Below are positions 1 to 64,000 of a stretch of 64,000 bases of DNA, piece by piece. The notes under the pieces are model-generated. The model saw only the letters and a list, made by a program, of their open reading frames with translations, was not told the DNA's origin and ran no database searches. The position numbers and the translations under genes were made by a program. Position 1 is the first letter of the stretch. The number at the start of each line of letters is the position of its first letter. The DNA is from Sulfurifustis variabilis (GTDB lineage: Bacteria > Pseudomonadota > Gammaproteobacteria > Acidiferrobacterales > Sulfurifustaceae): the NCBI RefSeq assembly GCF_002355415.1, contig NZ_AP014936.1:62001-126000 (forward strand), read 5' to 3'.

Positions 1-297
1 GACGAGCGGATCAATCTCGAGGTGAATATCAGCAAGGACAACTTTGCGGATGCGGTTCAGGGCCTATTAAACGTCAAGCAAATCAACACCCAGGTCCTGC
101 TCGACAACGGCGAGACGGTTGTGATCGGGGGCATTTTCGAGCAAGACAACGGGACGACGGTCACGCAGATACCGTTCTTCGGCGACCTCCCGCTGATCGG
201 GTGGCTCTTCAAGAGCAAGGAAATCAAGGACAGCAAGACGGAGCTGTTGATCTTCCTTACACCGAAGCTGCTCTCCCACAACACCAGCCTCCGCTAG
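1..297 (+). CDS. pilQ: Type IV pilus secretin PilQ, C-terminal end (partial)
   Basis: The reading frame is open from base 1 and ends at TAG 295-297, so only the last 98 residues are present. The text matches the end of the secretin domain: VLLDNGETVVIGGIFE, then IPFFGDLPLIGWLFK and a final LLIFLTPKLL strand. PilQ forms the outer-membrane ring through which type IV pili pass. It is followed directly by aroK-aroB, the usual gammaproteobacterial order. The GTG at 22 is an internal valine, not a start. Identification is secure despite truncation by the window edge. Confidence 0.95.
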   Translation, partial: DERINLEVNISKDNFADAVQGLLNVKQINTQVLLDNGETVVIGGIFEQDNGTTVTQIPFFGDLPLIGWLFKSKEIKDSKTELLIFLTPKLLSHNTSLR

Positions 298-335
298 ACG
301 CGCGCCCGGCCCGGCCGGGGCGCGTCCGCTTGATT
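297..335 (+). terminator. GC-rich hairpin after pilQ, possible terminator
   Basis: A long, nearly perfect inverted repeat (arms about 297-311 and 313-326, GACGCGC pairing with GCGCGTC) starts at the last base of the pilQ stop codon. It is followed only by TTGATTTATT rather than a run of T, so it is a weak or factor-assisted terminator at best. Confidence 0.4.
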
Positions 336-358
336 TATTCAATCCGGGCTGGCATACC
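330..358 (+). promoter_or_regulatory. Predicted sigma70-type promoter of aroK
   Basis: TTGATT (330-335), a 17-base spacer, then CATACC (353-358). The aroK ATG begins only six bases after the -10 hexamer, so the expected transcription start falls on the start codon itself, and no Shine-Dalgarno sequence is visible. This predicts a leaderless aroK mRNA. Confidence 0.5.
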
Positions 359-364
359 GCTCGC

Positions 365-907
365 ATGAGCGGATCGGGCAGCGTCTTTCTGATCGGCCCG
401 ATGGGCGCGGGCAAATCCACCATCGGCCGGCATCTGGCGGAACTTCTGCGCAAGGAGTTCGTCGACTCGGATCACGAGATCGAGCGCCGCACCGGTGCGA
501 GCATCCCGCTCATCTTCGAAATCGAGGGCGAGCCGGGTTTTCGCCGGCGGGAATCCGCCGTGCTGGAGGAGCTCACGGCGCGCGCCGACATCGTCCTCGC
601 GACCGGCGGCGGAGCCGTGCTGGCCGAGGACAACCGCGAAACGCTGCGCGCGCGCGGCACGGTCGTGTATCTGGAGGCGCCGCTCGACACCCTCCTGGCG
701 CGCACTCACCGGGACAAGAACCGGCCACTCCTGCAGGACGGGGACCGGCGAGGCAGGCTGGAGGAAATCCTGCGTGTCCGGGAGCCGCTCTACCGCGCCA
801 CGGCGCATCTGGTCGTCGCCACCGACCACCGGGCGCCGGCCGTGATCGCGCAGGAGATTGCCGCCAAGCTTCGTGAACCGAGAGCGCATGAGAACGCTAC
901 AGCTTGA
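365..907 (+). CDS. aroK: Shikimate kinase
   Basis: Phosphorylates shikimate at the 3-hydroxyl with ATP in the cytoplasmic chorismate pathway. The 180-residue product has the usual AroK length. Visible motifs are the Walker A loop GPMGAGKS near residues 11-18, the metal- and shikimate-binding DSDHEIE near residue 34, the shikimate-binding GGG near residue 81, and the RPLL lid region near residue 118. The 3' end overlaps the start of aroB by 20 bases, so the two genes are probably translated from one message. No Shine-Dalgarno sequence precedes the ATG. Confidence 0.96.
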
Positions 908-1970
908 GCTGGGTGAGCGCAGCTACCCGATCCACATCGGCCCGGGCCTGCTCGCGCGCCCGGACCTGATCACGCCTCACGTCGCCGGACGACGGGCCGC
1001 GATCGTGACGAACACGACCGTGGGTCCCCTTTACCTCGAAACGCTGCGTGCCGCGCTCGCGGGCCACGATCCGCTGGTCATCACGCTTCCCGACGGCGAG
1101 GAGTTCAAGACGCTGGAGACGCTCAACCGCGTCTTCGATGCGCTCCTGACGGCACGCTGTGACCGGCGCACGACGATCGTCGCGCTCGGGGGCGGCGTGG
1201 TCGGTGACATGGCCGGGTTCGCCGCCGCCTGCTATCAGCGCGGAGTGCCTTTCATTCAGGTGCCGACGACCCTGCTGGCCCAGGTCGACTCGTCCGTCGG
1301 GGGCAAGACGGGCGTGAATCACCCCCTCGGAAAGAACATGATCGGCGCCTTCTACCAGCCGCGTGCCGTCATTATCGATACGGACACGCTCGCGTCGCTC
1401 CCGGACAGGGAGCTCTCGGCCGGACTCGCCGAGGTCATCAAGTACGGCCTTATCCGCGATCCCGAGTTCTTCGACTGGCTCGAGGCGAACATCGACCGGC
1501 TGCTGGATCGCGACCCCGAGGTCCTGTCCTGCGCGATCGAGTGCTCTTGTCGCAACAAGGCCGAGGTGGTGGCGGCCGACGAGCGCGAAGGCGGCGTGCG
1601 CGCCATTCTCAACCTCGGCCACACGTTCGGCCACGCCATCGAAACCGGGATGGGGTACGGTGCCTGGCTCCACGGCGAGGCCGTGGCCGCCGGGATGGTC
1701 ATGGCGGCCGATCTTTCGCAGCGGCTCGGCTGGCTTTCCGGGGGGGATGTCGCCCGCGTCGAACGCCTGATCGCCCGCGCGCGCCTGCCGGTCGCGGCCC
1801 CGGCCCGGCTCACCCCCGAGCGCATGCGCGAGCTGATGAACGTCGACAAGAAAGTCCTGGACGCCCGACTTCGATTCGTGCTGCTCAAGCGGATCGGGGA
1901 GGCGGTGATCACGGCGGACGTGCCACCCGGGCAGCTCGGCCGCACCCTCGCCGAACGCCGAGCGGCCTGA
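888..1970 (+). CDS. aroB: 3-dehydroquinate synthase
   Basis: Converts DAHP to 3-dehydroquinate, step two of the shikimate pathway, using NAD and a divalent metal. I chose the ATG at 888 over an upstream TTG at 858, because the product then begins [18 protein letters not shown], which lines up with the N-terminus of known AroB proteins (360 residues). Motifs seen: the NAD-binding [14 protein letters not shown] near residue 103, [15 protein letters not shown] near 140, and the metal ligands in GHTFGHAIE (near 245) and the following HGEAVAAGM. It overlaps aroK by 20 bases, and dgt follows after nine bases. Confidence 0.96.
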
Positions 1971-1979
1971 GGCGCGGCG

Positions 1980-3143
1980 ATGACCGAGACGCCGGGCGGA
2001 CTCGCGCCCTACGCCGCCACCGAAGCGACGTCGCGCGGGCGACAGCACGCCGAGCCGCCGCCGCGCTTCCGCAGCGAGTACCAGCGGGACCGTGACCGCA
2101 TCATCCATTGCGCCGCGTTCCGGCGACTCGAGTACAAGACCCAGGTCTTCGTGAACCACGAGGGCGATCTCTTCCGCACCCGCCTCACGCACTCGATCGA
2201 GGTCGCGCAGATCGGGCGCTCGATCGCCCGGGCGCTGGGGCTGAACGAAGATCTCACCGAGGCCATCTCTCTGGCGCACGACCTCGGGCACACGCCGTTC
2301 GGCCATACGGGACAGGACGCGCTCAACGAATGCATGCGCGATTTCGGCGGCTTCGAGCACAACCTGCAGTCGCTGCGGGTGGTCGATCTCCTGGAAGAAC
2401 GCTATGCCGAGTTTCCGGGCCTGAACCTGACGTTCGAGGCGCGCGAGGGCATCCTCAAGCACTGCTCCGTCAAGCACGCCCGGGACCTGGGCGAACTGGG
2501 CCGGCGGTTTCTGGAAAAGCGCCAGCCGGGGCTCGAGGCACAACTCGCGAACGTGGCGGACGAAATCGCCTACAACAACCACGACGTCGACGACGGCCTG
2601 CGCTCGGGGCTGCTGACGGTCGAACAGCTGCGCGAGGTGCGAAGCTTCAACGAACACTACGAGGCGGTTGACCGACGTTACCCCGCGCTGCCGCCCCGCC
2701 GGCGGATCTACGAGACGATACGGCGCATGATCGATGTCGTCGTGACGGATCTCATCGAGGAGAGCCGGCGGCGCATCGGCGCCGCCGGCGTGGCGAGCAT
2801 CGAGGAGGTACGGTGTCAGCCGGCGCCGCTCATCGGTTATGGCCACGACGTCGGCGAGCTGACGCTCGGGCTCAAGCGCTTTCTGCGCCAGAACCTCTAC
2901 GCGCATCCGCGGGTGAAGGAGGTCAGCGCGAAGGCGGCAAAGACCGTGCAGGACCTCTTCAATGCGTACCGTCACGATATTCGGCTGCTGCCGCCCCAGT
3001 ACCAGGACCGTATCGTCCAATCCGACCTTACGAACGACGAGGCTTATCGGGCGCGGGTCATTGCCGACTACATCGCCGGAATGACCGACCGCTACGCCAT
3101 CCGGGAACACGCGCGGCTCCTCAACTCGCGCGACTGGTCCTGA
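1980..3143 (+). CDS. dgt: dGTPase-like deoxynucleoside triphosphate triphosphohydrolase
   Basis: An HD-domain hydrolase of the Dgt family that removes triphosphate from dNTPs, often dGTP. It is 387 residues, the size of the short dgtpase-like class rather than the longer E. coli Dgt. The start region [19 protein letters not shown] is diagnostic. HD-site residues are visible as H in [14 protein letters not shown] in [12 protein letters not shown], and a later D in [18 protein letters not shown]. It lies nine bases after aroB, a pairing common in proteobacteria. The substrate preference cannot be read from the sequence. Confidence 0.92.
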
Positions 3144-3206
3144 CTCCCGGGGGATGAACGCCGCGGCAGGCGTCATCGAGCGCATCGGCATACCCACACT
3201 GCGCGA

Positions 3207-3236
3207 TTGAACGCACCGGAAGCGCGGCTGTATACT
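3207..3236 (+). promoter_or_regulatory. Predicted promoter of gltB
   Basis: TTGAAC (3207-3212), an 18-base spacer and TATACT (3231-3236) form a good sigma70-like promoter. The expected start of transcription is near 3243, giving a leader of about 57 bases before the GTG at 3300. The promoter lies inside the longest possible open frame, which argues against translation starting at TTG 3207. Confidence 0.6.
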
Positions 3237-3299
3237 TTTCCGCCCTTTGCCCGCGATTTCCGCGCGTTTCAACCTCCCGCCCGACGGGGACCAAGCGGC

Positions 3300-9259
<5,960 letters not shown>

Positions 9260-9263
9260 GCCG

Positions 9264-10331
9264 GTGGCCGGGCTCAAGAACGATCGCTTCCTGCGGGCCC
9301 TGGCCCGCGACCCCGTCGACGTCACGCCGGTCTGGATCATGCGCCAGGCGGGGCGCTACCTGCCGGAGTACCGGGCCACCCGGGAAAAGGCCGGCGACTT
9401 CCGCGCGCTGTGCATGACGCCCGAACTCGCCTGCGAAGTCACGCTGCAGCCGCTCCGGCGCTTCCCGCTCGATGCCGCGATCCTCTTCTCCGATATTCTC
9501 ACGGTGCCCGACGCCATGGGGCTCGGGCTCTATTTCACCGAGGGCGAGGGCCCGGGCTTCCGGCATCCCGTGCGCACCGAGGCCGACGTCGACCGTCTGG
9601 GGATTCCCGATCCCGAGGGCGAGCTGAAGTACGTGATCGACGCGGTGCGCCTCATCCGGCGGGAGCTCGCCGGCGCGGTACCCCTGATCGGCTTCGCCGG
9701 CAGCCCGTGGACGCTCGCCACTTATATGGTAGAGGGCGGGAGCAGCCGCGACTTCGGGCGCATCCGGCGCATGCTCTACCAGGATCCGGCGCTGTTGCAT
9801 CGTCTCCTCGACAAGGTCGCGACCGCGGTGGCGCTGTATCTGAATGCGCAGATCGCGGCCGGCGCGCAGGCCGTCATGCTGTTCGATACCTGGGGCGGCG
9901 TGCTTTCCGCGCACGCGTACCGGGCGTTCTCCCTCGCCTACATGACGCGGATCGTGGCGGCGCTCACGCGCGAGCGCGAAGGCCGGCGGGTGCCCGCAAT
10001 CCTCTTCACGAAGAACGGGGGCCTGTGGCTCGAGGCGATCGCCGACGCCGGTCCCGACGCCGTGGGCCTCGACTGGACCATCGATCTGGGCGAGGCACGC
10101 GCGCGCGTGGGCAAGCGCGTGGCGCTGCAGGGCAACATGGATCCGATGCTGCTCTACGCTTCCCCGGCGCGCATCCGGGAAGAGGTGGCGTTCCTCCTCG
10201 AACGCTTCGGCAAGGGAAGCGGCCACGTCTTCAACCTGGGGCACGGCGTCACGCCGGACGTCGATCCCGAACGGGTCGCGACGCTCGTCGCGGCCGTGCA
10301 CGAGCTCAGCCGGTCGTATCACGTCGCCTGA
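9264..10331 (+). CDS. hemE: Uroporphyrinogen decarboxylase
   Basis: Removes four acetate carboxyl groups from uroporphyrinogen III to give coproporphyrinogen III, in cytosolic heme synthesis. GTG 9264 is taken as the start because the next residues [20 protein letters not shown] match the family N-terminus; the upstream ATG at 9159 lies inside gltD. Signature motifs: [14 protein letters not shown] near residue 25, [12 protein letters not shown] near 77, and [13 protein letters not shown] near 140. The product is 355 residues, as expected. The cofactor it helps make is needed by the cytochromes encoded further along. Confidence 0.96.
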
Positions 10332-10437
10332 GCCCCGACGCTTTGTGGGCGATTGCCCCGTTCCGTCGGCCGGCCGATAGACCCGCGACTACCCTCCTCT
10401 TAACATTGCCCGGGTCCTCCTCCTCGGGCCGGAGCAC

Positions 10438-11592
10438 ATGCGAATCGGCATTCCACGCGAGACGGCCGTCGGCGAGACCCGCGTTGCGGGCACGCCCGAG
10501 ACGGTAAAAAAGCTCAGGGCGCTCGGGCTCGACGTGGTCGTCGAGCGGGAGGCGGGGCTCGCCTCGCATTTCACCGACGCGGCTTACCGCGACGCCGGCG
10601 CCGAGCTCGTTTCCGCCAGCGAGACCCTCGCGGCGGACATCGTCTTCAAGGTGCACAAGCCCACGTTCGAACAGATCCGGGGCATGCGCCGCGGAGCGAC
10701 GCTCATCTGCCTGCTGGACATGTGCTACGACGACGGCACGTTCGACACGCTCGCCGCACAGGGTGTGGACAGCTTCGCGCTCGAGATGATGCCGCGGATC
10801 TCGCGCGCCCAGACCATGGACGTGCTGTCCTCGCAGGCGAACATCGCGGGCTACCGCGCGGTGCTGGAGGCGGCGCGGCTCTATGGTCGATTCTTTCCGC
10901 TCATGATGACCTCGGCCGGCTCCGCGAAGCCCGCGCGCGTCGTCGTGCTCGGCGCCGGCGTCGCGGGGTTGCAGGCGATCGCCACGGCGCGGCGGCTCGG
11001 CGCGCAGGTGTGGGCCTACGACGTGAGGCCTGAGGTGAAGGAGCAGGTGCAGTCGCTCGGCGCCCGTTTCATCGAGCTCGACGTGGGCGAGTCGGGCGCC
11101 GGTCATGGCGGCTACGCCAAGCCGCTCTCCGAAGAGGCGCAGCGCAAGGAGCAGGCGCTGCTCACCGAGGAGCTCAAGAAGGCCGACATCATCGTCTCGA
11201 CCGCGCTCATACCGTGCCGCCCGGCTCCGGTGCTCATCACCGAGGACGCGATCAGGGGTATGCACGAGGGTGCGGTCGTCGTGGACATGGCGGCCGCCTC
11301 CGGCGGCAACTGCCCCCTCACCGAGCCGGACCGGATCGTCACGCGCCATGGCGTGATCCTCTGCGGAATCACGAACTTCCCCGCGCTCATGCCGAGCGAC
11401 GCCAGCAACTTCTTCGCGCGCAACGTCTACAATTTCCTCGAGTTCATGCTCGAGCCCGGGGCGGAGGGCGTGCGATTCAAGGACTTCCTCGCCGACGACG
11501 TGACGAGCATGACGTTGATCACTTTCCAGGGGACGGTGCGCTTCGAGACGACCAAGATGGCGAAGAAGCGGCCCGCGGGGGCGTCGGCGTGA
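10438..11592 (+). CDS. pntAa: NAD(P) transhydrogenase alpha subunit, NAD-binding part (PntAa)
   Basis: The soluble dI component of the proton-translocating transhydrogenase, which binds NAD(H). 384 residues. The N-terminus [17 protein letters not shown] is typical of the alanine dehydrogenase/PntA fold, and the Rossmann motif [20 protein letters not shown] lies near residue 162. A GGAG Shine-Dalgarno precedes the ATG. The split of the alpha subunit into two genes is the form seen in Rhodospirillum and many proteobacteria. The stop overlaps the next start (GTGA). Confidence 0.95.
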
Positions 11593-11885
11593 GCGAGCTG
11601 ATGTTCGCGTTGTACGTCTTCGTCCTCGCCTGCTTCGTCGGCTACTGGGTCATCTGGGGCGTCACGCCGTCGCTGCACACGCCGCTCATCTCGCTCACCA
11701 ACGCGATCTCCGGGATCGTCGTCGTCGGTGCGATCCTGGTGGCCGGTTTCGAGGGCGCCGGCACGGGCGTGGAGGCGCTCGGCTTCGTCGCCGTCGCGCT
11801 GGCCTCGATCAACATCTTCGGCGGCTTCGTCGTCACCACCCGGATGCTCGAGATGTTCCGCAAGAAAAAGAAGCCGCGCGAATGA
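11589..11885 (+). CDS. pntAb: NAD(P) transhydrogenase alpha subunit, membrane part (PntAb)
   Basis: The small membrane component carrying the first helices of the proton channel. The GTG at 11589 overlaps the pntAa stop in a GTGA, and the product is 98 residues: [20 protein letters not shown], then two further hydrophobic helices ([14 protein letters not shown] and the [18 protein letters not shown] region), ending in a lysine-rich tail. It overlaps pntB by four bases (ATGA), so all three genes are translationally coupled. Confidence 0.93.
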
Positions 11886-13270
11886 GGCTGTCACCCGACC
11901 TCCTCGCGGCCGCGTACCTGGTGTCGGCGGTGCTGTTCATTCTCGGCCTGAAGGGGCTGACGCACCCGGCCTCCGCCTGGCGCGGCAACTTCTATGCGAT
12001 CGCCGGAATGGCGATCGCGATCGGGGCGACCGTGCTGAGCCCGGCGGTGCGCTCCTACGCGCCGATCGCGGCGGGCGTCGCGGTCGGCGCGGTCATCGGT
12101 ATTCCGGTCGCGCTCAGGATCCGGATGACGGCGATGCCGCAGCTGGTCGCGCTGCTGCACAGCTTCGTCGGTCTCACCGCCGTGCTCGTCGCCTTCGGGA
12201 CGTTCCTCACCCACGGCGGCCCGGGTGTCGATCGTGTCCTGCGCCTCGAGCTGTTCGCGGGAGTCTTCATCGGCGCGGTCACGTTCACCGGCTCGCTCGT
12301 CGCGTTCGCCAAGCTCCAGGCGCTCGTGAGCGGTCGACCGCTCGTGTTCGCGGGTCAGCACTCGCTCAATCTGGGTCTTGCGCTCGCGATGCTCGCCATC
12401 GGAGCCTACTTCGTCTGGCAGGGTTGGCTGCCGGCGCTCGTCGCCGTGGCCGTCGTCGCGTTGCTGCTGGGCGTGCTCCTGATCGTGCCGATCGGTGGCG
12501 CCGACATGCCGGTGGTCGTCTCGATGCTCAACTCCTACTCCGGCTGGGCCGCCGCCGCGACCGGCTTCACGCTCGGCAACAGCCTTCTCATCATCACGGG
12601 CGCCCTCGTCGGCTTCTCCGGAGCGATCCTGTCGTACATCATGTCTCGCGCGATGAACCGTTCCATCGTCAGCATCGTGCTCGGCGGTTTCGGCGGCGGA
12701 GCCGAAGCGGAGGCGACGGCGGCGGCCGGCGACCGGAACATCAAGACAGCGGCCGTCGAAGACGCCGTGTTCCTGATGAACAACGCGTCGGGCGTGGTCG
12801 TCGTGCCGGGCTACGGGATGGCGGTCGCGCAGGCGCAGCACGCGCTGAAGGAGCTGATGGAAATCCTCGTCGCGCGCGGCGTCAACGTGCGCTTCGCGAT
12901 TCACCCGGTGGCCGGGCGCATGCCGGGCCACATGAACGTCCTGCTCGCCGAGGCCGATGTGCCTTACGAGCGGGTCGTCGAAATGGACGAGATCAATCCG
13001 GACTTCGCCACGACGGACGTCGTGCTCGTCGTCGGCGCCAACGACGTGACCAATCCGGCGGCGAAAAACGACCGTAGCAGTCCGATCTACGGGATGCCGA
13101 TTCTCGAGGTGCACAAGGCGCGGCACGTGTTCTTCATCAAGCGCAGCATGCGGCCGGGGTACTCCGGCGTGGAAAATCAGCTCTTCTACCAGGACAACTG
13201 TTCGCTCGTCTTCGGAGACGCGAAGAAGGTCTGCGAGCGGATGGTGCTCGAGCTCAAGGCGACGGGCTGA
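11882..13270 (+). CDS. pntB: NAD(P) transhydrogenase beta subunit
   Basis: Carries the remaining membrane helices (about residues 1-260) and the NADP(H)-binding dIII domain at the C-terminus. 462 residues, the normal length. Motifs include [20 protein letters not shown] in the membrane part and, in d[19 protein letters not shown] near residue 310, [18 protein letters not shown], and NDVTNPAA near 388. With pntAa and pntAb it uses the proton gradient to make NADPH, which would supply GltBD upstream. Confidence 0.96.
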
Positions 13271-13274
13271 ATCG

Positions 13275-13697
13275 GTGCGTGGCGAGGCCGACTGCCCGTT
13301 CGAGAAGCCGATCCTCTCCGGCCAATGCGCCTGCGAGCTCGCCGCGCGCTCGACCTTCGGCGAGCAGCTTCGGGTCCGCTGCCGCTCGGCGCTCGCCTGC
13401 ACGAACTGCCAGACTCTGCTGGCGCTCCTGCGCGAACGCGCCCGCTTCGCCCTGAAGCTCCCCGATCCGTTCGCCCCGATTCCGTTCGGCAAGGAAATGC
13501 GGCTCATGGTCGGCGGCCTGACCGGACTCCAGGAGGCGATTCACGGCGACTCGGGCGATCGGACGGTGGTTGCCGACGTGCACCGCCTCGTGCAGGACGC
13601 GCAGTCGCGCTACGGCGGCCTCGCGCAACTGCCGTTTCACGAGATCGTGAAGTCCATCGCCGCGTTCCAGTCCCGGCGACACAGGCCACGCGGGTAA
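13275..13697 (+). CDS. Conserved-looking small protein of unknown function with N-terminal cysteines
   Basis: 140 residues from a GTG four bases after the pntB stop, so it is probably in the same transcript. The first 45 residues hold six cysteines (DCPFEK, QCACEL, VRCRSALACTNC), a spacing that could bind a metal or iron-sulfur cluster. The rest is a mixed helical segment with no recognisable motif. I do not recognise the family. Codon use matches the neighbours and the frame is clean, so it is likely a real gene. Confidence 0.7.
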   Translation: MRGEADCPFEKPILSGQCACELAARSTFGEQLRVRCRSALACTNCQTLLALLRERARFALKLPDPFAPIPFGKEMRLMVGGLTGLQEAIHGDSGDRTVVADVHRLVQDAQSRYGGLAQLPFHEIVKSIAAFQSRRHRPRG

Positions 13698-13894
13698 CGG
13701 GTAGTGAGACAACGGCTGCGATTCCACCGGTAAGCCACTGATCGGCCGCCTCTCGCGGCGCGCTGCGCCGGGCTCCGGTTGTTATTTGAGGGGTCGCGCG
13801 ATAAATTGCCGCAACAAAGGAGAGTACCCGCGCCGCCCCCTCGGCGCAGGTGGTCAATTCCGAGGAAGACAACAACCAAGCGATCCCACCGGGT

Positions 13895-13918
13895 ATCGCA
13901 CGTCACTTGTCGTGCGAT
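13895..13918 (+). promoter_or_regulatory. Perfect hairpin just before the ribosome binding site of the diguanylate cyclase
   Basis: ATCGCACG (13895-13902) and CGTGCGAT (13911-13918) pair perfectly around an 8-base loop. The hairpin ends two bases before the Shine-Dalgarno GGGAGGA (13921-13927). It may control translation or simply keep the binding site open. The leader (13698-13934) otherwise shows no recognisable riboswitch. Confidence 0.4.
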
Positions 13919-13934
13919 CGGGGAGGATAGAGGT

Positions 13935-15392
13935 TTGACGCGCACGACCGACGTGGAACCAGGTCGCACGGATTCCGCGCTGCTTTCCGTTCTCGCCGGG
14001 CTCAAAGACACGCCTCTCGGCGCGGTGATCTACGACCAGCTCAGCCGGCTGCTCGAGGAGCAGGAGTCGGCGCAGCGCTCGATCGATCGCGCGTACACCA
14101 TGCTGCTGCGGGTGCTGCTCGACACGTACGCACGCAACCCGAGCCTCGAACAGGTCAATCGGATCAACAGCACGCTCGGCGAACTGCGCGCGGTGCTGAG
14201 CGTCCCCTCGCCGGCGCCGTCCCTGCCGCCGGCCGTGGAGGAACCGGCTCCCGTTTACGGGCGACCGGAAACGTCGCGGCACCCGGAAGAGCCGGGAAAC
14301 GCGGACTTGGAGCTCGATCTCAACCAGGTGCTCGAGCAGCTGCTTCGCGGGCTTCCACAGGATGCCGGGGCCCCGGACGCCGGCCGGGCGGAAGCCGCGG
14401 CGCCGCCAACGGTCCCCGAGGATGCGGCCGGGCAGGCGACGGCGCGCTCGCCGTTGCCGGCGACCATTCCGGACGGGGGTCTTCCCGAACCGCCCGCGAT
14501 CGGACAGGCCGAGCGGCGCGTCAACTCCGCCTACCGGCTGCACCTCGACCGCAAGCGCGACGAGATCGCGAAGCTGCAGGAGGCTTTCGCGCAGAACGTG
14601 TCCGAGGCGATCACGCAGAACCGCGAGTTCGGCGCGCTGCTGCAGATCGAGCTCAATGCCCTGCAGCAGGCGGACGGGGCGCAGGAGATCGAAACGCTGC
14701 GGCAAATCCTCATCGGCGGCATCGAAGAGCTGATCCAGGGCCAGCGCGCGCTGGACACGAAGCTGCACCGCACCAGTGGCTACCTCGACCTCATCAAGTC
14801 CGACAGCGAACGGCTGCGCGACGAGCTGAACAAGGTCAGGCTCCTTTCGCTGACGGACGAATTCACCGGGCTCCCGAACAGGCGCGCGTTCATGCGGCGC
14901 CTGCAGGACGAAATCGGCCGCGCGCAGCGCTACGGCTCGCCGCTCGCGCTCGCGCTCCTCGACCTGGACGAATTCAAGGCGGTCAACGACGTCTACGGCC
15001 ACGCCGCCGGCGACGAGGTGTTGCGCGCCTACGCCGCGAACGTGCTGTCCATACTGCGGCATCACGATCTGGTCGCGCGCTACGGCGGAGAGGAGTTCGC
15101 GGTGCTCCTGCCCAATACCGCGCTTCAGGGCGCGATCGCCGCGCTGAGCAAGGCCAAGGCCCGGGCCCAGGAGGTGAGCTGCACGTTCGACGGCAAGCCG
15201 CTGCGCGTGCCCACGTTCTCCGCGGGCCTCACGCTTTACGTTCACGGGGACCCGTATACGACCCTGATCGACCGCGCCGACCGCGCGCTCTATCGCGCCA
15301 AGCGCCTCGGCCGTAATCGCATCGAGGTGGAATTGGCCGCCGAGAGCGCAGCGCCAGCGCCCGGCCGCGCCGGCGATACCCTTCCTCCCTAG
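13935..15392 (+). CDS. Diguanylate cyclase, GGDEF domain (GGEEF type)
   Basis: Makes the second messenger c-di-GMP from two GTP. The TTG at 13935 is chosen because a strong Shine-Dalgarno (GGGAGGA) sits seven bases upstream; the open frame reaches back to 13779 without ribosome-site support. About 485 residues: an N-terminal helical region (about 1-90) with repeated leucines, a Pro/Ala-rich linker, a second helical or coiled-coil segment, then GGDEF with LTDEFTGLPNRRAF and GGEEF at residues 384-388. An RHHD motif five residues before GGEEF fits the c-di-GMP inhibitory I-site, so product inhibition is expected. No membrane helix is seen, so it is probably cytoplasmic. Confidence 0.9.
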   Translation: MTRTTDVEPGRTDSALLSVLAGLKDTPLGAVIYDQLSRLLEEQESAQRSIDRAYTMLLRVLLDTYARNPSLEQVNRINSTLGELRAVLSVPSPAPSLPPAVEEPAPVYGRPETSRHPEEPGNADLELDLNQVLEQLLRGLPQDAGAPDAGRAEAAAPPTVPEDAAGQATARSPLPATIPDGGLPEPPAIGQAERRVNSAYRLHLDRKRDEIAKLQEAFAQNVSEAITQNREFGALLQIELNALQQADGAQEIETLRQILIGGIEELIQGQRALDTKLHRTSGYLDLIKSDSERLRDELNKVRLLSLTDEFTGLPNRRAFMRRLQDEIGRAQRYGSPLALALLDLDEFKAVNDVYGHAAGDEVLRAYAANVLSILRHHDLVARYGGEEFAVLLPNTALQGAIAALSKAKARAQEVSCTFDGKPLRVPTFSAGLTLYVHGDPYTTLIDRADRALYRAKRLGRNRIEVELAAESAAPAPGRAGDTLPP

Positions 15393-15419
15393 GGCGCGTC
15401 GGCGCGGCGTTCGCGCGGT

Positions 15420-15857
15420 TCAGCCCGGCACGTTTTCGTCCATCACGCGGCGGGCCCAGTCCAGCACCGCGCGCAACCGGTCCCCCAGCAGGGCGTGCGC
15501 CGCGGGATACGGGAGCCAGCGGAACTCATGGTGCTCGGGCCGGCGCAGAACCGGATTGATGCCGAGGCGAACGTCGGTCGACGGCGAAAGCGCCACGTAG
15601 TAGCGGGCGATCTTCCCGCCGGCGTACGGTTCGGTCTCGACGTAGCGCTCGCCCCAGGGCCACTCGAGGGTCGCAAGACCGGCCTCTTCCGCCACCTCGC
15701 GGCGGGCGGCCTCCCAGGGCGTTTCGCCCTCTTCGACGCGGCCTTTCGGGAAGTCCCAGTAGTTGTACGCGCGCAGCAGCAGGTACCGGCGATGCTCGCC
15801 CTGGCCGTGCACGACGACGGCACCGGCCGAGAGCCTGGGTTGCGTTCTGCGCCTCAC
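15420..15857 (-). CDS. Nudix hydrolase, diadenosine tetraphosphatase-like
   Basis: A 145-residue Nudix protein. The box G-x5-E-x7-REVAEEAGL runs from about residue 39 to 61 and is intact. The preceding YNYWDFPKG and the overall size resemble bis(5'-nucleosyl)-tetraphosphatases of the MutT/NUDT2 type. The start is taken as GTG 15857; one codon upstream is a TTG that overlaps the T-run of a terminator. No Shine-Dalgarno sequence is possible in that sequence, so initiation is probably weak or the true start is internal. The substrate is uncertain. Confidence 0.85.
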   Translation of the reverse strand: MRRRTQPRLSAGAVVVHGQGEHRRYLLLRAYNYWDFPKGRVEEGETPWEAARREVAEEAGLATLEWPWGERYVETEPYAGGKIARYYVALSPSTDVRLGINPVLRRPEHHEFRWLPYPAAHALLGDRLRAVLDWARRVMDENVPG

Positions 15858-15858
15858 C

Positions 15859-15885
15859 AAAAAAACGGGGCGGCGCGCCGCCCCG
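15859..15885 (-). terminator. Rho-independent terminator of the fccAB operon
   Basis: On the minus strand a perfect 20-base palindrome (15866-15885, GGGGCGGC arms) is followed by seven T (15865-15859). It lies 20 bases after the fccB stop and immediately before the Nudix start codon, so the Nudix gene would depend on read-through or its own initiation. Confidence 0.85.
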
Positions 15886-15905
15886 CACGCTCGCTGCCCG
15901 CGATT

Positions 15906-17195
15906 TCAACCCCAGGTATCGGCCGTGATGCTGTCGTACCACCCCATGGCGTACTTCGCCTCATCCTGCCGAAAGCCGGCGTCGGCGTCTTTCGGGCTGA
16001 CGCCCCCCGCACCTTCCACCTCGGTGATCCCCTTTTCGGTGATCTTGTAGACGCCCGCGACCGAGATCCCGTACTTCGGTCCGATCAGGCTGTAGCACGT
16101 GTTGACGTACGAGCTGTCGGCGACGGGCTGGCCGCGCAGGGCCGCCACGACGGCGGCGGCCGCGATCTTGCCTTCGCTGTTCGCCGCAAAGCCCGATTTC
16201 GGAAGGCCGCCGGCGATCGCGCTGTCGCCGATGACGTGGATGCCCGGGTGCATCTTGGACTCGAACGTCTTGAAGTCGATCGGGCAGAACCCCTTTTCGT
16301 CGGCCAGGCCGGCATCGAGCGCGATCTTTCCCGCCGCCTGCGGCGGGATGATGTTCGCGACCGCCGCCTTGTGCTTGTCGAGCTCGGTATCGACGATCAT
16401 CTTCTTCGGGTCCACGCTCCGCACCGCGCCGCCCTTGCCCGCCGCCACCCACTCGATCATCCCCGGGTAAATCTTGTTCCACCCCTCCATGAACAAGCCC
16501 TGCTTGGAGAACTGGTCCTTGCTGTCGAGGATGAGGACCTTCGACTTGGGTTTGTGCTGCTTGAGGTAGTGCGCGATCATGCTGGCGCGCTCGTACGGTC
16601 CCGGGGGGCAGCGGAAGGGATTGGGCGGCGAGGCGATCACGACGACGCCCCCGTCCTTCATCGCGTCGAGCTTCTTCTTGAGGAGCACCGTCTGCGGGCC
16701 GGCTTTCCAGGCGTGCGGCATGACCTCGGCCGCCTTCTCGTCGTAGCCCTTGATCGCGTTCCACTTGAGGCTGATGCCGGGCGACACCACCAGCCGGTCG
16801 TAGCTCAGCGATTTGCCGCCCTTGAGCGTCAGACGCTTCGCGGACGGATCGATCTTGGTCACGGTGTCGTGGATCACCTGGACGCCGTGATCCTTGCGCA
16901 GCGCGTCGAAGCCGTGCGTGATGGAACTCATCGAGCGCAGGCCGCCGAGGACGAGGTTGCTGAACGGGCAGGTGACGAACGCCTTGTTCTTTTCGACGAG
17001 GGTGACATTGACGCCCGGATCGATCATGCGGATGTACTTGGCGCACGTTGCGCCGCCGAATCCTCCGCCGATCACGATCACCCGTGCGCCCTGCGCGCCC
17101 CGGCTCGCGCCGGCGTATCCGAGCAGGCCAAGCGCCGATGCCGCGCCCGCGCCGCCGACGAGCTTGATGAAGCCTCTGCGTGTGATTCCGCTCAT
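15906..17195 (-). CDS. fccB: Sulfide dehydrogenase (flavocytochrome c) flavoprotein subunit
   Basis: Oxidises sulfide in the periplasm, passing electrons to a c-type cytochrome. The ATG at 17195 gives 429 residues with a twin-arginine signal: TRRGFIKL followed by a hydrophobic stretch. FAD-binding GGGFGG lies at residues 43-48. The cysteines in VTCPFSN (C76) and in the later FRCPP and GFCPID are candidates for the redox-active disulfide of this family; [17 protein letters not shown] near the C-terminus contacts FAD. The longest open frame extends to 17540 but only as an antisense-like extension over the cytochrome gene. fccA starts upstream in the same operon, 11 bases apart. Confidence 0.93.
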
Positions 17196-17206
17196 GTGCG
17201 TCCCCT

Positions 17207-17533
17207 TCAGCGTTTGTTCAGGCCGGCGATGTACCGCGCGATCGCCTCGATCTCGGGCTCGGAGTATCCCTTGGCGTGACGGCCCATCACGGTCGACGGC
17301 TCGTCGCCCGATTTGAACCCCTTCATGAGCGCGACGATCTTGTCCGCGGAGTGCTGATGAAGACTGGGGATCGTTCCGGGGCTGCGTCCCTGCGGGCCAT
17401 GGCACGCGAAACAGTTGCGCGCCATGTTCGCGGCGGCTTCGTTGCTGATGCCGCCGTCCTGTTGGGCTTGAACGGCGAGCGGGACGAGACAGAGTAGCGT
17501 GAGGCCCACCAGGGGCCGGGTGACGAACTGCAT
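17207..17533 (-). CDS. fccA: Single-heme cytochrome c, sulfide dehydrogenase cytochrome subunit
   Basis: A 108-residue secreted class I cytochrome. The signal peptide runs to VQA at residue 23; the heme motif is CFACH at residues 41-45, and a methionine near STVMGRH is a candidate sixth ligand. An excellent Shine-Dalgarno (AGGAGGTG) precedes the ATG. Its position directly before fccB shows it to be the electron acceptor of the flavoprotein. It has one heme, like the short FccA type, not the diheme subunit of Allochromatium. Confidence 0.88.
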
Positions 17534-17690
17534 GCGACACCTCCTCGCGTGAAGTGGTGCTCCGTTATTGATTGTTGTACGACCCGTTATTGCCTCGCCG
17601 ACATTGCGGCTACCGGGCGCGCTGCAGAATGACGTCCGCTATCTAACTCCTTTGCCGGCGGACCGGCAAGCGCGGTCGCCGGGTTTTGCG

Positions 17691-18809
17691 TCACGCATCG
17701 CGACGACGCGGTGGCGCCAACGCGGGGGTTCCTCCGTACCGGCAGACGAGAAAGCCGACCGCCGCGCACGTGAGGCCGAACGGCAGGTAGCCGGCATACC
17801 CGAGAAGCGGCATTTCGAAGACGGGCAGACCATGCACGAGGGGCACGCTGTAGACCCAATGCGCCAGGCTGCGCCAGTTCCACATCTCCCAGAAGAACCC
17901 GCAGAGCAGTGCGGCGAGCGCCGGCTGCCATACCGCTCGCCAGTCGCCGCGGGCCACGCCCGAGAGTACGTGCGGTTCGTGCTTCAGGGCCTGCAGCGAG
18001 CTCAGTACCAGCACCGGCGCCATCCAGACCACGGGGTAGAGATACTGCGGCCAGAGGCCGACGCCGAGGAGACCGAAACACCCGAGCGCGAGCCCGGACG
18101 GGGCGAGGATCCGGGCTGCGGGTAATCGCATGCGCGGCAATCCGACGAAGGCCGCGTCGAGACGGGAAAACGACGCGAGCCACTCCGAGGTCCCGAGCAC
18201 GGCCGGAAGGACGGTCGCGAACGGGAGTGTCGCCTGTACGAGATATTCGAGCGGCTCGAGTGCCCCGACACCGGCGTAATGCCAGTTGCGAACGTACCGG
18301 TTCAGGTATTCGAAGTACCACCAGAACGCCGCACTGACGGGAAAGAGGGCGAGGAAGCAGCCGGGCCGGTCCCGCATGATGCAATGTCCGGTGCGCCGGT
18401 ACGTGAGGGCGTTGACGGTAAGGATGTAGCCGATCCAGAGCGGAGTGAACGTGTAGGGCTGCAGGCCGGAGAACCACGCAAACCGGTTCCACGCGAGTAC
18501 CCATGCGATCGCCGTGATGGCCACCCCGAGCCAACCCCACCACGGGAAGGGGCGTTCGGGTCGCGCGCTCTCCCGGGCGGGCGCCCGAAACGCGCGCAGG
18601 GCGAAGGGCGAAATCACGGCCAGCACGAAGACGCCGAGGAGCACGAAAGCAGGCCAGTGGAAGTCCCCCGGCCCGGCCGGCTCCGTCTGCGGCGGAAACC
18701 GGAGATAGGGCTCGAGGGGCCGGCCGGCGAGCCACGCACCGAGGAGCGGCAGGGCTCCCGCGAGGACGAGAAAGAGCGCGATGAGGGCGAGCGCGGCCAG
18801 GTTCGTCAG
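17691..18809 (-). CDS. Polytopic membrane protein of unknown function, probable CTG start
   Basis: The frame encodes a protein with about eight or nine hydrophobic helices. The first ATG/GTG/TTG codon is the GTG at 18644, but the frame stays open and strongly hydrophobic upstream, reading LTNLAALALIALFLVLAGAL directly from a CTG at 18807-18809. That CTG overlaps the TGA stop of the preceding gene (CTGA), with a GAGG sequence about six bases upstream, so a CTG start giving 372 residues seems best. The central part includes YRRTGHCIMRDRPGC and FFWEMWNWRSLAHWVY. I do not recognise the family. It appears translationally coupled to the kinase-like gene upstream. Confidence 0.65.
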   Translation of the reverse strand: MTNLAALALIALFLVLAGALPLLGAWLAGRPLEPYLRFPPQTEPAGPGDFHWPAFVLLGVFVLAVISPFALRAFRAPARESARPERPFPWWGWLGVAITAIAWVLAWNRFAWFSGLQPYTFTPLWIGYILTVNALTYRRTGHCIMRDRPGCFLALFPVSAAFWWYFEYLNRYVRNWHYAGVGALEPLEYLVQATLPFATVLPAVLGTSEWLASFSRLDAAFVGLPRMRLPAARILAPSGLALGCFGLLGVGLWPQYLYPVVWMAPVLVLSSLQALKHEPHVLSGVARGDWRAVWQPALAALLCGFFWEMWNWRSLAHWVYSVPLVHGLPVFEMPLLGYAGYLPFGLTCAAVGFLVCRYGGTPALAPPRRRDA

Positions 18810-19690
18810 CGCACCTCGGCCAAGAGGCGATCGAGCATGCGCTCGGCCTGGCCGAGATAACCGCCGCCAAAGAGGTTCACGTGATTGAGCACGTGATACA
18901 GGTTGTAGAGCACCCGGCGCACCGCGTAGCCGGGGTCGAGCGGCCAGGCCTCGCGATAGGCGTCATAGAAGACGGTCGGGAAGCCGCCGAACAGCTCGGT
19001 CATGGCCAGATCCGTCTCGCGATCGCCGAAGTACACGGCGGGATCGAAGATCACGGGCTCACCCCCCGTCGCCGCCGCGTTGCCCGCCCACAGGTCGCCA
19101 TGGAGCAGGGAGGCGGCCGGCCGATGACCGCCGAGCAGGCGGTCGAGGCGGTGTGCCAGCCTTTCCCCCTTGGCCGTAACGCGAGGTCCATAGCTATTTC
19201 GGCCGGCGAGCTCGAGCTGGAAGCCGAGTCGCCGGACGCGCCAGAACTCGACCCAGTCGTCCGTCGGCGTATTCGGCTGCGGGGTCGAGCCGAGGGTGTT
19301 GTCGCGGTTCCAGCCGAATTGCGATCGGGTGACCCGATGGAGGGCCGCGAGCGCTCGCCCCAGGCGTTCCGGCGCAGCCCCCTCCAGGGGCTCGAGGTCC
19401 AGGTACTCGAGAACGAGAAAAGACCGGTCCCCGTCGACACCGTGGCAGACGGGTTCCGGAACCCGAACCGCTCGAGCGCGGCGAAGTTCTTCCAACGCCT
19501 CGGCTTCCGCGGCGAACATCGCCGATCTTGCGGCGTTATTCGTCTTCACGAAAAAGCGCCGGTCCTTGTCGGCGAGAAGGACCGCGCTGTTGATGCAGCC
19601 GCCCCCTACCGCCTGGGACGACCGAACCTGGAAAGGGGCGCCCGTGGCCCGGGAAATCGCGGCGGCTACCGCCGCCCAGTCGTCTGGCAT
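18806..19690 (-). CDS. Fructosamine kinase family protein
   Basis: A 294-residue protein of the fructosamine-3-kinase/aminoglycoside phosphotransferase fold, thought to phosphorylate sugars attached to protein amines so that they fall off (deglycation). Motifs: GGGCINSAVLL near residue 29, FVKTN near 47, the catalytic HGDLWAGN near 198, and the metal-binding DPAVYFGDRETDLAM near 215. Length is normal. The next gene downstream is an unknown membrane protein that overlaps the stop by four bases. Substrate is inferred from the family only. Confidence 0.88.
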   Translation of the reverse strand: MPDDWAAVAAAISRATGAPFQVRSSQAVGGGCINSAVLLADKDRRFFVKTNNAARSAMFAAEAEALEELRRARAVRVPEPVCHGVDGDRSFLVLEYLDLEPLEGAAPERLGRALAALHRVTRSQFGWNRDNTLGSTPQPNTPTDDWVEFWRVRRLGFQLELAGRNSYGPRVTAKGERLAHRLDRLLGGHRPAASLLHGDLWAGNAAATGGEPVIFDPAVYFGDRETDLAMTELFGGFPTVFYDAYREAWPLDPGYAVRRVLYNLYHVLNHVNLFGGGYLGQAERMLDRLLAEVR

Positions 19691-19924
19691 TGCTGCAATG
19701 GCTTCTGGACCGGAGCACGAATGGTAAGGCGCACCCGCCAGTCCGGCCAGATCAAGGCAGGTCGATCCGCAAACCTTTGAAAATGCGGGCGCATCGCCTG
19801 TCTCTGCTTACGATCTCCGCGCGAGGCTGGCATCCCATTTGCACATAGTTACGAAGGACAGACGAGCCCACGACTCGCAGGGGACCCAGAAGCGGGGTCG
19901 AAAACGGCCCCCGCACGCCAAGAA

Positions 19925-22273
19925 ATGCTCCTCAACCGGTTCTCCATGCGGTTCAGCATGGTGGTCACGATCGTGGCCATGGGCGCGCTCGCCATCGGCC
20001 TCGTGCTCGTCACCGCCAGCATCTACCGCGAGCACGCCATTGAAAACGAGCGCGCCGCGCTGGTCGAGCAGATCCGCATCCGCCTCAACGACACGCGCAC
20101 CCATCTCGACAACGAATCCCGGGGCCTGGCCATGTCCGCGGCCGACCACCCCCGTCTGGCCAAGGCGCTCGCGTCCCGGGACGCGAGCGTGCTCGGCGAA
20201 GTGCTGGCCGGTGTCTTCCGTTACAACGCGGTTCTCAACGGCGAGATCCGCCCTGTCGAGCTCCACGTCTACGACGCCGACCTGAAACCGATTGCCGGCC
20301 GGCTGCCCGGAGGCGTCGCGCCGGCCCGCGCCGCGCTCTGCGAGCACCTGGTCGGCGTCGCCCGGCGCCGTCAGGGCGCGGGCAGGCTGCTGTCGGGCAA
20401 CTGCCTCGTCCAGGATCGAATCTACTACAGTGCCATCTTGCCGCTGGGGCAGCCGACGGCCGGTTACCTTCAGGTCGTGGTCGATCTGTTCAAGAACCTC
20501 GTGGACATGGAGTCGGCGACCGGGATGCCGCTTCGGCTGTCGATGACCGACGGCACGTCGCTGTACGAGTCGCCCCGTTGGCCGGACCCGAACGCGATGG
20601 AGCGCACGCTCGTCGCACAGTACGCGCTCAACGCCTACACCGACAGCAAGACCTACGTGGTCGTGGCCATGGCGCGCGACGAGCAGGACTTCTACGCCAC
20701 GCTCGCGCAGACGCGCAATGCCGTGATCGGCGTCGCCGCGAGCGTGATGCTGCTCTTCGTCCTCGTCGCCCTCGCGCTCCTCGAGAAGACGGCGATCGCG
20801 CCGCTGCGCGCCTTGACCGACCAGCTGCGGCTCGTGCGCCAGGACGAAAGCCACCTCGGCAAACGGGTCGAGGTGAGCGGCAACGCCGAGGTCGTCGAGC
20901 TCGCGCGGGATTTCAACGAAATGACCACGAAGCTCGAGGAGCTCTACGCCAACCTCGAGCGCATGGCCTTTACGGATCCGCTCACCCAACTCCCGAACCG
21001 CACCCTGTTTCACGACCGGCTGCAGCAGACGATCAACGCCGCCCGCCGCGAAGCCAAGTCCTTCGCCCTGTTCATCATGGACCTGGACCGCTTCAAGGAC
21101 ATCAACGACACGCTGGGGCACCACATCGGCGACCGGCTGCTCCAGCAGGTCGCGCTGCGCTTGCGCGGAAAGCTGCGTGAATCGGACACCGTGGCGCGCA
21201 TGGGCGGGGACGAGTTCGCGATCCTTCTGCCGACCGTGAACGGCAAGCACGCGGACATGGCGGCGCGCATGCTGCTGCAGACGCTGCGCGCCCCGTTCCA
21301 GATCGACGACCACAACCTCGATGTCGGCACCAGCATCGGCATCGCGCTGTACCCCGACCACGGGATCGATGCGCACACGCTCACGCAGCGTGCGGACGTC
21401 GCGATGTATGCCGCAAAGAACGCGGGCTGCGGGCACGCGTTCTACGACTCGCGCATGGATCACCATCATCCGACACGCCTTGCGCTCATGGGCGAGCTGC
21501 GCCAGGCGGTCGAGCAGGAACAGTTCGTGCTGTACTACCAGCCGATCGTGCGTCTCGAAACCGACCGCGTAACCAGCGTCGAGGCGCTCGTGCGCTGGCG
21601 CCACCCGAGCGGCGAGCTGATGCTGCCGGAGCGTTTTCTGCCGCTGCTGGAGCAGACCGGCCTCGTGCGCAGCCTGACCCGGTGGGTGGTCCACGAGACG
21701 CTGCGAACGGCCGCCGACCTCCGCGCCCGGGGGCTTGCGGTGCCCATCGGCATCAACCTCTCGGTGCGCGACCTCCAGGACCCGTATCTCGCCGAGGAGT
21801 TCGCGGAGCAGCTCGCCGTACACCAGGCCTCGCCGTCCTGGATCGAGCTCGAAGTGACCGAGAGCGCGCTGCTCGCGGAGGCGCGCACCTCGCTCGAGCT
21901 GCTGCCGAGGCTGTCGGCGATGGGCTTTCGCATTCTGATCGACGACTTCGGCACGGGCTATTCATCGCTCGCCTCGCTCAAGAAACTGCCGTTTGCCGCG
22001 ATCAAGGTCGACCGTTCCTTCATCGCCGGCCTGCTTCGCGACGAGAATGACGCGACGATCGTCCGGACCAGCATAGACCTCGCGCACAACCTCGGCCTCG
22101 AGGTCGTGGCCGAAGGGGTCGACGACGGGGACGCGCTGGCGCGGTTGCGCAACCGCGCGTGCGACTGCGTGCAGGGCATTTACATCAGCCGGCCGCTGCT
22201 GGCCGATGAGCTGATCGAATGGCTGGCGAAGTCCACATGGGGCCTCAGCCCGGACGCCGTCGGTTCCTCCTGA
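19925..22273 (+). CDS. Membrane sensor with GGDEF and EAL domains
   Basis: A 782-residue c-di-GMP protein. Helix 1 (about 9-32) and helix 2 (about 263-285) flank a periplasmic sensing domain (about 35-260) that looks Cache/CHASE-like. A HAMP-like segment follows. GGDEF is at residues 427-431 with an I-site RESD five residues before it, and the phosphodiesterase domain has its EAL at residues 553-555 with later DDFGTGYSSL and AEGVDD. Both active sites appear intact, so it could make or break c-di-GMP. It is preceded by a 234-base divergent region. No clear Shine-Dalgarno precedes the ATG at 19925; ATG 19943 is an alternative. Confidence 0.92.
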   Translation: MLLNRFSMRFSMVVTIVAMGALAIGLVLVTASIYREHAIENERAALVEQIRIRLNDTRTHLDNESRGLAMSAADHPRLAKALASRDASVLGEVLAGVFRYNAVLNGEIRPVELHVYDADLKPIAGRLPGGVAPARAALCEHLVGVARRRQGAGRLLSGNCLVQDRIYYSAILPLGQPTAGYLQVVVDLFKNLVDMESATGMPLRLSMTDGTSLYESPRWPDPNAMERTLVAQYALNAYTDSKTYVVVAMARDEQDFYATLAQTRNAVIGVAASVMLLFVLVALALLEKTAIAPLRALTDQLRLVRQDESHLGKRVEVSGNAEVVELARDFNEMTTKLEELYANLERMAFTDPLTQLPNRTLFHDRLQQTINAARREAKSFALFIMDLDRFKDINDTLGHHIGDRLLQQVALRLRGKLRESDTVARMGGDEFAILLPTVNGKHADMAARMLLQTLRAPFQIDDHNLDVGTSIGIALYPDHGIDAHTLTQRADVAMYAAKNAGCGHAFYDSRMDHHHPTRLALMGELRQAVEQEQFVLYYQPIVRLETDRVTSVEALVRWRHPSGELMLPERFLPLLEQTGLVRSLTRWVVHETLRTAADLRARGLAVPIGINLSVRDLQDPYLAEEFAEQLAVHQASPSWIELEVTESALLAEARTSLELLPRLSAMGFRILIDDFGTGYSSLASLKKLPFAAIKVDRSFIAGLLRDENDATIVRTSIDLAHNLGLEVVAEGVDDGDALARLRNRACDCVQGIYISRPLLADELIEWLAKSTWGLSPDAVGSS

Positions 22274-22389
22274 AGCACCGGGCGGCCCCGATCTTCGGGC
22301 TGGCGCGGCAGCCGGACACGCCAACCCCGCGTTACCCTCCCCGTGCGTCCGAAAACCCATTGACATTGCATCCGAGTTCCCTTTCGGAT

Positions 22390-22398
22390 TTATGCACA
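22390..22398 (+). promoter_or_regulatory. DnaA-box-like site TTATGCACA
   Basis: Matches the TTATNCACA consensus for DnaA binding. It is 325 bases before priA. Confidence 0.45.
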
Positions 22399-22577
22399 CG
22401 TGTCAAAAAACGCAGATCTGGCCGGAACTTTCCCTGCGCACGTCTTCAATCTTCGCGGCGGACATCCTATGTCCATGTTTTAACTCAGCTATCCAACGCG
22501 ATTATCTTTTAGTCAAAGAAGCGGCGGTACGACGCTTTCCGGCACATCCTGGTTTTCGGAGAAGATCATCAACAGCC

Positions 22578-22600
22578 TTATCCACAGTTTTTGTTGATAA
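22578..22600. promoter_or_regulatory. Pair of inverted DnaA-box-like sites
   Basis: TTATCCACA (22578-22586) is an exact strong DnaA box. Five bases later, 22592-22600 reads TTATCAACA on the opposite strand, one mismatch from the same box. Two such sites so close are unlikely by chance in GC-rich DNA. Confidence 0.5.
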
Positions 22601-22700
22601 CCACGGTGTTCTTGTTCAACAACCAGTTAGCCGCTGAAGCTACCGAAAGCCATAACGTGGATCATGTGTTTCACATGCCCCGGCACCGGCAAGGGCCTGT

Positions 22701-22706
22701 GATAAA
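22701..22706 (+). promoter_or_regulatory. Possible -10 element of priA
   Basis: GATAAA lies eight bases before the priA ATG, so a transcript from it would have almost no leader. No Shine-Dalgarno sequence is visible in front of priA. The -35 element is not obvious. Confidence 0.35.
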
Positions 22707-22714
22707 GTCGCCGC

Positions 22715-24916
22715 ATGTCCGAGACGCCGCGCATTGTGCAGGTGGCAGTGCCCGCGCCGCTTCGACGTACCTTCGACTATCTCCCTCCGTCTTCCGGCGA
22801 CCCCCGCCCGGGCGTGCGCGTGCGTGTGCCCCTCGGGCGCGGCCGGGCAGTCGTGGGCGTCGTGACGGGCACTGCCACCGCGTCATCAGTACCGACGGCC
22901 CGTCTCAAAGCGGTGTTGGGCGTCCTCGATGAGGAACCGCTGCTGCCTCCGGAAGTGATGGATCTCCTGACCTGGGCCGCCGATTACTACCACCACCCGA
23001 TCGGCGAGGTCATGCAATCCGCCCTGCCGGTCCGCCTGAGGGGCGACCGGCCTGCGAGCGCCGCGGGGGATAGCGTGTGGGCGATTACCGCAGCCGGCCG
23101 CGCAGTGAACGAGGCGAGCCTCAACCGCACACCGCTTCGCCTGCGGCTTCTCTCCGCACTGAAAAAGGAAGAGCAAGGACTCACTGCAGACGAACTCGTC
23201 CGGATCTCCGCGCGGTGGCAGGCAGGCATGAAGGCCCTCGTCGCCGCCGGATGGGTAGCACGCCGCGAGCGCGACTGCCTCGCTCCCGTTCCGCGCACCC
23301 TCCTGCCTCCACCGGCCCTGAATGCCGCGCAGGCCGATGCCGTCCGGGCCGTTCTCGCATCGCGGGCATTTCGGGTTTTCCTGCTGCACGGGGTCACCGG
23401 GAGCGGCAAGACCGAGGTTTACCTGCGCGCCATCGAAGCGGTCCTGGCGACGGGCCGCCAGACGCTCGTTCTGGTCCCGGAAATCGCGCTGACACCGCAG
23501 CTCGTGGACCGCTTCCGCTCCCGGTTCGGCGTAGCGATCGCGGTGCTGCACTCGGGGCTATCGGATGGCGAACGGGCGTGTGGCTGGCTCAGCGCGCGGG
23601 CAGGCAAAGCCGCGATCGTGCTCGGCACGCGTTCGGCCGTTTTCACGCCCCTGCCGCGACTGGGGCTCATCGTGGTGGACGAAGAGCACGACGGCTCGTA
23701 CAAACAGCAGGACGGGTTCCGTTACTCGGGGCGCGACGTCGCGGTCATGCGCGCCCGCCGATCGGGGGTGCCCATCGTCCTCGGGTCCGCGACGCCCTCG
23801 CTGGAAAGCCTTTACCAGGTGCAGCGGGGCCGCTATGCGTACCTGTCGCTGCCGGACCGTGCCGGGGCGGCGAACCCCCCGGCGCTGGATCTCCTCGACA
23901 TGCGACGCCTCGCGCCCGACGAGAGCCTTTCCCGCCCCCTTCGCCAGGCGATCGGCGAATGCCTGGCTCGAAGGGAGCAGGCGATGCTCTTCCTCAACCG
24001 CCGCGGCTTCGCGCCCGTCTGGTTCTGTCCCGACTGCGGTTGGCTCGCGCCCTGCTCGCGATGCGACGCGCGCCTGACCCTGCATCGCGCGAGCGCACGG
24101 CTGCGCTGTCATCACTGCGGGGCGGAAGGGCCCGTGCCGAAGCACTGCCCGGCTTGCGGGAGCGAACGACTCCGGGCGCTCGGCGAGGGCACGGAGCGGG
24201 TGGAGGGTGCGCTGCAACGGATGTTCCCCGAGGCGCGCATCGTGCGCATCGATCGCGACACCACGCGACGCAAGGGTTCGCTCGAATCGGCGTTTGCGCG
24301 CGTGCGTGCCGGCGAGGCCGACATCCTGGTGGGGACCCAGATGCTCGCCAAGGGTCACGATTTTCCGAACGTCACGCTGGTCGGCGTCATCAACGCCGAC
24401 CAGGGCCTCTACAGCGTCGATTTCCGCGCGGGTGAGCGGCTGTTCCAGCAGATCGTCCAGGTCAGCGGGCGCGCGGGTCGGGCCGAAAAGCCGGGACGGG
24501 TGCTCATCCAGACCTACCATCCCGACCACGGGCTCTTCGGCGCGCTTCGGCTGGGTGATTACCGGCAGTTCGCGGACGACGCCCTCTTGGAGCGGCGCGA
24601 AGCGGGCTACCCGCCGTTCAGCTTCCTCGCGCTCCTGCGGGCCGAGTCGTCCTCGCCGGGGGGCGCACTCAAGTTCCTGGGCCTGGCGCGCTCGCTCGCC
24701 GAACGTTGCCCGCGCGCCGAGCTCGAGATCATGGATCCCGTGCCCTCGCCGATGGAGCGCCGGGCCGGGCGCCATCGCGCGCAGCTTCTGGTGCAGTCCC
24801 GCAGGCGGGCGCCGCTGCACGCGTTTCTGCGCGAGTGGTTGTCCCTTCTGGAGGAGGCAAGGGAGGCGCGGCGCGTGCGCTGGTCGCTGGACGTGGACCC
24901 CGCGGACTTGTACTGA
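22715..24916 (+). CDS. priA: Primosomal protein N' (replication restart helicase PriA)
   Basis: Recognises stalled or repaired forks and reloads the replicative helicase. 733 residues. The N-terminal DNA-binding domain starts IVQVAVPAPLRRTFDYLPP. Helicase motifs: GVTGSGKTEVYLR (Walker A, near residue 229), VVDEEHDGSYKQQ (DEEH, near 320) and GSATPS. The zinc-binding region has paired cysteines: WFCPDCGWLAPCSRC, LRCHHCG and HCPACG near 435-490. GTQMLAKGHDFPNVTLV and QVSGRAGRAEKPG complete the helicase core. Full length and intact. It follows the DnaA-box region. Confidence 0.96.
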   Translation: MSETPRIVQVAVPAPLRRTFDYLPPSSGDPRPGVRVRVPLGRGRAVVGVVTGTATASSVPTARLKAVLGVLDEEPLLPPEVMDLLTWAADYYHHPIGEVMQSALPVRLRGDRPASAAGDSVWAITAAGRAVNEASLNRTPLRLRLLSALKKEEQGLTADELVRISARWQAGMKALVAAGWVARRERDCLAPVPRTLLPPPALNAAQADAVRAVLASRAFRVFLLHGVTGSGKTEVYLRAIEAVLATGRQTLVLVPEIALTPQLVDRFRSRFGVAIAVLHSGLSDGERACGWLSARAGKAAIVLGTRSAVFTPLPRLGLIVVDEEHDGSYKQQDGFRYSGRDVAVMRARRSGVPIVLGSATPSLESLYQVQRGRYAYLSLPDRAGAANPPALDLLDMRRLAPDESLSRPLRQAIGECLARREQAMLFLNRRGFAPVWFCPDCGWLAPCSRCDARLTLHRASARLRCHHCGAEGPVPKHCPACGSERLRALGEGTERVEGALQRMFPEARIVRIDRDTTRRKGSLESAFARVRAGEADILVGTQMLAKGHDFPNVTLVGVINADQGLYSVDFRAGERLFQQIVQVSGRAGRAEKPGRVLIQTYHPDHGLFGALRLGDYRQFADDALLERREAGYPPFSFLALLRAESSSPGGALKFLGLARSLAERCPRAELEIMDPVPSPMERRAGRHRAQLLVQSRRRAPLHAFLREWLSLLEEAREARRVRWSLDVDPADLY

Positions 24917-25008
24917 GGGCGGTCCGCCCGACCTGACGTAGTCCTCCAAAAGGGGCCGATCGCACCCTTTGAAGAAGCGCCCGGCTGCCCCGGATGCCGC
25001 TCAAACCG

Positions 25009-26103
25009 CTACCCCCGGACTTCGGCGGCGCGGTATTCGCGGAATAGTCCGGCGCGGGGGTCGAAGGTCCCCGGGCCGTCGCCGACGAGGCGGCGGAGCC
25101 GCCATGTCCCCGCTTCCTCGCATGCCCCGTAGCGAAACGGCATGGTCCGGCCGACGAGGGCGAAGCGCAGGTCGTTGAACCAGACGCACGTGCGTCCGTC
25201 GCCCCGGTCGATGCGGTAAAGGGCGGGAAAGCGCGCGAAGTGGCGATAGCGGTCGAGCAGATCGAGGTGCCAGACCCGTTCGGCGAGCGCGGCTTCCATC
25301 GGGCTCGTCCCGAACCGGGGTACCTGCAACCATTCGGCCCGATTTACCGGCGCGTAGGACGAGTAGACCCGGGTGAACCAGCCCGCGTCCGGCGCACGGG
25401 CGGCCGGCTCGCGTCGCAGCAGGTTGACGTAGGCGAGGTGGTAGGTCCGCTCCTGCTCGATCACGAGCATCCAGTTGAACGGCGAAAACGGCTGTGGCAG
25501 GGCGTGCGCGGTTCCGTCGACGCCGCGCGCGGTGGCGTACGCTTCGGCCGCCCGCACGGCCCGCTCGTGCAGCATCGCCTGAGATCCGACGTAGGCCACG
25601 AGCACCGAGAGCCCGGCGACGGCGGCGCGCCGCCCGCGCCGCGAGAGCGCCGAGGCGAGAAGCCCCGCGGCGAGGATCCCGGTGAAGTACGGATCGATGA
25701 TGAACGTGAAGGGGAGCGCCACGCGTGCGTCCGAGACCGGCGCGAACACCATGGTGCCGAAGGCCGTGATGACGTCCCCGAGGATGTGGATCGCGATCCC
25801 GAGCGCGCAGACGGCCAGGAACGCGCGCCAGTCGTAGCGTCGCCTCGTGATGAGCATGAACGCGTACGCGAGTCCAAGCGCCCAGACCGGCAGCAGGAGG
25901 ATCGAGTGCGTGATGCCCCGGTGGGTCGTGAGGTACATCAGCGGATCGATGAAGCGCAGGACGAAATCGCTGTCGGGGAACGCCGCCGCCCAGAAACCGA
26001 CCCACTGCCGCAGCCGGCGCGGCAGCTGCCCGGGCGTCGGGGAGCGCGGCTCCGTGGCGCGCGCGAGGAGCGCGCCGGAGAGCGCATGCGTCAGCGTGTC
26101 CAT
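25009..26103 (-). CDS. YdjM-family membrane-bound metal-dependent hydrolase
   Basis: The ATG at 26103 gives 364 residues: MDTLTHALSGALLARA is the classic start of this inner-membrane family (E. coli YdjM, LexA-regulated). Conserved FPDSDFV (about residue 42), THRGITHS (about 60) and HILGDVITAFGT (about 107) supply His and Asp ligands for a putative metal site. The C-terminal half (from about 170) is a soluble region with many aromatic residues. A TATACT -10-like hexamer on the minus strand (26113-26118) lies nine bases before the ATG, suggesting a very short leader. The open frame runs back to 26931 but only as a shadow of the TetR gene. Confidence 0.88.
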   Translation of the reverse strand: MDTLTHALSGALLARATEPRSPTPGQLPRRLRQWVGFWAAAFPDSDFVLRFIDPLMYLTTHRGITHSILLLPVWALGLAYAFMLITRRRYDWRAFLAVCALGIAIHILGDVITAFGTMVFAPVSDARVALPFTFIIDPYFTGILAAGLLASALSRRGRRAAVAGLSVLVAYVGSQAMLHERAVRAAEAYATARGVDGTAHALPQPFSPFNWMLVIEQERTYHLAYVNLLRREPAARAPDAGWFTRVYSSYAPVNRAEWLQVPRFGTSPMEAALAERVWHLDLLDRYRHFARFPALYRIDRGDGRTCVWFNDLRFALVGRTMPFRYGACEEAGTWRLRRLVGDGPGTFDPRAGLFREYRAAEVRG

Positions 26104-26226
26104 TGCCGTTGGAGTATAAGCGCTCGCATCCCCCGCCTGCCTCCACTGCACCTTCGCGAGTCGCAGCAGGGTCGCGAGGCGCCGGCCGTCCCGTTTGACA
26201 AATCCGGCGACGGCGCCCATCCTGCG

Positions 26227-26246
26227 TGTTAGTTGGTCAACTAACA
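26227..26246. promoter_or_regulatory. Palindromic operator for the TetR regulator
   Basis: TGTTAGTTG and CAACTAACA form a perfect 9-base inverted repeat around a GT centre, ending four bases before the regulator ATG. This is the usual size for a TetR dimer site and implies autoregulation. The divergent gene starts 124 bases away. Confidence 0.7.
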
Positions 26247-26250
26247 TACG

Positions 26251-26811
26251 ATGGCGACCCGCGGCGACAAACGCACCCGGCTGGTGAAAGCGGCCGACAA
26301 GCTGGTTCAGCGGCAGGGGTACCACGCCACCTCGCTCGCCGACATCGCGGCGGCCGCGGGCGTCCCGCTCGGCAACGTCTACTACTACTTCCGCAGCAAG
26401 GAGGCGCTCGGCGACGCCCTTATCGGGCAGCGCGGCGAACATTACCGCGCGCGCCGCGCGACCTGGGACCGCGAGCCGGATCCCAAGACGCGTCTCCGCG
26501 CGTTCGTGGAGATGACGGTCGAGAACAGCACACTCCTCGCCCGCAGCGGCTGCCCGATCGGCAGCCTGTGCCAGGAGCTGCACAAGCAGGGCGGGCCGCT
26601 CGCCGAGGCGGCCAGCGGGATGTTCGCCGAGTTCCTGGACTGGCTCGAGATGCAGTTTCGCGCGCTGGGGAAGGGGGCGGAGTCGCGCGAGCTCGCCGTC
26701 CACGTGATGTCGGCGCTGCAGGGGGCGACGCTCCTGACGCACAGCTTCCGGTCGCCCCGCTATATCGAGAGCGAGGCGCGGCGGTTGAAGGCCTGGATCG
26801 AAGCGCTGTAA
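26251..26811 (+). CDS. TetR/AcrR family transcriptional regulator
   Basis: 186 residues. The N-terminal helix-turn-helix is seen as LVQRQGYHATSLADIAAAAG followed by VPLGNVYYYFRSKEALGDAL (about residues 14-54), typical of TetR repressors. The C-terminal ligand domain includes the SGCPIGSLCQEL segment common in the NemR-like group, which often responds to electrophiles or oxidants through cysteine. It sits just downstream of its likely operator and heads a run of genes (SDR protein, peroxiredoxin-like, unknown) on the same strand. Confidence 0.9.
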   Translation: MATRGDKRTRLVKAADKLVQRQGYHATSLADIAAAAGVPLGNVYYYFRSKEALGDALIGQRGEHYRARRATWDREPDPKTRLRAFVEMTVENSTLLARSGCPIGSLCQELHKQGGPLAEAASGMFAEFLDWLEMQFRALGKGAESRELAVHVMSALQGATLLTHSFRSPRYIESEARRLKAWIEAL

Positions 26812-26839
26812 CGGAACCGTCGACGAGAAGGGAGAGCCC

Positions 26840-27868
26840 ATGAGCGGGCGAAGACGCAGGGTACTGGTCACCGGCGCCAACGGCTTTCTCGGCCGCAATG
26901 TGCTCGTGGCGCTCATGGCGAATCCCGACATCGAGCCGATCGCGGCCTGCCGTCATCCGGAACGGCTGCCGCCGGTATTCCATGGAGAGATCCGACCGGG
27001 CGATTTGCTCGACGCGACATACCGACGCGCGGTGACGCGCGACGTCGACGCGATCTGCCACGCGGCCTCGTGGGCGTCCATGTGGAACCATGACGCCCTC
27101 GAGCGGGAGCGCTTCTTCGAGCCCACGCGGGACCTGATCGAGCAGGCGATCGGGAACGGGGTGGGGCGGTTCATTCAGGCGAGCACCGTCGCCATCGCCG
27201 CCGTCGCGAAGGACGGCGCGCCCCGGGACGACTTCGCCCCCACGCACCACACCGGATTCTGGCCGCATCTCGATCGATTGATCGACCTCGACCGTTACAT
27301 GCGCGAGCAGGCGCAGCGCGGCACGCAGATGGTGACCTTGCGCCTGGGGCATTTCGTCGGCGTCGGGAATCGCCTGGGCACGCTCCCCGCGCTCGTGCCC
27401 CGCCTGCGCACCTATCTCGTTCCCTGGCTCGCGGGCGGACGCAAGCGCTTCCCGATCGTCGCCGACACGGATCTCGGCAATGCCTTCGCGCTGGCGGCGG
27501 TGGCCGACGGTCTGGATCCGTACGAGTCGTTCAATGTCTGCGGAACGGAGTTTCCCACCTTGCGCGAGGTGATCGAGCTCGTCGCGGCCGAAACCGGTTT
27601 TCCCAGGCCGCTCTACAGCGTGCCGTACGTCGCCGGTTACGCCTTCGGGTGGCTGATGGAAAAACTTCATCCCGTGCTGCCCGGGTCGTCGCCGTTCCTG
27701 ACGCGCTCGATCGTGCATTTGTGCGAGAGCTGGGTGTGCCCGAACGACTACGCGCGCGCCAAGCTCGGCTACGTTCCCCGCAAGGACTGGCGCACGGCGG
27801 TGCGCGAGCATCTCGCCGATCTGATGAGCGCAGGCTATCCCTGGGTTCGCCTCGCCCAGCCCGCCTGA
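26840..27868 (+). CDS. NAD-dependent epimerase/dehydratase-like SDR protein, catalytic pair apparently lost
   Basis: 342 residues of the extended short-chain dehydrogenase fold. The nucleotide-binding GANGFLGRN is at about residues 12-20 and QASTVAIAAVAK occupies the usual TSS strand. Where the YxxxK catalytic pair normally sits the sequence reads LIDLDRYMREQ, so Tyr and Lys appear absent. It may be a binding protein or an inactive homologue. A good Shine-Dalgarno (AAGGGAG) lies before the ATG. Downstream of the TetR gene by 28 bases, so probably co-regulated. Confidence 0.8.
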   Translation: MSGRRRRVLVTGANGFLGRNVLVALMANPDIEPIAACRHPERLPPVFHGEIRPGDLLDATYRRAVTRDVDAICHAASWASMWNHDALERERFFEPTRDLIEQAIGNGVGRFIQASTVAIAAVAKDGAPRDDFAPTHHTGFWPHLDRLIDLDRYMREQAQRGTQMVTLRLGHFVGVGNRLGTLPALVPRLRTYLVPWLAGGRKRFPIVADTDLGNAFALAAVADGLDPYESFNVCGTEFPTLREVIELVAAETGFPRPLYSVPYVAGYAFGWLMEKLHPVLPGSSPFLTRSIVHLCESWVCPNDYARAKLGYVPRKDWRTAVREHLADLMSAGYPWVRLAQPA

Positions 27869-27884
27869 CGCTGGAGAATCGCGC

Positions 27885-28427
27885 TTGGGTCGCCTCGACG
27901 TCGGAGTGCAGGTGGGACAGCGGGCCGTGGTCTCGATCCGCTCGCAGACGGTCGCGATTCCCGATCCCGCCCGGCTCGTCCATCTTCAGTTCCGACGGTT
28001 CGCGGGCTGCCCCTTCTGCAGCCTGCATCTGCGGTCGGTCGCGCGGGACCATGACGCCATCGTCGCGGCCGGCGTTCGGGAAGTGGTCGTGTTCCGTTCG
28101 CCGGCGACGCCTCTGCGACGACATTACGAGGACGCGCCGTTTGCGGTTATCGCGGACCCGGGCGGAGAGCTGTACGACGCCTTTGGCGTCGGCTCGGGCG
28201 CGCGGGCGGTGCTCGATCCGCGCGCCTGGGCCGCGGCCGCGCGGGGCGTGGCCGTGATGTGGCCCCGGTTGCCGGCGCTCCCGGCCAACGGGGCGGCGAT
28301 GCTCGGCCTGCCGGCCGACTTCCTGATCGGCAGCGACGGCCGCGTGCGCGCATGTCACTACGGCGTGCATGCCGACGATCAGTGGTCGGTGGATCGACTT
28401 CTCGGGCTGGCGCGCCTGCACGCGTGA
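27885..28427 (+). CDS. Peroxiredoxin-like AhpC/TSA_2 family protein
   Basis: 180 residues from TTG 27885, preceded by GGAGA. The thioredoxin-fold strand VHLQFRRFAGCPFCSLHLRS carries a CPFC pair near residue 42-45. A later ADFLIGSDGRVRACHYG strand matches the end of the same fold. This subfamily resembles peroxiredoxins without the standard TPVC active site, so its reaction is unsure, perhaps thiol-dependent peroxide or disulfide chemistry. It follows the SDR gene by 16 bases, in line with an operon under the TetR regulator. Confidence 0.75.
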   Translation: MGRLDVGVQVGQRAVVSIRSQTVAIPDPARLVHLQFRRFAGCPFCSLHLRSVARDHDAIVAAGVREVVVFRSPATPLRRHYEDAPFAVIADPGGELYDAFGVGSGARAVLDPRAWAAAARGVAVMWPRLPALPANGAAMLGLPADFLIGSDGRVRACHYGVHADDQWSVDRLLGLARLHA

Positions 28428-28452
28428 CACGCGCGAAGAAAAACCGCTGGGG

Positions 28453-28956
28453 ATGAGCGCCATCCTTGAACGGCAACGCGTCGGAGGCATAGCCACGAGC
28501 AGCGCCGAGTCGGACCCCGACGAACCGGCCGCCCGAGCGTTCCATGCGGCGTTTCGCGGCCGCTTCACGGGCGTACTCACTTGGCGGGACCTGGACGAAC
28601 TGTGGCAGCGCCTGTGCGCGAACGCGGGTGCCGGCTGGTTCGTCTATGCCGTCGGCGAACCGGTGCCTCACGCGCCCGCGGCGGCGGAGGCGTTCCGGCG
28701 GTTCATCGCCGAGATCGACGTGCTGCTGCGGCGCGAGCACGACGAGGACTATTGCGGAATCGTGTACGTGGACGACAAGGCCGCGCCCGCCTTCGTCAAG
28801 ATCTTCGATCCGCACCGTCCCGGCATGCAATGCGGCTTCAGCGACAACCCGCCCTTGCCCGGCCGGGTGCTGAGCCGCATTCCCCCGCGCCCCCTCGAGA
28901 ACGGCGTGCCGGTCCCGAACAGTCGCCGTCGCTGGTGGCGGCGCCTGTGGGCCTGA
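28453..28956 (+). CDS. Hypothetical protein
   Basis: 167 residues from ATG 28453. Mixed alpha/beta composition with an aromatic core: LDELWQRLCANAGAGWFVYA, then a helix ending LLRREHDEDY and two strands CGIVYVDD and AFVKIFDP. The C-terminus is Arg/Trp-rich. No signal peptide or membrane helix. I do not recognise the family. It is the last gene of the TetR-SDR-peroxiredoxin group and converges on the RND pump gene nine bases away. Confidence 0.65.
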   Translation: MSAILERQRVGGIATSSAESDPDEPAARAFHAAFRGRFTGVLTWRDLDELWQRLCANAGAGWFVYAVGEPVPHAPAAAEAFRRFIAEIDVLLRREHDEDYCGIVYVDDKAAPAFVKIFDPHRPGMQCGFSDNPPLPGRVLSRIPPRPLENGVPVPNSRRRWWRRLWA

Positions 28957-28965
28957 GGCAGCCGC

Positions 28966-31900
28966 TCAGGCGGCGGCGCCCTGACGGCGGGCGTAGAGGA
29001 AGTAGATCAGCGGGATCACGAACAGCGTGAGCGCCGTCGACGCGAAGGTGCCGAAGATGAGCGAGATCGCGAGCCCGCCGAACACCGGGTCGGTGATGAT
29101 GATGGCGGTGCCGAGGATGATCGCGAGCGCCGTGAGCAGGATGGGCCGCAGCCGCGTGCGCCCGGCGGCGAGCACGGCCTCCTTGACCGGTTGCCCCGCA
29201 CGCTCGTGCTCGAGGATGAAGTCGATGAGGAGCAGCGAGTTGCGCACCACGATGCCGGCGAGCGCGATGACGCCGATCATGGAGGTTGCGGTGAAATGCT
29301 GGCCCATGATCGCGTGGCCGGGGAGCACGCCGACGACCGTGAGCGGGATCGCGCCCATCACGATCAGCGGAATCGCGAACGAGCGGTAGTAGCCGACGAG
29401 CACGAGGTAGATCAGCACGATCGCCACGGCGAACGCCGCGCCGAGATCGCGGAAGACGTCGAGCGTGAGCCGCATCTCGCCGTCCCAGCGCAAGGCGTAA
29501 CCCTGCGTGTCGGGATCGGCCATGAAGTACTGGGTGAGCGTCACGCCCGACGGAAGCGGTTGCTTGCGCAGGTAGTTCCACATGTCGAGCACCGCGTAGA
29601 CCTGACTGGTCCGCGCGAGCTCGCCCGTCACGTACACGACCGGCCGCTGGTCCTTGTGGTGGATCGGTTGCCCCGCGGTCGTCTTGCGGATCTCCGCGAT
29701 CTCCGTGATCGGCACGCGCGCCCCCTGGGGATTGACGAAGAAGATCTTGCGCAGGTCCGAGGGCTCGACCCGGTCGCTTTGCGGGATCTGGAAACGGATC
29801 GCGACCGGCTCCTTTTCCTCCTCGAGATGCACCGTGCCCGCGTCGTAGCCGCCGAGGAAGGCGGCGAGCGCCTCGGCGACCTGCGCCGGGAGGATGCCGG
29901 CGAGCGCGGCGCGCTCGCGGTTCACGTCGATGCGGTACTCGGTGGTCGCGGCGGCGTTCGAGTCGTCGATGTCGACGACATCGGCGGTCCGCGCGTACAC
30001 CTCGCGCCGGAGCTCTTCGGCGATCGCGCGCAGGCGCTCGTAGTCGGGCCCGTAGAGCTCGGCCAAAATCGTCGCCCGCACGGGCGGGCCCGGCGGGTCC
30101 TCGACCAGCTTGATGTTCGCGCCGGTCAAGGCCGCGACCCGGGCGATCGGCTCGCGGAGCCCGAGCACGATGTCGATCGAGGACGCGTGGCGCAGCGCCT
30201 TGTCGCGCAGGTTCACGCGCACCTCGGCGACGTGCGGCCCGCGCTTCAGGCCGGCGCCGCGCAGCAGCCCGTTGAAGTCGATCACGCCCGACTCGCCCAC
30301 GGTGGTCTCGTAGCTCCAGACCTGCGGGTGCGCGCGCACCACGTCGCCCACGAGCCGTGCGACCCGGTCGGTTTCCTCCAGCGCCGTGCCCTCGGGCAGG
30401 TCGACCGTGATGTTGAACGTATTGGTGTCGTTCTTCGGCAGCATCCTGAAGAGCACGAGGTCGAACGCCGGCATCGCCAGCACCGCCGCCATCAGGACGG
30501 CGACGGCGGCGAAGAAACCGTTGCGCGCGAGCCGGCTGGCGAGGAGCCCCGCGAGCGCCGCGCCGTAGCCGCGCTCGAGCCAGCCGGGGGCGTGCTCGTG
30601 GGCCTCCGCGGCGTGCGGCCCCCCGGTCACGCGCAACCAGCGGTACGCGAGCCACGGCGCCACCGTGTAGGCGATGAAGAGCGAGGTGATCATCGCGACC
30701 GGCACGTTGAACGGTATCGGGCGCATGTACGGCCCCATCATCCCCGTGACCCAGAGCATCGGCAGGAACGCGAGGATCACCGTGAAGGTCGCGAGGTTCG
30801 TGGGATGGCCGATCTCGTTGACCGCCGCCACCGCGCTCTTCAGCCGGTCCGCGCCCTTCTGCGCGTAGTGCCGGAAGATGTTCTCGATCACGACGATCGA
30901 GTCGTCGACGAGGAGCCCAAGCGACAGGATGAGCGCGAACAGCGTGATGCGGTTGATGCTCTGCCCCGCGAGCATGCCGACCACGAGCGTGATGAACAGG
31001 ATCAGCGGAATGGTGATCGTGACGATCGACGCCGCCCGCCAGCCGAGAAAGATCACGAGCAGGAGCACCACCGTGGCGATGGCGATGGCGAGCTTCTGCA
31101 TGAGGAAGTCGACCGCGGCGTTCGCGCGCTCGCCGTCGTTGCGCGTGACGTTGACCGCGACGGAATCGGGAATCACCGTTCCCTTCAGCGCCTCGAGCTC
31201 CGCGAGCGCCGCGTCCGCGACGCGCACGGCGTTCGTGCCCTGGCGCTTGGCGAGCGCGATCACGACCGCGTTTGTCTCCAGATCGGGAAGCCGGGCGCCG
31301 GTGTGCGCGGGTCCGAAGCCGATGCGGTGCACCCGCTCGATCTCGCCGGGGCCGTCGACGATCGTCGCGACCTGCCGCAAATAGACGGGCCGGTGCTGTT
31401 GAAGCGCCACCACCAGGTTGCCCACGTCCTCGGCCGAGCGCAGAAAGCCGCCGGCGGCCACCGTGCTCACGGTATTCCCGGAGACCAGCGTGCCGGACGG
31501 GATGTCGACGTTCGTCGCCTCGAGGACGCGACGGATGTCGAGCAGCGTCACGTTGTACCGGCGCATGCGCTCGAGATCGAGGTCGACGTTGATGCGGCGC
31601 GCGCGTCCGCCGTGGATGAAGGACGCCGACACGCCGTCCGCCCGCCGCAGGTGCTCGAGCGCATCGGTCGCGATGCGGCGCAGCTGCCGGTCGTCCATGC
31701 GGTTCGAGGCGAGCGAGATGGTGAGAATCGGCACGTCGTCGACATCGACCGGCTTGACGAGCGGTTGCCGCGTGCCGGGCGGCATGCGGTCGAGGTTGGA
31801 CATGATCCGGTCGTACAGCTTGACCAGCGCGTCCTCCTTGTTTTCGCCCACGAAGAACTGCACGGACACGACGCCGAGCGAGTCCATCGCGACGCCGTAG

Positions 31901-32175
31901 GTGTGCTCGACCCCCGTCAGTCCCTGCAGGATGGCCTCGAGCGGCTTGACGATGAGCTGCTCGACCTCCCTGGGCGAGGCGCCGGGCTTCGCGACGATGA
32001 TGTTGGCCGCCGGCACCACGATCTGCGGATTCTCCTCGCGCGGCGTGGTGAGCAGCGCGAGCAGGCCCGCGAGCAGCGCGACGACGACGATCAGCAGCGT
32101 CAGCTTGCTGTCGATGAAGTAGCGCGCGACCCGTCCGGCGAGGTTCGGCGCTTGGTCGGGCTGCCGGTCAACCAT
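28966..32175 (-). CDS. RND-family efflux transporter, inner-membrane pump
   Basis: 1069 residues with the twofold RND layout: helix 1 at about 26-45 (SKLTLLIVVVALLAGLLALL), a large periplasmic loop, a helix block at about 340-550, a second loop and a final helix block. GLLVDDSIVVIENIFRHYAQKG carries the paired acidic residues of the proton relay. The sequence resembles the HAE/AcrB-like group that includes CzcA-type relatives and pumps of unknown substrate. It is the third gene of a minus-strand operon with a TolC-like channel and a small adaptor. Substrate cannot be predicted; drug, solvent or metal export are all possible. Confidence 0.92.
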   Translation of the reverse strand: MVDRQPDQAPNLAGRVARYFIDSKLTLLIVVVALLAGLLALLTTPREENPQIVVPAANIIVAKPGASPREVEQLIVKPLEAILQGLTGVEHTYGVAMDSLGVVSVQFFVGENKEDALVKLYDRIMSNLDRMPPGTRQPLVKPVDVDDVPILTISLASNRMDDRQLRRIATDALEHLRRADGVSASFIHGGRARRINVDLDLERMRRYNVTLLDIRRVLEATNVDIPSGTLVSGNTVSTVAAGGFLRSAEDVGNLVVALQQHRPVYLRQVATIVDGPGEIERVHRIGFGPAHTGARLPDLETNAVVIALAKRQGTNAVRVADAALAELEALKGTVIPDSVAVNVTRNDGERANAAVDFLMQKLAIAIATVVLLLVIFLGWRAASIVTITIPLILFITLVVGMLAGQSINRITLFALILSLGLLVDDSIVVIENIFRHYAQKGADRLKSAVAAVNEIGHPTNLATFTVILAFLPMLWVTGMMGPYMRPIPFNVPVAMITSLFIAYTVAPWLAYRWLRVTGGPHAAEAHEHAPGWLERGYGAALAGLLASRLARNGFFAAVAVLMAAVLAMPAFDLVLFRMLPKNDTNTFNITVDLPEGTALEETDRVARLVGDVVRAHPQVWSYETTVGESGVIDFNGLLRGAGLKRGPHVAEVRVNLRDKALRHASSIDIVLGLREPIARVAALTGANIKLVEDPPGPPVRATILAELYGPDYERLRAIAEELRREVYARTADVVDIDDSNAAATTEYRIDVNRERAALAGILPAQVAEALAAFLGGYDAGTVHLEEEKEPVAIRFQIPQSDRVEPSDLRKIFFVNPQGARVPITEIAEIRKTTAGQPIHHKDQRPVVYVTGELARTSQVYAVLDMWNYLRKQPLPSGVTLTQYFMADPDTQGYALRWDGEMRLTLDVFRDLGAAFAVAIVLIYLVLVGYYRSFAIPLIVMGAIPLTVVGVLPGHAIMGQHFTATSMIGVIALAGIVVRNSLLLIDFILEHERAGQPVKEAVLAAGRTRLRPILLTALAIILGTAIIITDPVFGGLAISLIFGTFASTALTLFVIPLIYFLYARRQGAAA

Positions 32176-32199
32176 GACGTGTCAGCGAAAAGAAATCTT

Positions 32200-32276
32200 T
32201 AACGCTTGATGTCGAATTGAGGTGCGCGTCGCGCGCCTCGTCGATCCAACATTCGGAATTCAGCACTCAACATTCC
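32200..32276. repeat. Intergenic palindromic repeat, copy 1
   Basis: AT-rich arms (TTAACGCTTGATGTCGAATT on the left, CATTCGGAATTCAG on the right) flank a GC core at 32221-32242. It fills the gap between the RND gene start and the adaptor stop and is the most diverged full copy. Confidence 0.7.
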
Positions 32277-32277
32277 T

Positions 32278-32631
32278 TCACTTGCTCGTAACCGGGCTGC
32301 CGTCGTGCAACGCGGCGAGATCGCCGAGGACGACCACCTCTCCGCCTTCGAGGCCGCTGATCACCTCGGCACGGTCGCGCGTCGTCGTGCCGACGCGCAC
32401 CATCCGGAAACGCGCATGCCCTCCCTCGAGCACGTATACGCCGGGGACGCCGCCGATCTCGACGACCGCGCCCCGGGGAACCTGGGCGTTGCCCCGGGCG
32501 GGCTTCGCGACGGTTGCGGTCGGGCGCTCGAGCGCCGGCCGCTCGACCGGCGGGGTCGGCGCCGGCGCGCGCGTGCAGGCGCCGGCGATGCCGGCCAGCG
32601 CGAGCAGCAACGCGAGTCGCGAACCGGTCAT
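32278..32631 (-). CDS. Miniature RND adaptor-like lipoprotein
   Basis: 117 residues from an ATG that overlaps the TolC-like gene stop (ATGA). The signal LALLLALAGIAGAC has a lipobox with Cys19, so the mature protein is lipid-anchored. After a Pro-rich linker (about 20-45), the rest matches only the C-terminal membrane-proximal domain of RND adaptors: VPRGAVVEIGGVPGVYVLEG and EVISGLEGGEVVVLGDLAAL. The barrel, lipoyl and hairpin domains of a normal 350-400-residue adaptor are absent, and no sign of them is found in flanking frames. It may be a real minimal adaptor or a deletion remnant kept in frame. It lies exactly where the adaptor gene belongs. Confidence 0.75.
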   Translation of the reverse strand: MTGSRLALLLALAGIAGACTRAPAPTPPVERPALERPTATVAKPARGNAQVPRGAVVEIGGVPGVYVLEGGHARFRMVRVGTTTRDRAEVISGLEGGEVVVLGDLAALHDGSPVTSK

Positions 32632-33953
32632 TCGGGCAGCTCTACGGCGCCGGTCGCGAGGGCGAGATTGGCCTGCGCGGCGAGGAGTCCCGCCGAGGCG
32701 TTGAGTTTCTCCATGCGCGCCTCGACCAGCACCCGCTCGGCCTGGAGCAGGTCGATCAGGATGGTGCGGCCCTCGCCGTAGCGCCCGCGCACGAGATCGG
32801 CCGTGCGCCGCGCCTTGCCCACGTTGTCCGCGCAGATCTCGACGCGCCGGCGCGCCTCCTCGAGCGCGTGCAGCGCCGCGCGCACCTCGGCGGCCGCCTG
32901 CTGCTTCACGGCGTCGAGCCGCGCCTCGGCCGCGGCCTGCCCGGCCTCGGCCGCCGATATCTGGTGACCGGTGCGGCGCCCGTTGTAGAGATTCATGCTC
33001 ACGACGCCCATCACGCTCGTCGCGGAGTTGGCGAGCGCGGGCGAATCGTCGTACCAGGACTGCGCCGCGCCGACGCTCACCTGCGGCCGGTAGGCGGCGC
33101 GGGCCGAGTCGACCTCCGTGCGGGCGGCGTCCCGCACGGCGGCCGCCGCGCGCACGTCCGCGCGCCGCTCCTGCGACTGCCGCTCGAGCGCGGCCGCATC
33201 GCCCGGCCGGATCTCGGCGGCATCCGCGAGGGGCGCGAGCTCGATCGCCTCGTCCGGCGGCAGGCCCATGACGCGGCGAAGCTGCGTCAGCGCGTTGCGC
33301 GCGCGGGCCACGGCCTGCTCGCGGTTCGACTGAACCAGCGCGAGGTTCACGTCCGCGCTCAGCTTGTCGGACTGCACGATGCGCCGCTCGCGCAGCAGGC
33401 GCGCGGTAGTCTGCGCGTGGCGCTCGGCGGCGCGCACGGCGTCGTCCATGATGCGCACCGCCTCGGCCGCGGCCTGCGCCGCGTAAACGGCGTTCCGCGC
33501 CTGCGTGGCGACCGTCTCGCGGGCCCGGCGGAGCTGGAGCTCGGCCGCCGACTCCTGGGCCGCCGCTCCGGCGATGCCGGCCTGAACGCGCCCCCCGGTG
33601 TAGACCGGCCACATGAGCGAGAGCTCGGTCGCGTGCAGCGTGCTCGGATCGGGGTCGTTGAGGCTCGCGGGGTCGAAATCGGGTGCCGTGACGGTGCGCG
33701 TATTGAGCTTGTCGGCGAAGGCGTCGAGCGGGTTGTCGCTGCGCCGCGCCATGTAGCGCAGATTGATCTCCGGCTGCCGCCCGCTCTCCGCGGCCGCGGC
33801 CTGCGCGGCCGCGGCCCGCCGGCCGGCCGCCACCGCCCGGAGCTCCGGATTGCGCTCGAGCGCGTGGGCCACGGCCTGTTCCACCGAGAGCGGCTGCGCC
33901 CCGGCGAGCGCGGGAGCGAGCAGGATCAGCAGCAGCGGCAAACGGGGGCCCAT
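32628..33953 (-). CDS. TolC-family outer-membrane channel protein
   Basis: 441 residues with a signal peptide cleaved after ALAGA (about residue 18) and two repeats of long helices: the first with PLSVEQAVAHALERNPELRA, the second with ADVRAAAAVRDAARTEVDSA. Alanine-rich heptads are typical of the TolC tunnel. A conserved YTGGR turn lies near residue 115. It forms the outer-membrane part of the export system with the adaptor and RND pump downstream. Promoter: a -10-like TATAAG seven bases before the ATG, with an FNR-type site upstream. Confidence 0.9.
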   Translation of the reverse strand: MGPRLPLLLILLAPALAGAQPLSVEQAVAHALERNPELRAVAAGRRAAAAQAAAAESGRQPEINLRYMARRSDNPLDAFADKLNTRTVTAPDFDPASLNDPDPSTLHATELSLMWPVYTGGRVQAGIAGAAAQESAAELQLRRARETVATQARNAVYAAQAAAEAVRIMDDAVRAAERHAQTTARLLRERRIVQSDKLSADVNLALVQSNREQAVARARNALTQLRRVMGLPPDEAIELAPLADAAEIRPGDAAALERQSQERRADVRAAAAVRDAARTEVDSARAAYRPQVSVGAAQSWYDDSPALANSATSVMGVVSMNLYNGRRTGHQISAAEAGQAAAEARLDAVKQQAAAEVRAALHALEEARRRVEICADNVGKARRTADLVRGRYGEGRTILIDLLQAERVLVEARMEKLNASAGLLAAQANLALATGAVELPE

Positions 33954-33960
33954 GCGTTTC

Positions 33961-34002
33961 CTTATAGGATCAGGGGGGCGTCCAAACCCTGATGCAGATC
34001 AA
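33961..34002 (-). promoter_or_regulatory. FNR/ANR-type activator site and -10 element of the efflux operon
   Basis: Read on the minus strand, TTGATCTGCATCAG (34002-33989) matches the FNR consensus TTGAT-N4-ATCAA at nine of ten positions. TATAAG (33966-33961) is a -10-like hexamer. A start of transcription at 33954 would place the centre of the site at -41.5, the classic class II activation position. No good -35 is visible, as expected for an activated promoter. AAGGA within the -10/start gap could also act as a ribosome site for a longer transcript. Confidence 0.6.
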
Positions 34003-34008
34003 AATCGC

Positions 34009-34212
34009 CTACCGGAACGCGGCGCCCGGCGGTGTCCCCACCGCTTTCAGGATCTTGGCCAGGGGGCAAAAGCCCGTGTAGGCCGACTGCAGCAGGTTGG
34101 CGCCGACGAGCGCGGTCAGCCACAACCAGTACGGACTGTGCACCTGCGCGAGCGCGAGACTCAGCAGGATCATGGCGCCGGCGAAGGCGAGGACCACACG
34201 GTCGATGCTCAT
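34009..34212 (-). CDS. DUF2892 family small membrane protein
   Basis: 67 residues, two hydrophobic helices (about 6-24 and 28-48) and the family signature [21 protein letters not shown]. The same domain forms the membrane tail of YgaP-type rhodanese proteins, linked to sulfur metabolism, which fits the sulfide oxidation seen elsewhere. It lies upstream of the efflux operon. It ends seven bases before the FNR-type site, so the tolC operon has its own control region. Confidence 0.85.
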
Positions 34213-34325
34213 GGCGCTTTCCTCCCGGATGGCGGCAACGCGTCGGCAGGAGCCGCAACGCGGATTCCGGGTGCTAATGCGCTCCCGGGCCGCGCATTTC
34301 AACGCGATGACCCCGGCCGGTGTTT

Positions 34326-34739
34326 CTAGAAGGGCTTGAGGACGACCAGAAGAACGACGGCGATCAGGACGAGCACGGGCAGCTCGTTGAACCAGCGGTA
34401 CCACACGTGGCTGCGCCGGTTGCGGTCGTGCCGAAAGTCCTTGAGAAGCCGGCCGCAGTAGAGGTGGTACGCGATCAGCAGGATGACCAGCGCCAGCTTG
34501 GCGTGCAGCCAGCCGCCGGTGAAGCCGTACCCCAGCCAGAGCCACAGACCGAGCGCGACGGTGACGACCGCGCCGGGCGTCATGATGCCGTAGTAGAGCT
34601 TGCGCTCCATGAGCTTGAAGCGCTCGACGCCGGCGGCGTCGGCGGTCATGGCGTGGTAGACGAAGAGTCTGGGGAGGTAGAACAGGCCGGCGAACCACGT
34701 CACCATGAAGACGACGTGGAACGCCTTGATCCAGAGCAT
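34326..34739 (-). CDS. hemJ: Protoporphyrinogen oxidase HemJ
   Basis: A 137-residue, four-helix membrane protein that oxidises protoporphyrinogen IX to protoporphyrin IX. The start [29 protein letters not shown] carries the conserved His and Arg residues. [18 protein letters not shown] and the final helix near [14 protein letters not shown] complete the family. The start codon shares one base with the stop of the DinB-like gene. With hemE and hemW in this window, it shows that heme synthesis is active. Confidence 0.9.
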
Positions 34740-35236
34740 CAGCGCGCGCCGCGCTGCCGGTAGAACACGAAATCCATCTCGGGGCTGCCGACCCCCAGGC
34801 GCGTGCAGATCGCGCTCACCTGCCCGCGGTGGTGCACCGCGTGCGTCATGATGTGCGTGAGCCCGTCGGCCACCGCCGCCTTTCGGTGCGCGCCGTTCGT
34901 GGCCGTGTATGCCACCTGCCCCGCGAACCACTCGGGCGGCTGTTTGCCGAGCCACGACGCGATGCCGGCGAACTCCTCGAGCGTGGCGCGCTTGAGCCCC
35001 TCCCACTCCTCGAAGAGCACGACGTCGTAGGGAACGGACTTTCCGGAGTCGCCGGCGAGCCGGGCGCGCCAGTTGCGCGTCACGACGAGGATGTGATCGA
35101 CAGTGCGGTGGATGTTGCGAAAGAAGAGCCCGAGGTCCGCCTGGCGCTGTTCCTCGGTGAGGGTATCGAGCGAGCGAAACAGCTCTGCCGACGCCCATCG
35201 CTGGTAGTCGGCCTGTTCAACGAAAAAAGCCTTCAT
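34739..35236 (-). CDS. DinB/DUF664-like four-helix protein
   Basis: 165 residues starting at ATG 35236. The DinB family is a four-helix bundle, often with a His triad binding a metal. Candidate ligands are H in [19 protein letters not shown] (about residue 43-48) and the pair in [20 protein letters not shown] (about 130-140). The function is unknown, possibly thiol transfer or detoxification. Overlaps TlpA by four bases (ATGA) and abuts hemJ, so it is in a tightly coupled operon. Confidence 0.82.
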
Positions 35237-35844
35237 CGGGGAGGTCCGTTCTCGAGAAACGGCGCCATGATACGGCGGGCCCGCGCGATGTCCAGCTTGC
35301 CGGTCTCGCGGTAGACGATATGCCCTTCCGGGTCGATGAGCAGCGTGGTCGGGATCACCTTGATGCCCGCGAACGCGCCCGCGACACGGCCGTCGACGTC
35401 GAGCGCGACGGGGTACGGCACCCCGCGTTCGCGCACGAAGGTTTGCACCGCGAGCGGCGGGTCGTAGGGCATCGCGACGGCGACCAGCTCCAGACCGCGG
35501 GGCCCGAGCTCCCGGTAGAGCCGGACCAGGTCGGGCAGCTCCTCCACGCACGGCACGCACGTCGGCGACCAGAACGCGATCACGAGCGGGCGACCGCGGA
35601 GCTCACCGAGGCTGATCGTCCGCCCGTCGAGCAGAGGAAGCGGTGTCTCCGGTGCGGTGCGGACGGCGTGGCTCGGGAGCAGCCAGGCGATCAGCGTCGC
35701 GAGCGCCGCGACGAGGGCGAAGACGGCCAGCGGCGATGCACGCTCACGGAGGAACGCGCGCGCGCCGCCGGGTTTCCGGGTCGGTTTAGAAGTGGGTGAA
35801 GAACCCGAGGCTGATGAAATTGAGATCCTCCTGCACGACGGCAT
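35233..35844 (-). CDS. TlpA-like membrane-anchored thioredoxin
   Basis: 203 residues. A basic N-terminus is followed by one helix (about residues 40-58, LAVFALVAALATLIAWLL) and a periplasmic thioredoxin domain with the active-site CVPC (near residue 100) in FWSPTCVPCVEEL and a cis-proline segment KVIPTTLLID. Probably reduces periplasmic disulfides, for example in cytochrome or oxidase assembly. The only in-frame start codon is ATG 35844, which overlaps the end of the beta-barrel gene by 59 bases; the first 20 residues look unlike a normal TlpA start, so the true start is uncertain. Confidence 0.82.
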   Translation of the reverse strand: MPSCRRISISSASGSSPTSKPTRKPGGARAFLRERASPLAVFALVAALATLIAWLLPSHAVRTAPETPLPLLDGRTISLGELRGRPLVIAFWSPTCVPCVEELPDLVRLYRELGPRGLELVAVAMPYDPPLAVQTFVRERGVPYPVALDVDGRVAGAFAGIKVIPTTLLIDPEGHIVYRETGKLDIARARRIMAPFLENGPPR

Positions 35845-36295
35845 ACTCGAGCTCGAGCCCGGACTTGCGTGAGAGCCGGAACCCCACCCCGGCGCCGAAC
35901 GTGAAGTCCCAGTCGTCGCCTTCGAATCCGGTGGCGCCGTCCACGTTGACGTCCCACCAGCCGTAGCCGGCCTTCGCCTTCAGAAACACGTTGCCGGCGG
36001 TACGGTAGGCGAGGTACCCGGCAAGCGTCTCCACGTCCCAGTCGTTTCCCCCGATCTCGCCGTCATCGAACGTGCGCGTGTATTCGCCCTCGACAGCGAG
36101 GGAGCCGTTCGTGTCCTCCATCAGGGTGTAACCGACCAGCGCCCCCAGGTTCGTTGCCTCGTCGCCGCGGTCGGGATCCATGAGGCCGATCTTCGCGCCG
36201 AAATAAAGCGGGTTGCCCGGCTGCTGCGCCTGCGCGGGCGCGTATGCCGTCAAACCGCAAAGGGCGAGGAGCAGTGCTACCGCTGATCTCTTCAT
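35786..36295 (-). CDS. Small outer-membrane beta-barrel protein
   Basis: 169 residues with a signal peptide cleaved after APAQA (about residue 23). The mature part alternates polar and aromatic residues in about eight strands (for instance LYFGAKIGL, AVEGEYTRTF, LKAKAGYGWW, FRLSRKSGLELEYAV) and ends in Phe, the C-terminal signature of outer-membrane barrels. It resembles opacity-type porin-like proteins (OMP_b-brl). A strong Shine-Dalgarno AAGGAG precedes the ATG. First gene of the operon leading to TlpA, DinB and HemJ. Confidence 0.85.
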   Translation of the reverse strand: MKRSAVALLLALCGLTAYAPAQAQQPGNPLYFGAKIGLMDPDRGDEATNLGALVGYTLMEDTNGSLAVEGEYTRTFDDGEIGGNDWDVETLAGYLAYRTAGNVFLKAKAGYGWWDVNVDGATGFEGDDWDFTFGAGVGFRLSRKSGLELEYAVVQEDLNFISLGFFTHF

Positions 36296-36386
36296 GGCGA
36301 TCTCCTTTTCCTGATTTGGCTTCCGTGCGTGGGGACTGGCTGCTTCGTCCTAAGCTAACAAAGCAGGTCGAGGAGCGCCATTGCGG

Positions 36387-37565
36387 TCAAATCACCGCAG
36401 TCGCGGCAGGGGAGGACCGGTCCGGGACGAAGGCCAGCAGCAGGTCGTTCAGGAAGCGACGCCCGAGCTCGCTCGGCACGACGCGGTCGGTGCCCGGCTC
36501 GATCAGCCCCCGTCGCCGCCCCGTCTCCAGGCCGCGGTCCAGGCGGTCGAACGGCAGGCCGGTCCGCTCTTCAAAGAGCGCCGGCGCGAACCCCGCGTGC
36601 AGGCGCAGCGCATTGAGCATGAACTCGAAAACGAGGTCCGGCTCCTCGAGGCGTTGGGTGCTCGCGCGCGCCGCGTCCGTGCCGGCGTGCCGCATGTACG
36701 CCGCCGGGTGCCTGGCATTCGCGTAGCGCCACGTACCGCCCGCCCCGGTGATCTTGGCGTGCGCACCGGCGCCGATCCCGAGGTAGTCGCCGAATTCCCA
36801 GTAGTTCAGGTTGTGCCGGCATTCGCTTCCGTGCCGGGCGTACGCCGACACCTCGTAATGCCGATAGCCGGCGTCGCGCAGGCGCTCCTCGATCGCCTGG
36901 TGCATGCTCGCGACCGCCTCGTCGTCCGGAAGCGGAGGCGGGTGCGCGTGGAAGTACGTATGGGGCTCGAGCGTGAGCTGGTACGCGGACAGGTGGGCCG
37001 GTCCGTACGCGAGCGCGATCTCGATGTCCGCCAGGGCCTGCCCGGCCGTTTGGCCGGGCAGCCCGTACATCAGGTCCAGGTTGAGGTTCCGAAATCCGGC
37101 CGCGCCGGCCGCTTCGGCCGCGCGCCGCGCCTCCTCCGGGCCGTGAATGCGCCCGAGTGCCCGGAGCTTTCCCTCCTCGAAACTTTGGATGCCGATCGAG
37201 AGCCGGTTCACGCCCGCCTCCCGGAATCCGCGGAAGCGATCGAGCTCGACCGTACCGGGGTTCGCCTCGAGCGTGATTTCGGCGGCCGCCGCGAGCGGGA
37301 CGCGGTCCCCGATGCCCGCGAGCAGGCGCGCAATCGAGGAGGGGTGGAACAGGCTCGGCGTCCCGCCGCCGATGAAGATCGTCCGCACCTCGCGGCCGCC
37401 GGCGAGCGTCGCCGCGTGCGCGAGGTCGCGCAGCAGCGCGTCGACGTAAGCGTCCTCCTCGAGCTCGCCGCGCAGCGCGTGCGAGTTGAAGTCGCAGTAC
37501 GGACACTTGCGCACGCACCAGGGCAGGTGCACGTACAGCGAGAGCGGCGGAAGGGGCGCGGGCAT
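36387..37565 (-). CDS. hemW: Radical SAM heme chaperone HemW
   Basis: Binds heme and a 4Fe-4S cluster and delivers heme to respiratory enzymes; related to coproporphyrinogen dehydrogenase HemN but lacks its activity. 392 residues. The radical SAM cluster motif is CVRKCPYC near residue 17-24 in YVHLPWCVRKCPYCDF, followed by IFIGGGTPSLF near 65 and LSIGIQSF near 120. The usual HemW C-terminal winged-helix region is present (LRLHAGFAPALFEERTG). Minus-strand -10 TATAAT (37594-37589) gives a leader of about 17 bases. Confidence 0.94.
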   Translation of the reverse strand: MPAPLPPLSLYVHLPWCVRKCPYCDFNSHALRGELEEDAYVDALLRDLAHAATLAGGREVRTIFIGGGTPSLFHPSSIARLLAGIGDRVPLAAAAEITLEANPGTVELDRFRGFREAGVNRLSIGIQSFEEGKLRALGRIHGPEEARRAAEAAGAAGFRNLNLDLMYGLPGQTAGQALADIEIALAYGPAHLSAYQLTLEPHTYFHAHPPPLPDDEAVASMHQAIEERLRDAGYRHYEVSAYARHGSECRHNLNYWEFGDYLGIGAGAHAKITGAGGTWRYANARHPAAYMRHAGTDAARASTQRLEEPDLVFEFMLNALRLHAGFAPALFEERTGLPFDRLDRGLETGRRRGLIEPGTDRVVPSELGRRFLNDLLLAFVPDRSSPAATAVI

Positions 37566-37588
37566 GGGACCGGGACCGGGAAAAAGCG

Positions 37589-37594
37589 ATTATA
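37589..37594 (-). promoter_or_regulatory. -10 element of hemW
   Basis: A perfect TATAAT on the minus strand, 23 bases before the hemW ATG. Transcription probably starts near 37582. No clear -35 is seen. Confidence 0.5.
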
Positions 37595-37673
37595 TCGCGG
37601 CGGCGGGACGCGCCGTCGCCGGCACCACCGGTCCGCTGCGTGCGCGACCGCGCGCAACTGCGCAAGAACCGGG

Positions 37674-37703
37674 TTGAGACGCGCCCGTGCGCCTTTCTAA
37701 GAT
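37674..37703 (+). promoter_or_regulatory. Promoter of the AraC-Ogt gene
   Basis: TTGAGA (37674-37679), an 18-base spacer, TAAGAT (37698-37703). The start codon follows six bases later, so the mRNA should begin at the ATG. No Shine-Dalgarno sequence. Confidence 0.55.
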
Positions 37704-37709
37704 GCCGCC

Positions 37710-38537
37710 ATGAATCCGACCGATTACGCGCGCGTCGAACAGACCATCCGCTACCTCGACCGCCACTTCCACCGGCAGCCGGGCCTCGCCGAGCTCGCGG
37801 CCCAGGTCCACCTGAGCGAGTACCACTTTCAGCGCCTGTTCCGGCGCTGGGCGGGCGTCAGCCCGAAGCGGTTCCTGCAGTACCTCACCGCCGACTACGT
37901 GAAGGCGCGCCTGCGCGACGCGGCGACCGTGCTGGAGGCCGCCGACGGCGCCGGTCTCTCGAGCGGCGGCCGGGTGCACGAGCTCCTCGTCACGCTCCAC
38001 GCCGTCACGCCCGGCGAGTGGAAGTCGGAAGGTGAGGGTCTCGTCATCCGCTACGGGTACGCGCCCACGCGCTTCGGCGAATGCCTGGTCGCCGCGACTG
38101 ACCGCGGCATCTGCGCGCTGCATTTCGCCCCCGACCCGAGCCAGGCCTCTCTCGACGGGCTGCGCGCACAGTGGCCGCGGGCGCGGTTTGTCGAGCGCCC
38201 GGGCGAGGCGCGGGCGATCGCGCGGCGCGTCTTCGGCTCCGGCGGGGAGCCGCTCGCGCTGCACGTGGGCGGAAGCAACTTCCAGATCAAGGTATGGGAG
38301 GCGCTGCTCACGGTACCGGCCGGGCGGCTCGTCTCCTATGACGAGCTGGCGCGCCGCGCCGGCCGCCCCGGCGCGGCGCGCGCCGTCGGCACCGCCGTGG
38401 GCGCGAACCCCGTCGCCGTGCTGATTCCCTGTCATCGCGTCATCCGCAAGACCGGGGCGTTCGGCGAGTACCGCTGGGGCGACACCCGCAAGAGGGCGCT
38501 GCTCGCCTGGGAGGCGGCACGCGCGAATCAATTCTGA
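37710..38537 (+). CDS. AraC-type regulator fused to O6-methylguanine-DNA methyltransferase
   Basis: 275 residues. The N-terminal part (about 1-95) is an AraC-type helix-turn-helix: LAAQVHLSEYHFQRLFRRWAG. The C-terminal part (about 115-270) is a DNA repair methyltransferase with the acceptor Cys241 in IPCHRVIRKTGAFGEYRWG. It is the Ada layout without the N-terminal Cys/zinc domain of E. coli Ada, so it can remove methyl groups from O6-methylguanine but cannot sense phosphotriesters in the usual way. Likely controls itself or alkylation genes. Leaderless promoter predicted. Confidence 0.92.
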   Translation: MNPTDYARVEQTIRYLDRHFHRQPGLAELAAQVHLSEYHFQRLFRRWAGVSPKRFLQYLTADYVKARLRDAATVLEAADGAGLSSGGRVHELLVTLHAVTPGEWKSEGEGLVIRYGYAPTRFGECLVAATDRGICALHFAPDPSQASLDGLRAQWPRARFVERPGEARAIARRVFGSGGEPLALHVGGSNFQIKVWEALLTVPAGRLVSYDELARRAGRPGAARAVGTAVGANPVAVLIPCHRVIRKTGAFGEYRWGDTRKRALLAWEAARANQF

Positions 38538-38618
38538 ATGTTGAACGCGTAATGCTTGATTCGGTGCGCACCGCGCGCGCTCATCAATTCAACATTCAAC
38601 ATTAAGCATTCAAGATTG
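38535..38618. repeat. Intergenic palindromic repeat, copy 2
   Basis: Left arm TGAATGTTGAACGCGTAATG, GC core near 38563-38587, right arm ATTCAACATTCAACATTAAG. It lies between the converging ogt and eamA genes, starting near the ogt stop and ending six bases before the eamA stop. Confidence 0.8.
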
Positions 38619-38623
38619 CTGTT

Positions 38624-39541
38624 TCAGACGCGCTCCTCGGCCGTGACCACGGCGCGCGGGCGGGCGGTCGACACGAGCACCACCCCGGCCAGGATGACGA
38701 TCATGCCGAGCAGCTGCCGGGCGTCGAGGCGTTCGTCGAGGAGCCACCAGCCGAGGACGACCGCGACCGCCGGATTGACGTAGGCGTACGTGCCGAGCGA
38801 GGCCGGCGTCACCTCGTGCAGCAGCCAGACGTAGGCCGCGTACGCCAGGCAGGAGCCGAAGACGATGAGGTAGAGGAGCGAAGCGGCGCTCGCCGGCGTC
38901 CACCGCCAGTGCGCCGCCTCGCCCTGCGCGAGACCGAGGGCGATCAGGATGAGCCCCGCCAGGAGCGACTGCCACGCCGCCGACATGAGCGGGGCCGTGC
39001 GCGGGCGCACGCGGCGCGCATAGATCGAGCCGCTCGCCCAGGCGACCGATGCGCCGAGGATGGCGAGCTGACCGAGGAAGAGCCCGCGCCCGAACTCGCT
39101 CGGCGGGTCGAGCAGCACCGCCACGCCGAGCAGGCCGATGGCGAGGCCCGTGATCGTGCGACCCCCGAGCGGTTCGCCGCGCGGGCCGAGGGCGCCGAGC
39201 GCCGCGATCCACAGCGCCGTGGTCGCGACGATGAGCGCCGCCTGGTTCGAGGCCACCCATTGTTCGCCCCAGACGACGAGCCCGTTGGCGGTGACGAGGA
39301 GGAGCACGGCGACGATCGCGATCGTGCGCCACTCGCGCGCACCCGACGGCCATGCCTGGCCGGTCAGGCGCGCATAGGCGAGCAGCAGCGCGCCCGCCGC
39401 GAGAAAGCGCGCGCCGGCGAAGAGCGCCGGAGGCAGCTCGGCCACGCCGACGCGGATCGCGAGATAGGTCGAGCCCCAGACGAGGTAGACGATCGCAAAG
39501 GCGGCGGCGACCTTGAGTCGCCAGGACCGGTCGTGGGTCAC
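38624..39541 (-). CDS. EamA-type drug/metabolite transporter
   Basis: 305 residues from GTG 39541, whose GTGA overlaps the rdgB stop. Ten hydrophobic helices in two EamA repeats: [19 protein letters not shown] opens the first and [15 protein letters not shown] starts the second half. It is likely an exporter of amino acids or other metabolites, but the substrate is unknown. Translational coupling to rdgB is seen directly. Confidence 0.88.
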
Positions 39542-40152
39542 TCGCGTCCCGGCGCCAGGACAGCGACGAGCTGGCGCAGCGCCTGGCCGCGGTGCGAAAG
39601 CCGGTTCTTCTCTTCGGGCGCGAGCTCGGCGGCCGTGCACCCGTGCGTGGGGACGAAGAACACGGGATCGTAGCCGAAACCGTTCGCGCCGCGCGGGGCG
39701 CGGGTGATCCGGCCCTCCCACGTGCCCTGGACGATGAGCGGAGTGGGATCGTCGGCGTGGCGCAGGTACACCATCAGGCACTGGAAGCGCGCGGTGCGCC
39801 GGGCGTCCGGCACCTGTTCGAGCTGCTCGAGCAGCTTGCGCAGGTTGGCCGCGTCGCCGGCGCCCGGTCCGGCGTAGCGCGCCGAATAGATGCCCGGGGC
39901 GCCCTCGAGCGCATCGACCTCGAGCCCGGAGTCGTCGGCGACGGCCGGCAGCCGCGCGTGGCGCGCGGCATGGCGGGCCTTGAGGATCGCGTTCTCGACG
40001 AAGGTGAGGCCGGTCTCCTCGACGTCGGTCACGGCGAACTGCGACTGCGGGACGACCTCGAGGTCGTGACCGGCGAGCATCTGGTTGATCTCGCGCACCT
40101 TGCCCGCGTTGCTGCTCGCGAGCACGATCCGGCGGGTCACGGCTCGTCGCAC
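39538..40152 (-). CDS. rdgB: XTP/dITP diphosphatase (RdgB/HAM1 family)
   Basis: Removes non-canonical purine nucleotides (ITP, XTP) from the pool. 204 residues from GTG 40152; the GTG at 40140 ([14 protein letters not shown]) is an equally good start. Motifs: [11 protein letters not shown] (about residue 12), [16 protein letters not shown] (about 48), [22 protein letters not shown] (about 70) and the C-terminal [11 protein letters not shown] and SHRGQAL. It lies between rph and eamA, the typical rph-rdgB order. Confidence 0.94.
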
Positions 40153-40198
40153 CGGGATGTGCGAGCTGAAACAGCGCGAGGACCGGCCTTTTTCGACA

Positions 40199-40918
40199 TC
40201 ATTTTTGCCCCAGCGCCTGCCGCTGATGCGCGAACAGTTCGCGGATGCCCTTCTCCGCGAGCGCGGTCATCGCCTCGAGCTGCGCGCGCGAGAACGTGCC
40301 GCGCTCGGCGGTGCCCTGGACCTCGATGAACCCGCCGCCTTCGCTCATCACGTAGTTCGAGTCCGTGTCGGCGCTCGAGTCCTCGATGTAGTCGAGATCG
40401 AGGATCGGCGCGCCCTCGCGGATGCCGACGGAGACGGAGGCCACCAGGTGCAGCAGCGGGTTCGCCGCGAGTCCCTTCGCGCCGCGCAGGTGGTCGAGCG
40501 CGTCGACGAGCGCGACGCACCCGCCCGTGATCGAGGCGGTGCGCGTGCCGCCGTCGGCCTGGATCACGTCGCAGTCGACCGTGAAGGTGCGCTCGCCGAG
40601 CTTCGTGAGATCGACCATGGCGCGCAGGCTCCGGCCGATCAGCCGCTGGATCTCCATGGTGCGCCCGCCCTGCTTGCCCTTCGCGGCCTCGCGCTGGGTG
40701 CGCTCCTTGGTGGCGCGCGGGAGCATGCCGTACTCGGCCGTGATCCATCCCTGGCCCTTGCCCTTGAGGAAGGGCGGCACCTTTTCCTCGACGCTCACGT
40801 TGCATACGACGCGCGTCTCGCCGAACTCGATCAGCACCGATCCCTCGGCGTGGCGCGTGAATCGGCGGGTAATGCGTATGGGGCGCAGCTCGTCGCTCGC
40901 GCGTCCGCTCGGTCGCAT
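40199..40918 (-). CDS. rph: Ribonuclease PH
   Basis: Trims tRNA 3' ends by phosphorolysis. 239 residues. Phosphate-binding and core motifs: [13 protein letters not shown] (about residue 33), [20 protein letters not shown] (about 75), [12 protein letters not shown] (about 117) and [15 protein letters not shown] (about 175). Full length. A minus-strand -10 TAGAAT (40954-40949) precedes it by 30 bases and follows a perfect 8-base hairpin (40957-40975) at the end of the PP2C gene. Confidence 0.95.
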
Positions 40919-40948
40919 GGGGGTTACCTGCTGGGTTGGACGGGGCGG

Positions 40949-40975
40949 ATTCTAGCGCACGGCCGTCGGCCGTGC
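40949..40975 (-). promoter_or_regulatory. Hairpin and -10 element between PP2C and rph
   Basis: GCACGGCC (40957-40964) pairs with GGCCGTGC (40968-40975) around a 3-base loop just after the phosphatase stop; TAGAAT (40954-40949) on the minus strand follows at once. The hairpin has no T-run. It could separate the two transcription units or act as a protein site overlapping the rph promoter. Confidence 0.45.
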
Positions 40976-40979
40976 CCGG

Positions 40980-41918
40980 TCAGCCCTTGGACTCCAGGCG
41001 TCGCAGGTATTCCTCGAGCTCCTGGATCTCGCTTTCGATGCGGTCCTGGCGCTTGGCGCCCGCCGGCGCGGCCGGGCGCGGGGAGCGCTGCGCGGCGACC
41101 TTGGCGGCCGCGCCGCGCCAGAGCTGCGCGGCGTCGACCTGCGCGGGCCGCGGCGGCTGGAGCGGCAGGCTTTTCGTGAGGCGGTCCTCCCAGCGCAGGC
41201 AGACGGCGCTCACGTTGTCGCACGCGTCCCCCATGCGCTTCTCCGCGGCGAGCACCATCTCCTCGACCGCCTCGTCCACGCGCGGCCGGCGCAGCGCCGC
41301 GGCGATCTCCTCGGCGCGCAGCGCCTCCCACAACCCGTCGCTGCACAGGAGCAGCACGTCGCCCGTGTGCAGCGCGACCTCGTCGCCCAGGCTGATGCGC
41401 GGCGGCGACGGCCCGCCGACCGAGCGCAGCAGCAGGCTCTTGCGCGGATGGTTGGCCATCTCCTCTTCCGTGATCACGCCGTCGCGCCGCAGCTCCTCGA
41501 TGGTCGTGTGATCCTCGGTCCGCACGAGCAGCTTGCCGTCCCGGAAGTGATACAGGCGGCTGTCGCCGACGTGCGCCCAGTAGGCGTAGCCGTCCTGCAC
41601 GAGGCAGACGACGCAGGTGGTGCGCGCCTCGAGCGGCGGGACGTGCATCTTCGCGCGCGCGGCCACCGAGCCGTGCGCCTTGAGAATCGTGAGCGCGAGG
41701 AAGGAGAAGGGATCGGACAGTCGCGGCTGCTTCACGCCCTGGAAGACCCGCAGCACCGTCTCGACCAGCGTCTGCGAGGCGAGCTCGCCGCCGCTGTGGC
41801 CCCCGAGTCCGTCCGCGACGACGAGGAGCACCGCGTTGTCGCGTTCGGCCGTGCCCACCCGGTCCTCGTTGGCCGCGCGGCCGCCGCCGACGGAGAGCTG
41901 CGCGAGCTGGTACTTCAT
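40980..41918 (-). CDS. PP2C-family serine/threonine phosphatase
   Basis: 312 residues. Metal-binding aspartates of the PPM fold are visible in RAANEDRVG (about 17), VVADGLGGHSGGE (about 35), HVGDSRLYHFRDGKL, LLCSDGLWEAL and GDACDNVSAVCL. The C-terminus (about 260-312) is a charged tail with a predicted coiled coil (RIESEIQELEEYLRRLESKG). The ATG overlaps the kinase stop (ATGA), so phosphatase and kinase are made together, the usual reversible phosphorylation pair. Confidence 0.92.
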   Translation of the reverse strand: MKYQLAQLSVGGGRAANEDRVGTAERDNAVLLVVADGLGGHSGGELASQTLVETVLRVFQGVKQPRLSDPFSFLALTILKAHGSVAARAKMHVPPLEARTTCVVCLVQDGYAYWAHVGDSRLYHFRDGKLLVRTEDHTTIEELRRDGVITEEEMANHPRKSLLLRSVGGPSPPRISLGDEVALHTGDVLLLCSDGLWEALRAEEIAAALRRPRVDEAVEEMVLAAEKRMGDACDNVSAVCLRWEDRLTKSLPLQPPRPAQVDAAQLWRGAAAKVAAQRSPRPAAPAGAKRQDRIESEIQELEEYLRRLESKG

Positions 41919-42859
41919 CCCGCCCGCTTCGCGAGCCACGACAGCCCCAGGCGGCCGAGCAGGCCCGCCGGCGGCTCGGTCTCCGGCGCCGGTTCCCGGG
42001 CCAGGAAATCGAGGAGCTGCTGCACGTTCTGGGGCCGCTCGAGCTGGTCGACGCGCAGGCACCAGTCCACGGCCTCGAGCAGGGGGCGCGAGTAGTGGCG
42101 CGCGAACTTCTTCGCGGCGGGCTTGAGCGCGTCGCGCTCGGCGCGCCTGGTCGCCGGCAGCGGCGCCTTGCCGCTCATGCAGGTCCAGATCGACGCGCCG
42201 ATGGCGTAGAGGTCGGTCCAGGGTCCCAGGTGCCCGCGCCGATGCTGCTCGATCGGCGCGTAGCCGAGGGTGAGGGTGTGCGGCGCCTGCACGCGGTTCT
42301 CGCGGTACGCCGGCTGCGCCGCGCCGAAGTCGAGCAGCAGCGGCTTGCCGCCGGGACGCAGAAAGATGTTCGCCGGTTTAATGTCGAGGTGCAGCAGGTG
42401 GTGCGCGTGCAGCTCGCGCAGCCCGAGCAGCACCCCCGTGAACACCGAGCGGATGAATTTTTCGGGCAGCCGGCCGTAGCGCTTGACGTACCAGCGCAGG
42501 TCCTTGCCCTCCTCGTGCTGCATCACGATGTAGACCGTGTTGTTGTCGCGGAAGAAATCGATCACCTGCACGATGCTCTCGTGCCGGATCTTGGCGAGCA
42601 CCGCGGCCTCCTCGAAGAAGCGCTTGATGCCCTGCCTGAACGTCGCGTTGGTCTCCGCCGACAGGCTCTGCACGCTGACGTCCTCCGCGCGCTTGGCCTG
42701 GTTGCCGGGCAGGTACTCCTTGATCACGACGGGGCGGTTCTGCGCCGTGTCGTGGGCGAGATAGACGATGCTGAAACCGCCGCCGCCGAGCGGGCGGACG
42801 ATGCGGTACTGGCGAAGCTCGTGCCCCGCCGGAAGTGCGTTTGTGATGTCGATTTCCAT
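41915..42859 (-). CDS. Eukaryote-like serine/threonine protein kinase
   Basis: 314 residues, all kinase. Gly-rich loop LGGGGFSIVYLA (about 23), the Lys in VVIKEYLPG (about 47), catalytic HLDIKPANI (about 157), and DFGAA replacing the usual DFG-x-A (about 177). GYAPIEQ serves as the activation-segment end. No PASTA repeats or membrane segment, so it is cytoplasmic. The HLD rather than HRD motif marks a non-RD kinase. First gene of the kinase-phosphatase pair, divergent from yicC. Targets unknown. Confidence 0.9.
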   Translation of the reverse strand: MEIDITNALPAGHELRQYRIVRPLGGGGFSIVYLAHDTAQNRPVVIKEYLPGNQAKRAEDVSVQSLSAETNATFRQGIKRFFEEAAVLAKIRHESIVQVIDFFRDNNTVYIVMQHEEGKDLRWYVKRYGRLPEKFIRSVFTGVLLGLRELHAHHLLHLDIKPANIFLRPGGKPLLLDFGAAQPAYRENRVQAPHTLTLGYAPIEQHRRGHLGPWTDLYAIGASIWTCMSGKAPLPATRRAERDALKPAAKKFARHYSRPLLEAVDWCLRVDQLERPQNVQQLLDFLAREPAPETEPPAGLLGRLGLSWLAKRAG

Positions 42860-42954
42860 GGGTGATCCGCGCCGGACGTCCGTGGCGCTACCCTAAGTAT
42901 AGGAAGCCCGCACGGGTGCGCCGGTGGTCGGTTTTGTCGCTCCGGAAATCCGTT

Positions 42955-42960
42955 TACCAT
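42955..42960 (+). promoter_or_regulatory. -10-like element of yicC
   Basis: TACCAT six bases before the yicC ATG, with a T-rich TTTTGT (42932-42937) 17 bases upstream. Predicts a leaderless message. No Shine-Dalgarno sequence. Confidence 0.35.
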
Positions 42961-42966
42961 CGCCCC

Positions 42967-43829
42967 ATGACCCGCAGCATGACCGCCTTCGCCCGGCAGG
43001 GCGTGGAAACGCCCGCCGGCGCCCTCGTCTGGGAGCTGCGGTCGGTGAACCACCGCTACCTCGACATGAGCCTGCGGCTGCCCGAAGAGCTGCGCGCGAT
43101 CGAGAACCCCGTCCGGGAGAGAATCGCGAGCCGCCTCGAACGGGGAAAGGTCGAGGCGAACCTCAAGCTGCAGGCCGCCGAGCAGGGCCCGACGCTCCAC
43201 TTCGACGCCGCCGCCGCCCGCGCCGTGCTCGCCGCGGCCGGCGAGGCGACGGCCCTGGCGAGCGGCCTCGCGCCCCTCTCGGTCGCGGACGTGCTCCGCT
43301 GGCCGGGCGTGCTGCGCGCGCCCGCGCCGGATCCGGAGTCGGTGGCCCGGGCGGCGCTCGCCGCCCTGAACGCCGCTCTCGACGAGCTGGTCGCCACCCG
43401 CGAGCGCGAGGGCGGGCGCCTCCAGCAGCTGCTCGAAGAGCGGCTCGCGGCCATGCGCGCGATCGTCGCGAACCTCGCCGCCATCCTCCCCGAGGTCATG
43501 CGCGACTACCGCGCCCGCGTCGAAGCCCGCCTCGGCGAGGTCCGCGCGCAGCTCGATCCCGCCCGCCTCGAACAGGAGATGGTGCTCTACACGAACCGCG
43601 CGGACGTGACCGAGGAGATGGACCGCCTGCAGACGCACATCGGCGAGGTCGAGCGCGTGCTCGCCGGCGGCGGTCAGATCGGCAGGCGCCTCGACTTCCT
43701 GATGCAGGAGCTGAACCGCGAGACCAACACGCTCGCGTCGAAATCGGTCGACATCCGCCTGACCAACGCCGCGGTCGAGCTCAAGGTCCTGATCGAGCAG
43801 ATGCGCGAGCAGGTGCAGAACATAGAATG

Positions 43830-43830
<1 letters not shown>
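42967..43830 (+). CDS. yicC: YicC-family endoribonuclease-like protein
   Basis: 287 residues, the same as E. coli YicC. Diagnostic text: MTRSMTAFARQGVETPAG at the start, ELRSVNHRYLDMSLRLPEEL near 27, and the C-terminal RRLDFLMQELNRETNTLASK followed by LKVLIEQMREQVQNIE. The family is linked to RNA decay. It lies beside gmk-rpoZ-spoT, as in many gammaproteobacteria, and divergent from the kinase gene. Confidence 0.94.
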
Positions 43831-44527
<697 letters not shown>

Positions 44528-44578
44528 CTGGCACTAATCCCGTCCGGTCAGTAAGATAACCGCTTCCCGCGCAGCCGG

Positions 44579-44603
44579 CCGGCGCTTGTCCCGCGCCGGT
44601 TTT
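44579..44603 (+). terminator. Hairpin terminator after gmk
   Basis: CCGGCGC (44579-44585) pairs with GCGCCGG (44593-44599) around a 7-base loop, followed by four T. A weak intrinsic terminator between gmk and rpoZ. Confidence 0.55.
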
Positions 44604-44618
44604 CGTCGATACTTGAAC

Positions 44619-44637
44619 TAATTACCTGAGGTTATTA
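44619..44637 (+). promoter_or_regulatory. Inverted repeat covering the rpoZ ribosome site
   Basis: TAATTACC and GGTTATTA (one mismatch) flank a TGA centre. The Shine-Dalgarno TGAGG lies inside it, 10 bases before the rpoZ ATG. Might limit translation or bind a regulator. Confidence 0.3.
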
Positions 44638-44641
44638 CGTA

Positions 44642-44935
44642 ATGGCCCGCATCACCGTCGAAGATTGCCTCGAAAACGTGGAGAACCGCTTCCAGCTGGT
44701 GCTGGTCGCGGCCAAGCGCGCCCGCCAGCTCTCTTCGGGGGCCGAGGCGTGCGTCGCGCGCGAAAACGACAAGCCGACCGTGCTCGCCCTGCGCGAGATC
44801 GCGGACGGTTTCGTGACGAGCGCCATTCTGGACGAGGAGCAGGTGCAAGCCGGACTCGAGGCCGATGACGATACAGCCGAGCAAAACCCCGCCGCCGACG
44901 CCGCCGGCGGGACGGGAGAGCTCCCCCAGGCGTGA
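44642..44935 (+). CDS. rpoZ: RNA polymerase omega subunit
   Basis: 97 residues. [20 protein letters not shown] is the classic start; [20 protein letters not shown] and [11 protein letters not shown] follow. Helps RNA polymerase assemble and forms part of a ppGpp binding site, which suits its place before spoT. The C-terminal 25 residues are an acidic Ala-rich tail whose coding sequence overlaps the beginning of spoT. Confidence 0.95.
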
Positions 44936-47159
44936 GTCGGCGGTCCCCGCGGACGCCGCGACGGCCGACACCGGCCGGCGCGAGCGGTCGGGGGGGACCC
45001 GTACTCCGCCCGTCCGGTTTCGCATCAGCGACCTCTGTCCGCTGCTCGAGAGCTACCTAGAGCCCAAGGACGTCGCCGAGGTCTACCGCGCCTACCTCTT
45101 CAGCGCCGAGGTTCACGACGGCCAGCAGCGGCGCAGCGGCGAGCCGTACATCTCCCACCCCCTCGAAGTCGCGCACATCCTGGCGTCCATGCACATGGAC
45201 GCCCGCAGCCTCATGGCCGCGATCCTGCACGACGTGATCGAGGACACGCGCACCGCGAAGGACCTGCTCGCCGACGACTTCGGCAAGGACGTCGCGGAGC
45301 TCGTGGACGGCGTGTCCAAGATCACCCGGATCGAGTTCCAGTCGCAGGAGGAGGCGCAGGCGGAGAACTTCCGCAAGATGCTGCTCGCGATGGCGAGCGA
45401 CATCCGCGTCATCCTCATCAAGCTCGCCGACCGGCTGCACAACATGCGCACGATCGGCTACCTCAGCCGCGCGCGCCAGCGCGCGATCGCGCGCGAGACC
45501 CTCGACATCTATGCCCCGATCGCGAACCGCCTGGGCGTGCGCCAATGGGCGACCGAGCTCGAAGACCTGTCGATGGCGACACTCTACCCGCTGCGCTATC
45601 GCATCCTCTCGGAGGCCATCCGCAAGCGCCGCGCGAACCGCAAGGCCATCGTCGAGAAGGTGCGCACGGCGATCGTGAAGCAGCTCGAGCAGGAGGGCGT
45701 GCAGGCGGAGGTCACGGGGCGCGAGAAGAATGTCTACAGCATCTACCGCAAGATGGAGACGAAGAAGCTCTCCTTCGAGCAGGTCTACGACATCTACGGC
45801 TTCCGCGTGATCGTCGACAAGGCCGACACCTGCTACCGCGTGCTCGGCATGCTGCACAGCCTCTACAAGCCCATCCCCGGGCGCTTCAAGGACTACATCG
45901 CGATCCCCAAGGCGAACGGCTACCAGTCGCTGCACACGGTGGTGTTCGGCCCCTTCGGCGTCTCGATCGAGCTCCAGATCCGCACGCGCGAGATGCACCG
46001 GGTCGCCGAGGCCGGCGTCGCGTCGCACTGGCTCTACAAGACGGGCGACGGCGGCGACACCATGCGCGAGCGGGCGCTGCAGTGGCTCAAGGACCTGCTC
46101 GAGATCCAGCAGAAGGCCGGCAACCCGCACGAGTTCCTCGAGCACCTCAAGATCGACCTCTTCCCCGACGAGGTCTACGTGTTCACGCCGAACGGCGAGA
46201 TCAAGAAGCTGCCGCGCGGCGCGACCGTCATCGACTTCGCCTACGACGTGCACACCGACATCGGCAACCGCTGCGTCGGCGCCAAGGTGAACCACGAGCT
46301 CGTGCCGCTGCGCACGACGCTCAAGAACGGCGACCACGTCGAGATCATCACCTCCGCGGTCGGCCACCCCAATCCGTCCTGGCTCGACTACGTGGTCACG
46401 AGCAAGGCCCGGGCGCACATCCGCAGCTACCTCAAGAACCAGCAGGTCGGCGGCGCGATGAGCCTCGGCAGCCGGTTGCTCGAGAAGGCGCTTTCCGATC
46501 TCGGCGGAAGCCTGTCGGCGATCACCGACGCGCAGAAGACGGCGCTGCTGAAGACGCTCAAGCTCAAGACCTGGAACGATCTCCTGGGCGAGATCGGCCT
46601 GGGGAACCGGCTTGCGGCCGTGGTCGCGCGCCAGCTCGTCCCGGTGAAGACCGAGGAGGAGGAAGGCGGTTTCCTCAAGCTCTTCCGCCGCAGGCGCAGC
46701 GCCGGCGAGAAGCGCCCGACGCTCGCGATCCGCGGCACCGAGGGCGTCGTCGTCACGTACGCGCGCTGCTGCCGCCCCATCCCGGGCGACCCCATCCTCG
46801 GTTTTCTTTCGGCGGGACGCGGGATCGTGGTCCACACCACCGACTGCCCGAACGTCGCCAAGTACCGCAAGCACCCCGAGCAGTGGATCGACGTGCGCTG
46901 GGAGCAGCAGATCGAGGGCGTGTTCCCGGTCGCCATGCGGGTGGAAGTGCGCAACCAGCGCGGCGTGCTGGCGCAGGTCGCGAGCGCCATCGCCGAGCAG
47001 GAGGCGAACATCGACGCCGTCTCGTTCGACGACCGGGACGGCCAGTACACCAGCATGGAGTTCACCGTCGAGGTGAAGGACCGCGCCCACCTCGCCCGCA
47101 TCATGCGCGGCATCCGCCAGAACGAGGCGGTCGTCCGCATCAATCGCAAGAAGGGCTAG
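44865..47159 (+). CDS. spoT: Bifunctional (p)ppGpp synthetase/hydrolase SpoT
   Basis: 764 residues. Makes and degrades the alarmone (p)ppGpp. Order: HD hydrolase domain (HDVIEDT near residue 124 and ERQQ-like [15 protein letters not shown]), synthetase domain ([20 protein letters not shown] near 290, then YGFRVIVD), TGS domain ([29 protein letters not shown]), a helical and zinc-finger-like region with [10 protein letters not shown], and a C-terminal ACT domain. The only start in frame before the HD domain is ATG 44865, 71 bases inside rpoZ, giving an N-terminal extension of about 50 residues rich in Pro and Arg. Confidence 0.94.
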
Positions 47160-47170
47160 TCGTGAATACC

Positions 47171-47260
47171 AATCTTGAATGTTGAATGCTTAATGTTGAA
47201 TTGAGGTGCGCGCTGCGCGCGCTCATCAATCAAACATTCACCATCAAGCATTCAACATTG
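47171..47260. repeat. Intergenic palindromic repeat, copy 4
   Basis: Left arm AATCTTGAATGTTGAATGCT, core GGTGCGCGCTGCGCGCGC (47205-47222), right arm CACCATCAAGCATTCAACAT. Lies between spoT and ridA and ends 10 bases before the ridA ATG, which has no clear Shine-Dalgarno. Confidence 0.85.
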
Positions 47261-47270
47261 CCGTATCGAC

Positions 47271-47654
47271 ATGAAGCGCCAAACGATAACCACGAACGAA
47301 GCGCCCAAAGCCATCGGCACCTACTCTCAGGCCGTCCGGGTCGGGAACACCGTCTACCTCTCCGGTCAGATCCCGCTCGTGCCGGCCACCATGGAGCTCG
47401 AATCGGGCGACATGCGCGCGCAGATCACGCGCGTGTTCGAGAACCTCCGCGCCGTCGCGCGCGCCGCGGGCGGCGACCTGAAGGACGTGGTGAAGCTCAA
47501 CGTCTTCCTGACCGATCTCACTCACTTCCCGCTCGTGAACGAAATCATGGCGCGTTACTTCACCGAACCGTATCCCGCCCGCGCGGCGATCGGCGTCGCC
47601 GCCCTGCCCAAGGGCGCCGCCGTCGAGATGGATGCGGTCATGGTGCTCGAATAA
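47271..47654 (+). CDS. ridA: Rid family enamine/imine deaminase
   Basis: 127 residues of the RidA/YjgF/UK114 family, which hydrolyses reactive 2-aminoacrylate and related imines. Conserved parts: [26 protein letters not shown] (about 10-35), the segment [20 protein letters not shown], and the C-terminal [20 protein letters not shown] with the catalytic Arg. Lies between spoT and recG, the common genomic position. Confidence 0.93.
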
Positions 47655-47660
47655 CGAGAG

Positions 47661-47753
47661 TGCTGAATGTTGAATTCGAAATGTTGAATTGAGGTGCGCG
47701 CTGCGCGCGCGTCATCAATTAATTCAGCATTCAACATCAAGCCTTCAAAATCG
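47661..47753. repeat. Intergenic palindromic repeat, copy 5
   Basis: Left arm CTGAATGTTGAATTCGAAAT, core GGTGCGCGCTGCGCGCGCG (47693-47711), right arm AATTCAGCATTCAACATCAA. Sits between ridA and recG and reaches within seven bases of the recG ATG. Confidence 0.85.
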
Positions 47754-47759
47754 AGTTGA

Positions 47760-49832
47760 ATGGATCCCGCCTCGCTGCCCGTCACGCGCCTGAAGGGCGT
47801 CGGCCCGCGGCTCGCGGAGAAGCTCGCGCGGCTCGGGCTCGCGACCGTACAGGACGTCCTGTTCCACCTGCCGCTGCGCTATCAGGACCGCACCCGCCTC
47901 ACGCCGCTCGGCGCGCTGCGTCCCGGCATGGAGACGCTGGTCGCCGGGACGATCGAGCTCGCCGACGTCGCCTACCGCGGCCGCCGCTCGCTCGTCGTGC
48001 GCATCGCCGACGGCACCGGCCACCTGCACCTGCGCTTCTTTCATTTCACTGCCGCGCAGCGCGACGGCCTCGTGCGCGGGCGCAGGCTGCGCTGCTACGG
48101 CGAGGTCCGCTTCGGCCCGGCCGGTCTCGAGATGGCACACCCGGAATACAGCCTGCTGCGCGAGGACGAAGCGCCGCTGCCGGAGCAGCACCTGACGCCG
48201 GTGTACCCGGCGACGGCGGGCGTCGGACAGACCTTGCTGCGGCGCATGGTGAACGACGCGCTCGAACATTATCTGCGGCGCGTCGAGGAGTGGCTGCCCG
48301 AGAGCCTGCTCGCGGAGCTCGCGCTCCCGGCGCTTCAGGACGCGCTCGCGCTCGTGCACCGGCCGCCGCCCGGCGAGGACACCGACGCGCTCCTCACGGG
48401 CCGGCACCCGGCGCAGCAACGCCTCGCGTTCGAAGAGCTGCTCGCCTACTACCTGAGCCTCAAGCGCGTGCGCGAACGGGTGCGCGCCGAGCGCGCGCCG
48501 CGCATTCCGGCCTCGACCCGCCTGGTGACGAAGCTGCTCGCGGGGTTGTCGTTTCAGCTGACCAAGGCGCAGCAGCGCGTGCTCGGCGAGATCGTGCACG
48601 ACCTCCATGAACCGCATCCGATGCAGCGGCTGGTCCAGGGCGACGTGGGTTCCGGCAAGACCGTGGTCGCGGCGTGCGCGGCCGCCGCCGCCGTGGAGGC
48701 CGGTTTCCAGGTCGCGGTGATGGCGCCGACCGAGCTGCTCGCGGAGCAGCACGGCCGCAACTTCGCCGGCTGGCTCGCGCCCCTCGGCATCGACGTCGCG
48801 GCGCTCTCCGGCCGTATCGCGAACAGCGCGCGGGCCGCCGCGCTCGACGCCATCGCGAGCGGGCGCGCCGCGGTCGTCATCGGCACCCACGCCCTCTTCC
48901 AGGAGGAAGTGCGCTTCGGGCATCTCGGCCTCGTCGTCGTGGACGAGCAGCATCGTTTCGGCGTCGGCCAGCGCCTCGCGCTGCGGGCCAAGGGCGAGCG
49001 CGACGGCGAGCGCCCGCACCAGCTCATCATGAGCGCCACGCCCATCCCGCGCACGCTCGCGCAGAGCCTCTACGCCGACCTCGACGTGTCCGTGATCGAC
49101 GAGCTGCCCCCCGGGCGCCAGCCGGTCGACACGGTCGCGGTTCCGGCGACGCGGCGCGCGGAGGTCGTGGCGCGCGTGCGCGCCGCCTGCGCCGCCGGGA
49201 GGCAGGCGTACTGGGTGTGCCCGCTGATCGAGGAGAGCGAGGCGCTCGACCTCGAGACGGCGGTGCGCACCGCCGAGACGCTGAAGGAAGCGCTGTCCGA
49301 GATTACGATCGCGCTCGTGCACGGGCGCGTGAAGCCGCGTGAGAAGGAGCGCGTCATGACGGCGTTCGCGCGCGGCGAGATCCAGCTTCTCGTCGCCACC
49401 ACCGTGATCGAGGTCGGCGTCGACGTGCCGAACGCATCGCTCATGATCATCGAGAACGCGGAGCGTCTCGGCCTCTCGCAGCTCCATCAGCTGCGCGGAC
49501 GCGTCGGCCGCGGGAGCGCGCAGAGCGCGTGCGTGCTGCTCTACCAGCCGCCGCTCTCCGAGCTCGCCCGCGCCCGGCTCGCGGCGTTGCGCGAGACCAG
49601 CGACGGCTTCGAGATCGCGCGCCGCGACCTCGAGATGCGTGGCCCGGGCGAGCTCCTCGGGACGCGCCAGACCGGCGAGGCGGCGTTCCACATCGCCGAC
49701 ATCGTGCGCGACCGCGCGCTCCTTCCGCGCGTGCAGCGGGCGGCGGAGCGGCTGCTCGCCGATCATCCCGACGCCGTTGCCGCCGTCATCCGCCGCTGGA
49801 TGGGCGGCCGCGAGGAGTACGGCGCGGTGTGA
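47760..49832 (+). CDS. recG: ATP-dependent DNA helicase RecG
   Basis: Remodels replication forks and Holliday junctions. 690 residues. Wedge/OB domain at the N-terminus with RLKGVGPRLAEKLARLGL and LHLRFFHF; helicase Walker A VQGDVGSGKTVVAA (near 298), DEQHRFGVGQR (near 396), SATPIPRTLAQSLYADLDVS and the C-terminal QLRGRVGRG and HQLRGRVGRGSAQSACVLLY. Intact and full length. Confidence 0.95.
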   Translation: MDPASLPVTRLKGVGPRLAEKLARLGLATVQDVLFHLPLRYQDRTRLTPLGALRPGMETLVAGTIELADVAYRGRRSLVVRIADGTGHLHLRFFHFTAAQRDGLVRGRRLRCYGEVRFGPAGLEMAHPEYSLLREDEAPLPEQHLTPVYPATAGVGQTLLRRMVNDALEHYLRRVEEWLPESLLAELALPALQDALALVHRPPPGEDTDALLTGRHPAQQRLAFEELLAYYLSLKRVRERVRAERAPRIPASTRLVTKLLAGLSFQLTKAQQRVLGEIVHDLHEPHPMQRLVQGDVGSGKTVVAACAAAAAVEAGFQVAVMAPTELLAEQHGRNFAGWLAPLGIDVAALSGRIANSARAAALDAIASGRAAVVIGTHALFQEEVRFGHLGLVVVDEQHRFGVGQRLALRAKGERDGERPHQLIMSATPIPRTLAQSLYADLDVSVIDELPPGRQPVDTVAVPATRRAEVVARVRAACAAGRQAYWVCPLIEESEALDLETAVRTAETLKEALSEITIALVHGRVKPREKERVMTAFARGEIQLLVATTVIEVGVDVPNASLMIIENAERLGLSQLHQLRGRVGRGSAQSACVLLYQPPLSELARARLAALRETSDGFEIARRDLEMRGPGELLGTRQTGEAAFHIADIVRDRALLPRVQRAAERLLADHPDAVAAVIRRWMGGREEYGAV

Positions 49833-49841
49833 GGAAAACAG

Positions 49842-49892
49842 TGATAAGTGCAAAGTGACAAGTGACAAGTGAATGAGCGCGCGAAGCGCGCA
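49842..49892. repeat. Intergenic repeat, copy 6 (divergent half element)
   Basis: Core ATGAGCGCGCGAAGCGCGC (49872-49890) matches the family core, but the left arm is a different repeated motif, GTGACAAGTGACAAGTGAAT, and no right arm is seen. Lies after recG. Confidence 0.6.
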
Positions 49893-49960
49893 ACCCACTG
49901 AATGGCACCGGCTGCGGGTAGGCGCTGTACCACCCGTTAGATCGAAGGCCGGCTACCGGG

Positions 49961-50104
49961 CCCCCCTCTCCCCTCGCGGGGCGATCCGGAGAAGTGCAAA
50001 CGGTCCGGTGGACCGTTTGCCCGGCGAGCGGGCAACCAGGGAAGGTTGCCCTGGGCTTTTCCGCGGAGCAGGAGGCGTAGCGAAAAAGGGGACAGGGAGA
50101 GGGA
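49961..50104. repeat. Nested palindrome block between recG and pagL-like gene
   Basis: Outer ends carry CCCCCCTCTCCCC (49961-49973) and the opposite GGGACAGGGAGAGGG (50089-50103). Inside are a perfect 10-base hairpin (49997-50006 with 50010-50019, CAAACGGTCC/GGACCGTTTG) and a 7-base hairpin (50031-50037 with 50044-50050, GGCAACC/GGTTGCC). Together with copy 6 it makes up a 329-base stretch without a gene. Structure is that of a miniature transposable element or repeat cassette. Confidence 0.6.
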
Positions 50105-50161
50105 GAATCAAGGAAGTCCTAGCTCGTGCCCCGGCGGCGCTCTTCGTGCTTCACCGGGGTT

Positions 50162-50746
50162 TCAGAACCTCCGGGCGAGCTCGATGCCGAGGAAATTCTC
50201 GCCCCGGTTCGGCCCGGACCAGCCGAACAGGAGTTGGCCATTCGAGTAGTGCCGCTGCGCCAACGCAAGCTCGTAATCGCCGTACGCGCGGCCGAGCGCC
50301 AGGCGCACGACGAACTGGAGATGCGTGCTCGTGCGTTCCGCCACGTATCCGATCCCGGCGCTCGCCGCGAGCGCGTAGCCTCCGGGGCAAAAGCGCATGC
50401 CGCGCGAAAGGGTGAACGCCTCGTTCGCGTCGGGGCCCGACCACGCGGCGAGCGCGAGCTCGTAGTGGCTCGCTCGCCCGAAGAGCACGGGCGCCGGCCG
50501 GCGCCACGAGAGAAAGAGCGCGTCGCCGTGGGATCGGAGATTGCCCCCGCCGAGCTCCAGCGAAAGCGCGTCGGCGTCCGCCGGCGGGATCGCCAGAACG
50601 TTCGCGCACAGTCCGGCAGCGGCGGCGGCAGCGCGCGGGGCGCGCCGGCGCGCGCTGACCCTTCGCGGTGATTCTGCTACGATCCACCCCCTTCCTGAGG
50701 CTGCGCGAGTGCGCTCGCTCCGATTGGATTCGAGCTGGTTGGGCAT
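50162..50746 (-). CDS. PagL-like lipid A deacylase (acyloxyacyl hydrolase)
   Basis: An outer-membrane beta-barrel enzyme that removes the 3-O acyl chain of lipid A. The core ends in RHYSNGQLLFGWSG and NRGENFLGIELARRF, containing the His, Ser and Glu of the catalytic triad and a terminal Phe. The signal-peptide region (RAAAAAAGLCANVLAIPPADADA) is clear, but the only start codon in frame upstream is ATG 50746, giving a 194-residue product and overlapping the divergent ubiC start. An ATC at about 50683, seven bases after AGGAAGG, is the only other ribosome-site-supported choice. Function is well supported, the start is not. Confidence 0.7.
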   Translation of the reverse strand: MPNQLESNRSERTRAASGRGWIVAESPRRVSARRRAPRAAAAAAGLCANVLAIPPADADALSLELGGGNLRSHGDALFLSWRRPAPVLFGRASHYELALAAWSGPDANEAFTLSRGMRFCPGGYALAASAGIGYVAERTSTHLQFVVRLALGRAYGDYELALAQRHYSNGQLLFGWSGPNRGENFLGIELARRF

Positions 50747-51323
50747 GGTTCCGCATGGTGAGAACGCCGCCCCGGGGCGCGAGCCGCTCTGGCAACCCCG
50801 GCGCCGCGTCCCGCTCGCCCGTATTCCCGCGTCGTTGCTCCCCTGGTTGCTCGACGAAGGCTCGCTCACCCGGCGGGTCGTCGACGCCTGCCCCGGACCG
50901 TTTCGCGTGCGCGTCGTGAGCCAGCGCTGGCGCCGGCCGATGCGCAACGAGGCCCTGGCGCTCGGATTGCGGCCGCAAGGGCGCGCGCTCGTGCGCGAGG
51001 TCCAGCTGCTCTGCCAGGAGGTTGCCTGGGTCCACGCGCGCACGGTGATCCCGCGCGCGACGCTGAGCGGGCGCGAGCGCCGGCTCGCGCACCTGGGCAG
51101 CCGGTCGCTCGGCGCGGTCCTTTTCGCCGATCCGACCCTGGAACGCGCCGAGACCGAGCTCGCGCGGCTTGTCCCGGGCGACATCCTTTACGCCGATATC
51201 GCCGCGGCGCTCGATCGGCCGCCGGCGGAGCTCTGGGGCCGGCGCACGCGCTTTGCGCTGAGCGGGAAGCCGCTGCTCGTGAGCGAGGTCTTCCTGCCGC
51301 CGATCGGGGAGTACCGCGCGTGA
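50709..51323 (+). CDS. ubiC: Chorismate--pyruvate lyase
   Basis: Removes pyruvate from chorismate to give 4-hydroxybenzoate, the first committed step of ubiquinone synthesis. GTG 50709 gives 204 residues; ATG 50745 ([11 protein letters not shown]) is another possible start. Motifs: [20 protein letters not shown] (about 60), [20 protein letters not shown] (about 95) and the C-terminal [10 protein letters not shown]. The stop overlaps ubiA (GTGA). Product feeds ubiA directly. Confidence 0.9.
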
Positions 51324-52177
51324 GCCTCGTGCACCGCCTGCGCGAGTACGCGCTCCTCATGCGGCTGCACCGCCCCATCGGGATACTGCTGCTCGCGTGG
51401 CCGACGCTGTGGGCGCTGTGGATAGCCGGCGAAGGCCGTCCCGACGCGAAGGTGCTCGCGGTGTTTCTCGCCGGCATCGCGCTCATGCGCTCGGCCGGCT
51501 GCGTGATCAACGACTACGCGGACCGCGACTTCGATCCCCACGTCGAGCGCACGCGCGACCGGCCGATCGCCGCCGGGCGCGTCAGCCCCAACGAGGCGCT
51601 CGCGCTCTTCGCGGTGCTCGCGCTCGTCGCCTTCGGCCTGGTGCTGCTGCTCAACGCGCTCACGATCGCGCTCGCCTTCGTCGGCGCGTTTCTCGCGATC
51701 ACGTATCCGTTTCTCAAGCGCTATACCCATCTGCCGCAGTTCTACCTCGGGGCGGCGTTCGGCTGGGGCGTCCCGATGGCCTTCGCCGCGCAGACCGGCA
51801 CCGTGCCGCCGCTCGGCTGGCTCCTGTTCGCCGCCAACATCTTCTGGTCCGTCGCCTACGACACCGAGTACGCCATGGTCGACCGCGACGACGACCTGCG
51901 GATCGGCGTGAAGTCGACCGCGATCCTGTTCGGGAGCCTCGACCGCCTGATGGTCGGCGTTGCCCATGCCGGGACCCTCGGCCTGCTCGCCCTCGTCGGC
52001 GTCCTCGGGGACCTGGGCATACCTTATTATGTCGGCCTCGCGGGTGCGGCCGGGACGGCGCTCTACCAGCAGCGGCTGATCGCGGGGCGCGAGCGGGCCG
52101 GTTGCTTTCGCGCCTTCCTCAACAACAACTGGCTCGGCGCCGCGGTGTTCGCCGGGCTGTTCGTGGACTACCTGTGA
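51320..52177 (+). CDS. ubiA: 4-hydroxybenzoate polyprenyltransferase
   Basis: Attaches the prenyl side chain to 4-hydroxybenzoate in the membrane. 285 residues with about nine helices. The first aspartate-rich motif is [15 protein letters not shown] (near residue 70), the second [13 protein letters not shown] (near 180). Starts at GTG 51320, overlapping ubiC, so the two are translationally coupled. Confidence 0.94.
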
Positions 52178-52179
52178 AA

Positions 52180-52264
52180 GAAATGTCGAATGCTGAATTT
52201 TGAATTGCCATGCGCGCTGCGCGCGCTTCATCAATTCAACATCAACCATTCCACATTCCAAATT
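52180..52264. repeat. Intergenic palindromic repeat, copy 7
   Basis: Left arm AAATGTCGAATGCTGAATTT, core ATGCGCGCTGCGCGCGC (52209-52225), right arm AATTCAACATCAACCATTCC. Lies between ubiA and the GST gene. Confidence 0.85.
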
Positions 52265-52284
52265 GAGTTTGAAGTGAGGTCATC

Positions 52285-52911
52285 ATGAAACTCTACGGTT
52301 CACTCACGTCGCCCTACGTGCGCAAGGTGCGCGTCCTGCTCAAGGAAAAGGACATCGCGTGCGAGTTCGTCATTGTGGACGCCTGGGCCGCGGACAGCCC
52401 CGTCCCCGGGATGAACCCGCTCGGCACCGTGCCCGTGTTCGAGCGCGACGACGGGACGTTCCTCTTCGACTCGCCGCTCATCTGCGAGTACCTCGATGTC
52501 CGGAAGGGCCCGGCGCTGATCCCCGAGAAGGGCGACGCGCGCTGGCAGACCCTGCAGTGGCACTCGCTCGCGCAGGGGATGCTGGATGCGACTGTCACGC
52601 GCCTGCTCGAGTCCCGCCGGCCGCCCGAGCGCCAGTCGGCCGACCAGATCGCGCGCCAGGAGGCGAAGATCGCCCGGGCGCTCGCGTACGCGGATCGCGC
52701 CGTCGCGCGCGAGTTCCTGGTCGGCGACCGCTTCGGCTACGCCGACCTCGCGCTCGGCGTCGCGCTCGATTACGTCGATTTTCGCTACGCGCATCCCTGG
52801 CGCGAGCGGCACGCCCGCCTCGCCGAGTGGCACGCCCGGATCGGCGCGCGCCCGTCCTTCATGGAAACGCTGCCGCCGGGCCTGGAGCGCCCGGCCGGCG
52901 CCAAGCGCTGA
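52285..52911 (+). CDS. Glutathione S-transferase family protein
   Basis: 208 residues. The thioredoxin-like N-terminal domain has LTSPYVRKVRVLLKEKD with the Ser-Pro-Tyr pair near residue 8, and GMNPLGTVPVFE with the conserved cis-Pro (about 53), then DSPLICEYLD (glutathione-binding Ser, about 72). The C-terminal domain is all helical with FGYADLALGVALDYVDFR. Strong Shine-Dalgarno (GTGAGGT). Resembles the stringent-starvation/SspA-like or maleylacetoacetate isomerase-type GSTs. Substrate unknown. Confidence 0.88.
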   Translation: MKLYGSLTSPYVRKVRVLLKEKDIACEFVIVDAWAADSPVPGMNPLGTVPVFERDDGTFLFDSPLICEYLDVRKGPALIPEKGDARWQTLQWHSLAQGMLDATVTRLLESRRPPERQSADQIARQEAKIARALAYADRAVAREFLVGDRFGYADLALGVALDYVDFRYAHPWRERHARLAEWHARIGARPSFMETLPPGLERPAGAKR

Positions 52912-52921
52912 TTCCCGTCCC

Positions 52922-53935
52922 ATGAGCGTACTGCTTCTGCTCGGCGCCCTCGTCATCATCCTGATCGGCGCCGAGGGCTTCACCAACGCGCTCGAGCACC
53001 TCGGCGAGCGGCTCAAGATATCCGAGGGCGTGACCGGCTCGATCTTCGCGGCCGTCGGCACGGCGCTGCCCGAGACCATGATCCCGGTGATCGCGATCCT
53101 CTCCACCGCGAGCACGCAGGAGGTGCGCGAGGAGGTGGGCGTGGGCGCGATCCTCGGCGCGCCGCTCATGCTCTCGACGGTGGCGATGCTGCTGATGGCG
53201 ATCTTCGCCGCCCACAAGCGCGGATGGCCGGGCGAGCTGCACCCGGAGCGCAGTGGGCTCGCGCGCGATCTCAGCTGGTTCCTGTTCGCGTTCGGCCTGT
53301 CGACGGTCGCGATCTTCGTGCCCCACACCTGGTCGCCGGTGCGCGGCATCATCGCGATCGTGCTCGTGCTGACCTACTTCGTGTACCTGATGCTCACGAT
53401 CCGCGCGTCCGCGAAGCTCGTGCAGGACGGGCACGGGACCGAGGCCGAGGCGCCGCTCTACGTCGTGCGCGCGTTCGGGCGTTTCGGGCTGGGCGAGCAC
53501 ATGGCGGTGATCCTGTTCCAGCTGGCGCTCGCCTTCGGCTGCATCTTCCTCGGCGCCCACGGCTTCGTGCACGGCGTGGAGGCGCTGTCGGAGCTGCTCG
53601 GGGTCTCGGCCCTGGTGCTCTCGCTCCTTATTATTCCCATCGCGACCGAGCTGCCGGAGAAGATCAACAGCGTCCTGTGGATCCGCCGGCGCCGGGACAC
53701 GCTCGCCTTCGGCAACGTCACCGGCGCCATGGTGTTCCAGGGGAGCCTGCTGCCGGCGCTCGGCATCATGCTGACGCCCTGGGAACCGCGCCCGGAGGTC
53801 GTGACCGGGGTGATCCTCACGCTGGTCGCCAGCGCCTACCTGTTCTTCATGATGCGCCGCGGGACGCTGCGGCCCTACCATCTCCTGTTCAACGGCGCCT
53901 GCTATATCGCTTATATCGCCAGCGTGACGATTTAG
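52922..53935 (+). CDS. Sodium/calcium exchanger-like cation antiporter
   Basis: 337 residues with about ten hydrophobic helices and two alpha repeats. GSIFAAVGTALPETMIPVIA (about residue 37) carries the first PET motif; the second copy is LIIPIATELPEKINSVLW (about 235). This marks the YrbG/CaCA group. It likely exports calcium or another divalent cation against sodium or protons. The start follows the GST stop by 10 bases. Confidence 0.85.
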   Translation: MSVLLLLGALVIILIGAEGFTNALEHLGERLKISEGVTGSIFAAVGTALPETMIPVIAILSTASTQEVREEVGVGAILGAPLMLSTVAMLLMAIFAAHKRGWPGELHPERSGLARDLSWFLFAFGLSTVAIFVPHTWSPVRGIIAIVLVLTYFVYLMLTIRASAKLVQDGHGTEAEAPLYVVRAFGRFGLGEHMAVILFQLALAFGCIFLGAHGFVHGVEALSELLGVSALVLSLLIIPIATELPEKINSVLWIRRRRDTLAFGNVTGAMVFQGSLLPALGIMLTPWEPRPEVVTGVILTLVASAYLFFMMRRGTLRPYHLLFNGACYIAYIASVTI

Positions 53936-54010
53936 ACTCGATCGAGCCGCCTTATCAGCCCATCGGGCGATTGTATTTCCGCCCGCCCCCGCGTTTGGTC
54001 ATAGTGCCGC

Positions 54011-54030
54011 GGCCTCCGTTCCCGGAGGCC
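54011..54030 (+). terminator. Perfect hairpin after the antiporter gene
   Basis: GGCCTCCG and CGGAGGCC pair around a TTCC loop, 76 bases after the stop. No T-run, so terminator function is uncertain. Confidence 0.4.
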
Positions 54031-54075
54031 ACGTCCTAATAACACCGACACACCGACCACGCAGGAGGAGATGCC

Positions 54076-54336
54076 TTGAGTAACGATTCCGCTACCCCGA
54101 CCGCCGCCCACAACGGCTCGCCGACCGACGGCCGGCTGATGGGGATTCTCGCCATCGCGATGAGCCCCGGCGCGCTGCTCGTCAGCCCGACGTACTTCAG
54201 CCTCGGGGGATTCTTTCTGGGCCTCCTCGGCCTCACCATCGCCGCCCCGCAGCAGCGCTTCCTGAGCATCATCGGGATCGTGCTCGCCGGCGCGGCCGGC
54301 GCGCTCGGGTACTTCTACAACACCCCGATCGTCTGA
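54076..54336 (+). CDS. Small membrane protein of unknown function
   Basis: 86 residues from TTG 54076 with a very strong Shine-Dalgarno (AGGAGG, seven bases upstream). After a polar stretch of about 20 residues come helices MGILAIAMSPGALLVSPTYF, GGFFLGLLGLTIAA and FLSIIGIVLAGAAGALGYFY. No known family recognised. Followed by a strong terminator, so it is transcribed as a defined unit. Confidence 0.75.
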   Translation: MSNDSATPTAAHNGSPTDGRLMGILAIAMSPGALLVSPTYFSLGGFFLGLLGLTIAAPQQRFLSIIGIVLAGAAGALGYFYNTPIV

Positions 54337-54350
54337 CCGTCCCGCCCGCG

Positions 54351-54382
54351 AAAGGCCCGCCGCCCGGCGGGCCTTTTTTTTT
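54351..54382 (+). terminator. Strong rho-independent terminator
   Basis: AAAGGCCCGCC (54351-54361) pairs perfectly with GGCGGGCCTTT (54366-54376) around a GCCC loop, followed by nine T from 54374. It ends the small membrane protein gene. Confidence 0.92.
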
Positions 54383-54399
54383 GCCTTCCCGCCTTCGCC

Positions 54400-54405
54400 T
54401 AGAAT
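54400..54405 (+). promoter_or_regulatory. -10-like element of the alpha/beta hydrolase gene
   Basis: TAGAAT six bases before the ATG at 54412; the terminator T-run is the only candidate for the -35 region. No Shine-Dalgarno, so a leaderless mRNA is likely. Confidence 0.4.
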
Positions 54406-54411
54406 CACGCC

Positions 54412-55071
54412 ATGTCCGACGTCTACCCCTGCGGCCCCGAGCGCTTCTTCATCGATGGGCCCGCCGGCCGGCTCGAGGCGCTCGGCGGGTGCCCGGAACC
54501 CGAACGGGCGGCGGCCGCCTCCGCGGTCGTGTGCCACCCGCACCCGCTGCACGGCGGCACGATGCAGAACAAGGTGGTGCACATCCTCGCGCGCACGCTG
54601 AACGAGCTCGGCCTGCACACGCTGCGCTTCAACTTCCGGGGAGTCGGCCAGAGCGAAGGCGAGTTCGCCGACGCCGTCGGCGAGACCGACGACGTCCTCG
54701 CGGCCCTCGAGTGGCTTCGGTCGCGGCGGCCGGACGACGCCCTGTGGCTCGCCGGCTTCTCGTTCGGGGCCTTCGTCGCCATCCGCGCAGCGCTGCGCTT
54801 CCCCGTCGCGCGGCTCGTCACCGTCGCCCCGGCGATCACCCTCTATCCCGAGCTCGCGACGCTCGACGCCCCCGCCGCGCCGTGGCTCATCGTCCAGGGC
54901 GACCGGGACGAGATCGTGCCCGTCTCGGCGGTCGAGGCCTGGATCGAGCGGCTCGCGCCGCGCCCCGACTATCTCAAGCTCCCCGACACCGGCCACTTCT
55001 TCCACCAGCGCCTGACCGACCTGCACGATCGTCTGGCGGATCGGCTCGCGCCCCACGTCCCCCGGCGCTGA
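54412..55071 (+). CDS. Alpha/beta hydrolase family protein
   Basis: 219 residues. The oxyanion region VVCHPHPLHGGTMQNKVVH (about 40) and nucleophile elbow GFSFGA (Ser near residue 120) are intact. D of GDRDEIVPV (about 170) and H of DTGHFFHQR (about 195) complete the triad. Typical of the small cytoplasmic hydrolases that act on unknown esters. Confidence 0.85.
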   Translation: MSDVYPCGPERFFIDGPAGRLEALGGCPEPERAAAASAVVCHPHPLHGGTMQNKVVHILARTLNELGLHTLRFNFRGVGQSEGEFADAVGETDDVLAALEWLRSRRPDDALWLAGFSFGAFVAIRAALRFPVARLVTVAPAITLYPELATLDAPAAPWLIVQGDRDEIVPVSAVEAWIERLAPRPDYLKLPDTGHFFHQRLTDLHDRLADRLAPHVPRR

Positions 55072-55144
55072 AACGCCCGCCCGCTGCTAGAATCCGCCGC
55101 GGCTCGGCCCGAGCTGCCCGTGCGACACCGCGTCGCGAGTTTCG

Positions 55145-55486
55145 ATGAAGACCATCGTCCTGCTCTCCCTCTCGAACATCTTCATGACGTTCGCGTGGTA
55201 CGCCCATCTCAAGGATCTGCGAGACAAGCCCTGGATCATCGCCGCGCTCGTGAGCTGGGGCGTCGCGTTCTTCGAGTACCTGCTCCAGGTCCCCGCGAAC
55301 CGCGCCGGCTACGGGCAGTTCGATCTGGGGCAGCTCAAGGTGATCCAGGAGATCATCGCGCTCACGGTATTCGTCCCGTTCGCGATCCTCTACATGCGCG
55401 AGCCGCTCAAGCTCGATTTTCTTTGGGCGGGACTGTGTCTCGTCGGCGCGGCGTACTTCATGTTCCGGGCGCCAACAGGCGCATGA
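55145..55486 (+). CDS. DUF486 family membrane protein
   Basis: 113 residues, four hydrophobic helices. Family signature WYAHLKDLRDKPWIIAALVSWGVAFFEYLLQVPANRAGYGQ spans about residues 18-58. The DMT-like fold is shared with EmrE-type transporters but function is unknown. TAGAAT (55088-55093) is a possible -10 element, giving a leader of about 45 bases. Confidence 0.9.
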   Translation: MKTIVLLSLSNIFMTFAWYAHLKDLRDKPWIIAALVSWGVAFFEYLLQVPANRAGYGQFDLGQLKVIQEIIALTVFVPFAILYMREPLKLDFLWAGLCLVGAAYFMFRAPTGA

Positions 55487-55570
55487 CGGCTCATAGAAGG
55501 GGCTGGTGCCAACGGTGGAGAGTAATTTTGATGGTACTGAACTAGTTTTTGCGCCCGCCTCGTGTCTACA

Positions 55571-55595
55571 CTTCCGCGTGTTGACTTAGCGGAAG
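55571..55595 (+). promoter_or_regulatory. Hairpin next to the ribosome site of a small gene
   Basis: CTTCCGC (55571-55577) and GCGGAAG (55589-55595) are perfect arms with an 11-base loop. GGAAGG, the candidate Shine-Dalgarno for the 55606 gene, is partly inside. Confidence 0.35.
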
Positions 55596-55605
55596 GTGGC
55601 CACGC

Positions 55606-55809
55606 ATGAACAACAAGACTCAGTTCGTTAATGATGTAGTGACAGTGGCACGCAGACTGGGATGGCGTATTGAAACGAACCGAGAAAGTCTGACACAGAT
55701 CGATTTCGGCAATAAGAAGCTTCACGCTCGGCATCTCGAAGCTGTTTCCGGAGATACTCGAGAATGGCGCTTCCATTCAAGCAATCATCGACAGGGTGGC
55801 GCCTGGTAG
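55606..55809 (+). CDS. Small hypothetical protein
   Basis: 67 residues in a patch of lower GC content and unlike codon use. The sequence (NDVVTVARRLGWRIETNRES) is mostly helical and polar, with no recognised motif. A GGAAGG site is 11 bases upstream. It may be a gene fragment brought in by transfer. Confidence 0.4.
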   Translation: MNNKTQFVNDVVTVARRLGWRIETNRESLTQIDFGNKKLHARHLEAVSGDTREWRFHSSNHRQGGAW

Positions 55810-55898
55810 GCCGTGTACGCATAAACCCATGCGGGAAATTATTGCGGAAATACGGAAATCAGAGTCAGAGGGGGTTGATCACTAATCGCGAGAACATC

Positions 55899-56171
55899 AT
55901 GAAAATGCCCAAAATGTGGCGGGACTGTTCCGTTGCTCAGGGGCGCGACCTATCGAAAGGGTGTGTCTTATTACCAGTGTGCCGGCTGTGGCGCCAGCTT
56001 GGTGTGGCGAGGTGAAAGTAAGACATTCACTTTCGTCCTGCCCGTTCTCTTCGTGATCTCCCTCGTCCTCGGATTTTTTTTCCGGCGTGGTTTGCTGCTC
56101 CGATAGCTCTTGTTGCATTGGTGTTGGTTCTTAAGAAGACGTTCATTCTTGAGCTGGATGAGAACGTGTAG
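55899..56171 (+). pseudogene. Zinc-ribbon membrane protein gene with two compensating homopolymer indels
   Basis: If one A is removed from the AAAA run (55902-55905) and one T added to the eight-T run ending at 56081, the frame encodes a continuous 90-residue protein starting MKCPKC, with CxxC pairs (CPKC and CAGC) forming a zinc ribbon, then two hydrophobic helices (FTFVLPVLFVISLVLGFFF and APIALVALVLVL) and a tail LELDENV ending at TAG. The interval is 273 bases, exactly 91 codons, so the two shifts cancel. Either sequencing errors, phase-variable tracts or decay. Belongs to the AT-richer patch. Confidence 0.7.
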
Positions 56172-56173
56172 TC

Positions 56174-56258
56174 ATCTAACTTTTTGCTCGTGTCGACGCC
56201 CGGGACAGCGGGTCATGGTTCTCATGCCTCCATGGCGGGCACGGCACAACAAAGCGTT
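56174..56258. other. attC-like imperfect inverted repeat
   Basis: The left end ATCTAAC (56175-56181) fits the RYYYAAC box of integron attC sites. The right end GCGTT meets an ATG at 56259. The segments TTTGCTCGTGTCG on the left and the complement of the right (TTTGTTGTGCCG) pair well. Located precisely between two tiny genes. The right core box is imperfect (GTTATGA), so this is a resemblance only. Confidence 0.35.
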
Positions 56259-56462
56259 ATGAGCACTACACAGATTCCCTTTAGACAACGCGCATCTCTA
56301 ATCCTGATCGGCACCGGTACCGTTCTGTTCGTGGCAGGATTTTGGGCCTTTAAGGGATTCGCTGGTACCCATTGGACCGAAACATGGTTCAGTCTCTTGG
56401 CTCTAGCCGCAGGGCTAGGCTTTCACGAGGGTCGTGGTGCGAACACGCACAAGAGATCATGA
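56259..56462 (+). CDS. Small two-helix membrane protein
   Basis: 67 residues; the start ATG touches the end of the attC-like repeat. Two hydrophobic segments: ASLILIGTGTVLFVAGFWAF and ETWFSLLALAAGLGF. No family recognised. No Shine-Dalgarno. Composition differs from the GC-rich neighbours, as with the other genes of this patch. Confidence 0.5.
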   Translation: MSTTQIPFRQRASLILIGTGTVLFVAGFWAFKGFAGTHWTETWFSLLALAAGLGFHEGRGANTHKRS

Positions 56463-56545
56463 CACGTCGCTCCCGCCGACGAGCAACGTTTCGTATCCGG
56501 TTGTCGCTGTGGCGGCGTAGCGCGGTTCAACGGTGAGGGCATACC

Positions 56546-56830
56546 GTGAAGTACATCGCGAAAGTGAGACAGGTTCTTCGCAAGGACATTCACAAGCTGG
56601 CGACAATAGAGGACGGCGAAGTGAAAGTCATCGGGCCTCTTCCTCTTCCTGATCGAGTAGAAATCGAATTGGATGGTTCCGAAACCGAACCGTGCAAGAT
56701 GTATCGCTACACGGAGGATGACGAATTCTGCGGCGATACCTGGCACGAAACGTTCGAGTACGCGCTGGACCAGGCGGCGTTTGAGTACGGCCTCAAACGC
56801 GAAGACTTCGAGCCAGTCAACGACGCGTGA
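56546..56830 (+). CDS. Small acidic hypothetical protein
   Basis: 94 residues from GTG 56546 with GAGG about ten bases upstream. Acidic (many Glu/Asp), no membrane or signal segment. Text such as EPCKMYRYTEDDEFCGDTWH and AAFEYGLKREDFEPV suggests a compact fold but no known family. Confidence 0.55.
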   Translation: MKYIAKVRQVLRKDIHKLATIEDGEVKVIGPLPLPDRVEIELDGSETEPCKMYRYTEDDEFCGDTWHETFEYALDQAAFEYGLKREDFEPVNDA

Positions 56831-56951
56831 ACAGCCGAGGCGGGCGCGGACGGGACCGTGCCAGTCAGGCCGTCGTGGGCGACTCGACTACAGCCCCGGC
56901 GCCTTCTGAGATCAGCTTCTCGATCGCGAGTTTCCCCACCAGCCTGCCCCG

Positions 56952-58172
56952 ATGGACTCCCTGATCGCCGCCGCCGCGCGGGCCCTTGCCGTCGGGGACG
57001 CGCTCGGCGCCTTGAAGCGCGTCGCGCTGCGCGAGGATCCGCCGGCGCTTGCGCTTCGCGGCATCGCCATGGCGCAGCTCGGGGAGCACCCGCGCGCCCG
57101 GGAACTCTTGCGGCGCGCTGCTCGCGGCTTCGGGTCCCACGAAGCGCTGGCGCGCGCCCGGTGTGTCGTGGCGGAGGCCGAGGTGGCGCTCGCCATGCGC
57201 GATCTCCGCGGCTCGCCGCGCCTGCTTTCGGCGGCAGCGGACGCGCTCGAGGCGCGCGCCGATCGTGCCAACGCGCTGCACGCGCGTCTGATCGCGGTGC
57301 GCCGGCTACTCCTGCTCGGCCGTCTCGACGAGGCGGCAGCCGCCCTGGACCGCCTCGACGCGCGCGGGATGCCGCCGCCGCTCGCGGCGGTGGCCGAGAT
57401 GGCCGCGGCCGAGGTGGCGCTGCGTTCGCTGCGCACGGCGCAGGCGCAGGCGGCGCTCGCGCGTGCCTTCGATGCGGCCGAACGCGCCGCCGTGCCCGCG
57501 CTTCTTGCCGAGGTGACCGAGGCGCGCGCCGCGGTCGATCGTCCCGCCGCGCGGCGCATCGACGCCGGCCACGAGCAGGTGCTCCGCCTCGACGAGGTCG
57601 AGGCGCTCCTCGCCTCGGGCGCGCTGGTGGTCGACGCCTGCCGTCGCGGTCTGCGCGCGGGCCGCGAGTGGCGGTCGCTGGCGCGCCGGCCGGTGCTGTT
57701 CGCGCTGGCGCGCGCGCTCGCCGAGGCCTGGCCCGGCGACGTCGATCGGAACGCGCTCATCGCGCGCGCGTTTCGCGCCCGCCGCCCGGACGAGTCGCAC
57801 CGGGCGCGCCTGCGCGTCGAGATCGGCCGTCTGCGCGCGCTCGTAACCAAGCTGGCGCGCATCGAGGCCAGCGCGCGCGGCTTCGCGCTCGCGCCGCGGG
57901 GCAAGCGCGACGTCGTCGTCCTCGTGCCGCCCATCGACGGCGATCAGGCATCGCTGCTGGCGCTCCTCGCCGACGGCGCGCCCTGGTCCACCTCCGCCCT
58001 CGCGCTCGCTCTCGGGGCCAGCCAGCGCACGGTCCAGCGCGCGCTCGTCCAGTTGGAGACCGAAGGGCGGGTGCGCTCGATCGGGCGCGCTCGCGCGCGG
58101 CGCTGGCTGTCGCCGCCGCTCGCCGGATTCACGACGATCTTGTTACTCCCCGCCGCGCTGCCGCCCGGGTAG
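56952..58172 (+). CDS. Helical-repeat regulator with C-terminal winged helix
   Basis: 406 residues. The N-terminal two thirds is Ala/Leu-rich helical repeats resembling TPRs (ALALRGIAMAQLGEHPRARE, then repeated AEAEVALAM and AAEVALRSL). The C-terminus has two DNA-binding-like pieces: a Trans_reg_C-like segment around residues 260-310 (LRVEIGRLRALVTKLARIEA, then GFALAP) and a winged helix near 340-385 (STSALALALGASQRTVQRAL). Probably a transcriptional regulator of the downstream propeller and DUF899 genes. The ligand is unknown. Confidence 0.7.
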   Translation: MDSLIAAAARALAVGDALGALKRVALREDPPALALRGIAMAQLGEHPRARELLRRAARGFGSHEALARARCVVAEAEVALAMRDLRGSPRLLSAAADALEARADRANALHARLIAVRRLLLLGRLDEAAAALDRLDARGMPPPLAAVAEMAAAEVALRSLRTAQAQAALARAFDAAERAAVPALLAEVTEARAAVDRPAARRIDAGHEQVLRLDEVEALLASGALVVDACRRGLRAGREWRSLARRPVLFALARALAEAWPGDVDRNALIARAFRARRPDESHRARLRVEIGRLRALVTKLARIEASARGFALAPRGKRDVVVLVPPIDGDQASLLALLADGAPWSTSALALALGASQRTVQRALVQLETEGRVRSIGRARARRWLSPPLAGFTTILLLPAALPPG

Positions 58173-58216
58173 ATTGCTCCTGCGGCGCCATTCCGAACGC
58201 CGCGAGGAGACAATCG

Positions 58217-58903
58217 ATGACCCGTACCCGAACCAAGACGGACGAGACGAAATCGCAGCCACCCGCGCGCGCGGCCGCGATAGTGCGCGAGTACGGCCCG
58301 TTTGCCGGCGCCGACGTCATCCACGGCGTCTCCCACGACGGCCGCCGTGTCTGGGCCGCCACCGGCCCGAAGCTGGTCGCATTCGACCCCGAGAGCGGCC
58401 AGATCGCGCGCACGCTCGAGTGCGCGGGCGACGCCGGCACCGCCTTCGACGGCACGCACCTCTATCAGATCGTCGAGGGGCGGATCGACAAGATCGATCC
58501 CGCCACCGGCGACGTCGTCGCGTCGATCCCGGCGCCCGGCAAGGGCGGCGACTCGGGCCTCACGTGGGCCGAGGGCAGCCTGTGGGTGGGCCAGTACCGC
58601 GATCGCAAGATCCACCGGATCGATCCCGAGACCGGCGCCATCCTGCGCACCATCGAGTCCAACCGCTTCGTCACCGGCGTGACCTGGGTCGACGGCGAGA
58701 TGTGGCACGGCACGTGGGAAGGCGACGAGAGCGAAATCCGCCGGATCGATCCGGAGACGGGCACCGTGCTCGAGCGGCTCGAGATGCCGCGCGGCACCGG
58801 CGTCAGCGGGCTCGAGTCCGACGGAGAAAACCTTTTCTATTGCGGCGGCGGACCGAGCGGGAAGGTCCGCGCCGTGCGACGTCCGAAAGGAGACAAGCGA
58901 TGA
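58217..58903 (+). CDS. Beta-propeller repeat protein (glutaminyl-cyclase/SMP-30-like)
   Basis: 228 residues; four to six repeats of the form (I/L)DPETGxIxRTI (for example FDPESGQIARTLE, KIDPATGDVVASI, RIDPETGAILRTIE, RIDPETGTVLERLE). Each ends a blade. The family includes glutamine cyclotransferase-like propellers, but no catalytic residues are obvious. No signal peptide. The Shine-Dalgarno is GAGGAG. The stop overlaps the DUF899 start (ATGA), so both are made together. Confidence 0.75.
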   Translation: MTRTRTKTDETKSQPPARAAAIVREYGPFAGADVIHGVSHDGRRVWAATGPKLVAFDPESGQIARTLECAGDAGTAFDGTHLYQIVEGRIDKIDPATGDVVASIPAPGKGGDSGLTWAEGSLWVGQYRDRKIHRIDPETGAILRTIESNRFVTGVTWVDGEMWHGTWEGDESEIRRIDPETGTVLERLEMPRGTGVSGLESDGENLFYCGGGPSGKVRAVRRPKGDKR

Positions 58904-59685
58904 CCGACCACAAGACCGGAACACGCGAGGAGTGGCTGGCCGCCCGGCTCGAGCTACTCGAGGCCGAGAAGGAGCTGACGCGGCGCAGCGACGAGCTGGC
59001 GCGGCGGCGGCAGGAGCTGCCGTGGGTTCGAATCGACAAGCCGTACCGCTTCGAAACCGACGAGGGCGCGGCCTCCCTCGCCGATCTCTTCCGGGGACGC
59101 TCGCAGCTCCTCGTCTACCACTTCATGTTCGGGCCCGACTACAAGGCGGGGTGTCCGTCCTGCTCGGCGATCGCGGACGGCTTCAACGGCTTCATCGTCC
59201 ACCTCGCGAACCACGACGTCACGCTGTGCGCGGTGTCGCGGGCGCCGCTCGCGAAGCTTAAGGCGTACAAGCGGCGGATGGGGTGGACCTTCCCCTGGGC
59301 GTCCTCGTTCGGCGGCGACTTCAACTTCGACTTCAGCGTCGGGTTCACCGAGGCGCAGCAACGTGAGGGCGGTATCGAATACAACTACCGGCGCGAGGCG
59401 CCCACCGCCGACATCCCTTCGCGCTCGACACCCGACGGGCCCGCGACGTTCGCGGCCATGAGCGGAACCGACGTGGCCACGTACGTGCGCGAGCGGCCGG
59501 GCATGAGCGCGTTCGTCCTCGAGGACGGCGTCGTCTACCACGCCTATTCCACCTACGCGCGCGGACTGGACGGGCTCTGGGGCATGTACCAGTGGCTCGA
59601 CCGCGCCCCCCGGGGGCGCAACGAGACCGGCGTCTGGTGGCGCCGCCACGACGAGTACGCCGACGACGGCGCGGGCACACGCTGA
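58900..59685 (+). CDS. DUF899 family thioredoxin-like protein
   Basis: 261 residues. The family signature is clear: REEWLAARLELLEAEKELTR near the start, PWVRIDKPYRFET, then LLVYHFMFGPDYKAGCPSCS with a CPSC pair near residue 88, and the long RMGWTFPWASSFGGDFNFDF. DUF899 proteins have a thioredoxin-like fold and are often co-encoded with a propeller protein and a helical regulator, as here. Function unknown; a role in thiol chemistry is inferred. Confidence 0.85.
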   Translation: MTDHKTGTREEWLAARLELLEAEKELTRRSDELARRRQELPWVRIDKPYRFETDEGAASLADLFRGRSQLLVYHFMFGPDYKAGCPSCSAIADGFNGFIVHLANHDVTLCAVSRAPLAKLKAYKRRMGWTFPWASSFGGDFNFDFSVGFTEAQQREGGIEYNYRREAPTADIPSRSTPDGPATFAAMSGTDVATYVRERPGMSAFVLEDGVVYHAYSTYARGLDGLWGMYQWLDRAPRGRNETGVWWRRHDEYADDGAGTR

Positions 59686-59703
59686 GGCGGGCAGGGTTTC
59701 GCG

Positions 59704-60399
59704 ATGGACATCGAGGCGGTACGCAGCACGCTCGAGCAGGCGAGCCTCGCGTCGCTCGCCGTCGGCGTCGCGATCGGTTTCCTCTTCAGCTTCAACCCGA
59801 TCGCGCTCGCCGCCATCCCCGTTTCGCTCGCCTGCGTGACCAAGGCCGCGTCACCGCGACGGGCGGTGCTGCTGGGGTCGATGTTCGTGCTGGGCATGAT
59901 CGCGACGCACGCGCTGCTCGGGCTCGTCGTCGGCCTGGGAGGCGGCTGGATCCAGCGCGTCATCGGTCGCGAGTGGGGGTTGGTGCTCGGGCCGGCGGCC
60001 ATCGCGATGGGGCTGGCGTGGCCGGGGTGGATCCGGCTGCCCGTTCCGCGCATACCGTTTCGCGCGCGATGGACCGCCGGCCTGTGGGGCGCGGCGGCGC
60101 TTGGGGCCTCGTTTTCGGTGGCGGTGTGTCCGGTCTGCACCCCCGCGCTCGTCGTGCTGCTGGGCATTGCGGCCGGCGTCGGCTCGCCGCTCTTCGGCGT
60201 GCTGCTGATGCTCGCGTTCGGGGTGGGCCGCGCCATCCCGGTCGTCCTCGGTGCGTCGGCGATGGGCTGGCTCGAAGGCCGCGCGGGCTGGACGCGTTGC
60301 GAGCGCGGGTTGCAGATCGCCGGCGGCCTGGTGCTGATCCTCTCCGGGCTCTACCTGCTCAACGCCTACTTATTCTTTGTTCCCGAGCTGGCGGCCTAA
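59704..60399 (+). CDS. CcdA/DsbD-like membrane protein
   Basis: 231 residues with about six hydrophobic helices. The half-repeat structure and the second motif SVAVCPVCTPALVVLLG resemble CcdA, which moves electrons across the membrane to periplasmic thioredoxins. In the first half the usual Cys-Pro is replaced by FNPIALAAIP, so one of the two redox cysteines is missing, which is odd for CcdA. Follows the DUF899 gene by 18 bases. Confidence 0.7.
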   Translation: MDIEAVRSTLEQASLASLAVGVAIGFLFSFNPIALAAIPVSLACVTKAASPRRAVLLGSMFVLGMIATHALLGLVVGLGGGWIQRVIGREWGLVLGPAAIAMGLAWPGWIRLPVPRIPFRARWTAGLWGAAALGASFSVAVCPVCTPALVVLLGIAAGVGSPLFGVLLMLAFGVGRAIPVVLGASAMGWLEGRAGWTRCERGLQIAGGLVLILSGLYLLNAYLFFVPELAA

Positions 60400-60497
60400 G
60401 CGATGCGGCGCGCGACAGGCATTAACCAACGCAGCGCTGACACATCAACCGATTGAAGCGCGTACGTCGCAGCCGGCCATGGTCCGCGCGTCCGTCA

Positions 60498-60791
60498 TCA
60501 GGCGACCTTGTTCTTCAGCTTGTGCGGATTGCGGTTGGGGCACGATTTGTCGCTGCACCGGTCGGGGATGGTCTTGGTGCCCCGAACCATGAGCGCGCCG
60601 CACTTCGTTCTGCCTCGCAGGTAGGTGCACTTGGCGCCGGTGGGCCGCGATTCCAGCCAATAGCCGCAGCCGTCCGTGCACTTGTAGATCGGGCCGAATC
60701 GGCCGCGCGCCACTTCGAGTGTGCCCTTTCGGCACTGCGGACACTTCACGTTGGTCGGCGGCAGACCCGCGTCCGGGCATCCTTTTTTCAT
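60498..60791 (-). CDS. Small protein with multiple zinc-ribbon cysteines
   Basis: 97 residues from ATG 60791, preceded by GGGAGAGG. Cysteines appear as CPQC, KCTDGC, KCTYLRGRTKC and DRCSDKSC, similar to the zinc ribbons at the C-terminus of DNA topoisomerase I (RGRFGPIYKCTDGCGYW). It may bind nucleic acid. The frame extends eight codons upstream, but the ribosome site fits this start. Confidence 0.75.
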   Translation of the reverse strand: MKKGCPDAGLPPTNVKCPQCRKGTLEVARGRFGPIYKCTDGCGYWLESRPTGAKCTYLRGRTKCGALMVRGTKTIPDRCSDKSCPNRNPHKLKNKVA

Positions 60792-60822
60792 TTTCGCCTC
60801 TCCCGATTCAGTCACACACGAG

Positions 60823-61461
60823 TTACTTCACGAAGGCCTTCGACACTCCCAATCCAAGCAGGAACTGTCGGCAGGACGCCCACAGCTGCTTCTCGCTGCG
60901 AACCACCTTCGACAGGATATTGAGACCGATCAGGAACGCGACGAATGACTTCGCCGTGCCCGCGATGTCGTCCACCGCCGGGAGTTCCCTCTGCCGGACG
61001 GCCTGCGAGAACAACCGCTCCATCAGCGCTACTTGCTGTTTGACGGCTTTTTCGAGGAGCGCGCCAATCCTGTCATCGATCCCGGCCAGCTCCGCGACCC
61101 CGTTGCACACGAGACAGCCGCGCGCCTCGGCATCCGTGGCGCGGATGTGGCAAACGTTGCGCAGCACCGAGACCACGGCCGGAATGACGGAATCGCCCGG
61201 TTGGATCTGGCGCAGCGGCGCATCCGGCGCCTGGGCACCGTACAGGGCCAGAACCTCCCGGAACAACGCCTCGCGATCGCCGAAGCTGTTGTAAAAACTC
61301 GACCGCTGAATCTCCATCGCCTCGGCCAGTTCCGTCGCGGAGGCGGCGAGGAATCCTTTCTTCCAGACGTAGTTCATTGCCGCCTTCACGGCATCCGCGC
61401 GCGCAAAGCCCGCTGGCCGGCCCATTCTCGCGGTCTGCGGATCGTCGTCCTTTTTGCCCAT
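60823..61461 (-). CDS. TetR/AcrR family transcriptional regulator
   Basis: 212 residues. The helix-turn-helix is MNYVWKKGFLAASATELAEAM and EIQRSSFYNSFGDREALF (about residues 30-68). The ligand domain includes GCLVCNGVAEL with a Cys pair, common in regulators of this subgroup. It is divergent from the haloalkane dehalogenase-like gene and probably represses it, with palindromic sites between them. Confidence 0.88.
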   Translation of the reverse strand: MGKKDDDPQTARMGRPAGFARADAVKAAMNYVWKKGFLAASATELAEAMEIQRSSFYNSFGDREALFREVLALYGAQAPDAPLRQIQPGDSVIPAVVSVLRNVCHIRATDAEARGCLVCNGVAELAGIDDRIGALLEKAVKQQVALMERLFSQAVRQRELPAVDDIAGTAKSFVAFLIGLNILSKVVRSEKQLWASCRQFLLGLGVSKAFVK

Positions 61462-61478
61462 GACGGCCCCCGGTCGGT

Positions 61479-61494
61479 ACTACTGGACAGTAGT
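61479..61494. promoter_or_regulatory. Palindromic operator-like site in the divergent region
   Basis: ACTACTG and CAGTAGT perfect arms around a GA centre, 18 bases before the TetR start. Likely its own operator. Confidence 0.55.
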
Positions 61495-61524
61495 GTACAA
61501 AACTACTATGCTCCGGTCCACTTT

Positions 61525-61540
61525 TGGACACATATGTCCA
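61525..61540. promoter_or_regulatory. Second inverted repeat in the divergent region
   Basis: TGGACA and TGTCCA arms around CATA. A different palindrome from the first, about 72 bases before the dehalogenase ATG. May bind a second regulator. Confidence 0.4.
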
Positions 61541-61611
61541 TTTGTTGCCGGCCTCGGGCCGGACCCATCCACGCGGTGAGCGTCCCTCGCCGCCCAACCG
61601 AGGAAACAATC

Positions 61612-62625
61612 ATGAACCGATCAGCATTGACAGCCCACCGGTGGCTTCGCCGGCCGGGCATGGTGCTCGTGCTTGGCGTTGCCGCCGGTCTACTGGCGGC
61701 GTGTGCACATGGTCCATCGGAAAACCACAAGCTGCCACGCGCGGAGGTACCGGAAGCACCGGCGCCGGAAGGACGGTACGTACAGGTCAACGGCACCCGC
61801 ATTCACTACGTCGAGCAGGGAAAGGGTGACCCCATCCTGTTTGTCCACGGCAACCCCACGTCCTCATATCTATGGCGCAACGTCATGCCGGCGGTGTCGG
61901 GACAGGGTAGAGCCATCGCCATCGATCTCGCCGGCATGGGTCGATCCGGGAAGTCGACGACCGGCTACCGGTACAAGGATCACTACGGCTATCTGGAAGG
62001 CTTCATCGATGAGCTCAAGCTGAAGAACATCACGTTCGTGGTGCACGACTGGGGAGCGGCGCTTGGCTTCGATTACGCCAGCCGTCATCCTGACCGGGTG
62101 AAGCGGATCGCTTTCATGGAGGGTGTGCTGCCGCCGATCTTTCCGCAGCCGAGCTTCGAGGCCATGGGCCCGGAGATGGGCGGCATGTTCAGGGCGTTCA
62201 AGGACCCCGTTCAGGGAAGACAGATGGTTATCGCGAACCACATGTTTGTCGAACAGATACTGCCGAACTTCGTGAACCGCTCCCTCGGTCCGGTCGCGAT
62301 GGCGGAATACCGCCGGCCCTACGTCCGCAGCACGGACCGCGAACCGTTGCTGGCCTGGCCGCGGGAAGTGCCGATTGCGGGCGAGCCGCGCTATGTCGTG
62401 GAGCGCATGGATGCCATCCGGCAGTTCATGGTGGGCACGAACAAACCGATACTCCTTCTCTACGCAGAACCGGGCGTTCTCGTCCCGTCCTCTGTCGTCT
62501 CCTGGTACAGGCAGAACATCCCGCAGCTGGAGACGGCGTTTGTGGGACAAGGCTTGCACTTCATTCAGGAGGACAATCCGCACGCCATTGGTCTTGCGAT
62601 CTCGGAATGGATGCGGAGGAACTAG
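61612..62625 (+). CDS. Haloalkane dehalogenase-like hydrolase with lipoprotein signal
   Basis: 337 residues, ATG chosen over the longer frame (61033) because a signal peptide follows directly. Residues 1-31 form a lipoprotein signal (LGVAAGLLAAC, Cys31), so the enzyme is anchored at a membrane and exported. The alpha/beta-hydrolase fold carries a complete haloalkane dehalogenase set: Asn81 in HGNPTSSYLW, nucleophile Asp146 and Trp147 in HDWGAALGF, Glu170 in MEGVLPP, His316 in GLHFIQEDNP. This matches the HLD-II class. It may act on halogenated or other alkyl substrates outside the cytoplasm. Divergent from the TetR gene. Confidence 0.85.
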   Translation: MNRSALTAHRWLRRPGMVLVLGVAAGLLAACAHGPSENHKLPRAEVPEAPAPEGRYVQVNGTRIHYVEQGKGDPILFVHGNPTSSYLWRNVMPAVSGQGRAIAIDLAGMGRSGKSTTGYRYKDHYGYLEGFIDELKLKNITFVVHDWGAALGFDYASRHPDRVKRIAFMEGVLPPIFPQPSFEAMGPEMGGMFRAFKDPVQGRQMVIANHMFVEQILPNFVNRSLGPVAMAEYRRPYVRSTDREPLLAWPREVPIAGEPRYVVERMDAIRQFMVGTNKPILLLYAEPGVLVPSSVVSWYRQNIPQLETAFVGQGLHFIQEDNPHAIGLAISEWMRRN

Positions 62626-62673
62626 GCGGTCGTCCGATTTCAATCTATGACTACGGAGCCGCCTGAAGAGAAG

Positions 62674-62700
62674 TGTCCAAAATGGGCGCGCCAACGCGTC
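62674..62700 (+). promoter_or_regulatory. ECF42-type promoter motif before the YCII-sigma operon
   Basis: TGTCCA (62674-62679), a 17-base spacer, CGTC (62697-62700). The ECF42 sigma consensus is TGTCGA with CGTC at the same distance, so this differs at one -35 position. It suggests the sigma factor activates its own operon. Confidence 0.5.
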
Positions 62701-62752
62701 ATGACGGATAGTTGATTCAGTCGACCGCGGGGAGCCAAGAAAAGGAGACACC

Positions 62753-63097
62753 ATGCCCAAATATCTGTGCATCCGAAGAAGCCAGCCACGCCAGACCGGG
62801 ACAGGCGGGAAACCGTCTCCGGCCCAAATGGAAGAGATGTACGCCAAATTCAATGCCTGGAAAGCGAAGTTCCAGCAGAACATCGTCGATTTGGGCGGAA
62901 AACTGGGCAGCGGCGGAAAAGTGCTTACCTCGGATGGCGCAACGGACGGGCCGTTCGTGGAAGCCAAGGAGGTGGTCGGCGGTTTCATGATTCTCTCGGC
63001 GAAGGACGTGGAAGAGGCAATGGAGATCGCCCGTCAGTGCCCCGGCGTCGTGACTCCCGGATCGAGCCTCGAGATCAGGGAGATCAGCACTCCTTGA
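62753..63097 (+). CDS. YCII-related (DGPF domain) protein
   Basis: 114 residues. Contains KVLTSDGATDGPFVEAKEVV (the DGPF signature, about residues 60-75) and a ferredoxin-like fold beginning MPKYLCIRR. These proteins are nearly always encoded next to an ECF42-type sigma factor and are thought to act with it, but their own function is unknown. A strong Shine-Dalgarno (AAGGAG) precedes it. The stop overlaps the sigma gene start. Confidence 0.85.
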   Translation: MPKYLCIRRSQPRQTGTGGKPSPAQMEEMYAKFNAWKAKFQQNIVDLGGKLGSGGKVLTSDGATDGPFVEAKEVVGGFMILSAKDVEEAMEIARQCPGVVTPGSSLEIREISTP

Positions 63098-64000
63098 CCG
63101 CACCCAGGCTCGTTGAGCACTTCTTCCGGCACGAGTACGGCAGGCTTGTTGCCATGCTGTCGTGCCGTGTGGGAGTGAAGCACATCGAGGTCGTGGAGGA
63201 CGCCGTTCAGTCCGCCTTGATGGCTGCTCTTGAGAAATGGACGCTTGCTGGCCTGCCGGACAATCCGTCGGCTTGGCTATTTCGTGTAGCGCACAACAAC
63301 CTCATCGGGGAGTTGCGCCAACGAACGCGGCGCCGTCGCATCCTGGAGCAAAACGCAATAGAAGATATCGGTACTCCGGAGAACGGTTCGGAGATCTTCC
63401 TGGCGGGAGAGGTGCGCGACGACCTGCTGGGGATGCTGTTCCACTGCTGCGACGAAAAAATCCCCGTCGAGTCACAGCTGGTGCTGGCGCTGAAGACTCT
63501 CTGCGGTTTCGATATTCGTGAAATTGCGCTTCGGTTATTTTTGAGCGAGGCCAACGTATACAAACGCCTGAGTCGAGCTCGCCGCCGCTTGCAGGAGATC
63601 CGGCCTCGACTGGACGGGCTTACGGCCGATCAACATTCGTCGCGCCTGCCGGCCGTGCACCAAGTCCTCTACCTCCTATTCACGGAAGGCTACCTTTCTT
63701 CCCACGCCGAAATGGCGATTCGCGCGGAGCTTTGTAACGAAGCGATCCGATTGGCTGCCATCCTCGCGGAACATCCGGCAGGCCAGACTCCGGAAACGTT
63801 TGCCCTGTTGGCTCTGATGCATCTGCACGCGGCGCGGATGACCGCTCGCCAGGACCCATCGGGCGGCCTGCTCCTGCTGAAGGAGCAGGACCGGGCGCTT
63901 TGGGATTGGCACCGAATTCAGATCGGGTTGGAGTGGCTGGCCAGATCCGCACAGGGAAATCGCTTCTCCAGGTATCACGCGGAGGCCGGGATCGCGGCGG
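63094..64000 (+). CDS. ECF sigma factor of the ECF42 group (partial, runs past the end)
   Basis: Open from TTG 63094 (TTGA overlap with the YCII stop) to the window end, at least 302 residues. Region 2 is VEDAVQSALMAALEKW with LPDNPSAWLFRVAHNNLIGE; region 4 is LKTLCGFDIREIALRLFLSE and VYKRLSRARRRL. The C-terminal extension LYLLFTEGYLSSHAE fits the SnoaL-less tail (DUF6596) of ECF42 sigma factors. The partner DGPF gene upstream supports this. Likely switches on a small operon in response to an unknown stress. Confidence 0.88.
   Translation, partial: MTAPRLVEHFFRHEYGRLVAMLSCRVGVKHIEVVEDAVQSALMAALEKWTLAGLPDNPSAWLFRVAHNNLIGELRQRTRRRRILEQNAIEDIGTPENGSEIFLAGEVRDDLLGMLFHCCDEKIPVESQLVLALKTLCGFDIREIALRLFLSEANVYKRLSRARRRLQEIRPRLDGLTADQHSSRLPAVHQVLYLLFTEGYLSSHAEMAIRAELCNEAIRLAAILAEHPAGQTPETFALLALMHLHAARMTARQDPSGGLLLLKEQDRALWDWHRIQIGLEWLARSAQGNRFSRYHAEAGIAA

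Follow-up and report, generated by a model that had tools for sequence, protein, structure and literature searches.

The locus described here raises the question of how an RND pump and its outer membrane exit meet once the adaptor tube between them has been lost. It lies in a 64,000-nucleotide stretch (hereafter the window) of Sulfurifustis variabilis, whose genome (the source genome) is a single contig of 3,958,814 bases. On the minus strand, the window holds tolC, a mini-adaptor gene and an RND permease gene, in that order (Table 1). The mini-adaptor start and the tolC stop overlap by four bases (ATGA), a gap of 102 bases leads on to the RND gene, and solved RND pumps match the permease over its full length. 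The original prediction placed between a TolC-like channel and an RND pump, with an ATGA overlap, a 117-residue lipoprotein made of a signal peptide, a proline-rich linker and the membrane-proximal domain (MPD) of RND adaptors; the Pfam matches of both neighbours and the four-base overlap bear out this arrangement. Just upstream of tolC (window 34009-34212, minus strand) is a gene for a 67-aa membrane protein that appears DUF2892/YgaP-like by eye; gene calling in the other 34 loci, which can overlook small genes, gave no relative of it. Among neighbours in 35 loci, many of them of the short type, a HemW-like gene (13 loci) and a HemJ-like gene (12 loci) recurred, both named by eye; this suggests a stable chromosomal place but does not point to a substrate.

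Table 1. Parts of the tolC, mini-adaptor and RND operon, with positions in the window.
Feature	Position	Strand	Description and basis
Mini-adaptor gene	32278..32631	-	117 aa; ATG start; 25-row family alignment
Mini-adaptor residues 1-19, lipoprotein signal peptide ending in lipobox Cys19	32575..32631	-	Sequence
Mini-adaptor residues 20-32, proline-rich linker	32536..32574	-	Sequence; outside the range matched in most structural comparisons
Mini-adaptor residues 33-117, complete RND-adaptor MPD	32281..32535	-	Profile, predicted model, structure matches
TolC-family outer membrane channel, 441 aa	32628..33953	-	PF02321 E 1.4e-52, 2 stretches (OEP repeats)
TolC residues 186-201, first periplasmic tip motif (tip 1)	33351..33398	-	Conserved in short-adaptor clade; aligns with E. 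coli TolC 143-158
TolC residues 391-406, second tip motif (tip 2), RYGxGRTILIDLLxAE	32736..32783	-	Aligns with E. coli TolC 361-376
RND permease (AcrB/AcrD/AcrF family), 1069 aa	28966..32175	-	PF00873 E 1.2e-163, residues 18-1060

The mini-adaptor contains the MPD and no other adaptor domain. It had no Pfam match at E <= 1, and the RND-adaptor profile TIGR01730 (322 positions) matched it only at positions 249-320, with a score of 43.6 bits that falls below the curated cut-off of 94.9. By sequence, its nearest solved relatives were the C-terminal parts of adaptors, headed by the TriA-TriB chain of 6vej. An AlphaFold2 model built on the 25-row family alignment (mean pLDDT 92.2, pTM 0.73) was aligned by VIA-align 2 with TMexC over residues 33-117 (Z 14.9, 1.4 A over 85 residues), and with AcrA (Z 13.9), BesA (Z 13.4) and MexA (Z 13.1). 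Since the matched ranges run from the N-terminal strand through the MPD end (36..373 in TMexC, 36..376 in AcrA), the mini-adaptor keeps both pieces of the discontinuous MPD without the intervening part. Length, profile, alignment and structure match agree that the beta-barrel, lipoyl and alpha-hairpin domains are absent from it, as had been predicted.

The lipid anchor is mostly conserved. Cys19 was present in at least 90% of the 25 aligned rows, but the lipidation cysteine is missing in three copies (L037, L040 and L229), so lipidation is not universal. About 14 residues lie between Cys19 and the first MPD residue, similar to the spacing in AcrA between its lipid-anchor residue Cys25 and residue 36-38. 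Judged from the model, this AcrA-like distance would fit docking at the same height. In E. coli, the residue at position +2 after the lipobox cysteine sets lipoprotein membrane retention (the +2 rule); this residue is Thr in the mini-adaptor, and by that rule inner-membrane retention is not assured.

A search of related genomes for the same short gene, which the original prediction had proposed as a check, found it throughout the close relatives. The order TolC, short gene, RND was present in 24 of 27 loci chosen by close RND similarity, and in the other three the contig starts within the RND gene, so that every readable locus (24/24) carries the short gene. In each of these 24 the gene immediately upstream is tolC, disrupted by a frameshift in L041, and the four-base overlap of tolC and mini-adaptor recurs in 15. 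Short gene lengths were 103-133 aa, with the exception of L025 and its copy L019 (154 aa, from a script-chosen start) and of L017, the copy in genome G013, which an in-frame stop shortens to 69 aa. In L044, ~640 extra bases separate mini-adaptor and RND; a 121-aa gene of unknown kind is predicted there (L044 6322-7001), and a similar gap is found in L050 (genome G048).

Within the order, the mini-adaptor scored at E <= 1e-12 in 39 of 57 genomes, with one match each, and 28 of the 34 good-quality genomes have it. The 18 genomes without a short-gene match included none with an RND of the short clade beside another adaptor. Only one of them, G014, has a clade RND at all (74%, at a contig edge); in G043, a 43% RND relative adjoins a full adaptor, at most 428 aa long, and the best RND in the others was at most 29% identical. 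Wider searches, in which the best 11-12 candidates per genome were scored, found the short form in 10 of 369 genomes at class level, six of them outside the order and drawn from four families, and at phylum level (397 genomes) in the source genome only. The 45 genomes with class-level matches comprised 10 measured as short, 14 measured as full and 21 with open frames of at least 350 aa; the 25 with phylum-level matches comprised the source genome itself, six measured as full, 17 with open frames of at least 345 aa, and G635 with 192 aa.

These patterns bear on whether the gene could be a deletion remnant, an assembly error or a misread gene. Its size, one third of a normal adaptor, and the in-frame stop in G013 would suit such an explanation, but a similar size recurs across many separate assemblies, including a single-contig genome, and the RND pumps beside it form one clade. 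Over 10 close pairs, dN/dS ranged from 0.10 to 0.36 in the mini-adaptor and from 0.04 to 0.10 in RND, with dS saturated in some pairs. Clade-wide conservation and these ratios place the mini-adaptor beyond chance, and the ratios indicate purifying selection. We rejected the remnant or error explanation, which we regard as very improbable, on the grounds of synteny, order-wide presence, the single clade and dN/dS. The mini-adaptor is a real, ancient and conserved MPD-only RND adaptor.

The origin of the mini-adaptor can be judged against a sister clade of pumps. We picked 20 sister operons of Pseudomonadota among the class and phylum profile matches, with RND proteins 45-54% identical to that of the window and adaptors whose MPD is homologous to the mini-adaptor. 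All 20 measured sister adaptors were full length (about 340-404 aa, from script-chosen starts), and TolC was found upstream in 17 of the 20 operons. A Polaromonas plasmid relative differs in gene order (adaptor, RND, TolC). The RND tree had 57 rows (31 short, 20 full and 6 outgroup), with near-copies or partial sequences (L224, L226, L233, L234, L236) and incomplete ones (L031, L032, L042, L045, L047) left out. It placed the 31 short rows in one clade with a support of 100 and with one change, by a quick method with SH-aLRT and with long outgroup branches. The original prediction had reasoned that a full-length adaptor at this place in close relatives would mark the short copy as a remnant or an error; no readable locus of a close relative had one, and full adaptors were found beside the distinct sister clade.

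Short and full sister adaptors align over the signal peptide and the MPD, with a single long gap between. Correspondingly, a profile built from all 20 full-length sister adaptors (365 positions) matched the short protein at 279-362 in all 38 loci holding it and additionally at 4-50 in 21 of the 38, with nothing between. The simplest account of this alignment would be that one ancient internal deletion gave rise to the mini-adaptor. The direction of change, from full to short, is judged from the full adaptors carried by sister and most outgroup pumps.

A full adaptor could still be supplied from another gene. Within the operon's surroundings, the sister-adaptor profile found only the mini-adaptor itself in the 64-kb window and in 37 other loci, had no match in the three loci whose contigs start inside the RND gene, and recovered the adaptors of 10 out of 10 control loci. 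A linked full adaptor is therefore rejected. The claim that the short protein stands in place of the normal adaptor is supported by its position, its homology with the sister adaptors and the lack of any other match in the window and loci. No full adaptor was linked to the operon, but all 30 good-quality short-adaptor genomes tested had at least two other TIGR01730 matches, at least one of them over the cut-off, so one of these could be borrowed. Under this alternative, the mini-adaptor would be an accessory or alternate protomer of a mixed ring, comparable to TriA/TriB, and a full adaptor from elsewhere would supply the tube to TolC. We consider this unlikely, although it is the most serious competitor.

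The source genome has 13 other TIGR01730 matches at E <= 1e-10, of which 12 adjoin RND or ABC-type genes or sit inside a larger membrane protein (by eye). The RNDs beside the other adaptors were at most ~28% identical to that of the mini-adaptor operon, so no sister-type pump was seen there. In G272, both TIGR01730 matches lie beside CusA-like pumps (PF16576 E 1.4e-62 or better), and of three adaptor matches in G047, two are beside other RND pumps and one is P0004-like. In three genomes of one genus (G026, G020 and G033), the nearest noticed adaptor on the same contig is 8-18 kb off, beside its own CusA-like RND. Additionally, pairing in Salmonella is specific in the account given by PMC6975555, where AcrB is served by AcrA and AcrE but not by MdtA or MdsA.

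The exception in the source genome is P0004, an MPD-less adaptor (L150:4619-6633; C1 about 2553118-2555132) that adjoins an orphan TolC homologue and has two thioredoxin-fold genes upstream; no inner-membrane pump could be recognised in the part that was read. Its surroundings resemble the G047 locus by eye. P0004 relatives were found in 15 of the 57 order genomes at E <= 1e-10 but were strong (E 1e-43 or better) in only eight, six with the mini-adaptor and two without it. On these counts P0004, which had looked promising as the missing part of a split adaptor, was rejected as a general partner. No conserved orphan or dedicated full adaptor for the mini-adaptor pump was found among the genomes compared.

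We note two further adaptor loci in the source genome. One (L154; C1 1159500-1169500) pairs a full adaptor with an RND; no TolC gene could be recognised over the 10 kb that were read, and its channel may be shared with another operon. The other (L146:6608-7285; C1 about 2323107-2323784) encodes a second reduced adaptor, a 225-aa lipoprotein that overlaps its own RND gene and retains the beta-barrel and the MPD while lacking lipoyl and hairpin domains (by eye and from TIGR01730 positions 168-321). With relatives at E <= 1e-20 in 12 of the 57 order genomes, it is a separate step of adaptor reduction.

Since a lost tube might be made up for by a longer partner, we considered the lengths of RND and TolC. 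Short-clade RND had no insertion of two or more residues relative to the sister clade, and the docking domain was equal in length; instead, it lacks ~14 residues that sister pumps have after residue 573 of the window's protein, as well as shorter stretches of 2-5. Short-clade TolC showed a two-residue gain at 246 and a different N-terminus compared with sister TolCs, which are ~13 residues longer near 93. A compensating extension was accordingly rejected, with no gain in RND and only two residues in TolC.

Conservation of the TolC tips set the short clade apart from sister operons, where the tips are less conserved. The TolC alignment left out L224, L226, L233, L234 and L236, the frameshifted L041, three loci with none (L032, L042, L045) and three in which no TolC was found (L211, L217, L219), and the thinned comparison additionally dropped L207. 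After thinning to less than 50% pairwise identity (14 short and 10 full rows), overall mean column identity was nearly the same in short (0.390) and full (0.384) groups. Tip 2 reached 0.856 in the short versus 0.532 in the full group, ranking 1 versus 30 of 401 windows, and tip 1 reached 0.628 versus 0.457 (rank 20 versus 79), with tip windows that were chosen after the profile was seen. Tip 2 is thus the most conserved 16-residue TolC window in the short clade. In the RND docking domain, the ratio of its conservation to that of the whole protein was also higher in the short than in the full group (DN 0.87 versus 0.76, DC 0.83 versus 0.73), but the short RND group is more alike overall, which pulls these ratios towards 1.

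Compared with E. coli TolC, tip 2 keeps Tyr362, Gly365 and Asp371, has Gln for Asp374, and has Thr for Arg367 with an Arg adjacent; tip 1 keeps Asp153 and has Ser at the Thr152 position, and the window's TolC has Arg at the Gly147 position. Most residues at the positions that presumably form the primary gates are retained. This picture can be read in more than one way. Tip residues of these kinds mediate adaptor-hairpin binding according to PMC4069162, and a channel opened by a hairpin might well keep the Tyr362, Gly365, Asp371 and Asp153 positions. Tip conservation fits any fixed tip partner, a borrowed hairpin included, which counts against direct docking, and the L154 pair likewise suggests that components may be shared in the source genome, in favour of a mixed ring. 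Opposed to this are the specific neighbours of the other adaptors and the narrow distribution of P0004.

A different possibility is that the pump is not tripartite and delivers its substrate no further than the periplasm; the mini-adaptor would then be its activator, and TolC would serve other pumps. The bridging domain is gone, and in L154 an RND and an adaptor occur together in a stretch where no TolC was recognised. We regard this as improbable, given that TolC is directly upstream in every readable locus, with overlapping genes in 15, and that its tip 2 is so strongly conserved.

Weighing these alternatives, we lean towards an RND pump on which an MPD-only, lipid-anchored adaptor docks and which it activates, with TolC coupling to the pump without an adaptor tube. 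More tentatively, the operon may represent a stable, ancient class of RND exporters without a tube, in which TolC would stand tip-first on the docking domain while the MPD subunit activates the pump. The mini-adaptor would take the place that the AcrA MPD has on AcrB, near the inner membrane at the porter domain. There it would make the pump more stable, stimulate it and influence how substrates gain access. Contact between MP and porter domains is described in PMC6975555, and AcrA and MacA stimulate their transporters, with the adaptor C-terminal domain critical for stimulation (PMC4338810). By analogy, docking and activation are suggested by the mini-adaptor having kept just this C-terminal part.

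The exit channel would then be recruited without an adaptor hairpin, and the conserved tips of TolC would meet the RND docking domain directly or transiently, and export would be carried out by the TolC-RND pair. TolC-RND coupling is probably by direct tip contact. In the absence of a tube, either the two membranes would need to approach each other or TolC and RND would touch only transiently. Direct contact between AcrB and TolC has been reported from cross-linking and SPR (PMC4446572), but, as described in the same review, the EM model that Du et al. 2014 presented for AcrAB-TolC excludes direct RND contact.

The mini-adaptor is related to known systems in part only. It has the lipoprotein anchor, linker and MPD fold of RND adaptors such as MexA, AcrA and TMexC (TIGR01730), and its gene is likewise placed between those of TolC and RND, but at 117 aa versus about 340-400 it lacks their beta-barrel, lipoyl and alpha-hairpin domains and scores below the family cut-off. 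In TriABC of Pseudomonas aeruginosa, unequal adaptor subunits are already known to serve a single RND. TriA and TriB are both full-length adaptors, and that pump has two of them, whereas the mini-adaptor operon holds the mini-adaptor gene only.

A further parallel is BesA of Borrelia burgdorferi, a hairpin-less and likewise reduced adaptor in an OMF-adaptor-RND operon (BesCAB). The partners of BesA have no compensating extra domain in the description given by PMC3807786. However, BesA keeps its lipoyl and barrel domains and the mini-adaptor has lost both, which sets it outside the BesA type. The channels may also differ, as BesC is reported to be without primary gates (PMC4446572) and the TolC of the mini-adaptor operon keeps most residues at the presumed gate positions. 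The MPD-only adaptor goes beyond BesA: it has also lost the barrel and lipoyl domains, and its conserved clade lies outside the spirochetes. No description of an MPD-only RND adaptor was found in titles and abstract openings among the open-access literature matches listed.

RND-channel contact and the role of each adaptor domain have long been debated (reviewed in PMC4446572), and the same review calls BesA fully incompatible with current tip-to-tip models. Direct RND-TolC docking could be put to the test on the mini-adaptor operon, and a natural MPD-only system would allow the pump-activating and channel-bridging roles of adaptors to be examined separately. If the proposed reading is true, evolution has separated these two adaptor functions, pump activation and channel bridging.
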